From IMG/VR virus record IMGVR_UViG_3300037285_000192, positions 1-29,593 of that record: 29,593 bases of DNA. One strand, given 5' to 3'. Both the position numbers and the translations under genes were made by a program. The notes beneath the pieces were generated by a model. The model was not told the origin of the DNA, made no database searches, and worked only from the letters and a program-made list of their open reading frames with translations. The stretch comes from a virus. Shown piece after piece: positions 1-29,593 of the stretch; the first letter of the stretch is position 1; each line of letters starts with the position of its first letter.

Positions 1-2053
1 GATAAAGCATTTCATTTGCGATAAATTCTGAAGTATTATCGTCTGGCATCCATGTGCAATTGCTTAGAGTAAAATATCTTTGCTCATCGTTGTACTGAAT
101 TTTGAGAATATCGTTATACTTTAAAGGGGAATCGGTAGCACCTTCAAAACTAAAGTGTGGCGTTTGATAGATCTTCTTTTCTATTTCGCCCACTATCTGA
201 CCAAAACGCTTATTTTCTACTTCAAAAATAGCATCGGACCAGCTGGTGATTTCATTACGTGATCTCGTTTCTTCTTTGTAACTAGAGTAATTTACCAATA
301 TATGACCATCGGTTAAAGATTCATTTACTTCTATAGCTGCAGACTCCCCATCTTCATAATTAAATATGATATTAGGATCATTAAGAATTTCCCCAGTTAA
401 AACATTAGGTGCGTTAACATGAAATATTTTATTTATTTCAAACCTAAATCTATAAGCCATCACTGCAGCTCTTAAAAGAACTATAGCATAGGTCACGCCA
501 TCCTTTACGGTGTAGTATTTTACAGGTAAGAAAAATCTATTCGCTTCATTATTACCAACCAATTCCCTAGTCCTTTCAAGGTAAAACGCTTCAGTAAAAA
601 GCGTAGCATCATCACCAAAACGCAAATCAATTTCAGAAATATTAGAGCCTACTTGACCATTTTCTATGATGTAGATTTCATCTTGTATTTCTGGAACTAC
701 TTCAACAGACAATTTTTTGAACTCTGTACCTCTATAATTTACACCAGAAACTTGAAATACAGAAAAAGGTTCATAAAATTTAAGGTCCAATAGGCCGTCT
801 GCTTCTGGTATTATAATAAGCTCCACAGAAGCTTCGCCACCTTCAAATTCTAAATAGGATTGACTTTGTCGACTAACATTAAGGTTGCTTACAATAACAT
901 TACCATCTAGTCTTACTTCATATATTTGATTCTTAGACCATAAGGAAACTGCTGCATCTGTTAAGTCCTCTCTTGAAATGCTGTCAAAAGATAAGCACTT
1001 AAGAGTCATTGATAGTTTTACAGTAGAATTCTGCTTTACAAAAAGCTTTTCTCGTGTTGTTATAAATCGAGTCGTGTCCAGTTTTTCTAGATTAAATCTC
1101 CTATATACTAGATTTCTTTCGGGTGGAGCTATGTAGAAATTCTCACCAGCAAATTGTATATAATTCCAATTTTTTGGCAACCATAAATTGTCAACTTGCC
1201 CTCTATATAATACCCAGGGTACTTCATTTTCTTGTATTATATCTTCAGCAAATTGAAATTGATTCCGTTCGTATGTCACCACCGCTTCTCTTATAGAAGG
1301 TACCATTCTTACACTAGGATCTGCCAGTAATGTAATTCGCTTTACGGTTCTTTCGAAAGCTTCATCCCTTAAGAAGTTAGCTTCTAGATCGAACACCTGG
1401 TAGCTAACATTTATCAATTGTCTTTTGTTAAAACCTTCAATAAACCATTTACCCTGGCATTGATAAACTTGGCAACGCATCGACTCCAGTAAATCTTTGA
1501 GGAGTTGGTAGGCATTATCTTTATTGATATCCCAAAGCCTAGTATCTACCAAAAGCTTGGACCAGTCCGGCTCATTAATGTTAATGAGAGCAGGGGAGAA
1601 GTAAAGTTCTAGATCTACCTTCGTCAGTTTTAAAATAGCGCAAAGCACTTCAATAACCGTTTTTTCTTCAGCGTAAAAGTCGGGAGAAAGCTTAAGTCCT
1701 TTAAGCAATCCCAGACCATCTACTGCAGAAAAGTTGACGTAAAATATCCCACGTCTGTAAGGTTCTTCGTAAGATTCTGGGAGCAAGTAACCTTGCCAAA
1801 CGATTTCTTGAGTAGTCGATATTCTTTTGGTCACCAGCCATTTGTGTTCGTCTGCTGTAAACAGCTCAATAAACGCAGCATCTTTTGCATCTGTAGCTTC
1901 TAGAGTAAAATTAAGCTCGCTACCTACAATAGGTTGAGTCTTGGAGTCACCACCTAGCCAATTGAGTTGTATAGAATTACGCTCTGCATATTTCAGCAAG
2001 AGATCATCTTCTATATTCTCTACGTCTTGTATGTGTATCTCGTAATTAGCCAC
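1..2053 (-). CDS. Tail protein downstream of tape measure (distal tail/baseplate-like), 3' end outside window
   Basis: An open frame of about 684 codons runs from 2053 to the window edge with no stop. The likely start is GTG at 2053-2051 (Val-Ala-Asn-Tyr-Glu-Ile), overlapping the tape-measure stop by 8 nt, which suggests translational coupling; an ATT five codons upstream is an alternative. The protein is mainly polar and beta-rich, with no signal peptide or membrane segment visible. I do not recognise a named domain. The role is inferred from position: in siphophages the gene after the tape measure encodes the distal tail, hub or baseplate protein. The last visible residues are TSEFIANEMLY. 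The C-terminus lies outside the window, unless the two window ends join (see findings). Confidence 0.75.
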   Translation of the reverse strand, partial: MANYEIHIQDVENIEDDLLLKYAERNSIQLNWLGGDSKTQPIVGSELNFTLEATDAKDAAFIELFTADEHKWLVTKRISTTQEIVWQGYLLPESYEEPYRRGIFYVNFSAVDGLGLLKGLKLSPDFYAEEKTVIEVLCAILKLTKVDLELYFSPALININEPDWSKLLVDTRLWDINKDNAYQLLKDLLESMRCQVYQCQGKWFIEGFNKRQLINVSYQVFDLEANFLRDEAFERTVKRITLLADPSVRMVPSIREAVVTYERNQFQFAEDIIQENEVPWVLYRGQVDNLWLPKNWNYIQFAGENFYIAPPERNLVYRRFNLEKLDTTRFITTREKLFVKQNSTVKLSMTLKCLSFDSISREDLTDAAVSLWSKNQIYEVRLDGNVIVSNLNVSRQSQSYLEFEGGEASVELIIIPEADGLLDLKFYEPFSVFQVSGVNYRGTEFKKLSVEVVPEIQDEIYIIENGQVGSNISEIDLRFGDDATLFTEAFYLERTRELVGNNEANRFFLPVKYYTVKDGVTYAIVLLRAAVMAYRFRFEINKIFHVNAPNVLTGEILNDPNIIFNYEDGESAAIEVNESLTDGHILVNYSSYKEETRSRNEITSWSDAIFEVENKRFGQIVGEIEKKIYQTPHFSFEGATDSPLKYNDILKIQYNDEQRYFTLSNCTWMPDDNTSEFIANEMLY

Positions 2054-4535
2054 GTCGGTTTCTGTAATTTTGCGCTCTCGCGTTGATTAAAATTAAGTCC
2101 TGACCGCTTATTTTTCCAACTACTTCTAGTTGGCTCATGTCACCGCCCATGCTATCTCCAAGCATAGATTTAAGCTTGCTTAACGGACTTATTATCTCAG
2201 GATCATTTTTTACACCAGCATATTCACCCATCAATCCCATAGTGGGACCGCTTACTATACCACCATCTGCAAATTTTGGTATCGCCGCAAAGGCAGCTAG
2301 CACACCACTGACTGCTGTAGCAGTAAAAGCAGGTAGAGCAAATAATGCACCAGGGCCAGTAGCTAATGCAGACTGTGAAGCTCCAGCTATAGCATTGGCA
2401 AGAGTATTACTTAGTAGCATACTTATAAGCTTCAAGAAAGTAGCAGCCATGTTTTTAACAAAACCCTGCATTCCAGTTTCAGCGAGATCTAGTCCAGCTA
2501 TCATTCTAGTCCCCATTGTATTAAAAGCATCACCGACTGCCATTCCTACAGTATTAGCAAGCTCTCTAAGCTTAGCTAATTTTTCAGTAAATTCTGAAAC
2601 TTTAATTATATCTTCTTGTGAAATAAGGTCTGCTGTAATATTTGAACCTTGTGACTGTACATTACCAACAGATTCTTGATCAGTTCTAGGTGGTTGTGCT
2701 TCTACACCACCGCCTGATGGACTTACAGTAGCAACTTCTTTTTGTTTTAATAATAAGCCATTAAGATTAATTATTTTTATAAGTTCCTCAGCTTGCGCCT
2801 CTAGCTCTTTAGTTCCGTTTTCAGTTTCAATAGCTAGTAACTTTTCTGCCAGGGCGAGTTGTGCTTTTTGTGCTGCAGCTGCTTGCGCATTATCACCAAC
2901 AGTTTTAAAAGATAATGCTTGCGCATCTGTCACTGCTTTTCGTCTTGCAGATAGTTCCAGTTCCTTATCTATGATTTTAGCCTGGATCTCCTGTAGCTTT
3001 TCTTGTGCTGCTTTTGCCTTTGCAGTCTTAAGTAAGGCTTCATTATATTTATTTACAGCAATAGTCGCTTCATCTGTATTAATAGTTTCAAGCTTTAGAT
3101 TCCCCAAATAAGTTGGAGAGATCCTATTGAGCTCTTGTATAGCTTTTATCCTTTGTTGCTTACTTACATTTTCATCACGTGCTGTAAATAAAAGTTCTTC
3201 GACTTTTGCCTTTTCTTTAGCGATGGCATCTGTAGCTCTGTTGGTAACCTCTGTAAGTTGATCTTGACTTTCAACTACTTTTTCAGTTTCTCTATTAAAT
3301 AAATAAAATGCAGATACAGCAACGCCAATTCCTGCAGCAATTAATCCAAAAGGCGTGGCCAACATTGCCACTTTTAAGATCCCAAAGGCAGTAATTAATC
3401 CGGGGATAACTGTAGTCATTAGGAATCCCAAAGCAACTAAAACAGGTCCAATAGCTGCAGCCAAAGCTGCTATAACAACAATTAGTTTTTGAGTAGCAGG
3501 AGCAAGATCTTTAAATTCTGAAATTATTTCAGCTAGAGTATCAGTTAGATCTCTAATTATTGGTGCTAATATTTCACCAACAGCAATACCAGCAGATTCT
3601 GCAGCAGATTTAAATTTCATGAAACTACCTTCTGTAGTATTGTCCATGATCTTCGCCATTGCTTTTGCAGATCCAGCAGCGTTATCATATTGTTTTGCAA
3701 AGCCTTTGGCCGCTTCTTGATTGTCAGCTAAAACTGTGGCAACAGTAGCACCACGCTTTCCAAATAAATTAAGAGCAGTCACGTTCTTATTCGCGCTGGT
3801 ACTAATCATATCTAGAGCTTCATCTAGAGTCATTCCAGCTTGTGCAATATCTAGGAATATGTTTCTTAAACCAGTTCCTGCAGTACTTGCATCTAGACCA
3901 TTATTGGTTAATACAGAAAGCATTCCTGTTGTGCTCTCCAAACTTTGGCCTGCAGATTTAGCAACCGGTGCTACAGTAGCCATAGCTGTTTGGAACTTGC
4001 TAAGGTCTAAGGCAGAACTTGAAAAGGACTTCGCCATGACGTCCACAACACGTCCTGTTTCGCTTACCTGTAAACCAAAACCTTGCACTGTAGATGCTGC
4101 AACAATTGCAGACTGTGCTAGATCTTCACCAGAAGCTTGTGCAAGTGCCAGTGTAGCTTCTGTAGCATCTAGTATTTGAGAAGGATCGAATCCTAGTTTA
4201 GAAAATTCCAACTGCAGTCCAGCCACATCGGTAGCTGCAAAACGTGTAGAGGCTCCTAAATCTTCAGCACTTTTCTTTAGCGCAATAAGCTCCTGTGAAG
4301 TTGCTCCAGAGATCGCTTCGACCTTAGCCATGGACTGCTCAAAAGTTGCAAAGGTTTTAACAGCTAATACTCCAAGACCTGCGATAGGTGCAGTAAGCCC
4401 CACACTAAGGTTCTTACCTACCTTGGTCATTCGTTTTCCAACTGACTTTAAGCTCCTTTCCACATTCTGCATCTGGGAAGAAAACTGCTTAAGGTCCGCT
4501 TTAAATCGTATCGATATGTTGGCTAAACTACTCAT
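2046..4535 (-). CDS. Phage tail tape measure protein (TP901-like core)
   Basis: This 829-residue protein sets tail length and is probably threaded through the tail tube and released at DNA ejection. Residues 1-330 match the TP901-type tape-measure core: an N-terminal helix, the LSVGLTAPIAGLGVLAVKTF segment, then repeated Ala/Ser-rich helices with the STVQGFGL and NNGLDASTAGTGLRNIF signatures usual in this family. Hydrophobic stretches at about 345-410 and 690-750 could cross a membrane. A Lys/Glu/Ala-rich coiled-coil region lies at about 440-600. It is the longest complete gene in the window, as expected. It is preceded by a terminator and a late-type promoter (4554-4605), so it starts its own transcription unit with the tail protein downstream. 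Confidence 0.93.
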   Translation of the reverse strand: MSSLANISIRFKADLKQFSSQMQNVERSLKSVGKRMTKVGKNLSVGLTAPIAGLGVLAVKTFATFEQSMAKVEAISGATSQELIALKKSAEDLGASTRFAATDVAGLQLEFSKLGFDPSQILDATEATLALAQASGEDLAQSAIVAASTVQGFGLQVSETGRVVDVMAKSFSSSALDLSKFQTAMATVAPVAKSAGQSLESTTGMLSVLTNNGLDASTAGTGLRNIFLDIAQAGMTLDEALDMISTSANKNVTALNLFGKRGATVATVLADNQEAAKGFAKQYDNAAGSAKAMAKIMDNTTEGSFMKFKSAAESAGIAVGEILAPIIRDLTDTLAEIISEFKDLAPATQKLIVVIAALAAAIGPVLVALGFLMTTVIPGLITAFGILKVAMLATPFGLIAAGIGVAVSAFYLFNRETEKVVESQDQLTEVTNRATDAIAKEKAKVEELLFTARDENVSKQQRIKAIQELNRISPTYLGNLKLETINTDEATIAVNKYNEALLKTAKAKAAQEKLQEIQAKIIDKELELSARRKAVTDAQALSFKTVGDNAQAAAAQKAQLALAEKLLAIETENGTKELEAQAEELIKIINLNGLLLKQKEVATVSPSGGGVEAQPPRTDQESVGNVQSQGSNITADLISQEDIIKVSEFTEKLAKLRELANTVGMAVGDAFNTMGTRMIAGLDLAETGMQGFVKNMAATFLKLISMLLSNTLANAIAGASQSALATGPGALFALPAFTATAVSGVLAAFAAIPKFADGGIVSGPTMGLMGEYAGVKNDPEIISPLSKLKSMLGDSMGGDMSQLEVVGKISGQDLILINARAQNYRNRRG

Positions 4536-4553
4536 GAAGTGACTTTGTGAATA

Positions 4554-4605
4554 GCTTCAAAAATAGAAGTGAACTCGTCTGCTAGACTCCAACATTGTTT
4601 CCTTT
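4554..4605 (-). promoter_or_regulatory. Late-type promoter before the tape-measure gene, copy 2 of a repeated module
   Basis: Read on the minus strand, a 20-nt upstream box AAAGGAAACAATGTTGGAGT (4605-4586) is followed by exactly 20 variable bases and then TATTTTTGAAGC (4565-4554). TATTTTTG fits the Bacteroidota -7 consensus TAnnTTTG. The same module, with one mismatch in the upstream box and the same 20-nt gap, precedes the portal gene at 10972-11023. The gap differs in sequence, so this is conservation of two boxes rather than a simple duplication. There is no TTG at the usual -33 spacing, which suggests that the upstream box binds an activator. Confidence 0.7.
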
Positions 4606-4612
4606 ATGCCAC

Positions 4613-4642
4613 AAAAAAACCTCTGAACGATTCAGAGGTTTT
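4613..4642 (-). terminator. Intrinsic terminator after the tail chaperone gene
   Basis: A 12-bp perfect stem (arms 4616-4627 and 4631-4642, core ACCTCTGAA) with a 3-nt loop is followed on the minus strand by seven T (4619-4613). It lies 26 nt downstream of the chaperone fusion gene and directly upstream of the late promoter for the tape measure, so it separates two transcription units. Confidence 0.85.
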
Positions 4643-4667
4643 CCCGAACTATGAAAAAAACAACAAA

Positions 4668-5374
4668 CTAGATTTTAGAATTCTTACTTTTCTTTGCCTC
4701 ATCTATCTTAGACCACAATTCTTTAGGATCTATTTTTTTGAGACTTTTTAATTTTGCTTTATCCCAGGCTAAAGGGTAGAGATCATGCATAGATTTGTTT
4801 TTATGCTTCTTATCTAAGTGTGGAGATAGAACAGTGACTATAAGTTCACGGTGCATCTCCCAACGCTCCTTAAATAGATTTTCCTCATAACGCTCAAAAC
4901 CTTTTATTTTATTCTGAAAGGCTCTAGGAGTCGTCTGGTAAAACTCGTCCTCAGCCATTTGTAATATACCAAGAGCAATTTCTTCCAGTTCATCCCAGGT
5001 TATTTCTTTGGTTTCGGTTTGGGAGCTTTCTTCTGGCTCACCTTTTTTTTTCCGTTTTCTTGATTAGGCATACTCTGTAGAAATGCATTTACTACAGTAT
5101 GAAGTTTGTTAGCATCTCTGAATACAAGTTCATTTAAAATATCATCCTTATCAATATGCTCACCTCCAGCATTATCTATTCCTGCGTTTACAAGATCTGC
5201 TAGTTTTTCTAAAGCTTCAAATTTGGGGTCTGCTCCCATACTTCCAAGGGAATCTTTAATTACACCTACGACTCCTTGAGTTCCTTCTTGATCCCAAAGT
5301 AAACCAAGGCGCTTAAATGCTCCATAACCAAATTTTATAGGGTAGCTTATACCATCTATCGTGACTTTATCCAT
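4668..5374 (-). CDS. Tail assembly chaperone fusion (G-T type), made by -1 frameshift
   Basis: Reading from the G start at 5374 in frame 0 to Lys111, then slipping -1 on A AAA AAG (5048-5042), gives an open frame to 4668 and a 235-residue fusion. The T part begins GEPEESSQTETKEITWDELE, continues without a stop through the internal ATG at 4958, and ends in a Lys-rich tail. This is the arrangement of lambda G/GT and its counterparts in most siphophages: the short product and the rarer fusion both coat the tape measure during tail assembly and are absent from the virion. The T frame has its own ATG at 4958 (96 aa), but the open, homologous-looking stretch upstream of it argues that the fusion is the real product. 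Confidence 0.85.
5000..5374 (-). CDS. Tail assembly chaperone, short form (G type)
   Basis: This 124-residue protein is the 0-frame product of the chaperone locus. It begins with a short beta segment containing GISYPIKFGYGAFKRLG, a pattern usual for G-type chaperones of Gram-positive and Bacteroidota siphophages, and it ends in a basic tail after the slippery site. It lies 4 nt downstream of the tail tube gene and shares its first 111 residues with the frameshifted fusion. It is predicted to bind the tape measure together with the fusion during tail assembly. Confidence 0.85.
   Translation of the reverse strand: MDKVTIDGISYPIKFGYGAFKRLGLLWDQEGTQGVVGVIKDSLGSMGADPKFEALEKLADLVNAGIDNAGGEHIDKDDILNELVFRDANKLHTVVNAFLQSMPNQENGKKKVSQKKAPKPKPKK
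5042..5048 (-). promoter_or_regulatory. -1 ribosomal frameshift heptamer A AAA AAG
   Basis: The minus strand carries nine A then GG (5051-5041), inside the 0-frame codons GGA AAA AAA AAG GTG. The last seven bases form A AAA AAG in the correct phase for tandem -1 slippage, the same heptamer used in E. coli dnaX. The -1 frame stays open from here into the downstream T frame, while the 0 frame stops at 5000. Confidence 0.85.
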
Positions 5375-5378
5375 AAGC

Positions 5379-5807
5379 TTATAATGGAAGGTCTACTTTC
5401 TCTAACTTCTTAGATCCAGAAAAGGAAATAGAAGCTGTACCATCTTCTTCTACTGCTAGATTTAGCTCCAAACTTTCGATAATACATTCCCCTTTAAACA
5501 TAAAAGACGCATCACCTTCTGAGGGTACAAACTCAATAGGGATAGCAGTATCAGTATCATCATTATAAAGATCGAACAAGGCTCCAAAATCGTGAGTACC
5601 TTCCCCGTCGGAAGCGTAAACCGCCAATGCAGATGCAGAACCGCTGAAAGACTTCTGGCCTTTAGCTCGTTCTATCCCATCTGTGTCTTTTGTAGACCGC
5701 TCTCTAATTTCTCTTGTAAGAGTTACGCTACATTCTGTAGAGTGATATACTGTTTTGTCATCTAAGGTCATCCTTAGGTTACCGTTCATTACTTTTTCTC
5801 CAGCCAT
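5379..5807 (-). CDS. Major tail tube protein (TP901-1 family)
   Basis: This 142-residue protein is the repeated ring subunit of the tail tube. The sequence starts MAGEKVMNGNLRM, contains the ECSVTLTREIRERSTKDTDG strand-loop typical of TP901-1-like major tail proteins, and ends with a beta strand rich in Ser and Gly (SISFSGSKKLEKV). Its length fits the family. It sits between the tail terminator and chaperone genes, the classic position. It has no separate promoter that I can see and is probably expressed from the portal promoter. Confidence 0.88.
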   Translation of the reverse strand: MAGEKVMNGNLRMTLDDKTVYHSTECSVTLTREIRERSTKDTDGIERAKGQKSFSGSASALAVYASDGEGTHDFGALFDLYNDDTDTAIPIEFVPSEGDASFMFKGECIIESLELNLAVEEDGTASISFSGSKKLEKVDLPL

Positions 5808-5819
5808 AATTTCTAAGAT

Positions 5820-6173
5820 TTAAAATTTAAATTCATAATTAATTGTGCAAAGACCTTCACGGCCATCGCTGTAGTTATAACCTGTCTCGTTTCCACGAAA
5901 CTTCCAGTTGTATGCAGATTCTTTTATTGCAGTTTCAATCGCATCTACTATAGTAGCTCCTTCATTTAGAGACTTGGCGAATACAAAAATGTCTACTGCA
6001 TATTGCGCACTTCCATCTTTTGTGATTGGTCCAGTATTGCTAAGTTTAAAATTGACAAAAGGAAGTTCTTTTTCTTGTGTAGCTAGATCCCAAAATACAT
6101 TAGCATCTATCACATCTGTAATAGCCTCAAGACTCATCACTTCATTTACATGTTTTGCCGCCTGTAGTATCAT
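5820..6173 (-). CDS. Tail terminator/completion protein (DUF3168-like)
   Basis: This 117-residue protein lies between the gp10-like gene and the tail tube gene, where siphophages carry the tail-terminator gene. The N-terminal helix (ILQAAKHVNEVMSLEAITDV), the LPFVNFKLSNTG strand and the DIFVFAKSL segment followed by a helix fit the DUF3168 fold. It probably caps the tail tube and joins it to the neck. It overlaps the upstream gene by 4 nt. The assignment rests on fold pattern plus position. Confidence 0.75.
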   Translation of the reverse strand: MILQAAKHVNEVMSLEAITDVIDANVFWDLATQEKELPFVNFKLSNTGPITKDGSAQYAVDIFVFAKSLNEGATIVDAIETAIKESAYNWKFRGNETGYNYSDGREGLCTINYEFKF

Positions 6174-6655
6174 GAGCTTAGTTTGTCAATTTGTTTTTGA
6201 ATAAATTTTTGCATTTGCTTTTCGTACTTAGCAGTAGTTGTAGAATTACGCTGTGAGACTACTCTATCTCTAGCCTTGTCCACTACCGTGTTTATTTGTT
6301 TTCTAGATCCACGCTTGTTAGATCCTATCTCAGTTCCTTTTGCCACAACCATGTGCCGGTAGTAACCGCCTTTTTTTCCTTTTGTAGATGGTCTTACCAC
6401 TATTTGTGGATTACCACCTACAACACGAGCTGGTACGGTTTCTTTTGCCACAGACTTCTTAAGGTTACCTGGTGGATAGCTATTTCCAAAACGATTTGTG
6501 GTCCTATTGCTTTGTGGGAGTTCATCCCTATAAGCCCTTACCAATGGTGTAGCTAGTTTCCTTTGTATCTTAAGCACTTCGCGCCTAGTCATTTTGTCAT
6601 CTAGCTTTTTCAGCTTTCGATTGAGTTCCGAAAATCCTTTTACATCAATGTCCAC
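6170..6655 (-). CDS. HK97 gp10-like neck/tail-completion protein
   Basis: This 161-residue basic protein starts with MDIDVKGFSELNRKLKKLDD, the amphipathic helix usual at the start of HK97 gp10-like proteins, followed by a central Arg/Lys-rich beta region and a C-terminal helix. Members of this family complete the head-tail interface or the tail top. It overlaps its upstream neighbour by 11 nt and its downstream neighbour by 4 nt, so the connector genes form one tightly coupled operon. Confidence 0.8.
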   Translation of the reverse strand: MDIDVKGFSELNRKLKKLDDKMTRREVLKIQRKLATPLVRAYRDELPQSNRTTNRFGNSYPPGNLKKSVAKETVPARVVGGNPQIVVRPSTKGKKGGYYRHMVVAKGTEIGSNKRGSRKQINTVVDKARDRVVSQRNSTTTAKYEKQMQKFIQKQIDKLSS

Positions 6656-6998
6656 GTCTTGTACATTTAAGTTTAAGAAATCTATTTTTTTGTTGGCCAG
6701 ATAATTCTATAGAGTTGATCTGGTAGATCCCATCAAAGTCCTTAACGAAATACTTTTGTCCATTTACAAACAGATCAGAACTAAACCTAACAATAAAAGC
6801 CACCACTCCAATTCCAATCACTCTACCATCTTCATCATCTTCACTACCTGTAAAATCTTCACGCTTGGCATACACCACCTCTTTCACCAACTCATCTTCT
6901 TGAGTGGATTCTCCGGTGTCGGTTTTGGTTGCAGTATTTTTAAACAGAGATACTTTTCTATTGAGTTGACCAGCGTGTATGTATGCAGATGAATTCAT
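6645..6998 (-). CDS. Head closure protein (SPP1 gp16 / head-tail joining family)
   Basis: This 117-residue protein has the family's opening pattern, AGQLNRKVSLFKNTATKTDTG, followed by a beta-barrel with VYAKREDFTGSED, FIVRFSSDLFVNGQKYFVKD and a C-terminal Arg-rich strand. Head closure proteins stack below the connector ring and help retain the packaged DNA. Gene order (connector, closure, gp10-like, terminator, tube) supports the call. The start abuts the upstream stop (1-nt overlap). Confidence 0.83.
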   Translation of the reverse strand: MNSSAYIHAGQLNRKVSLFKNTATKTDTGESTQEDELVKEVVYAKREDFTGSEDDEDGRVIGIGVVAFIVRFSSDLFVNGQKYFVKDFDGIYQINSIELSGQQKNRFLKLKCTRRGH

Positions 6999-7540
6999 TA
7001 AAATGTTTTTCTATAGGGTCTTAGAACGTTGTGAGCTGCTTGGTTAAATTTAATTGGCATATTTTCCCTGTAAGTGTCGTTATGAGCGAATAGCAAAAGA
7101 CAAGCTCTCTTTATGTCCGCAGGAATGTCCGCGAGACTGTAACCAAGATTTGCAGTAATAAAGATTCTATAACCAAAATCTGAAGGGATCTCCATGTCTA
7201 GGTATAGGATCTTACTTTCATAATTCCAATTATTATCCTGGATCTCTTTAAGAGTGCCATTTTCATCTTCGTACTTAAGAGCTGTGATGCCATCGCCTAT
7301 GATCGGAAATCTAAGTTGAAATTTATCGAACCAACCTTCAACTTCTACGGTAGATCCCATTCGTTTTAGCACAGGATATTCAACATAGTTTTCTATCTCG
7401 GTAGTTGCTGAATCTATAAATAATTGTAACAATGAATCTTCATCGTCAAAATCTATTTTAGAATTTGCTTTTGCCTGGGCTAGAGTCACTATCTTTTCTG
7501 TTGCTTCCGGAGCACCGTATGTAAGTCTGAAAGTGTTCAT
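6998..7540 (-). CDS. Head-tail connector (gp6/gp15-like adaptor)
   Basis: This 180-residue protein shows the adaptor pattern: an N-terminal strand, then VTLAQAKANSKIDFDDEDSL, a helix IDSATTEIENYVEYPVL, a central beta insert, and the C-terminal helix AADIKRACLLLFAHNDTYREN-like segment (visible as ADIPADIKRACLLLFAHND). Rings of this protein attach under the portal. It is the first connector gene after the capsid and a small charged gene, as in HK97-type phages. Confidence is high because pattern, length and order agree. Confidence 0.85.
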   Translation of the reverse strand: MNTFRLTYGAPEATEKIVTLAQAKANSKIDFDDEDSLLQLFIDSATTEIENYVEYPVLKRMGSTVEVEGWFDKFQLRFPIIGDGITALKYEDENGTLKEIQDNNWNYESKILYLDMEIPSDFGYRIFITANLGYSLADIPADIKRACLLLFAHNDTYRENMPIKFNQAAHNVLRPYRKTF

Positions 7541-7543
7541 AGA

Positions 7544-7816
7544 TTATTTAACTATTTCGCCATCTTTGTTTTTTACCAACTCGTCTGCCTGTTTTTCTTT
7601 TAAGATCACAGTCATTCCTTTACTTTGAGGTAGGCCGTATTTTCCAGCTGCGTTGTGACAAAGGATCCTCACCTTTACATCCTTTTGCTTTTCTGCCTTT
7701 TTAGCTTTAGCATTCTTAGCTTTAGACTTTTCTTGATCTGCAGCTTTTTTGGCTTCACCAGTAGATTGCTCCACCTTTACATTTTCATTTTCTACATTTT
7801 TATTTTCTTCAGACAT
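7544..7816 (-). CDS. Small charged protein between capsid and connector, unknown
   Basis: This 90-residue protein has an N-terminal half made almost only of Lys, Glu, Ala and Asn (low complexity, probably disordered or coiled) and a C-terminal domain (about 48-90) with KVRILCHNAAGKYGLPQSKG and a Lys/Glu tail. Small proteins of this design are common after the capsid gene in Bacteroidota and Firmicutes phages, but I know no proven role. It ends 4 nt from the connector start. Confidence 0.7.
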   Translation of the reverse strand: MSEENKNVENENVKVEQSTGEAKKAADQEKSKAKNAKAKKAEKQKDVKVRILCHNAAGKYGLPQSKGMTVILKEKQADELVKNKDGEIVK

Positions 7817-7838
7817 AACTTTTAAGGTTTTAATATTA

Positions 7839-7871
7839 TGTTACTCTGAGCCTATAAGACCCAGAGCAACA
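7839..7871 (-). other. RNA hairpin just downstream of the capsid gene
   Basis: On the minus strand, UGUUGCUCUG (7871-7862) pairs with CAGAGUAACA (7848-7839), 10 bp including one G-U, around a 13-nt loop. No U-run follows, so it is not a good intrinsic terminator. It lies 11 nt after the major capsid stop. It may act as an mRNA 3' stabiliser or processing point that raises capsid yield (inference). Confidence 0.5.
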
Positions 7872-7881
7872 CAATAAATGA

Positions 7882-9162
7882 TTATATAGTAATAAATTTG
7901 TTTACAGAAAACGCTTCTGGTTGTGCTATCTGAATACCTGCGTGTGCATTGATAACTAGTCTTATTGCGTTACTTAAAGAAGCAGAATAAGGGTCTTCTA
8001 GTAAAGACACTGCGCCCCACTCACCAATAAATAACTTGCTAAAATCTCCATAAACTAAAACTTGGTTTCCAGAAAGTGTAGGTACAAGTGAACTTGCTCC
8101 AACATTACTACCGTTAAGATCGTTTCTGTCGTCCATAATAAATCTACCAGAACCAGCATCTTTAACTGTGCTCATGTAAGCAGCTCTAAGCTGTGGAGAC
8201 ATTAAGTAAGCTCTAGAAAGTTCAGTTGCATCTTCTGCATCTATTAATCCCATAAGCTCTGTAACTTGACTCCAATCTGCATCTGTAGCTGTTGTTATTG
8301 CAGAAAGTTTAATTCCATCTTTATTTAAGATGCCTTCTGGCTCATTGTTGGTTCCAGGTCCATTAATTGCTGCTCCGTTAAGAGAAGTTTCATAAGCCCT
8401 TAAAATCATTTGTCTTACAAGGCTTTCAGCATCTACACTAGATTGGACAATTAATCGTCTAGAAATATTTACAGCTCCACCCAAACGCTCCGGTGTAAGT
8501 TCTGGACCTACAAAGTTTTTAGATTGTGGTGTTATTGCTGCGTTTTCTGCCAACCATTCCATGGTGTACTTTTGTCCTACTGGTAACGGTATAGCACCCC
8601 CGGTTAGACCTGAGAGTCTAGTTGCTCCAAGAGACTCTAAGAATGTTGCTGGTTGAAAAGGCATTTGCACTCTTGGAGTTTGATCCACAACCAATTGACC
8701 TCCCTTTTCACCACTATCACCAGTTACAGATTGATTCCTCAAAGCAGACATAGGGATGGTAAATCTTGCTTCGTCTGGAGTTTCAACGCCTGCATCTTTA
8801 TTTGCTTGGATTCCAATTTCGTTTAATTCCTTTTCCGCACCATCTAGGGCTCCTTTACTTCTAAAAGCTCTGCTTATAGAAGCGCGCTCAGTGATTTCAC
8901 GCTTTTCAGCTTCTTCACCTTTCGGCTTAGCACCTCCTTTGCGCTCACCTTTTTGGACAGCAGCTCTTTTTTCGAAATCCTCAATTTGTCTCTCTTCTGC
9001 AATGTCAGCATCTAGTGCCTCGATTTCAGTTTGTAGAGTTGCAAATTGTGTTCTTTGTTCATCGGTGAATTTTCCGTCACCTTCTTTTCTGGCCTTAACC
9101 AGATCTTCTTGGGCTTTAGTTTTTAAAGCTCTTTCCTGTTGTAACTGTGCAATTTTAAGCAT
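7882..9162 (-). CDS. Major capsid protein, HK97 fold, with N-terminal scaffolding domain
   Basis: This 426-residue protein has an N-terminal segment (about 1-110) that is highly charged and coiled-coil, matching the HK97 delta/scaffold domain removed by the prohead protease. The HK97-fold body follows: FQPATFLESLGATRLSGLTG (N-arm), a P-domain-like helix RQMILRAYETSLNGAAINGPG with the typical GTNNEPEGIL motif, and the C-terminal LVYGDFSKLFIGEWGAVSLL strand. It overlaps the protease gene by 8 nt. A capsid of this type forms icosahedral heads. Confidence 0.95.
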   Translation of the reverse strand: MLKIAQLQQERALKTKAQEDLVKARKEGDGKFTDEQRTQFATLQTEIEALDADIAEERQIEDFEKRAAVQKGERKGGAKPKGEEAEKREITERASISRAFRSKGALDGAEKELNEIGIQANKDAGVETPDEARFTIPMSALRNQSVTGDSGEKGGQLVVDQTPRVQMPFQPATFLESLGATRLSGLTGGAIPLPVGQKYTMEWLAENAAITPQSKNFVGPELTPERLGGAVNISRRLIVQSSVDAESLVRQMILRAYETSLNGAAINGPGTNNEPEGILNKDGIKLSAITTATDADWSQVTELMGLIDAEDATELSRAYLMSPQLRAAYMSTVKDAGSGRFIMDDRNDLNGSNVGASSLVPTLSGNQVLVYGDFSKLFIGEWGAVSLLEDPYSASLSNAIRLVINAHAGIQIAQPEAFSVNKFITI

Positions 9163-9778
9163 GGGTATTATTTTTATTGATTAGTAATTGAGCTTCAAAA
9201 ACATCAAATCCTGAAGTTCTTTTTTGTTCTTCTGCATTATCTTCTGCAGGTATAATTGGTGTAAATTCTTTTATAATCTCATTGAGATCACCTTTATTTC
9301 TGGCCAGTGCATCTGGATTGGAGTTAAGAGAAACAATAGACCACTCGACTAGCCTCTGCTGTGTGAAATACAAAACATCGGGATCTTCATTAAGATCTTC
9401 TAGTCCCATTCTACCGTCTAATATTTCGGCCCTTATAGAGGCCCCACGAATTATTCCGTTCTTAACCTTGTTAAAAATCTTCTCTGCTAGAGGATTGTTT
9501 TCTGCAGCTTCAAATTTTGCGCGACCTATAACTAAACCATCTTCTATAAAAACTACTGAAGTTCCAATGACACTATCAGCATCGGTGTGATTATGGTTAA
9601 AACATACAATAGGATTTGTTTCGTAGCGATCAAGCAGCCATCCATTACTTTTAAAAACAGTCTCATAAGTATCTACAGCTTCACTAGAAATTACAAAGTC
9701 AATAGTTCTTTCTGCTTCGTTTACACTGTCTGCACGCACTTGTGCATTTCTTACTTGTATTTTATCCTTTGCTTTCAT
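9155..9778 (-). CDS. Prohead protease (HK97 gp4-like, family U35)
   Basis: This 207-residue serine protease cleaves the scaffold domain from the capsid protein during head maturation. Visible family motifs are the DFVISSEAVDTYETVF start, FNHNHTD (His62/His64), RGASIRA with Ser114, and VEWSIVSLNSNPDAL with Glu145, in the order and spacing expected for the His-Ser-Glu triad of the HK97 protease. It sits between portal and capsid and overlaps both (17 nt with the portal, 8 nt with the capsid). Confidence 0.93.
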   Translation of the reverse strand: MKAKDKIQVRNAQVRADSVNEAERTIDFVISSEAVDTYETVFKSNGWLLDRYETNPIVCFNHNHTDADSVIGTSVVFIEDGLVIGRAKFEAAENNPLAEKIFNKVKNGIIRGASIRAEILDGRMGLEDLNEDPDVLYFTQQRLVEWSIVSLNSNPDALARNKGDLNEIIKEFTPIIPAEDNAEEQKRTSGFDVFEAQLLINKNNTHA

Positions 9779-10958
9779 CAGCTAATAGTTTTTTCATTTG
9801 TTCTTCGTTAAGAAGATTAGACATTTGTAAAAATTGATTACCATCTTCATATGGGTTTAGACTTTCTAAAACTCTAATTTCATTCGGTGTCATTGCCTTA
9901 AGGAATACCATAGACTTGTAATATTCTGCTCTGGACTTAGGATCTACTTGAAGTAGTATTTTAAAGTTTTGATCAATCGCTATCGAATTAGCTTTTTCAG
10001 GATCTGTAAAAAGCTTAAATTCTATTTCTTCTTTTATCTTTTGCGCTAAAGGTTTTACAGCAGACTGCAAATAATCTTGCTCCATCTGGACCATAGAGTT
10101 ATAACCGCCTTCACCTTTTATTCTTAATTTGTGATTTGGGATGTGTAACCACCTGGCGATATCTTCTGTACCACTGGCGTAGGTTTCAATAAATTTTGAT
10201 TCTTCAGGATTAAGACCTATGCTTTTATACTTCATTCCTTCATCCAGTACAGCTGCTCTATGCTTATTCATGGATGTTAACCTTTTTTCGAAGGCTGTAC
10301 CTAAATTATCTTTTGCAGTACTGTCTATTTTTTTGTCAGATTCAATTACACCATAACTAAGACCTTGATCTTCTAGAGACATAGAACCAAATTTTTGTGC
10401 ATTAAGCGTAACACCAAGGTTATCTGCTGCAAATTCTAAAACAGATTTTCCAAGCTTCCCATCAAAGGATAAACCCGAAACGTGAAAGACTTCGTAAGCA
10501 CTGTACATTTTACTTTTGTACTGGTAAAACAATTTGTCTTCATGATCTATAACCGTGACTAGACTAGAATCCCAAAAGTCTAAGGCTATTTTATTACCAG
10601 ATTCATCGGTTACGATACCAGCAAAGTAATTACCCCTCAATAAAACAGTGAGAGCAATTAAATGTTTAAAGCCAAAAGGTGACTGGTGATGATTAGGTCT
10701 ATTGTTAAGTAACTTATTGACCGGATGGTCCTTAAGATAAGTGATATTATTATCTGTTTTTTGTACTACAGCATGTGGAAGTATCGCTATAGAATTGGCG
10801 ATCATGTCTATACCACTATAAAAAGCGGAAAGCGTTAATGCACTACGAACGTTAACCTTCTTTGAAGATTCAGTTAGGCCATAAGCAAAACCAGGAAAGC
10901 CTCCAACAAATGTTTGAGCACTTACAACTGATCTTAACGCATTTTGAAAAACAGACAT
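9762..10958 (-). CDS. Portal protein (HK97 gp3 family)
   Basis: This 398-residue protein forms the dodecameric ring through which DNA enters and leaves the head. Recognisable segments are ALTLSAFYSGIDMIANSIA near the N-terminus, HPVNKLLNNRPNHHQSPFGF, the YEVFHVSGLS strand, and ARWLHIPNHKLR followed by the QMEQDYLQSAVKPLAQKIKE helix, all typical of the family. It is the first gene of the head operon, starting 14 nt after the predicted late -7 box. It is separated from terminase by about 3.2 kb of accessory genes, which is unusual. Confidence 0.94.
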   Translation of the reverse strand: MSVFQNALRSVVSAQTFVGGFPGFAYGLTESSKKVNVRSALTLSAFYSGIDMIANSIAILPHAVVQKTDNNITYLKDHPVNKLLNNRPNHHQSPFGFKHLIALTVLLRGNYFAGIVTDESGNKIALDFWDSSLVTVIDHEDKLFYQYKSKMYSAYEVFHVSGLSFDGKLGKSVLEFAADNLGVTLNAQKFGSMSLEDQGLSYGVIESDKKIDSTAKDNLGTAFEKRLTSMNKHRAAVLDEGMKYKSIGLNPEESKFIETYASGTEDIARWLHIPNHKLRIKGEGGYNSMVQMEQDYLQSAVKPLAQKIKEEIEFKLFTDPEKANSIAIDQNFKILLQVDPKSRAEYYKSMVFLKAMTPNEIRVLESLNPYEDGNQFLQMSNLLNEEQMKKLLADESKG

Positions 10959-10971
10959 ATTTCTTTTATCT

Positions 10972-11023
10972 GCTTCAAAAATATGGGAGCTATCCAGTTA
11001 AAAACTCCAACAATGTTTCCTTT
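10972..11023 (-). promoter_or_regulatory. Late-type promoter before the portal gene, copy 1 of a repeated module
   Basis: On the minus strand, the box AAAGGAAACATTGTTGGAGT (11023-11004), then 20 bases, then TATTTTTGAAGC (10983-10972). This is the same two-box layout as at 4554-4605, with 19 of 20 identical in the first box and 12 of 12 in the second. TATTTTTG fits TAnnTTTG and would place the transcript start a few bases before the portal ATG. The upstream box overlaps a terminator hairpin. Confidence 0.72.
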
Positions 11024-11035
11024 GTTGGAGTTTTT
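11000..11035 (-). terminator. Strong terminator between accessory block and portal
   Basis: A 13-bp perfect stem, AAAAACTCCAACA (11000-11012) with its complement (11023-11035), encloses a 10-nt loop. The minus strand ends the stem in five T, and the plus strand also carries a T run, so it may work in both directions. It closes the early/accessory transcript ahead of the head operon. Its 3' arm contributes half of the late-promoter upstream box. The rest of the 154-bp gap to 11113 holds no gene that I can support. Confidence 0.85.
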
Positions 11036-11112
11036 AAAATTTTGCTAACAGTGTATAAAAAACATTGAAACGTTTTTTTATACGGGTGTTAACTACAAGC
11101 CCTACTTTGTCC

Positions 11113-11667
11113 TTATATAAAAACATAGTCGCCTGATTCAACACACATAAAGATAAACAGTCCAAATACACGATGATACTTTCTGTTAACCTTTCCAAGC
11201 GTAGTAACTTCCATTTCTTTCGCCAAGCTGTCATATAGATATAGATTCTTTTCTTTATCAATTTTCCCACCTACTAAATGTCTTTTTCCTTCTTCGGAGT
11301 ATTGTACATTAATCAGGACAGGCAAAAAATCAAGTCCTTCCCCAACAGGTTTGTAATCTAAAGCAGAAGCAGGTAATTTTTTGCCAGCGTGATTGTAATA
11401 TAAAGTATCTATGTAAAATTGAAGACCATCCTCTTGCATCCACTTTGAAAGCTGCCCAATTACATTGCCGTTTTTACTTTTTTCAAGTCTTTCTTCTGTA
11501 ATAAAGTTATCCAAATTACAGGCATTTGCCACAGCGTACAATCCGCAGCCATAAGGCATTTTTTGTTTGTGTTTCATCATATTTATAAAGTTTTCGCTCA
11601 TTTCAAAAGTCCAAGTATTTTCTTTTAAGTCTCCTGTAAGTGATTCTCCAATTTGTGTTTTAAACAT
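11113..11667 (-). CDS. Putative papain/C39-like cysteine peptidase
   Basis: This 184-residue protein has a plausible papain-fold tetrad in the right order: Gln35 six residues before Cys41 (QKMPYGCGLYAVANACN, Cys at the start of a helix), His130 in KRHLVGGKID, and Asp146 in LYLYDSL. The Gln(-6)-Cys spacing and the His-strand-Asp layout match papain-like and C39-like folds; Ulp1-type proteases have the His before the Cys and do not fit. There is no signal peptide or membrane segment, so it should act in the host cytoplasm or the virion. The substrate is unknown. It could be a peptidase, a deubiquitinase-like or transglutaminase-like enzyme. It is the last gene of the accessory block, before the terminator. 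Confidence 0.5.
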   Translation of the reverse strand: MFKTQIGESLTGDLKENTWTFEMSENFINMMKHKQKMPYGCGLYAVANACNLDNFITEERLEKSKNGNVIGQLSKWMQEDGLQFYIDTLYYNHAGKKLPASALDYKPVGEGLDFLPVLINVQYSEEGKRHLVGGKIDKEKNLYLYDSLAKEMEVTTLGKVNRKYHRVFGLFIFMCVESGDYVFI

Positions 11668-11679
11668 AATTCAATTTTA

Positions 11680-11949
11680 TTAAGTAATTTTTAAATAGTT
11701 TTTTCTTATCACCGTTTCAAAGCGATTCTGCATGTCCTGCAGATAAGTGTTCGATCTCAAGTAAGTAGAGCTACCAAATGCAGTGTCGATGACTTTTTCC
11801 ATTTTTGGGAGAAGAACTTCAATAGTTTTTATCATTTCTTTTGCTTCTGGTCCATCTGCTTTTACATCCTCTAGATCTTCCATAAGACACATGAGGTGAG
11901 TCATGATCTTATGTGATTTAATAGCCATTTGCTTGCTGTGGTGTTTCAT
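11680..11949 (-). CDS. Small helical protein, unknown
   Basis: This 89-residue protein is predicted to be all-helical, with His/Met-rich ends at the N-terminus (MKHHSKQMAIKSHKIMTHLM) and a Glu/Lys helix in the middle. No domain is recognised. It lies 12 nt upstream of the cysteine-peptidase gene and 3 nt after its neighbour, within the same transcription unit. Coding status is supported by tight spacing and length only. Confidence 0.6.
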   Translation of the reverse strand: MKHHSKQMAIKSHKIMTHLMCLMEDLEDVKADGPEAKEMIKTIEVLLPKMEKVIDTAFGSSTYLRSNTYLQDMQNRFETVIRKNYLKIT

Positions 11950-11952
11950 AGT

Positions 11953-12318
11953 TTATGCTTCAAAATGTGCTTTTACTTCTTGATCAAATACCTCCTTTGT
12001 CAAGTCTGAAATGGCTCTGCCTACAGAGTTGTAGTTTAGTTTTTCAGCAACAATGCATTTCTTTTCATAATCGGTGAGATTCTTTTCTGGTGTGACTGAC
12101 TTAGAATCAATTTCTAATTGGCCTTTGCCTGGCATTATCTTCATTTTGGTTAAACCATCATTGTATTGGTGGAAATCAAATTGAAGCTTTGCAGAATTTA
12201 ATATCTGTGAAGATATATTGGTGATGTTTTTTACGTGAGCTGCATCTACAGTTTTGTTTTTGGCTTGCTCCAAAGTTTCAAAAAGTACTTTGTTGAGTTG
12301 ATCGATAGAATTTTCCAT
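11953..12318 (-). CDS. Small phage protein, unknown
   Basis: This 121-residue protein has an N-terminal helical half (MENSIDQLNKVLFETLEQAK) and a C-terminal acidic/basic helix (DYEKKCIVAEKLNYNSVGRA). No known domain is recognised. Flush spacing with its neighbours (8 nt after the HNH gene, 3 nt before the next) marks it as part of the accessory operon between terminase and portal. Confidence 0.62.
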   Translation of the reverse strand: MENSIDQLNKVLFETLEQAKNKTVDAAHVKNITNISSQILNSAKLQFDFHQYNDGLTKMKIMPGKGQLEIDSKSVTPEKNLTDYEKKCIVAEKLNYNSVGRAISDLTKEVFDQEVKAHFEA

Positions 12319-12326
12319 AGTAGTTT

Positions 12327-12947
12327 TTAATTTTTGAGTTGTTTTTCTAGTTTGTTTTTTAATTTAATGCCTCGCTTAATTTCGTTGGGGTATTGCAAAT
12401 AATTTCGCTCAATATGTTCACGCCTGGTAATGGCCATTAGATTGTCAATTCTGCAATCCAAACTATCCCTATTTATAAAAATTATAATCATCCCTTCAGG
12501 TATTTTGCCATGGTGTTCTTCCCAGAGTAAACGATGAGAAGCCTGCATATCTCCATCTTTGTTTTTTTTGTACTTGTAAGGAATTTTCTTTTCCCACCGT
12601 ATAGATTCATAATCTGGCCCCTTAGTGTTATGCGGCTTTCTGCCTTTTTTGAATTGTGTTTTCTCCACCGCCGCCATCCCCTCTGGAGTCATAAACTCTT
12701 CTCTCTTTTTTCCCTTGTTAAAAGCAACATTGCCTTTTTTGAATTGTGTGTGCTTACACTGAGCCGCATAAATACGACCAACTCTTTTCCAAAATGCTTT
12801 GCTTTTTCTAAGTCCTAAAGCCCCACTCTTTCCAGTGATGCTAGAAATAGTTCTGTTAAGTATTATAGCCAGATCCTCGTTTTCCTTATCTGGATAGTTC
12901 TCTTTCAAGTACTCAATTTCTTCTTTGGTCCAAAATTTCTTTTTCAT
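12327..12947 (-). CDS. HNH endonuclease-like protein with N-terminal HTH and FKKG repeats
   Basis: This 206-residue protein is built like phage free-standing HNH (homing-type) nucleases: an N-terminal helix-turn-helix (FWTKEEIEYLKENYPDKENE ... SITGKSGALGLRKS), two copies of TQFKKG (67-72 and 97-102) in basic linkers, and a C-terminal HNH_3-like domain starting SHRLLWEEHHGKIPEGM. In that domain the position usually held by the second His (the xH in V-x-H-x-N/D-G-D) is Phe157 (IIIFINRD), while the Asn of DNL is kept. I recall this His-to-Phe form in other phage members of the family, so cleavage activity is uncertain. The duplicated motif is also near-identical in DNA. Confidence 0.8.
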   Translation of the reverse strand: MKKKFWTKEEIEYLKENYPDKENEDLAIILNRTISSITGKSGALGLRKSKAFWKRVGRIYAAQCKHTQFKKGNVAFNKGKKREEFMTPEGMAAVEKTQFKKGRKPHNTKGPDYESIRWEKKIPYKYKKNKDGDMQASHRLLWEEHHGKIPEGMIIIFINRDSLDCRIDNLMAITRREHIERNYLQYPNEIKRGIKLKNKLEKQLKN

Positions 12948-13321
12948 TTGAAAAGGGTTTTTTTAGTTTCATTTTCATAAATATTGCCTTTGACCTCCAA
13001 ATGCTCACCAAAATATTCAACGAGTGAGGTTAAAAAACTTCCATCTTTTTTAAATGAAGCATCGATGCACCAGCTTAAAGTATCTTCGCACCAAACAACA
13101 GGCAAAAGACTTTCATTGTACCCTAAACTTAAATCCTCTTCATCAATAGGATAGTAATCGACAAGGTAATCACCTTCAAATATTTCAATTCCGTTTTTAT
13201 CTTCACGTCCAATTGATTGCAATGGGATGATATCTTTTACCGAAAAATCATAGGCTAATGGTTTTCTATGACACATCTTTTTTAATGTTACATCCCAAAA
13301 TCTAAAATTTATTTTTCTCAT
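12944..13321 (-). CDS. YopX family protein
   Basis: This 125-residue protein matches the YopX pattern: an N-terminal KINFRFWDVTLKKM, then the IGREDKNGIEIFEGDYL beta hairpin, a strand around VVWCEDTLSWC, and the C-terminal EVKGNIYENE. YopX proteins occur widely in phages of Firmicutes and Bacteroidota. Their role is unknown. Its start overlaps the upstream gene by 4 nt and its stop overlaps the HNH gene by 4 nt. Confidence 0.85.
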   Translation of the reverse strand: MRKINFRFWDVTLKKMCHRKPLAYDFSVKDIIPLQSIGREDKNGIEIFEGDYLVDYYPIDEEDLSLGYNESLLPVVWCEDTLSWCIDASFKKDGSFLTSLVEYFGEHLEVKGNIYENETKKTLFK

Positions 13322-13530
13322 TTCTTTAGTTTTTTATTAAAATATCGTCGAATTAAGTAGCCTCTTAAAATGCTTATCACTGTAAAGCATACTGTTATTC
13401 CAAGGTTTTTTAAAACTGTACTCTGTATTCCAAACAAAGGGAGCACTAAAAAAGTAGCTGCTAGTGATATTGTAAAACCTAAAAAAGTATTGATGAGACT
13501 TTCTTTAAATGATTCTTTTTTTGATTGCAT
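13318..13530 (-). CDS. Two-helix membrane protein, DUF7220-like
   Basis: This 70-residue protein has a Lys/Glu N-terminus, a first membrane helix (TFLGFTISLAATFLVLPLFG), a second (GITVCFTVISILRGYLIRRY) and a basic tail. The SLINTFLGFTISLAATFLVL ... SILRGYLIRR layout resembles the small phage membrane proteins grouped as DUF7220. The function is not known. The positive charge at both ends suggests both termini are cytoplasmic. Confidence 0.72.
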   Translation of the reverse strand: MQSKKESFKESLINTFLGFTISLAATFLVLPLFGIQSTVLKNLGITVCFTVISILRGYLIRRYFNKKLKK

Positions 13531-13552
13531 GGTTTTTAAGTTGGTTTTTTTA

Positions 13553-13771
13553 TTAAGCTAGTGCATCCCAATTCCAAGGTTTTTTATTTGGTGTAGACTC
13601 TCTCATCTTTAAAGACCTTATTTTAAAAATAGTTTCTTGACTAACTTGTAAGTTTTTTAAAATCATATAGTTTCTAACTGTACTATAAGATATACCTAAA
13701 CATTTCGCCATAGTGAGCATAGATTCTTTGGTCCTGTTTTCCTTAATGTATTTTTGTTGTTCTAAATTCAT
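13553..13771 (-). CDS. Small helix-turn-helix protein
   Basis: This 72-residue protein is mostly one HTH: the MLTMAKCLGISYSTVRNYM segment (about 18-36) has the spacing of a homeodomain-like or Fis/MarR-type recognition helix. The C-terminus ends TPNKKPWNWDALA. It could regulate phage genes or bind DNA during packaging. No target site is evident. It sits in the accessory block between terminase and portal. Confidence 0.65.
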   Translation of the reverse strand: MNLEQQKYIKENRTKESMLTMAKCLGISYSTVRNYMILKNLQVSQETIFKIRSLKMRESTPNKKPWNWDALA

Positions 13772-13775
13772 GATT

Positions 13776-13961
13776 CTATTTTTTAAGTTTTTCTTTTAGT
13801 ATAAAAATGCATACTGCAATTTCAAAAGCCATCAGAATTATTATAAGTAAAATTCTTATCCAGTGGTCGTTGATCCATTTAAGATCGAGTAGGGTAGAAG
13901 TCACCAGTGGGAAAGCAAAAGTGAGCACTACTATAAATATAAGTTTGAGGTCTTTTTTCAT
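13776..13961 (-). CDS. Small two-helix membrane protein, unknown
   Basis: This 61-residue protein has two predicted membrane helices (LIFIVVLTFAFPLVTSTLL and IRILLIIILMAFEIAVCIF) joined by a short loop with Trp and His, and a basic C-terminus (LKEKLKK). It lies 4 nt before the HTH gene and overlaps the upstream gene by 4 nt. It resembles no named family that I can recall. A holin-like role is possible but unsupported, since a better holin is present at 26102-26644. Confidence 0.6.
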   Translation of the reverse strand: MKKDLKLIFIVVLTFAFPLVTSTLLDLKWINDHWIRILLIIILMAFEIAVCIFILKEKLKK

Positions 13962-14182
13962 TTCTTCTTATTTTTTCTATTATTCACATTGCTAAAACTT
14001 CTGTAGCACGAGTATTTGTGCTCACCAAAAAAGTCAAAGTATTGATCGTTTGCCCGGTTAAAGGCTTCAAGATTTGTTTTAGAGGTTTTCAACATTTCAA
14101 AAAAGTAGTTGTAAAATCCTACGTTAGTGGCCAGCTTTTTAATTAATTGATTTTCAGTTTCTAATTCAGAATGTGATTTCAT
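13958..14182 (-). CDS. Small protein after terminase, unknown
   Basis: This 74-residue protein has an N-terminal helix (HSELETENQLIKKLATNVGF), an aromatic-rich middle and a Lys-rich end. It overlaps the large terminase gene by 17 nt and the next gene by 4 nt, so it is coupled to both. No domain is recognised. Confidence 0.55.
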   Translation of the reverse strand: MKSHSELETENQLIKKLATNVGFYNYFFEMLKTSKTNLEAFNRANDQYFDFFGEHKYSCYRSFSNVNNRKNKKK

Positions 14183-15929
14183 TTGGATCGGTGTTATTGT
14201 ATTGAGATTCGTTATTATCCTCTGGTGTCATGGTTCCTGCTAAAGCCATTACAGATGCAATGATGCCATCTATTCTTTTGGTCGATTTGTTTTTTGCATA
14301 GCGTATATTTTCGTTTGGATCTTGGTAGGCTACGCATCCAGAAATCATCCATTTTAAAATTGGGTGGCCTCCATGTCTCATTTTTTCAGAATAAATAAGC
14401 GTTTCAAATTCTTTTGTTGGAAATGAAAAGTGAGCTGTCGTCTGTGGAAATGGATGCATCTCTATTTCTCTAGCTGTTAGATTCTGTACCAGTTGAGTAG
14501 CTTGCCACGAATCGTATTCATACCATTTTGGGTGAAGCACATCCCAGCAAAAAGCAACAATACTTTGTAAGTTTTCATAGTCAATTTGGTTTCCTGGTGT
14601 TGCCTGAAGGATGGGCTGCTTTTCGAAAAAACTGCTTACATCCTTGAAGCCTTTTAGATCAATGTATTTTTTTAGGGTTTCATTTTTCCAAAATTTGTAG
14701 GGAACTCTATCCTCAGAGGATCTTTTTTCCACTGTATCTAGTGGGCAAAAGAGCATAGGCAATAAATCTCTTATCCCATCTTCGTCTGGATTACTTACAA
14801 AAACTATTGCAGATAAATCTATCGTTGAACTTAGGTCCAAGGCGCCGGCACATCCATGTTCAATAAAGTTTTTCATTCTTATTTTCCCTGAACATTTATC
14901 CCAGATACTTTCAGGAATTCTAACATCTGCAGCGTCTACCCACATATTAAGATGCTTTGTTTTAAAATTTGGTATTTTACTAGATTGGTTAATTGCCTTT
15001 TTATATTCAGATGTTAAGTGTGAAATAGATACAGATACGTTTAAATTTGGATTTGCTTTTATCCAATTTGTTTCATCTTCCCAATCATCAATATCATCTA
15101 GATCATGAATCATTATAAAAGTGTGATCATCATCTTTTATCCCACTCAATATTTCTTTGTAAACATCTTCAGCTTCCTTGCAGGCAGATTGCATGTTGAA
15201 TCCTGCAGTAGTAATTATATAAAGCAAAGGATTTTTTCTAGCACCCATTGCAGATTCTAAAACCTCTCTAATGCTGTCGTCTTTGTGAGCATGGTATTCA
15301 TCTATAATGGCGAGTGAAGGATTTAATCCATCCTGTGATTTGGAGTCACCACCAAGAAATTTAAATTTACCCATGGCAGATGGATATCTTATTTCACGCT
15401 GTGTATTTTGTACACCCCCAGATCTAAGTGCTATCGATTTTTTGACAAAGTCGTAAGCTTGTTGCCAAACTATTTTAGCCTGGTCTTCTTTTGTTGCACC
15501 AGCGTATATTTCTGGTGAAGCTTCATCATCGAAGCATAGAAAATAAAGACCTACACCAGCCAAAGTTGCTGTCTTACCATTTTTTCTGGCCACTTTTTCA
15601 TAGACTGTTTTTATTCTTCTATTGCCAGACTGGTCCTTCCATCCCAAAATATTATAAAGAGTAAACTGCTGCCAAGGTTCTAGAGTAAATGACTCTTTCA
15701 ATTTTCCTTTTTCACCCTTGGTATGGATTAGAAATTCTTCAAAGAATTTTATAATGTGCATCCCTGCAGCATGATCTATGTAAAAACCAGACTGATCACT
15801 TTCATCAATCCATTTGTAAAATCTACTAACAGCTTGCTTTATAGTTTTACCCACAACCACTTTTCCATCACGCACATCTTGTGCATATTGAAAAGGAATT
15901 GAATTAAGCATTTCGTTAGTAATCTTCAT
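14166..15929 (-). CDS. terL: Terminase large subunit (HK97-type)
   Basis: This 587-residue protein is the packaging motor and nuclease. The ATPase domain shows an adenine-side EPWQQFTLYNILGW segment, a Walker A variant VARKNGKT (113-120), Walker B LAIIDEYH (Asp210, Glu211), and the coupling motif IITTAGFN. The C-terminal RNase-H-like nuclease shows the first acidic site in GALDLSSTIDLSA and a last one near KRIDGIIASVMAL. It starts at the stop of the small-subunit gene. It works with the small subunit, the portal and probably the neighbouring HNH nuclease. Confidence 0.95.
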   Translation of the reverse strand: MKITNEMLNSIPFQYAQDVRDGKVVVGKTIKQAVSRFYKWIDESDQSGFYIDHAAGMHIIKFFEEFLIHTKGEKGKLKESFTLEPWQQFTLYNILGWKDQSGNRRIKTVYEKVARKNGKTATLAGVGLYFLCFDDEASPEIYAGATKEDQAKIVWQQAYDFVKKSIALRSGGVQNTQREIRYPSAMGKFKFLGGDSKSQDGLNPSLAIIDEYHAHKDDSIREVLESAMGARKNPLLYIITTAGFNMQSACKEAEDVYKEILSGIKDDDHTFIMIHDLDDIDDWEDETNWIKANPNLNVSVSISHLTSEYKKAINQSSKIPNFKTKHLNMWVDAADVRIPESIWDKCSGKIRMKNFIEHGCAGALDLSSTIDLSAIVFVSNPDEDGIRDLLPMLFCPLDTVEKRSSEDRVPYKFWKNETLKKYIDLKGFKDVSSFFEKQPILQATPGNQIDYENLQSIVAFCWDVLHPKWYEYDSWQATQLVQNLTAREIEMHPFPQTTAHFSFPTKEFETLIYSEKMRHGGHPILKWMISGCVAYQDPNENIRYAKNKSTKRIDGIIASVMALAGTMTPEDNNESQYNNTDPNEITF

Positions 15930-16364
15930 TTATGATTTTTTTAGTTTTCCAAATTCAGCAAATAAGTCTCCCTGGTTAGGATCTACAGTACTGTTTAATT
16001 CCTTTTCCGATCTAGGATCTATTCCAAATTGTTTAAAGCATTGCATAATTGCTTTTTCAGCATCCCTTTTTATAGTCAATTCCACTGAAATATTTTCTGC
16101 TCCAGATGTATATTTCTGTCTATAGCCAGATCCTTTCTTATCTTTATTCTTAGATCTTATCTCTCTAACCGCCCATTCCCATTGTGAAAAGTTTTCTGCC
16201 ATAAGTTCCAAAGCCGGTAGATGAATTCTTTTCAAAGATTCTGAGGAGATTAAAATTCTAGCAAACTTTTTGAAATGTTGCTTTGCAGAAGTGTCCAAAT
16301 AAGATGGTGACTTAGGAATCTCTTTTACTAATTCTGAAGCTTCTCCTTTGTGTACTGTTTTCAT
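15930..16364 (-). CDS. terS: Terminase small subunit (P27 family)
   Basis: This 144-residue DNA-recognition subunit matches the P27/Terminase_4 pattern: a helix (SAKQHFKKFARILISSESLK), a second (LPALELMAENFSQWEWAVRE), the basic stretch YRQKYTSGAENISVELT, and the C-terminal FKQFGIDPRSEKEL helix common in this family. It directly precedes terL with no gap. It should bind the packaging site, which in this gene order is probably nearby, around 16365-16441. Confidence 0.88.
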   Translation of the reverse strand: MKTVHKGEASELVKEIPKSPSYLDTSAKQHFKKFARILISSESLKRIHLPALELMAENFSQWEWAVREIRSKNKDKKGSGYRQKYTSGAENISVELTIKRDAEKAIMQCFKQFGIDPRSEKELNSTVDPNQGDLFAEFGKLKKS

Positions 16365-16379
16365 AACTAAAGGTTTAAG

Positions 16380-16388
16380 CCCCCCCCC
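16380..16388 (-). repeat. G9 homopolymer in the HNH-terS gap (possible packaging-site region)
   Basis: Nine consecutive C on the plus strand (G on minus), the only such run in an AT-rich genome, lie 16 nt upstream of the small terminase start, in the 77-bp gap after the HNH gene. Phages with an HNH next to terminase often use cohesive ends cut near terS, so the gap is the best candidate for cos. Nothing in the sequence fixes the cut point. Confidence 0.4.
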
Positions 16389-16441
16389 TCAAATATTAAC
16401 TATTAGTAAAATTCTTGGTAAGTGGCGATGTATATACAATT

Positions 16442-16786
16442 TTATGTTTTGGTGTTTTGACCCCTATGCCCCTTGGTTTCTTTGTAACCATGAGCTTCTT
16501 TTCCAGACTTACTATCGTGGTGCCATTTGCACAGTGTTTGTAAGTTATTTTCATCTAGTTTGGCTCCGCCATCTTCAATTCTTTGAATATGATCTACATA
16601 TTTGCCCTCTGTTACAATCAAATCATCTTCACACTTCTTGCAGTTAGGATTTGTTTCAATAAATCTCTTTCTTAACTTTCTCCATGGCCAAGAGTTGTAG
16701 AAACCAGTGTCGATTGTATTTCTACGAGAGTAATGTACTCTCTCTGCTACCCATGGTCTTTTTATATTCTTTTGTTTGTTTGGCAT
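16442..16786 (-). CDS. HNH endonuclease (packaging-associated, zinc type)
   Basis: The likely start is ATG at 16786, one base after the helicase stop, giving 114 residues; an earlier ATG would run 30 nt into the helicase gene. The HNH core is complete: zinc ligands Cys49-x2-Cys52, the DHI motif (Asp65-His66), LDENNLQTLC with Asn81 and Cys86, and His89/His90. This family is found beside terminases of cos-type phages, where HNH protein aids end formation. The position directly upstream of terS fits that role. Confidence 0.9.
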   Translation of the reverse strand: MPNKQKNIKRPWVAERVHYSRRNTIDTGFYNSWPWRKLRKRFIETNPNCKKCEDDLIVTEGKYVDHIQRIEDGGAKLDENNLQTLCKWHHDSKSGKEAHGYKETKGHRGQNTKT

Positions 16787-16787
16787 T

Positions 16788-18182
16788 TTAATATGGTACA
16801 TCAATGTTAGTATCACTCATAGGTATATCGTTAGCATATTCGTCATGCTCTTGTGGGTCTGAGTACTTAACCTTGTTTCCATCAAAGTGTAGCCCAATTG
16901 TTTTAAGGGAACCCTGTCTGTATTTAGCAAAAGAGAATTCTGCATTAGCTCCCTTCTCAACCAGCCAATCATCCAATGGTGAGTCTGGATAGTAGTATTC
17001 ATGTCTATACAGAAATGTAACTATATCCGCATCTTGCTCAATCGCACCAGATTCTCTAAGGTCAGATAGCTTTGGGTGCTTATCGGTTCTAGTCTCTACA
17101 GATCTATTGAGTTGGCTCAACGCTATCACAGGGATATTAAGCTCTTTCGCTATAAGCTTTAAGTTTCTAGTGATGGAAGATATCTCCTGCTCTCTATTGT
17201 TGGCCTTTGTCTTGTCTACAATCAATTGGATGTAATCTACTATCAAAATCTTAATATCATGCTTTCGCTTCATGATCCGCGCCTTACTCACAATGTCTCG
17301 TATGTCCATGCTTGGTGTATCTTCAATGTAAATTGGGAAGTGCTTCATTGTATCTATCTTAGATGAAAGTGTATTAAAATACTCAGGCTTCTCAAATCCT
17401 TCTCTGATAAGCTGTGATAAATGAAAGTTAGAATTGTTTGCTATTGTACGCGCACTTAACTGATTGCTGCTCATTTCAAGAGAAAAGAATGCACAAGGAA
17501 TGTTTCTTAAACCACATTCTAGTGTAGTTTTTAATACAAAAGAAGTTTTACCCATACCAGGACGTGCAGCAATAATAATAAGATCTGAAGGTTGCCATCC
17601 ACCTGTAAAATTATCAAGAATTTTAAAGCCTGTTGGTACTCCAGTTAAGTTCACTTGATCTGCATTACTAAGCATCTCGACACGCTCTAGGTTATCTTGT
17701 AGTGATTCAGCATAAGATTTAGTTTTGCGCCCACTAAATACAATTTCATTTATATCATCGTTCCCTTTAGCATCCGTATTTAAAAGCTCTAAGGAGTCTG
17801 TAGACTCATCCATTGCTAACTGGATGTTACGCTGTGACTTCTCAATAATTGATCGCTTAATGTAATACTGAAGCAATAATCTACAGTGATACTCAAGGTG
17901 AGCCGAAGATCCAGTCTTATTGCAAATTAAAACCAAATCGTAAGTAGGTACATCTAGCTTTAAGCTCTTAAGCTTATCGTCCACTGTAATCATGTCGATC
18001 TTATCGTTGGCATTGTAGATCGCTACAATAGCCTTAAATATCTTTTGCATTTTAGCATCAAAGAATATCTTAGAATCCTTTAGGATTTGCATAACTTCTA
18101 TAGCTGCATCTGAATTTGTTAACAAAGCACCTATCACAGTTTCTTCTAATTCTTTGTTATATGGCATTTTCATTTTTTCCAT
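16788..18182 (-). CDS. dnaB: Replicative DNA helicase, DnaB-like
   Basis: This 464-residue hexameric helicase unwinds DNA at the phage fork. The N-terminal helical domain (about 8-110) includes EETVIGALL; the RecA-like domain has Walker A ARPGMGKT (206-213), SLEMSSNQL, Walker B ILIVDYIQLI and the RESGAIEQDADIV motif with the arginine-finger region KYRQG. The overall length is that of bacterial DnaB. It follows the initiator gene with a 1-nt overlap, a lambda O/P-like pairing in which the initiator recruits the helicase to the origin. Confidence 0.95.
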   Translation of the reverse strand: MEKMKMPYNKELEETVIGALLTNSDAAIEVMQILKDSKIFFDAKMQKIFKAIVAIYNANDKIDMITVDDKLKSLKLDVPTYDLVLICNKTGSSAHLEYHCRLLLQYYIKRSIIEKSQRNIQLAMDESTDSLELLNTDAKGNDDINEIVFSGRKTKSYAESLQDNLERVEMLSNADQVNLTGVPTGFKILDNFTGGWQPSDLIIIAARPGMGKTSFVLKTTLECGLRNIPCAFFSLEMSSNQLSARTIANNSNFHLSQLIREGFEKPEYFNTLSSKIDTMKHFPIYIEDTPSMDIRDIVSKARIMKRKHDIKILIVDYIQLIVDKTKANNREQEISSITRNLKLIAKELNIPVIALSQLNRSVETRTDKHPKLSDLRESGAIEQDADIVTFLYRHEYYYPDSPLDDWLVEKGANAEFSFAKYRQGSLKTIGLHFDGNKVKYSDPQEHDEYANDIPMSDTNIDVPY

Positions 18183-18859
18183 TACATTACGTTTCTGAGG
18201 TAAACTGGTTTTTGTTCTTCTGGCTCTTTATTTTTTAATTCGTTTGCAGCATAATTTTTAGCATATTTCGATAGCCTTCTAAATAAACTTTCTGCATCCC
18301 ATCTTAATTTGTAGTTATTAATTTCAATTACTACAGTGTCGTCAAAATCTTCAATAAATTTTTTTCTATTTTTAAATGACTTATGATATCTCATTTTAAA
18401 TTCGGTTTCTAAACGTGAAGGATAATTTTTATTTAAAAAAGCAAAAGCACCATTATCTTCTTTTGTATTATTAGTATTTGTATTATTAGTATTTGTATTA
18501 CTACCTTCATCATTTTCTAAATACCCCTGTTTAATATTCTCACTAGGGGTGTTTAATTTATTAACTAGGGTGTTTAATTTATTAACTACCCTTACAAGAC
18601 GTTTAGAAATCACTTTTTGATCTCTAATTAATTGTATTTTAACAAAGCCTTTTGACTCTAATGATTTTATAATTTGAGTGCATCTACCTTTTGAAACACC
18701 AAACATTTCAGAAAAATGAGCATTACTGGCAAAACAGCCTTTTTCATTATCAAGTGAATCAATTTCAACTAAAAATAGTTTCTCCATAATGCTCATATCT
18801 TTATTTAACCAAATGATTTTTGGTATCCATATCCCTTTAAAATCTCTGTGTATACTCAT
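18182..18859 (-). CDS. Replication initiator-like protein (HTH), with iterons inside the gene
   Basis: This 225-residue protein has a winged helix-turn-helix at about 22-90 (DMSIMEKLFLVEIDSL ... FGVSKGRCTQIIKSLESKGFVK), then low-complexity linkers made by DNA repeats (two copies of LVNKLNT at about 92-106 and Asn/Thr repeats), then a C-terminal helical region (about 145-210). Such HTH proteins upstream of dnaB are the O/DnaD-like initiators of phages. The repeats in the linker part recall phage origins that lie inside the initiator gene. Confidence 0.78.
   Translation of the reverse strand: MSIHRDFKGIWIPKIIWLNKDMSIMEKLFLVEIDSLDNEKGCFASNAHFSEMFGVSKGRCTQIIKSLESKGFVKIQLIRDQKVISKRLVRVVNKLNTLVNKLNTPSENIKQGYLENDEGSNTNTNNTNTNNTKEDNGAFAFLNKNYPSRLETEFKMRYHKSFKNRKKFIEDFDDTVVIEINNYKLRWDAESLFRRLSKYAKNYAANELKNKEPEEQKPVYLRNVM
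18465..18588. other. Candidate replication origin: iterons inside the initiator gene
   Basis: Two perfect tandem 21-bp units GGGTGTTTAATTTATTAACT+A occupy 18547-18567 and 18568-18588, followed by CCC as an inverted cap. About 50 bp away are two perfect 15-bp units GTATTATTAGTATTT (18465-18479, 18480-18494) plus a partial third copy, all A+T. Iterons plus an A+T-rich stretch inside the initiator gene match the lambda ori layout. No experimental support is visible. Confidence 0.55.
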
Positions 18860-18878
18860 ACTTTAATATTTAATAATT

Positions 18879-18905
18879 AAGCCCACAGACAAAGCCTGTG
18901 GGCTT
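18879..18905 (-). terminator. Hairpin between gene 18910-19623 and initiator
   Basis: A 10-bp perfect stem AAGCCCACAG/CTGTGGGCTT with a 7-nt loop lies in the 50-bp gap. The downstream minus strand is only partly T-rich (TTAATTATT), so it may be a weak or partial terminator that tunes expression of the initiator and helicase. Confidence 0.65.
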
Positions 18906-18909
18906 ATAA

Positions 18910-19623
18910 TTAATAAACTTCTATAACTCTTAGATCAGAGAAACTTTCCTTAATGATGGCCACTTCTGCATCAATTAGATTATCAGAAAAATCATTTACA
19001 TAATCCCTAGCTTCAGGTGAAATCAACTGACAGCTTAAATCTGTGCTATCGATATAAATTTCAATTTCAATAAGTTCTTTGACATGGTATTCAAAAACAG
19101 GAATATTGACCTTAAATGCATCTGGAATATTAGATTCTACAGCTTGATCCATTAGGATCTTTTTGTTACCACGGTTATCATCATTGCTTTCAACGTCCTT
19201 ATTAACTATAGCCTTGAATGATTTTAGGACTTTTACAAGATGCATAGCCTTGTCTTTGGTTTCAAAGTAACTCCGATTCATTTTGATAAAGTCAGCGAGT
19301 TCATGGGTAGTTCTCGAAAGACCGGTGTTAATACCAAACTCTTCTAAGATCTTAGAAAATCGTAATTGACCGGAATAATGTTGAAGATCAGGATAGCCTG
19401 GTCTAGCCACTAAATTCATTTGTCTTTTTGGTTTATTAATACTTAAAATATAATCACAACTAATTCTACTCTGAATTGATTTACTTAAAATCTCATTTAT
19501 CATTTGAAGTGTACCTTCAAACTTAAATGATTGTCCAAATTCAGGATATTGAACTGGAGCATCACCTTTTAAAATAGTGACCGTATCACCACTAATTGTT
19601 AAATTAAATTTGTCGTTTTCCAT
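18910..19623 (-). CDS. Early phage protein, possibly DUF2303-like
   Basis: This 237-residue protein has an N-terminal beta region, a central segment KILEEFGINTGLSRTTHELA followed by a helix with FIKMNRSYFETKDKAMHLVK, and a C-terminal beta region (VFEYHVKELIEIEIYIDS). The central 'resist by helical segment, then beta core' pattern resembles DUF2303 proteins of phage early regions, but I cannot confirm it. Its ATG overlaps the stop of the upstream split gene (TAATG), so it is translationally coupled to it. Confidence 0.6.
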   Translation of the reverse strand: MENDKFNLTISGDTVTILKGDAPVQYPEFGQSFKFEGTLQMINEILSKSIQSRISCDYILSINKPKRQMNLVARPGYPDLQHYSGQLRFSKILEEFGINTGLSRTTHELADFIKMNRSYFETKDKAMHLVKVLKSFKAIVNKDVESNDDNRGNKKILMDQAVESNIPDAFKVNIPVFEYHVKELIEIEIYIDSTDLSCQLISPEARDYVNDFSDNLIDAEVAIIKESFSDLRVIEVY

Positions 19624-20042
19624 TAGTTTGCTTTCTTAGATTCATTTATAATTCGAAATTGTCTTTCGTCCTGAGTCAATGGACGTTGTTTTATGAGTTT
19701 TCCATCTCCATTGTAAAAACCCATAAATCCTTCTTCCTGGTCAGCAATCAAGTAGACATCTTCTTCAACTTCTTCAATACCAGATCTTACTTAACCCATT
19801 AATAGTGCAGTGAGTTGTTTTCTAGGTTTTACCTTAATTTTCCAATCATTCATAAATTCTTTTTTCTGTTCATCAAGCCTAGAGATCTCGATAAACTCAG
19901 TAGTTAATTCATCCTTAAGAGCATTAATCGTTTCCGGGTCTAGCTCTTTAGGGTAAATCATCTTTTCGGCTCGCTCACAGTTATCTTTTAGGGCCTGTAA
20001 ACGATCTTTCTTAGATTCGTTTTGTAAAAAGGTTTTTTCCAT
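19623..20042 (-). pseudogene. Early gene split by one in-frame TAA (83 + 55 codons)
   Basis: The first part (20042-19791) encodes 83 residues, MEKTFLQNESKKDRLQAL to ALLMG. It ends at TAA (19793-19791), and the same frame continues at once with VRSGIEEVEEDVYLIADQ, GFMGFYNGDGKLIKQRPL and on to a normal stop at 19625-19623. That second stop overlaps the next ATG as TAATG, the coupling signal used throughout this operon, so the tail was evidently part of a translated gene. There is no ATG right after the TAA (the first in-frame one is 22 codons in). A nonsense change (for example CAA to TAA), readthrough, or a sequencing error would each explain it. Function unknown; the protein is charged and helical, then beta. 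Confidence 0.72.
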
Positions 20043-20060
20043 TTTGTTGTTTGTGTGTAA

Positions 20061-20372
20061 TTAATAATTCAGTTCAATAATTTGTAAAATGTTGCGTGCA
20101 TGAGTAAATAAGTCGCTTATGCTTTCCTTACTACTATCTGTACCTACAAGAAATTGCACTTGCAAATCCTCTATTCTTTTATTCATGTATTGAGGATTTA
20201 TAGCAAAATACCTTGCAATCTCATGATCTTTACAGCCAGAACAATCCTGAGCTATAGCACAGGCCAATATCTTCTCTGAAGTGTCTTTAACACCAGTAAG
20301 CTCATTTACATTAACTTCAAGATTATGACTAAGAAGATTGGTGATGATGTTCAATTTTTTTTCAATGCTCAT
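20061..20372 (-). CDS. Small HTH-containing protein, unknown
   Basis: This 103-residue protein has a probable helix-turn-helix at about 47-70 (KDHEIARYFAINPQYMNKRI) preceded by a Cys-containing helix (ILACAIAQDCSGC). The pattern is reminiscent of the DnaA C-terminal DNA-binding domain, but too short to be sure. It is a candidate regulator of early or late genes. It overlaps the upstream gene by 11 nt. Confidence 0.6.
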   Translation of the reverse strand: MSIEKKLNIITNLLSHNLEVNVNELTGVKDTSEKILACAIAQDCSGCKDHEIARYFAINPQYMNKRIEDLQVQFLVGTDSSKESISDLFTHARNILQIIELNY

Positions 20373-20628
20373 CTCTATAGGTTTTAATGTAATTCAGAAT
20401 AACATAACTAACGGCTACAATTAATATGAAGGCCAGCACATAGCCTACATAACTATCTATATTTGCAACAGGTTCCTCACCACCACAGCCACACATATAG
20501 TAAGCTGCAGAATTTGGATTGGCATTTTCACAAACAGATTCACATCCGTTTCCTCCACTTCCGGGATTACCAAGACTTCCTTCATTATCGAAAAAATCGT
20601 CTAGTTGTAAAGTGTAAAGTATTTTCAT
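20362..20628 (-). CDS. Small Cys/Gly-rich membrane protein, unknown
   Basis: The best start is ATG at 20628 (MKILYTLQLDDFF), which overlaps the previous stop as ATGA; the longer frame starting at 20661 would overlap that gene by 37 nt. The 88 residues have an acidic, Gly-rich and Cys-rich first half (CESVC ... MCGCGGEEP, four Cys) and one membrane helix (YVGYVLAFILIVAVSYVILN), then a basic tail. The Cys cluster would face the periplasm in a type I topology. No family is recognised. Confidence 0.65.
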   Translation of the reverse strand: MKILYTLQLDDFFDNEGSLGNPGSGGNGCESVCENANPNSAAYYMCGCGGEEPVANIDSYVGYVLAFILIVAVSYVILNYIKTYRDEH

Positions 20629-20753
20629 TTTATAAATCTTTTGAAGTTCATAATTAGCCACATGATTAACAGAAAGACTACGGTCATTGCCACATTTAGG
20701 CTGAGAATGTTGGTCGCTAAAACAAGGTAGTCGTGTGTAGTTTCTAGTTCCAT
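20625..20753 (-). CDS. 42-residue membrane peptide
   Basis: ATG at 20753 to TGA at 20625 encodes MELETTHDYLVLATNILSL and a membrane helix (NVAMTVVFLLIMWLIMNF), ending KRFIK. The start overlaps the upstream stop (TAATG) and the stop overlaps the downstream start (ATGA), strong signs that it is translated in a coupled chain. The topology is acidic outside, basic inside. The role is unknown. Confidence 0.72.
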   Translation of the reverse strand: MELETTHDYLVLATNILSLNVAMTVVFLLIMWLIMNFKRFIK

Positions 20754-20902
20754 TACTCTGCTTTTTTACAGATTGTACATCTATCTAAAAAGCTTTCTGC
20801 TTCAGGATCACAAAGTGAATTACTTTCTTTGCAGTATCTTTTTCCTACTCTACAATTGTATAAGTGAGGTCTATTCTGAATTTGCTTTAAGTTGGTTTCC
20901 AT
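20753..20902 (-). CDS. 49-residue Cys-rich protein, possible zinc-binding
   Basis: I chose ATG at 20902 (METNLKQIQNRPHLYNC), which lies just after the upstream peptide's stop; an earlier ATG would overlap that peptide. Five Cys (17, 23, 30, 41, 44) include a C-terminal CxxC, a pattern that suggests a small zinc-binding fold. It is charged, with no membrane segment. Function unknown. Confidence 0.6.
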   Translation of the reverse strand: METNLKQIQNRPHLYNCRVGKRYCKESNSLCDPEAESFLDRCTICKKAE

Positions 20903-20912
20903 GGTTTGTAGA

Positions 20913-20999
20913 TTAGTTTCTTCGGACCCATGCAGCAGCTGCACCCCATTCTTGTAATTCTTTATAAAACGATTTAAGTAATTTTTTTGCTTTTTTCAT
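20913..20999 (-). CDS. 28-residue amphipathic peptide
   Basis: ATG at 20999 overlaps the upstream stop as ATGA and reads MKKAKKLLKSFYKELQEWGA to a TAA at 20913. The sequence forms a basic amphipathic helix. The overlap and the 10-nt gap to the next start support translation. Such a short peptide could also be only a coupling leader. Confidence 0.55.
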   Translation of the reverse strand: MKKAKKLLKSFYKELQEWGAAAAWVRRN

Positions 21000-21301
21000 T
21001 GTCTTAAGTTTTGAAGTTTTTGTATTGCTTTTGTTCTTAATTTCCAAACACATCTATTGCCTTTATTCATCTTTACGAGATCATCTTCAGAAGCGTATTT
21101 CATTAAAAAGGTCTTTACGCCCTGAGGTGATATTTTACCAAATACCTGCGCATCGGATAACTCCTTGAAGCTGGCAAATACCTTTCTATTCACTAGATCT
21201 ATTGCGCTTTGTCTTTTCAATCTTTCTTGTACAAGATCTCTAGGAGCAATCATAAGATCATTGCTTTTTAGATACTCGACAAATTGATCTAGAGTGTTCA
21301 T
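20996..21301 (-). CDS. Small early protein, unknown
   Basis: This 101-residue basic protein is mostly helical: NTLDQFVEYLKSNDL, then FKELSDAQVFGKISPQGVKT with a possible winged-helix turn, and a Lys/Arg-rich end. Its start overlaps the upstream stop (TAATG). It lies second in the operon driven from the repressor region, so it is an early gene. Confidence 0.65.
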   Translation of the reverse strand: MNTLDQFVEYLKSNDLMIAPRDLVQERLKRQSAIDLVNRKVFASFKELSDAQVFGKISPQGVKTFLMKYASEDDLVKMNKGNRCVWKLRTKAIQKLQNLRQ

Positions 21302-21576
21302 TATTCGCTTTTTAGCCTATCTATGATAGATTCCAATTCAACTATCATTTCTATCTTAAGCGCTCTCATAATCCAAAATTCGTGTAGCTTTTTTAGCTTA
21401 GAATAATTTTTGAATGAAGGATCATATTCCTGTACGATTTCACAGAATGAGGATCGATTTTCAAAGCCCATTTTATGAAATTGATTTACGATATTCACAC
21501 ACCTTGCAAATAGTTGCATCCTTTCATTATGGGGTTTAATCTCTATAGCTTCCATATATTTGTATTTAAATGGCAT
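21301..21576 (-). CDS. First gene of the early operon, unknown
   Basis: This 91-residue protein starts at ATG 21576, though an ATG seven codons in is also possible. It is helical (CVNIVNQFHKMGFENRSSF; KKLHEFWIMRALKIEMIVEL) with no recognised domain. It is divergent from the repressor gene and begins about 22 nt after a likely transcript start (-7 box at 21612-21605). The position suggests an early, repressor-controlled gene such as an antirepressor or Cro-like factor, but no HTH is clear. Confidence 0.65.
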   Translation of the reverse strand: MPFKYKYMEAIEIKPHNERMQLFARCVNIVNQFHKMGFENRSSFCEIVQEYDPSFKNYSKLKKLHEFWIMRALKIEMIVELESIIDRLKSE

Positions 21577-21588
21577 AGAGTTTGAATA

Positions 21589-21640
21589 TTATACTATGCC
21601 AAGACAAATATAATACAAATAGTATACTTTTAGTGTACTA
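21589..21640. promoter_or_regulatory. Divergent repressor operator/promoter region
   Basis: An inverted repeat TAGTATAC-N5-GTGTACTA (21620-21640, one mismatch) and a further half-site TAGTATAA on the minus strand (21596-21589) flank a minus-strand -7 box TATATTTG (21612-21605). No TTG lies 19 nt upstream of that box. The layout fits a CI-type operator that represses the early promoter. The repressor's own plus-strand promoter is not obvious; a near-match TATTTTG is at 21646-21652. Confidence 0.65.
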
Positions 21641-21679
21641 ATAAGGTATTTTGTTTAAATAATTTATAACTAACTAATT

Positions 21680-22330
21680 ATGAAGGGTTTAACTATTAAG
21701 GAAACAATAGAAATTATTAAGAAAAAGTGTGAAGAGCTTGAAATTACACCCTATAAAATAAATAAAGACACAGGTTTGTCCTCAAAAGGTGTTCAAAAAA
21801 TACTTGATGGTATTACAAAAAAACCAAGGGTAGAAACATTAGATACTATTTTAAGCTATTTAGAAAACTCTGTTTTAGGCTCAGAGTTAAAGGAAGATCA
21901 TGAACCCTATCTTACACCTCTTAAGACTAAAAACAAAGGCGTGCCTTACTATAATGTAGATTTTACATCTGGTTTTGATATGCTAATAAATTCAGATCAG
22001 CATAAAGCAGACTTCTTTATCGATTACCAACCTTATAACGATGCAGATTTCTGGGTAAATAACATAGGTAACTCCATGTCTCCAAAAATTGAAAATGGAG
22101 ATTTACTGGCCTTAAAACTAAAAACAGACATACAGCAAATTATATATGGTGAAATTTATGCTATCGTAATGCCAGAAATGCGGACAATTAAGTATTTAAG
22201 GAAATCTAAATTGGAAGGTCATATTGAATTTGTTCCAGAAAACTTAGTAGATTACGATGCACAGGATATGCCCATAGAATTAATTAGTAAATTTTTCATA
22301 GTTTTAGGGTCCATTAAAAAATTCTTCTAA
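21680..22330 (+). CDS. CI-like repressor with S24 (LexA) peptidase domain
   Basis: This 216-residue protein keeps the phage lysogenic. Residues 1-62 form the HTH (YKINKDTGLSSKGVQKILDG). The C-terminal domain is S24: Ser132 in IGNSMSPKIENGD and Lys171 in MRTIKYLRK form the Ser-Lys dyad. The segment FTSGFD (95-100) would carry the self-cleavage bond as Ser97-Gly98, 35 residues before the catalytic Ser, the spacing seen in LexA, which has Ala-Gly. The protein should be inactivated in the SOS response. It is one of only two plus-strand genes and faces the early operon. Confidence 0.92.
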   Translation: MKGLTIKETIEIIKKKCEELEITPYKINKDTGLSSKGVQKILDGITKKPRVETLDTILSYLENSVLGSELKEDHEPYLTPLKTKNKGVPYYNVDFTSGFDMLINSDQHKADFFIDYQPYNDADFWVNNIGNSMSPKIENGDLLALKLKTDIQQIIYGEIYAIVMPEMRTIKYLRKSKLEGHIEFVPENLVDYDAQDMPIELISKFFIVLGSIKKFF

Positions 22331-22332
22331 TT

Positions 22333-22800
22333 ATGAAAAAAGTTACACTTATTCTTGCCATTTTGATGATATCATGCGGTCCTATGATGGAAGTTAAAAT
22401 TTCTAAAACTGAAAAGGTTATTGAAACTAATTTAACAAAGAATGAAATATTCGTCAAATCCAACCAATGGATGGTCAAAACTTTCAATAATGCAGAATCA
22501 GTTATTCAATTTTCAGACAAAGAAAGTGGTACCATTACAGGCAAATACATGCTTAAGCAAACATTTACAATAGGTAATAATTATCAAGCAATTCCAAATG
22601 GTGGTATTTTCGCTATCATAAATGTAGATATTAAGGATAACAAAGCTAGAATTACGATAACTCCAGAAGAATACCATACACGAGGGAAAGGTGGTAATCC
22701 TCAATTTATTTATCCTGAAGAAACTGCCAGACAGGATATAGAGGATCTTTTAAATGATTTTGAAACTTATTTGAATATTAAAGAAAATAAGAATTGGTAA
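22333..22800 (+). CDS. DUF4468-like lipoprotein, lysogeny-associated
   Basis: This 155-residue protein has a lipoprotein signal (MKKVTLILAILMISCGP, lipobox MISC) and a TBP-like body common in Bacteroidota lipoproteins: KNEIFVKSNQWMVKTFNNAE, then GTITGKYMLKQTF and YPEETARQDIEDLLNDFETY. It is 3 nt after the repressor and on the same strand, so it is probably expressed from the prophage. Lysogenic conversion or superinfection exclusion at the outer envelope is a reasonable inference. Confidence 0.8.
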   Translation: MKKVTLILAILMISCGPMMEVKISKTEKVIETNLTKNEIFVKSNQWMVKTFNNAESVIQFSDKESGTITGKYMLKQTFTIGNNYQAIPNGGIFAIINVDIKDNKARITITPEEYHTRGKGGNPQFIYPEETARQDIEDLLNDFETYLNIKENKNW

Positions 22801-22803
22801 AAA

Positions 22804-23988
22804 TTACTTCAGACTAATAACATTTTCTTGCATTGCATCTCTTTCAGCTTCTGGATACTTATCTTTGTAGATGGTATCGATATCATTTCTTTCATGGCCC
22901 ATCAATTCTCTAATTAAGTCCTGGTCATAATGCTTATATTTTGCCAAAGTCGCAAAAGAATGTCTCATTACTTTTGTAGTTAAGTTGCCATTTTTAGGCA
23001 TAAGCTTAATATTATACAGCTTTTGGACTCGTTTTATGTTCCGGTTATGGTTATTTCTAAAGGTGATGTAAGCTTCAAATGATTTTCGCCAGGGGAATAT
23101 ATATTCTTTATCTCCAGTGTACTTAGAAATTAAATTTTCAGCTTTGGCAGTCAACTTTACATCATAAATGTAAGCGCGCTCACCGTTTTTTCTACGTTTC
23201 AAAAACACTCTACCATTTTCAATATCCGTTTTCTTAAGATAAAAAATATCGATAAGGTCTGCACCACCAAGATAAAATTGAATAAGCGCAAGATCTAAAC
23301 ATCTTTGATGAGATACGTGTACAGTTTTTATAGTTTCAATCCTTAAAATTTCATCTGCGCCCAAATAATAATTTTTAGCACGTCTTTTAATGATTGGTAG
23401 ATCAGTGAATAAACCCAAAAAGGGGTTAAAATTTTCAATATGCCCGTCTTTTATAGCCGAATTATAGACAGCTCTTATGGTGACCAGATTTTTTTTTATG
23501 CTGGTATTTTTAAGACCTTGATCCTTTTTATGTAATTTGTAGCTATTCAAAAACTGCATTGTAATGTCTTTAAACGTAAGAGGATCTTTAAATTTTTTCA
23601 AATCCACTAAAGTTTCAGCATATACTTTTGCATTCCCTTTCCTGTTTTGCTGCTGCATAAAATCAATTCGCTTTTCAAAATAGGAATAAAAGGAAGTTAT
23701 TTTAGCAGTCTCATTTTTGAATAAATAAGTTAAGGCCATTTCAAAATCAGTTATATTTTGAAATTCTAGATCTTGCAATTTAGATTTTATGAAAAGTATA
23801 TAATCATATTTATTTTCAAAATCAGCAGCAGTCGGTTTTGGAAGTTGCCTCAGATGGTTCCAGTCAGCCTCAAAACTAGAAAAAAGCTTCTTTCTTTTTA
23901 CTTTTCTATCATGCGACAGGATCAATTTAATGGGATAGCCATTTTTTGTAAGGCCATCATTTTTTAAAAGCATTATTTTTCCAGTCAT
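22804..23988 (-). CDS. int: Tyrosine recombinase (phage integrase) lacking the usual Arg I
   Basis: I chose ATG 23988 (MTGKIMLLKNDG, 394 aa), because a likely -7 box TATTTTTG lies at 24026-24019 and arm repeats occupy the space between; a longer frame starts at 24030. The protein has an arm-binding N-terminus, a SAM-like core-binding domain (about 95-195) and the catalytic domain. Catalytic pieces visible: KVMRH (Lys339 in place of the usual His, Arg342), LMGH (His365) and the nucleophile Tyr374 in DIDTIY. The Arg I position (G-x-R in G-I-R-I-S-D) reads G-A-D-L-I-D. Loss of Arg I is known in the Bacteroidota integrase IntDOT. It inserts the phage at the tRNA beside it. Confidence 0.92.
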   Translation of the reverse strand: MTGKIMLLKNDGLTKNGYPIKLILSHDRKVKRKKLFSSFEADWNHLRQLPKPTAADFENKYDYILFIKSKLQDLEFQNITDFEMALTYLFKNETAKITSFYSYFEKRIDFMQQQNRKGNAKVYAETLVDLKKFKDPLTFKDITMQFLNSYKLHKKDQGLKNTSIKKNLVTIRAVYNSAIKDGHIENFNPFLGLFTDLPIIKRRAKNYYLGADEILRIETIKTVHVSHQRCLDLALIQFYLGGADLIDIFYLKKTDIENGRVFLKRRKNGERAYIYDVKLTAKAENLISKYTGDKEYIFPWRKSFEAYITFRNNHNRNIKRVQKLYNIKLMPKNGNLTTKVMRHSFATLAKYKHYDQDLIRELMGHERNDIDTIYKDKYPEAERDAMQENVISLK

Positions 23989-24083
23989 AATTCGTAAACT
24001 TTTCGTAAACAATTTACGCAAAAATACCACATAATACCCTAAAGGGATAAGTTTTTGTAAGAGTAGGAAAGTATATAAAATGC

Positions 24084-24108
24084 AAAAAGCCCTTGTATTA
24101 AGGGCTTT
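24084..24108 (-). terminator. Terminator just after the tRNA 3' segment
   Basis: Stem AAAGCCCTT (24086-24094) pairs with AAGGGCTTT (24100-24108) across a 5-nt loop, followed on minus by five T (24088-24084). It directly follows the tRNA fragment, so it may be the host tRNA's own terminator copied in attP. Confidence 0.75.
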
Positions 24109-24115
24109 AGGGGTG

Positions 24116-24162
24116 TAGCGTGGACGAGAATTGAACTCGTGACCTCCGAGTTATGAATCCGA
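24116..24162 (-). other. 3' portion of tRNA-Met (anticodon CAT), attachment core
   Basis: Reading minus: anticodon stem-loop with loop TTCATAA (24157-24151), variable loop AGGTC, T-arm ACGAG-TTCAATT-CTCGT (24140-24124), acceptor strand CCACGCT plus discriminator A (24116). No CCA follows. No D-arm or 5' acceptor (AGCGTGG) exists upstream, so it is a partial copy, as expected for attP in a tRNA gene. The anticodon stem pairs imperfectly, possibly from phage-specific bases. Confidence 0.75.
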
Positions 24163-24231
24163 TAAACTAATAAGCAATAGAAAGGGTTTAGAATCAAAAA
24201 CATAATAAATCGTAAACTATTCGTAAACATT

Positions 24232-24498
24232 TTAATTAAAAAACAGTCTCTTAAACTCGTTTTCATCTATCTCTGAAGGAATAATATAAGGTCTGAGTTC
24301 TAAGGCTCCACATATCTTAAGGTAATTAGTCAACAACATTTCGGTTTCACCTTTAAAATTGCGAATCAAAGTGGATTCACTAACTTCAATTAATTCTGAA
24401 AGCTTTAATTGTGTCATCTTTTTTTCCTTCATTCGGTCTTTGATGAAGTCAAATATTAATTGCTTTCCTAGATCTGAGCTCATGTTATAGTTTGGCAT
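24232..24498 (-). CDS. XRE-family HTH protein
   Basis: This 88-residue protein (ATG at 24498; an internal ATG at 24483 is equally good) has one HTH: TQLKLSELIEVSESTLIRNF (about 29-48), XRE-like, then a helical end (LELRPYIIPSEIDENEFKRL). It follows gene 24535-24945 in the same direction with a 36-nt gap and lies between it and attP. The pairing with an upstream partner and a palindromic operator resembles toxin-antitoxin or regulator pairs. Confidence 0.8.
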   Translation of the reverse strand: MPNYNMSSDLGKQLIFDFIKDRMKEKKMTQLKLSELIEVSESTLIRNFKGETEMLLTNYLKICGALELRPYIIPSEIDENEFKRLFFN

Positions 24499-24534
24499 AG
24501 AAGTTTTATTTTAAAAAAAATACTAATTTTTAAA

Positions 24535-24945
24535 TTAATCTTGGAATTCATTAATCAAATCCTTTAAGTCTTTTTTTGTGAGATCTCCTTTATATTCGTT
24601 TGTGTAGTCTTCAAACTCATTAGATCCTGTGTTACCTTTTATAATTTGATTTTCGTCAAATTCAATACCTTGAACCAAGTAAACTTCACTTTCTACATCT
24701 TGACTATCTACGACAATTTCAAACTCATTTTTTCTGTGTTCCATCGAGAACAAAGAATTGTCAAAGTCTATCATATTTTCAGATACATCAATCGAAAGAA
24801 TAACATAACCATCTTTTCCGTGAAAACCATTAATATCATCAGCATGATCTTCTGCAAAAATGTCACAAAGAGTCCAAGAGTTACCTAAGTTGCTTGTGTT
24901 GATTTCTTCTCCTTCGTTTAGTAATATGCTTCTAAATAATTTCAT
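24535..24945 (-). CDS. Unknown protein with ADP-ribosyltransferase-like pattern
   Basis: I chose ATG 24945 (MKLFRSILLNEGEE, 136 aa), because the promoter -35/-7 boxes lie at 25005-24976 and an upstream ATG would fall inside them. An Arg5, NSWTLCDIFAEDHA (Ser23-Trp24-Thr25) and FEI in NEFEIVV (Glu74-x-Glu76) line up in the order R - S-x-T - E-x-E seen in ADP-ribosyltransferase folds, including many phage and toxin enzymes. The sequence is very acidic and no membrane segment is visible. The call is tentative: the motif spacing is suggestive but not a proof, and other beta folds could show it. Confidence 0.6.
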   Translation of the reverse strand: MKLFRSILLNEGEEINTSNLGNSWTLCDIFAEDHADDINGFHGKDGYVILSIDVSENMIDFDNSLFSMEHRKNEFEIVVDSQDVESEVYLVQGIEFDENQIIKGNTGSNEFEDYTNEYKGDLTKKDLKDLINEFQD

Positions 24946-24975
24946 AGTTTCTAAGTGTTGAATTAATTGCATACA

Positions 24976-25007
24976 CAAATATAAAACATACTTGCATATC
25001 TGCAAGT
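24976..25007 (-). promoter_or_regulatory. Promoter with palindromic operator for the 24945-24232 gene pair
   Basis: On minus, TTG (25005-25003), exactly 19 nt, then TATATTTG (24983-24976): a full match to the Bacteroidota promoter. A perfect palindrome ACTTGCA-TATC-TGCAAGT (24990-25007) covers the TTG box, so a bound dimer would block transcription. The XRE protein at 24232-24498 is the obvious candidate to bind it. Confidence 0.82.
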
Positions 25008-25035
25008 GATAAAAGAAACTTTAACATATTTATTT

Positions 25036-25590
25036 TTAGAATCGTATTAATCGATAAGTTAATCCAAGACCCAAATAAGGCGTAAAACCATCTGGAGTGT
25101 AAGCGACTCCTACTTGTGGACCAATCACAAAGCGATAGTTTTTGACTTGTATATCAGTTTCAATGCTGCGTGACTTAATTGTGTAGTCAAAGGCCATGGA
25201 CTTAATCTCGCCCTGGACTTCACCGGTAACTGTAGCTGTGAAGTAATCGTCCTCAAAGGTCTTAGAGTAGTTCTGAATCTTGATAGCTTCTAAGAATAGC
25301 TTATAACGATCAAATTCAGATTTCAAAGCCTGGTAATCTTTAGCTAATTTTTCATCTACTTTGTTTTCAATATAAATAATTGAATCTTTATACTCGGTTT
25401 TGTAGATAATAGAATCCTTCCCTTTTATTGGCCACTGGAGAATGTTATTGTCAAGCTCGAAGCTGCCTTTTTTTTCAGGAACTTCTACAATGATGGTCTT
25501 AGGTTTTGTAGAATCAGAGCATTGTTTGATGTTGCATACAAGCAAGATCACAATGGCAATACTAAGAATTAAGGATTTATCTATTTTCAT
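25036..25590 (-). CDS. Spanin-like lysis accessory protein
   Basis: ATG 25590 overlaps the amidase stop as ATGA (184 aa); an upstream ATG in the amidase gene is less likely. An N-terminal membrane helix (SLILSIAIVILLVCNIKQC) anchors a periplasmic coiled-coil region (about 70-110, DEKLAKDYQALKSEFDRYK) and a C-terminal beta region ending GLGLTYRLIRF. The order amidase then anchored coiled-coil protein suggests an inner-membrane spanin-like role in the final step of lysis. The beta C-terminus could reach the outer membrane (inference). Confidence 0.7.
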   Translation of the reverse strand: MKIDKSLILSIAIVILLVCNIKQCSDSTKPKTIIVEVPEKKGSFELDNNILQWPIKGKDSIIYKTEYKDSIIYIENKVDEKLAKDYQALKSEFDRYKLFLEAIKIQNYSKTFEDDYFTATVTGEVQGEIKSMAFDYTIKSRSIETDIQVKNYRFVIGPQVGVAYTPDGFTPYLGLGLTYRLIRF

Positions 25591-26102
25591 CTGTCTGTAG
25601 GTAAAATTAAACGCCTGTCTATAGATGTGTAATGCAAGTATTCGTGCATAGCTCCAAAGCTTGGACATTCTTTTGTTCGCTCTACACTTGAAATATTTCC
25701 ATCATCATTCTGGTCTGGAGAGAAATCTCTGTGGCCAACTACGCAAAAATCTACATCGGTATTTTGGCCATTGGCTCTTAACCATAACATCACATCACTT
25801 ATAAGATGCTGCAGGCTCAATTTCTGTTCTGGGGTTCTTGAGTCTATAGCTTTCTTATAATTATTCTTTTCTACTCCACCTATGTAGCTAATATGTATGT
25901 ACTCACTATTGTAGCCCTTTACTCCATTGGTGTAACCCTCGTAATCTCTAAGCTTGTGAATTTTGCCATCCTCATCTACAATTCTATGGTAGCCAGGTGA
26001 TTTCCATCCAAGACTTTTCCAAAATCTTTCAATAGATTTTACATTTCCATACCCTGCGCTGCAGTGTATTACAATTCCTAGTACTTGTCCTGGTCTTGGC
26101 AT
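25587..26102 (-). CDS. Endolysin: N-acetylmuramoyl-L-alanine amidase (Amidase_2)
   Basis: This 171-residue enzyme cuts the amide bond between muramic acid and L-alanine in peptidoglycan. Zinc ligands are visible: His13 in IVIHCSAG, His124 in VVGHRDFSPD, Cys146 in ERTKECPSF, with Tyr38-His39 near the active site. There is no signal peptide, so it needs the holin just upstream in the operon. It overlaps the holin by 1 nt and the spanin-like gene by 4 nt. Confidence 0.94.
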   Translation of the reverse strand: MPRPGQVLGIVIHCSAGYGNVKSIERFWKSLGWKSPGYHRIVDEDGKIHKLRDYEGYTNGVKGYNSEYIHISYIGGVEKNNYKKAIDSRTPEQKLSLQHLISDVMLWLRANGQNTDVDFCVVGHRDFSPDQNDDGNISSVERTKECPSFGAMHEYLHYTSIDRRLILPTDR

Positions 26103-26644
26103 CAGCTAAATAGTTTTTGTATTTTTTTAATAATTCCATCCTCTACCGTTCTAGAGATTTTCTCAAAAAATGTAAAGTATTTAGGTTTTTTACCGTAAAG
26201 GGTTTCTAAATGTTTTCCAATACTGGCAAATTCATACAAGCAAATCATAATATTAATTGCTATTGTGAGATATAAAAAAGTCCTGTAAAAACCAGTTAAT
26301 TTAAGAGCTATAAAAAGAAAGCAGAAAATCACCATAGAAAACATTAGAATAATTACACCAAAGAATTTCCAGAAACTCTCCCATAGCCTAGAACCTGTGA
26401 TTTCTATTTCTTTTTTTCTTGAAGCGTTTATTCCTAAGATAAAGTCTACTAGGTATAAAATAAAAAAGGCAAAGATTCCAAGTGCTACAACTACTAACGG
26501 CATAATTAGATCCTTTTGCTCTACTCCTTCAAATATCAGATTGCAGAGCTGTGTGACTCCCCAGCTAGGAGCTATAGCAATTACGAACAAGGCTCCATTA
26601 TGAAACTCTAGTATTTTTTCTAAATAAGTATTGGTCGTATTCAT
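26102..26644 (-). CDS. Phage holin (holin_4 family-like)
   Basis: This 180-residue protein has up to four membrane helices: about 17-37, 46-70 (LIMPLVVVALGIFAFFILYL, then the DFILGINASRKK loop typical of holin_4), 92-113 and 122-142. A basic C-terminus (DGIIKKIQKLFS) is cytoplasmic. It should form membrane holes that release the amidase encoded next. It is somewhat longer than typical members (about 130-150). Confidence 0.82.
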   Translation of the reverse strand: MNTTNTYLEKILEFHNGALFVIAIAPSWGVTQLCNLIFEGVEQKDLIMPLVVVALGIFAFFILYLVDFILGINASRKKEIEITGSRLWESFWKFFGVIILMFSMVIFCFLFIALKLTGFYRTFLYLTIAINIMICLYEFASIGKHLETLYGKKPKYFTFFEKISRTVEDGIIKKIQKLFS

Positions 26645-26662
26645 AAAATTAAACTATACTGA

Positions 26663-27004
26663 TTAAACAAAAATGTAAATAAGTGATACTATAATAGCAA
26701 AACCAATGCCTGTGGCGAAAGCATCTGCCTTGCTTCCTACTATTTTATTCCTTGAAAAAATTTGTAATTTGTAAAATATCTCTAGCTTCTTGTAGTAAAC
26801 TGCTGAAGTGTGGTCTTGAATAATTTCAAAAGCCAAACCGAATACAGTTCCAAAAACCAATTAAATAGCCATTTCTTCCCACCATCTCGTAGAATCGTAA
26901 AATCCTGACAAACTAAATGCTCCAAATAGTAGCAACCCTAAACCTGCACCTACTATAATGTGTAAGTGCCATCTTTCTTTAATAACCTTGTCAAAAAAAT
27001 TCAT
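26663..27004 (-). pseudogene. Membrane protein gene split by one in-frame TAA (47 + 65 codons)
   Basis: ATG 27004 opens 47 codons, MNFFDKVIKERWHLHIIVGA to WWEEMAI, ending at TAA (26863-26861). The same frame continues directly with LVFGTVFGLAFEIIQDH and on to a stop at 26665-26663. Together they make a 113-residue small membrane protein (helices near 16-30, 47-61 and 94-112) of a type I recall between holin and tail genes in Bacteroidota phages, with a WHLHIIVGA start. The second part alone would need a TTG start. A nonsense change or readthrough are the main options. Confidence 0.68.
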
Positions 27005-27017
27005 AATACCTATTTAT

Positions 27018-27479
27018 TTAATTAATATTTATATGCCCATCCCAAACCAACCATCCAAACAATCTTACACTATAATACCTTGTATAGTTATCTATATTCC
27101 TGACTGAAATCTTTTTAGTTCCATTGGTAACTTTTGCCCATTTAAGCATTTCATCGTCAGTGAATTTTTGATTAAAATCCATGCCATAATACTCAAAATG
27201 AATAATCATTTCTTCTTTGTTGACCCATAAATAATCATGAATTAAATAAGCTAATTCAAAATCTCCATCTGGCGCCAAAACGCCCCAAGCAAAACGTGGC
27301 ACTGTGCTTAAATCCCATTCAAAACCTTCAGGGATAGTTATGTTCATGCCATTGCTTAACTGTATTTTAAGGGTAACATCTAGTCTGTATTGCGGTCTAG
27401 AATTATTTCCCCTTACTTTTGTCTTTGAGATTATGCTATATTCTTTTTGTAAGTATTTTATTGTGTTAAGTGTAATCAT
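27018..27479 (-). CDS. DUF1353 family protein
   Basis: This 153-residue protein has the family's pattern: ITIPEGFEWDLSTVPRFAWG (the P-x-G-F-x-x-D-x-x-S-x-P-R core), then GDFELAYLIHDYLW with the A-x-L-I-H-D-Y motif, and a C-terminal YTRYYSVRLFGWLVW helix. DUF1353 genes are usual in phage tail regions; the role is unknown, and a tail-associated enzyme is sometimes proposed. It overlaps the upstream gene by 4 nt. Confidence 0.85.
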   Translation of the reverse strand: MITLNTIKYLQKEYSIISKTKVRGNNSRPQYRLDVTLKIQLSNGMNITIPEGFEWDLSTVPRFAWGVLAPDGDFELAYLIHDYLWVNKEEMIIHFEYYGMDFNQKFTDDEMLKWAKVTNGTKKISVRNIDNYTRYYSVRLFGWLVWDGHININ

Positions 27480-27961
27480 TTTAATATTATTTTCATTCCT
27501 ATTTTTCCAGAATATCCAATGAATTTATTAGGCAAATCTCGCCTTTGTACAAATTCCGAGTCAAGAAATAATCCAATCCCTTTTGTAAAATACCAAGTGG
27601 TTTGCAGATTGGCTTGTGTGTGTAAGCCTGACAACTCATGTCTTATAAGCATACCGCCTCCAACCGTAGCAGTGAAGTCAACATTCTTAACCCACTTATT
27701 GAAGGTATAACCAAAATTAGCAGTCATTCTATACAACTCGCCACCTTTTAAATCTGCGTATTCTAATTCTGAACGCATAAGAAAATATGAGTTCCCTTTT
27801 TGCCAACCTCTAAATTCAGCAGCTACATTAATATTAGGTGTAAAAGCTTCATTACCTCTTTCATCACCTACAAGAGCAAGCCTTGCGTCTTGTGAAATGT
27901 TAAGGCTTATACCTTGTCCGAAAGATAAAAGTGGAAATAATAAGATTATAAATAGTTTCAT
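27476..27961 (-). CDS. Secreted outer-membrane beta-barrel-like protein
   Basis: This 161-residue protein has a signal peptide (MKLFIILLFPLLSFGQG, cut after about Gly15-Gln16) and then alternating strands (SYFLMRSELEYADLKG, YRMTANFGYTFNKWV, DFTATVGGGMLIRHE, NLQTTWYFTKGIGLFLDSEF) ending in a hydrophobic strand (IGMKIILK), a small beta-barrel pattern. A secreted envelope protein in the late tail/lysis operon is unusual; it may act in exclusion, adhesion or lysis. Unknown. Confidence 0.75.
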   Translation of the reverse strand: MKLFIILLFPLLSFGQGISLNISQDARLALVGDERGNEAFTPNINVAAEFRGWQKGNSYFLMRSELEYADLKGGELYRMTANFGYTFNKWVKNVDFTATVGGGMLIRHELSGLHTQANLQTTWYFTKGIGLFLDSEFVQRRDLPNKFIGYSGKIGMKIILK

Positions 27962-28452
27962 TTGCTTAATGTATAATCGGAAGCTCGTAATCCTCCAAAT
28001 GTATCTCTTGAAACAACTTGCTGAATAAAGGCTTGCTCAATGCACCAATCCTGAATGTCTAAGTAGTCAGTTATTTCACTCGAAACGCTATTCAAAAGCT
28101 GATCAAACATTACGTTAACCATATCTCTAGGTATAGTCTCATAGTAATCCACAACTACGTGTTTTTTAATTATTGCAGTTTCGATCGTCTGAAACTCTCC
28201 TGTTGGATTTCCTTCTTCATCAAAGATTTCGCTTTGAGTTTCTATAAGCTTTTCAAATTGCTGTGTATAAACAACACGACCCTTGAACCCTTGTGAAAGC
28301 GGTTGCATAACTTGCATCTCAATGGTTGCAGGCATTTCGTTAACGCCCTTTTTTGGAAACGATGGGTTGATAGCGTTGGCAATGCTAGAAAACCTTTCTG
28401 CTTGTTGCTTCCATTGATCGTGTGTGATGTTTTGTATTGTTGTAAGTTTCAT
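27958..28452 (-). CDS. Tail-region protein, unknown
   Basis: This 164-residue protein has an N-terminal helix (THDQWKQQAERFSSIANAIN), a beta section (EMQVMQPLSQGFKGRVVYTQ and GEFQTIETAIIKKHVVVDYY) and a C-terminal helix with EITDYLDIQDWCIEQAFIQQ. No recognised domain. It lies between the LamG adhesin and the barrel-like gene and overlaps the latter by 4 nt. A tail-tip or chaperone role is possible. Confidence 0.7.
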   Translation of the reverse strand: MKLTTIQNITHDQWKQQAERFSSIANAINPSFPKKGVNEMPATIEMQVMQPLSQGFKGRVVYTQQFEKLIETQSEIFDEEGNPTGEFQTIETAIIKKHVVVDYYETIPRDMVNVMFDQLLNSVSSEITDYLDIQDWCIEQAFIQQVVSRDTFGGLRASDYTLSK

Positions 28453-28462
28453 ATTGTATATA

Positions 28463-29176
28463 TTAATAAGTTATTCCTGCACCTCCGTTGTAATTATCAG
28501 TAATATTTTGCGCACTCCATCCACTACCTTTTACTATAACAGTTTCTTTTAATTTTCCAATTAAATTTAAATTATTCGTAAAACTTTCATTCGCTAATTT
28601 AACTCGGCTTGACCCGTTATAAAATGTAAATCCTACAGGCAAAGTTTCTGTATTCTCAATAACTCCATCTATAAATAAGCTTAAAGTAGTTCCGTTTAGT
28701 GTGACTCCTAAAATATATTTCTGCCCTATTGTTGGAATAAATGCGGTTGTTATACCAAAAATAGTATTTGATGAACTCCAGATAAAGAACATTAGTTCAT
28801 CTGAATTATAAATAAACTGCCATTCTTGAACATGACTCTGCAATGATATCCTTTTTGATACCAGCCAAGCTCTATCTAAATTAAAACCATTAAAAATAAC
28901 TTCCGTTTTTATTACAAAATCAGTATTATTTCCATTTCCATCTGTAAAGCTAAAATCATCTTCATCTAATATATCTACAGATTGTTGTGAATTGTTAAAG
29001 GCATAATATTCACCATCCCTACTTATATTACCGTTAAGTGTACCATTGTAAGCGTTGACTAAATCAATAGCATCTCCTGTGGTTTCGTCTAGTCTGTAGT
29101 AAGCAACAGCATTATCAAACATTGGGTTTCTTGCTCCTGCCCTCAATCTACTAGCTGCTATTATTCCCATGTTCAT
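28463..29176 (-). CDS. LamG/concanavalin-like adhesin, likely host-recognition protein
   Basis: This 237-residue protein is a single jelly-roll LamG domain: NAVAYYRLDETTGDAIDLVN, AYNGTLNGN, FSFTDGNGN, WQFIYNSDELMFFIWSSS, GQKYILGVTLNGTTLSLFID, and a C-terminal KLKETVIVKGSG strand. Such domains bind glycans or proteins on the host surface and are common in tail fibres of Bacteroidota phages. It starts 1 nt after the collagen-like gene stop. Confidence 0.85.
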   Translation of the reverse strand: MNMGIIAASRLRAGARNPMFDNAVAYYRLDETTGDAIDLVNAYNGTLNGNISRDGEYYAFNNSQQSVDILDEDDFSFTDGNGNNTDFVIKTEVIFNGFNLDRAWLVSKRISLQSHVQEWQFIYNSDELMFFIWSSSNTIFGITTAFIPTIGQKYILGVTLNGTTLSLFIDGVIENTETLPVGFTFYNGSSRVKLANESFTNNLNLIGKLKETVIVKGSGWSAQNITDNYNGGAGITY

Positions 29177-29177
29177 A

Positions 29178-29593
29178 TTAAGCTAATTTAAGTGTTCCTA
29201 GAATTGTACTTACATCGCTTCCGTCGGTTCTGATTCCAAAGAAACAATGCTGTTCTGCTGTCTCCGCTAGAAATACTGAAGGCACGTTTAAAGTTCCACC
29301 AGATTCTGCTGAAAAGGTTACTTGACCAGTGCCACCTTGTTTACCTTGAAACTCTAAGTTAGCAGGTAGTCCGTTAGGTACTACAACGGTACAAGCATTA
29401 GAGAAGATTAAGAACTTATCTACATCGGTAGCTAATAGAATGTAACTAGATGCTGAAATTGGTCTGTTGGTTCTTGCTGTAAGATCTTCGCCTGCAGGTC
29501 CTGTCTCTCCTTGTATTCCTTGTGGTCCAGCCTCACCTGTATCTCCTTTTTCACCTTTAATAAACGCATAGTAATCTGCAAGTGAAGAAAAAT
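29178..29593 (-). CDS. Collagen-like tail fibre, N-terminus outside window
   Basis: The visible 138 residues (frame open to the window edge) begin FSSLADYYAFIKG, continue with Gly-x-y triplets (GEKGDTGEAGPQGIQGETGP), and then a C-terminal globular domain (about 34-138) rich in beta strands (ASSYILLATDVDKFLIFSN). Collagen-like stretches form triple helices in phage fibres. The start lies beyond 29593, unless the ends join. Confidence 0.85.
   Translation of the reverse strand, partial: FSSLADYYAFIKGEKGDTGEAGPQGIQGETGPAGEDLTARTNRPISASSYILLATDVDKFLIFSNACTVVVPNGLPANLEFQGKQGGTGQVTFSAESGGTLNVPSVFLAETAEQHCFFGIRTDGSDVSTILGTLKLA

Follow-up and report, generated by a model that had tools for sequence, protein, structure and literature searches.

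Organization of the Attachment Site and Its Flanking Genes

The window, i.e., the whole 29,593-nucleotide stretch of viral DNA analyzed here, contains a phage attachment site (attP) adjoined by an integrase (int) gene, with phage gene modules on either side. The int side carries genes for Int, a CI-like repressor, DnaB, an HNH endonuclease, terminase, portal, major head protein, and tape measure, and the opposite side carries genes for a Cro-type HTH protein, an amidase, a holin-like protein, a lectin-domain protein, and a collagen-like tail fiber (Table 1). No host DNA was recognized anywhere in the record. The integrase was assigned to phrog_1, with the Pfam domains PF13102 and PF00589 above the cut-off.

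Table 1. Coordinates of the features discussed in the text (window numbering).
Feature	Position	Strand	Remarks
Large tail structural protein, hub position behind tape measure	1..2053	-	Cut by one record end
Large terminase (TerL)	14166-15929	-	
Small terminase (TerS)	15930-16364	-	
Inferred 9-nt cohesive-end sequence	16419..16427	-	CGCCACTTA; between termini 16428 (...ATACAT) and 16418 (CCAAGAATTTTACT...)
HNH endonuclease	16442-16816	-	Within the 14166..16816 block around cos
CI/LexA-like repressor	21680..22330	+	phrog_4, transcriptional repressor
Small conserved lysogeny-block protein	22333..22800	+	phrog_4002, unknown function
Tyrosine integrase	22804..23988	-	394 aa from conserved ATG at 23988; ORF listing extends to GTG at 24030
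P arm pair, int side	23992..24010	-	GTTTACGAAAAGTTTACGA; ends 3 bp ahead of the int start codon
Rho-independent-terminator-like hairpin and T run	24084..24108	-	Immediately follows the tRNA segment
attP core, 3' part of elongator tRNA-Met	24115..24162	-	48 nt; TCGGATTCATAAC...CGCTAC
P' arm pair, lysis side	24210..24228	-	GTTTACGAATAGTTTACGA
Cro/C1-type HTH protein by the P' arms	24232..24498	-	PF01381 / PF13443
Lysis cassette: N-acetylmuramoyl-L-alanine amidase and holin-family protein	25587..26644	-	PF01510, PF05105, phrog_21433
Collagen-like tail fiber and lectin-domain protein	28463..29593	-	Tail end of the structural module, far side of attP; fiber cut by the other record end

The sequence TCGTAAAC occurs four times in the 29.6-kb window (23992, 24003, 24210, and 24221), arranged as two pairs with an 11-bp start-to-start spacing in each. 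Under a first-order Markov model of the window, 0.41 copies would be expected on both strands, and an 11-bp-spaced pair appeared in none of 200 simulated windows. Read on the minus strand, the site runs from the Cro-type HTH gene through the P' pair (24228-24210), the core (24162-24115), the terminator hairpin (24108-24084), and the P pair (24010-23992) to the int start (23988). The putative arm-type repeats thus lie on both sides of the core, and they are conserved along with the integrase family. The P pair was kept in two related contigs (L003 and L004), showed one change in the Psychroflexus lacisalsi junction described below, and was unchanged (GTTTACGAAAAGTTTACGA) at the locus of a 43%-identical integrase (G283, locus L121). 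Exact copies of the P' pair in IMG/VR were found only in the relatives L003, L004 (= L186), L005, and L039 (= L187). IMG/VR contained just one further exact match to the P arm (L188), which was without a related integrase and was discounted. The arm pattern GTTTACGANNAGTTTACGA is rare, with no match in 396 genomes of the order; since the control was also without a match, this survey yields no statistics on tRNA linkage.

The hairpin and T run were retained in L003, L004, L005, and the P. lacisalsi junction, and upon integration this phage hairpin would give the tRNA a new terminator. Because the P pair lies so close to the int start, occupation of this site by Int could repress int expression. 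Given the unoccupied host tRNA-Met and the occupied one of P. lacisalsi described below, the site appears to be a genuine tyrosine-integrase attP in the unrecombined form (POP'). The earlier note had described an attP with phage DNA on both sides rather than a single prophage, two repeat pairs of 11-bp spacing, and lysis and tail-fiber genes beyond the site, and each of these was confirmed by the repeat pairs at 23992/24003 and 24210/24221, by the flanking gene modules, and by the amidase, holin-like, and collagen-like fiber genes. The tRNA-Met 3' segment reported there is also real and was placed correctly to within 1–3 bases, with its length corrected from 45 to 48 nt.

The tRNA Core and the Likely Host

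The core opens with the 5' anticodon-stem strand and stops where the acceptor stem ends. Because it is only half a tRNA, ARAGORN called no whole tRNA and Rfam no RNA family in the window. A search for an intact host tRNA-Met with a matching 3' end, as suggested in the earlier note, succeeded in Psychroflexus: the core was identical at 48 of 48 positions to the tRNA-Met of a genome of this genus (G026, locus L022), with the identity extending over 49 nt, one base beyond the tRNA. This genome shares with the core two bases that differ in the rest of the genus, and the tRNA-Met of 11 other Psychroflexus members examined matched at 46 of 48 positions (2 nt off). Besides P. lacisalsi, eleven genomes of the genus, G026 among them, had this tRNA-Met, mostly followed by a terminator-like hairpin of the host's own. 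No related integrase was found in G026, so that its tRNA-Met is an empty attB. In a sample of 399 genomes of the family, matches to the core within 2 mismatches were confined to Psychroflexus members, which suggested that the host is most likely a Psychroflexus, a cold- and salt-loving marine bacterium.

In the Islander database, crossover in the anticodon loop of a tRNA gene is designated subsite "A" (PMC4383910). Here, the identity sets in with the 5' anticodon-stem strand, i.e., it is of the subsite "A" type, and strand exchange in the anticodon loop is therefore expected; from this starting point and the known behavior of tRNA-targeting integrases, we infer a crossover in that loop. As in the attP sites of this class, attP contains the 3' part of the tRNA, beginning with the anticodon stem, integration would restore the tRNA and leave int beside it, and putative arm-type repeats flank the core on both sides. 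Nothing essential differs; the local details of the window are the tandem 8-bp arm pairs, one helical turn apart, and the phage-borne terminator right after the core.

A Related Lysogeny Block in P. lacisalsi

The best integrase relative among species genomes was that of P. lacisalsi, with 96% identity over all 408 residues. It lies just behind a complete tRNA-Met (CAT), and phage attP sequence follows directly after this tRNA. The alignment of window positions 21724-24162 with P. lacisalsi (95%) stops exactly at the core start, and this junction is an attL. An attR in P. lacisalsi was found neither by DNA comparison nor by the arm pattern, and the locus was treated as a remnant for this reason. 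Hence, of the attL and attR junctions that the earlier note had anticipated in host genomes, only attL was recovered. No complete integrated copy of the window phage was present in 27 genomes of the genus Psychroflexus.

The P. lacisalsi tRNA-Met island (NZ_JAIQYZ010000001, 1463071-1482001) resembles the window in the tRNA gene, the integrase (96% at the amino acid level), the small gene (99%), and the repressor (86%), and differs from it in that the lysogeny block alone was kept. This insert of about 19 kb on contig 1 (L002:9842-12294, L009) contains int, the small gene, and the repressor after the tRNA-Met, followed by P-type ATPase, universal stress, DnaJ-like, and transporter genes. The phrog_4002 protein is encoded between the repressor and int and is more conserved in P. 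lacisalsi than the repressor (99% vs 86%); its gene appears to travel with the lysogeny block.

The P. lacisalsi locus demonstrates that such remnants occur, and the window itself might be a single integrated prophage or a decayed tRNA-associated island of the same kind. This is the least probable of the readings considered here. The tRNA copy in the window is without a 5' half, an unrecombined attP with phage DNA on both sides excludes a single integrated prophage, and the structural and lysis genes of the window are open; the sequence itself refutes both forms of this reading unless the contig is chimeric.

Relatives at Other tRNA Genes

The plan of tRNA 3' half, hairpin, arm pair, and int recurs with other tRNAs, and free forms contain a second arm pair beyond the core. 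The attP of L005 (L005:3017-3240), whose integrase is 87% identical, carries the 3' half of an initiator tRNA-fMet, together with P' arms and a terminator type as in the window; the tRNA concerned is called Met by ARAGORN in L142, and its initiator identity was read from the GGG/CCC anticodon-stem pairs. More distant integrases are located at tRNA-His (L121), tRNA-Arg (L120, 41% identity), and a tRNA-Met (L122, 35%). A 35.9-kb contig (G424, integrase 45%) runs from core to core, with the same 47-nt tRNA fragment at its start and end and arm pairs at both ends (L164, L165).

The 3' halves of elongator tRNA-Met and initiator tRNA-fMet have mainly the anticodon region TCATAACCCG in common. Small changes in the core redirected the tRNA integrase of mycobacteriophage Ms6 to another tRNA gene in experiments (PMC1762012). 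The attP may be modular, with arms, terminator, and int fixed and the tRNA 3' half swapped, so that a nearly identical integrase (87%) would have shifted from elongator tRNA-Met to initiator tRNA-fMet; we consider the chances of this proposal to be even.

Two further genomes contain the tRNA-fMet 3' half twice on the same strand, with one whole tRNA, at a distance of 25.7 kb in G008 (C1:134157-159893) and 32.6 kb in G004 (C31:36911-69524). They were rejected as integrated relatives, as neither the G008 island nor the G004 stretches that were read contained a match to any window protein, and their sequences suggest other islands in the initiator tRNA gene.

Probable Loss of the Lysogeny Genes in Two Relatives

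In L039 (2080-2240), the P' arm pair is joined straight to the P-arm side and the first int codons, followed by the start of the repressor gene. This removes the core, the phrog_4002 gene, and the larger part of both int and the repressor; the first junction lies inside the repeated arm sequence. In L050 (1930-2060), 19 nt of the core remain, followed by a truncated repressor. The Cro/C1-type HTH gene was found in both of these int-less contigs as well. These two structures look like independent natural losses of lysogeny, and the contigs probably represent natural virulent derivatives. The sequence words shared at the junctions are very short, which makes an assembly error, though possible, an unlikely cause.

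Linkage of the Record Ends

Both ends of the record lie in tail genes. In a contig from another metagenome (L003), the fiber is contiguous with the hub gene: this contig starts in the C-terminal part of the hub gene and continues through the fiber, the lysis genes, the HTH gene, attP, and int, down to HNH. Since L003 joins the tail hub through attP to int, the two ends of the window record are nearly adjacent points on one circle. The missing end of the hub gene was provided by G428. Comparison with L003 gave a gap of about 1.6 kb between the record ends (96 nt of the hub gene and, in L003, another 1.5 kb or so before the match with the window end), which is an estimate bridged by relatives alone in a region where the fiber genes vary; the record is classed as linear, not closed. 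The record accordingly covers about 95% of a temperate Psychroflexus siphovirus genome, estimated at 31 kb.

The cos Site and Packaging

Eight related contigs (L040, L041, L052, L055, L062, L067, L087, and L116) start at the same base, 5 nt ahead of AATTTTACT. L005, with its attP internal, ends in ...ATATACAT, 9 nt short of this common start. The GenBank record of Cellulophaga phage phi39:1 was opened at the same place; it starts with CGCCCATAAGTCAGAATTTT and ends in ...AAACAT, which corresponds to a cut between ACAT and CGCC. The respective putative termini in the window (16418/16428) fall between the TerS and HNH genes. The motif ACATCG-N-AATTTTACT, followed by a G run, was kept in phages with terminases less than 50% identical. 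The pattern in window positions 16405-16443 consists of ACAT, 9 nt, 5 variable nt, AATTTTACT, and the G run, and is common to siphoviruses down to this level of terminase identity. The poly-G run was rejected as a cause of the shared ends, since it lies about 30 nt from the contig starts, which agree to the base, and since the phi39:1 record was cut at this site as well.

Base-exact contig ends beside the terminase, seen in the relatives and in phi39:1, point to packaging with fixed cos ends in this phage group, as would be expected for the phage of the window. Left and right ends are separated by 9 nt, a gap that trimming of overhangs, presumably of 3' polarity, would explain. The "circularly permuted genome" of the earlier note was not supported by this comparison, since the related contigs and phi39:1 end at one fixed site. 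A packaged, circularly permuted (headful, pac) genome would agree with a record that ends in tail genes, far from the terminase, and is nevertheless highly improbable given the base-exact ends by HNH-TerS-TerL in the eight contigs, L005, and phi39:1.

The cos model with an HNH helper is HK97, for which a 3' overhang of 10 nt (figure legend) or 12 nt (discussion) is given (PMC9410871). The window resembles it in having an HNH gene (here beside TerS/TerL), a defined cos, and a short cohesive end, with a putative overhang of 9 nt as against the 10 or 12 nt of HK97 (PMC9410871), and its HNH-TerS-TerL order is that of HK97-type cos phages (PMC9410871). Phage phi39:1 (NC_021804) is similar in size (28.8 kb) and in its DnaB-HNH-...-TerS-TerL-portal-protease-capsid order, has a large terminase 51% identical to that of the window, and shares the cos cut (NC_021804.1 position 1); it differs in having no annotated integrase and in its structural and host-recognition genes.

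Physical Form of the Sequenced DNA

The window and 22 other contigs pass unbroken through the cos site, as expected for circles, concatemers, and prophages and not for virion DNA alone. The joined cos argues against plain linear virion DNA, and, combined with an intact attP, it is best fitted by a circle or a concatemer. From these observed sites and the record-end linkage, we infer the physical molecule that was sequenced: the record is probably free-form DNA of a temperate Psychroflexus phage, with its tRNA-targeting attP intact and its cos joined. The circular or packaged form deduced in the earlier note is supported as far as free DNA is concerned and was broader than needed, since any temperate virion would normally have its attP inside, with phage genes around it. 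L005 illustrates this virion case, as its attP is internal and the contig stops precisely at cos; L003, L004, and L005 have the same attP plan as the window, with phage genes on both sides.

The same sequence would be obtained from linear virion DNA whose cohesive ends were annealed or ligated in library preparation and read through cos, and L005 and the cos-starting contigs indicate that virion DNA of the group is present in these metagenomes. If virion DNA were dominant, a break at 16418/16428 would be expected, as in L040, L041, L052, and L116, but the window is unbroken; we consider this origin unlikely. To a similar degree, we doubt a composite assembly, in which free-virion reads (attP intact) were merged with prophage reads (cos joined). 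Both forms are expected in a temperate phage of this group, all phage sequence is common to them, and metagenome assemblies do merge such forms, but no direct sign of merging was found. Tandem prophages arranged head to tail in the same tRNA-Met (BOP'-POP'-POB'), with attP between the copies, would have an identical local sequence with attP intact and cos joined, which a single contig cannot separate from a circle. Such an array is very unlikely, as no host DNA was recognized in the record, the 27 genus genomes gave no complete integrated copy, and L003, L004, and L005 would require the same explanation.

For the circle or concatemer that we favor, the N-terminal domain of the integrase would bind both arm pairs, and strand exchange between the core and the 3' half of the elongator tRNA-Met gene would take place in the anticodon loop. 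On integration the tRNA would be restored, with the phage bringing the 3' half and the terminator, and int would end up beside the tRNA, an end state that was observed in P. lacisalsi. In virions, the DNA would have its cos ends at a fixed place, between the genes for HNH and the small terminase, and the record would come from a circle or concatemer formed after infection or induction.

Significance for Psychroflexus Phages

The window phage is previously undescribed, and its attP is of an ordinary, known type. No papers devoted to Psychroflexus phages turned up in the literature search. For a temperate phage group of Psychroflexus, attP, attL, an empty attB, and cos are now available as a set that can be checked, and a metagenomic contig has been assigned its likely host and life style. 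The state of both sites, attP intact and cos joined, is visible in contig sequence and serves to tell free phage DNA from prophage DNA. Further, the pair of initiator and elongator tRNAs with near-identical integrases constitutes a natural test case for a change of tRNA target by a tyrosine integrase.
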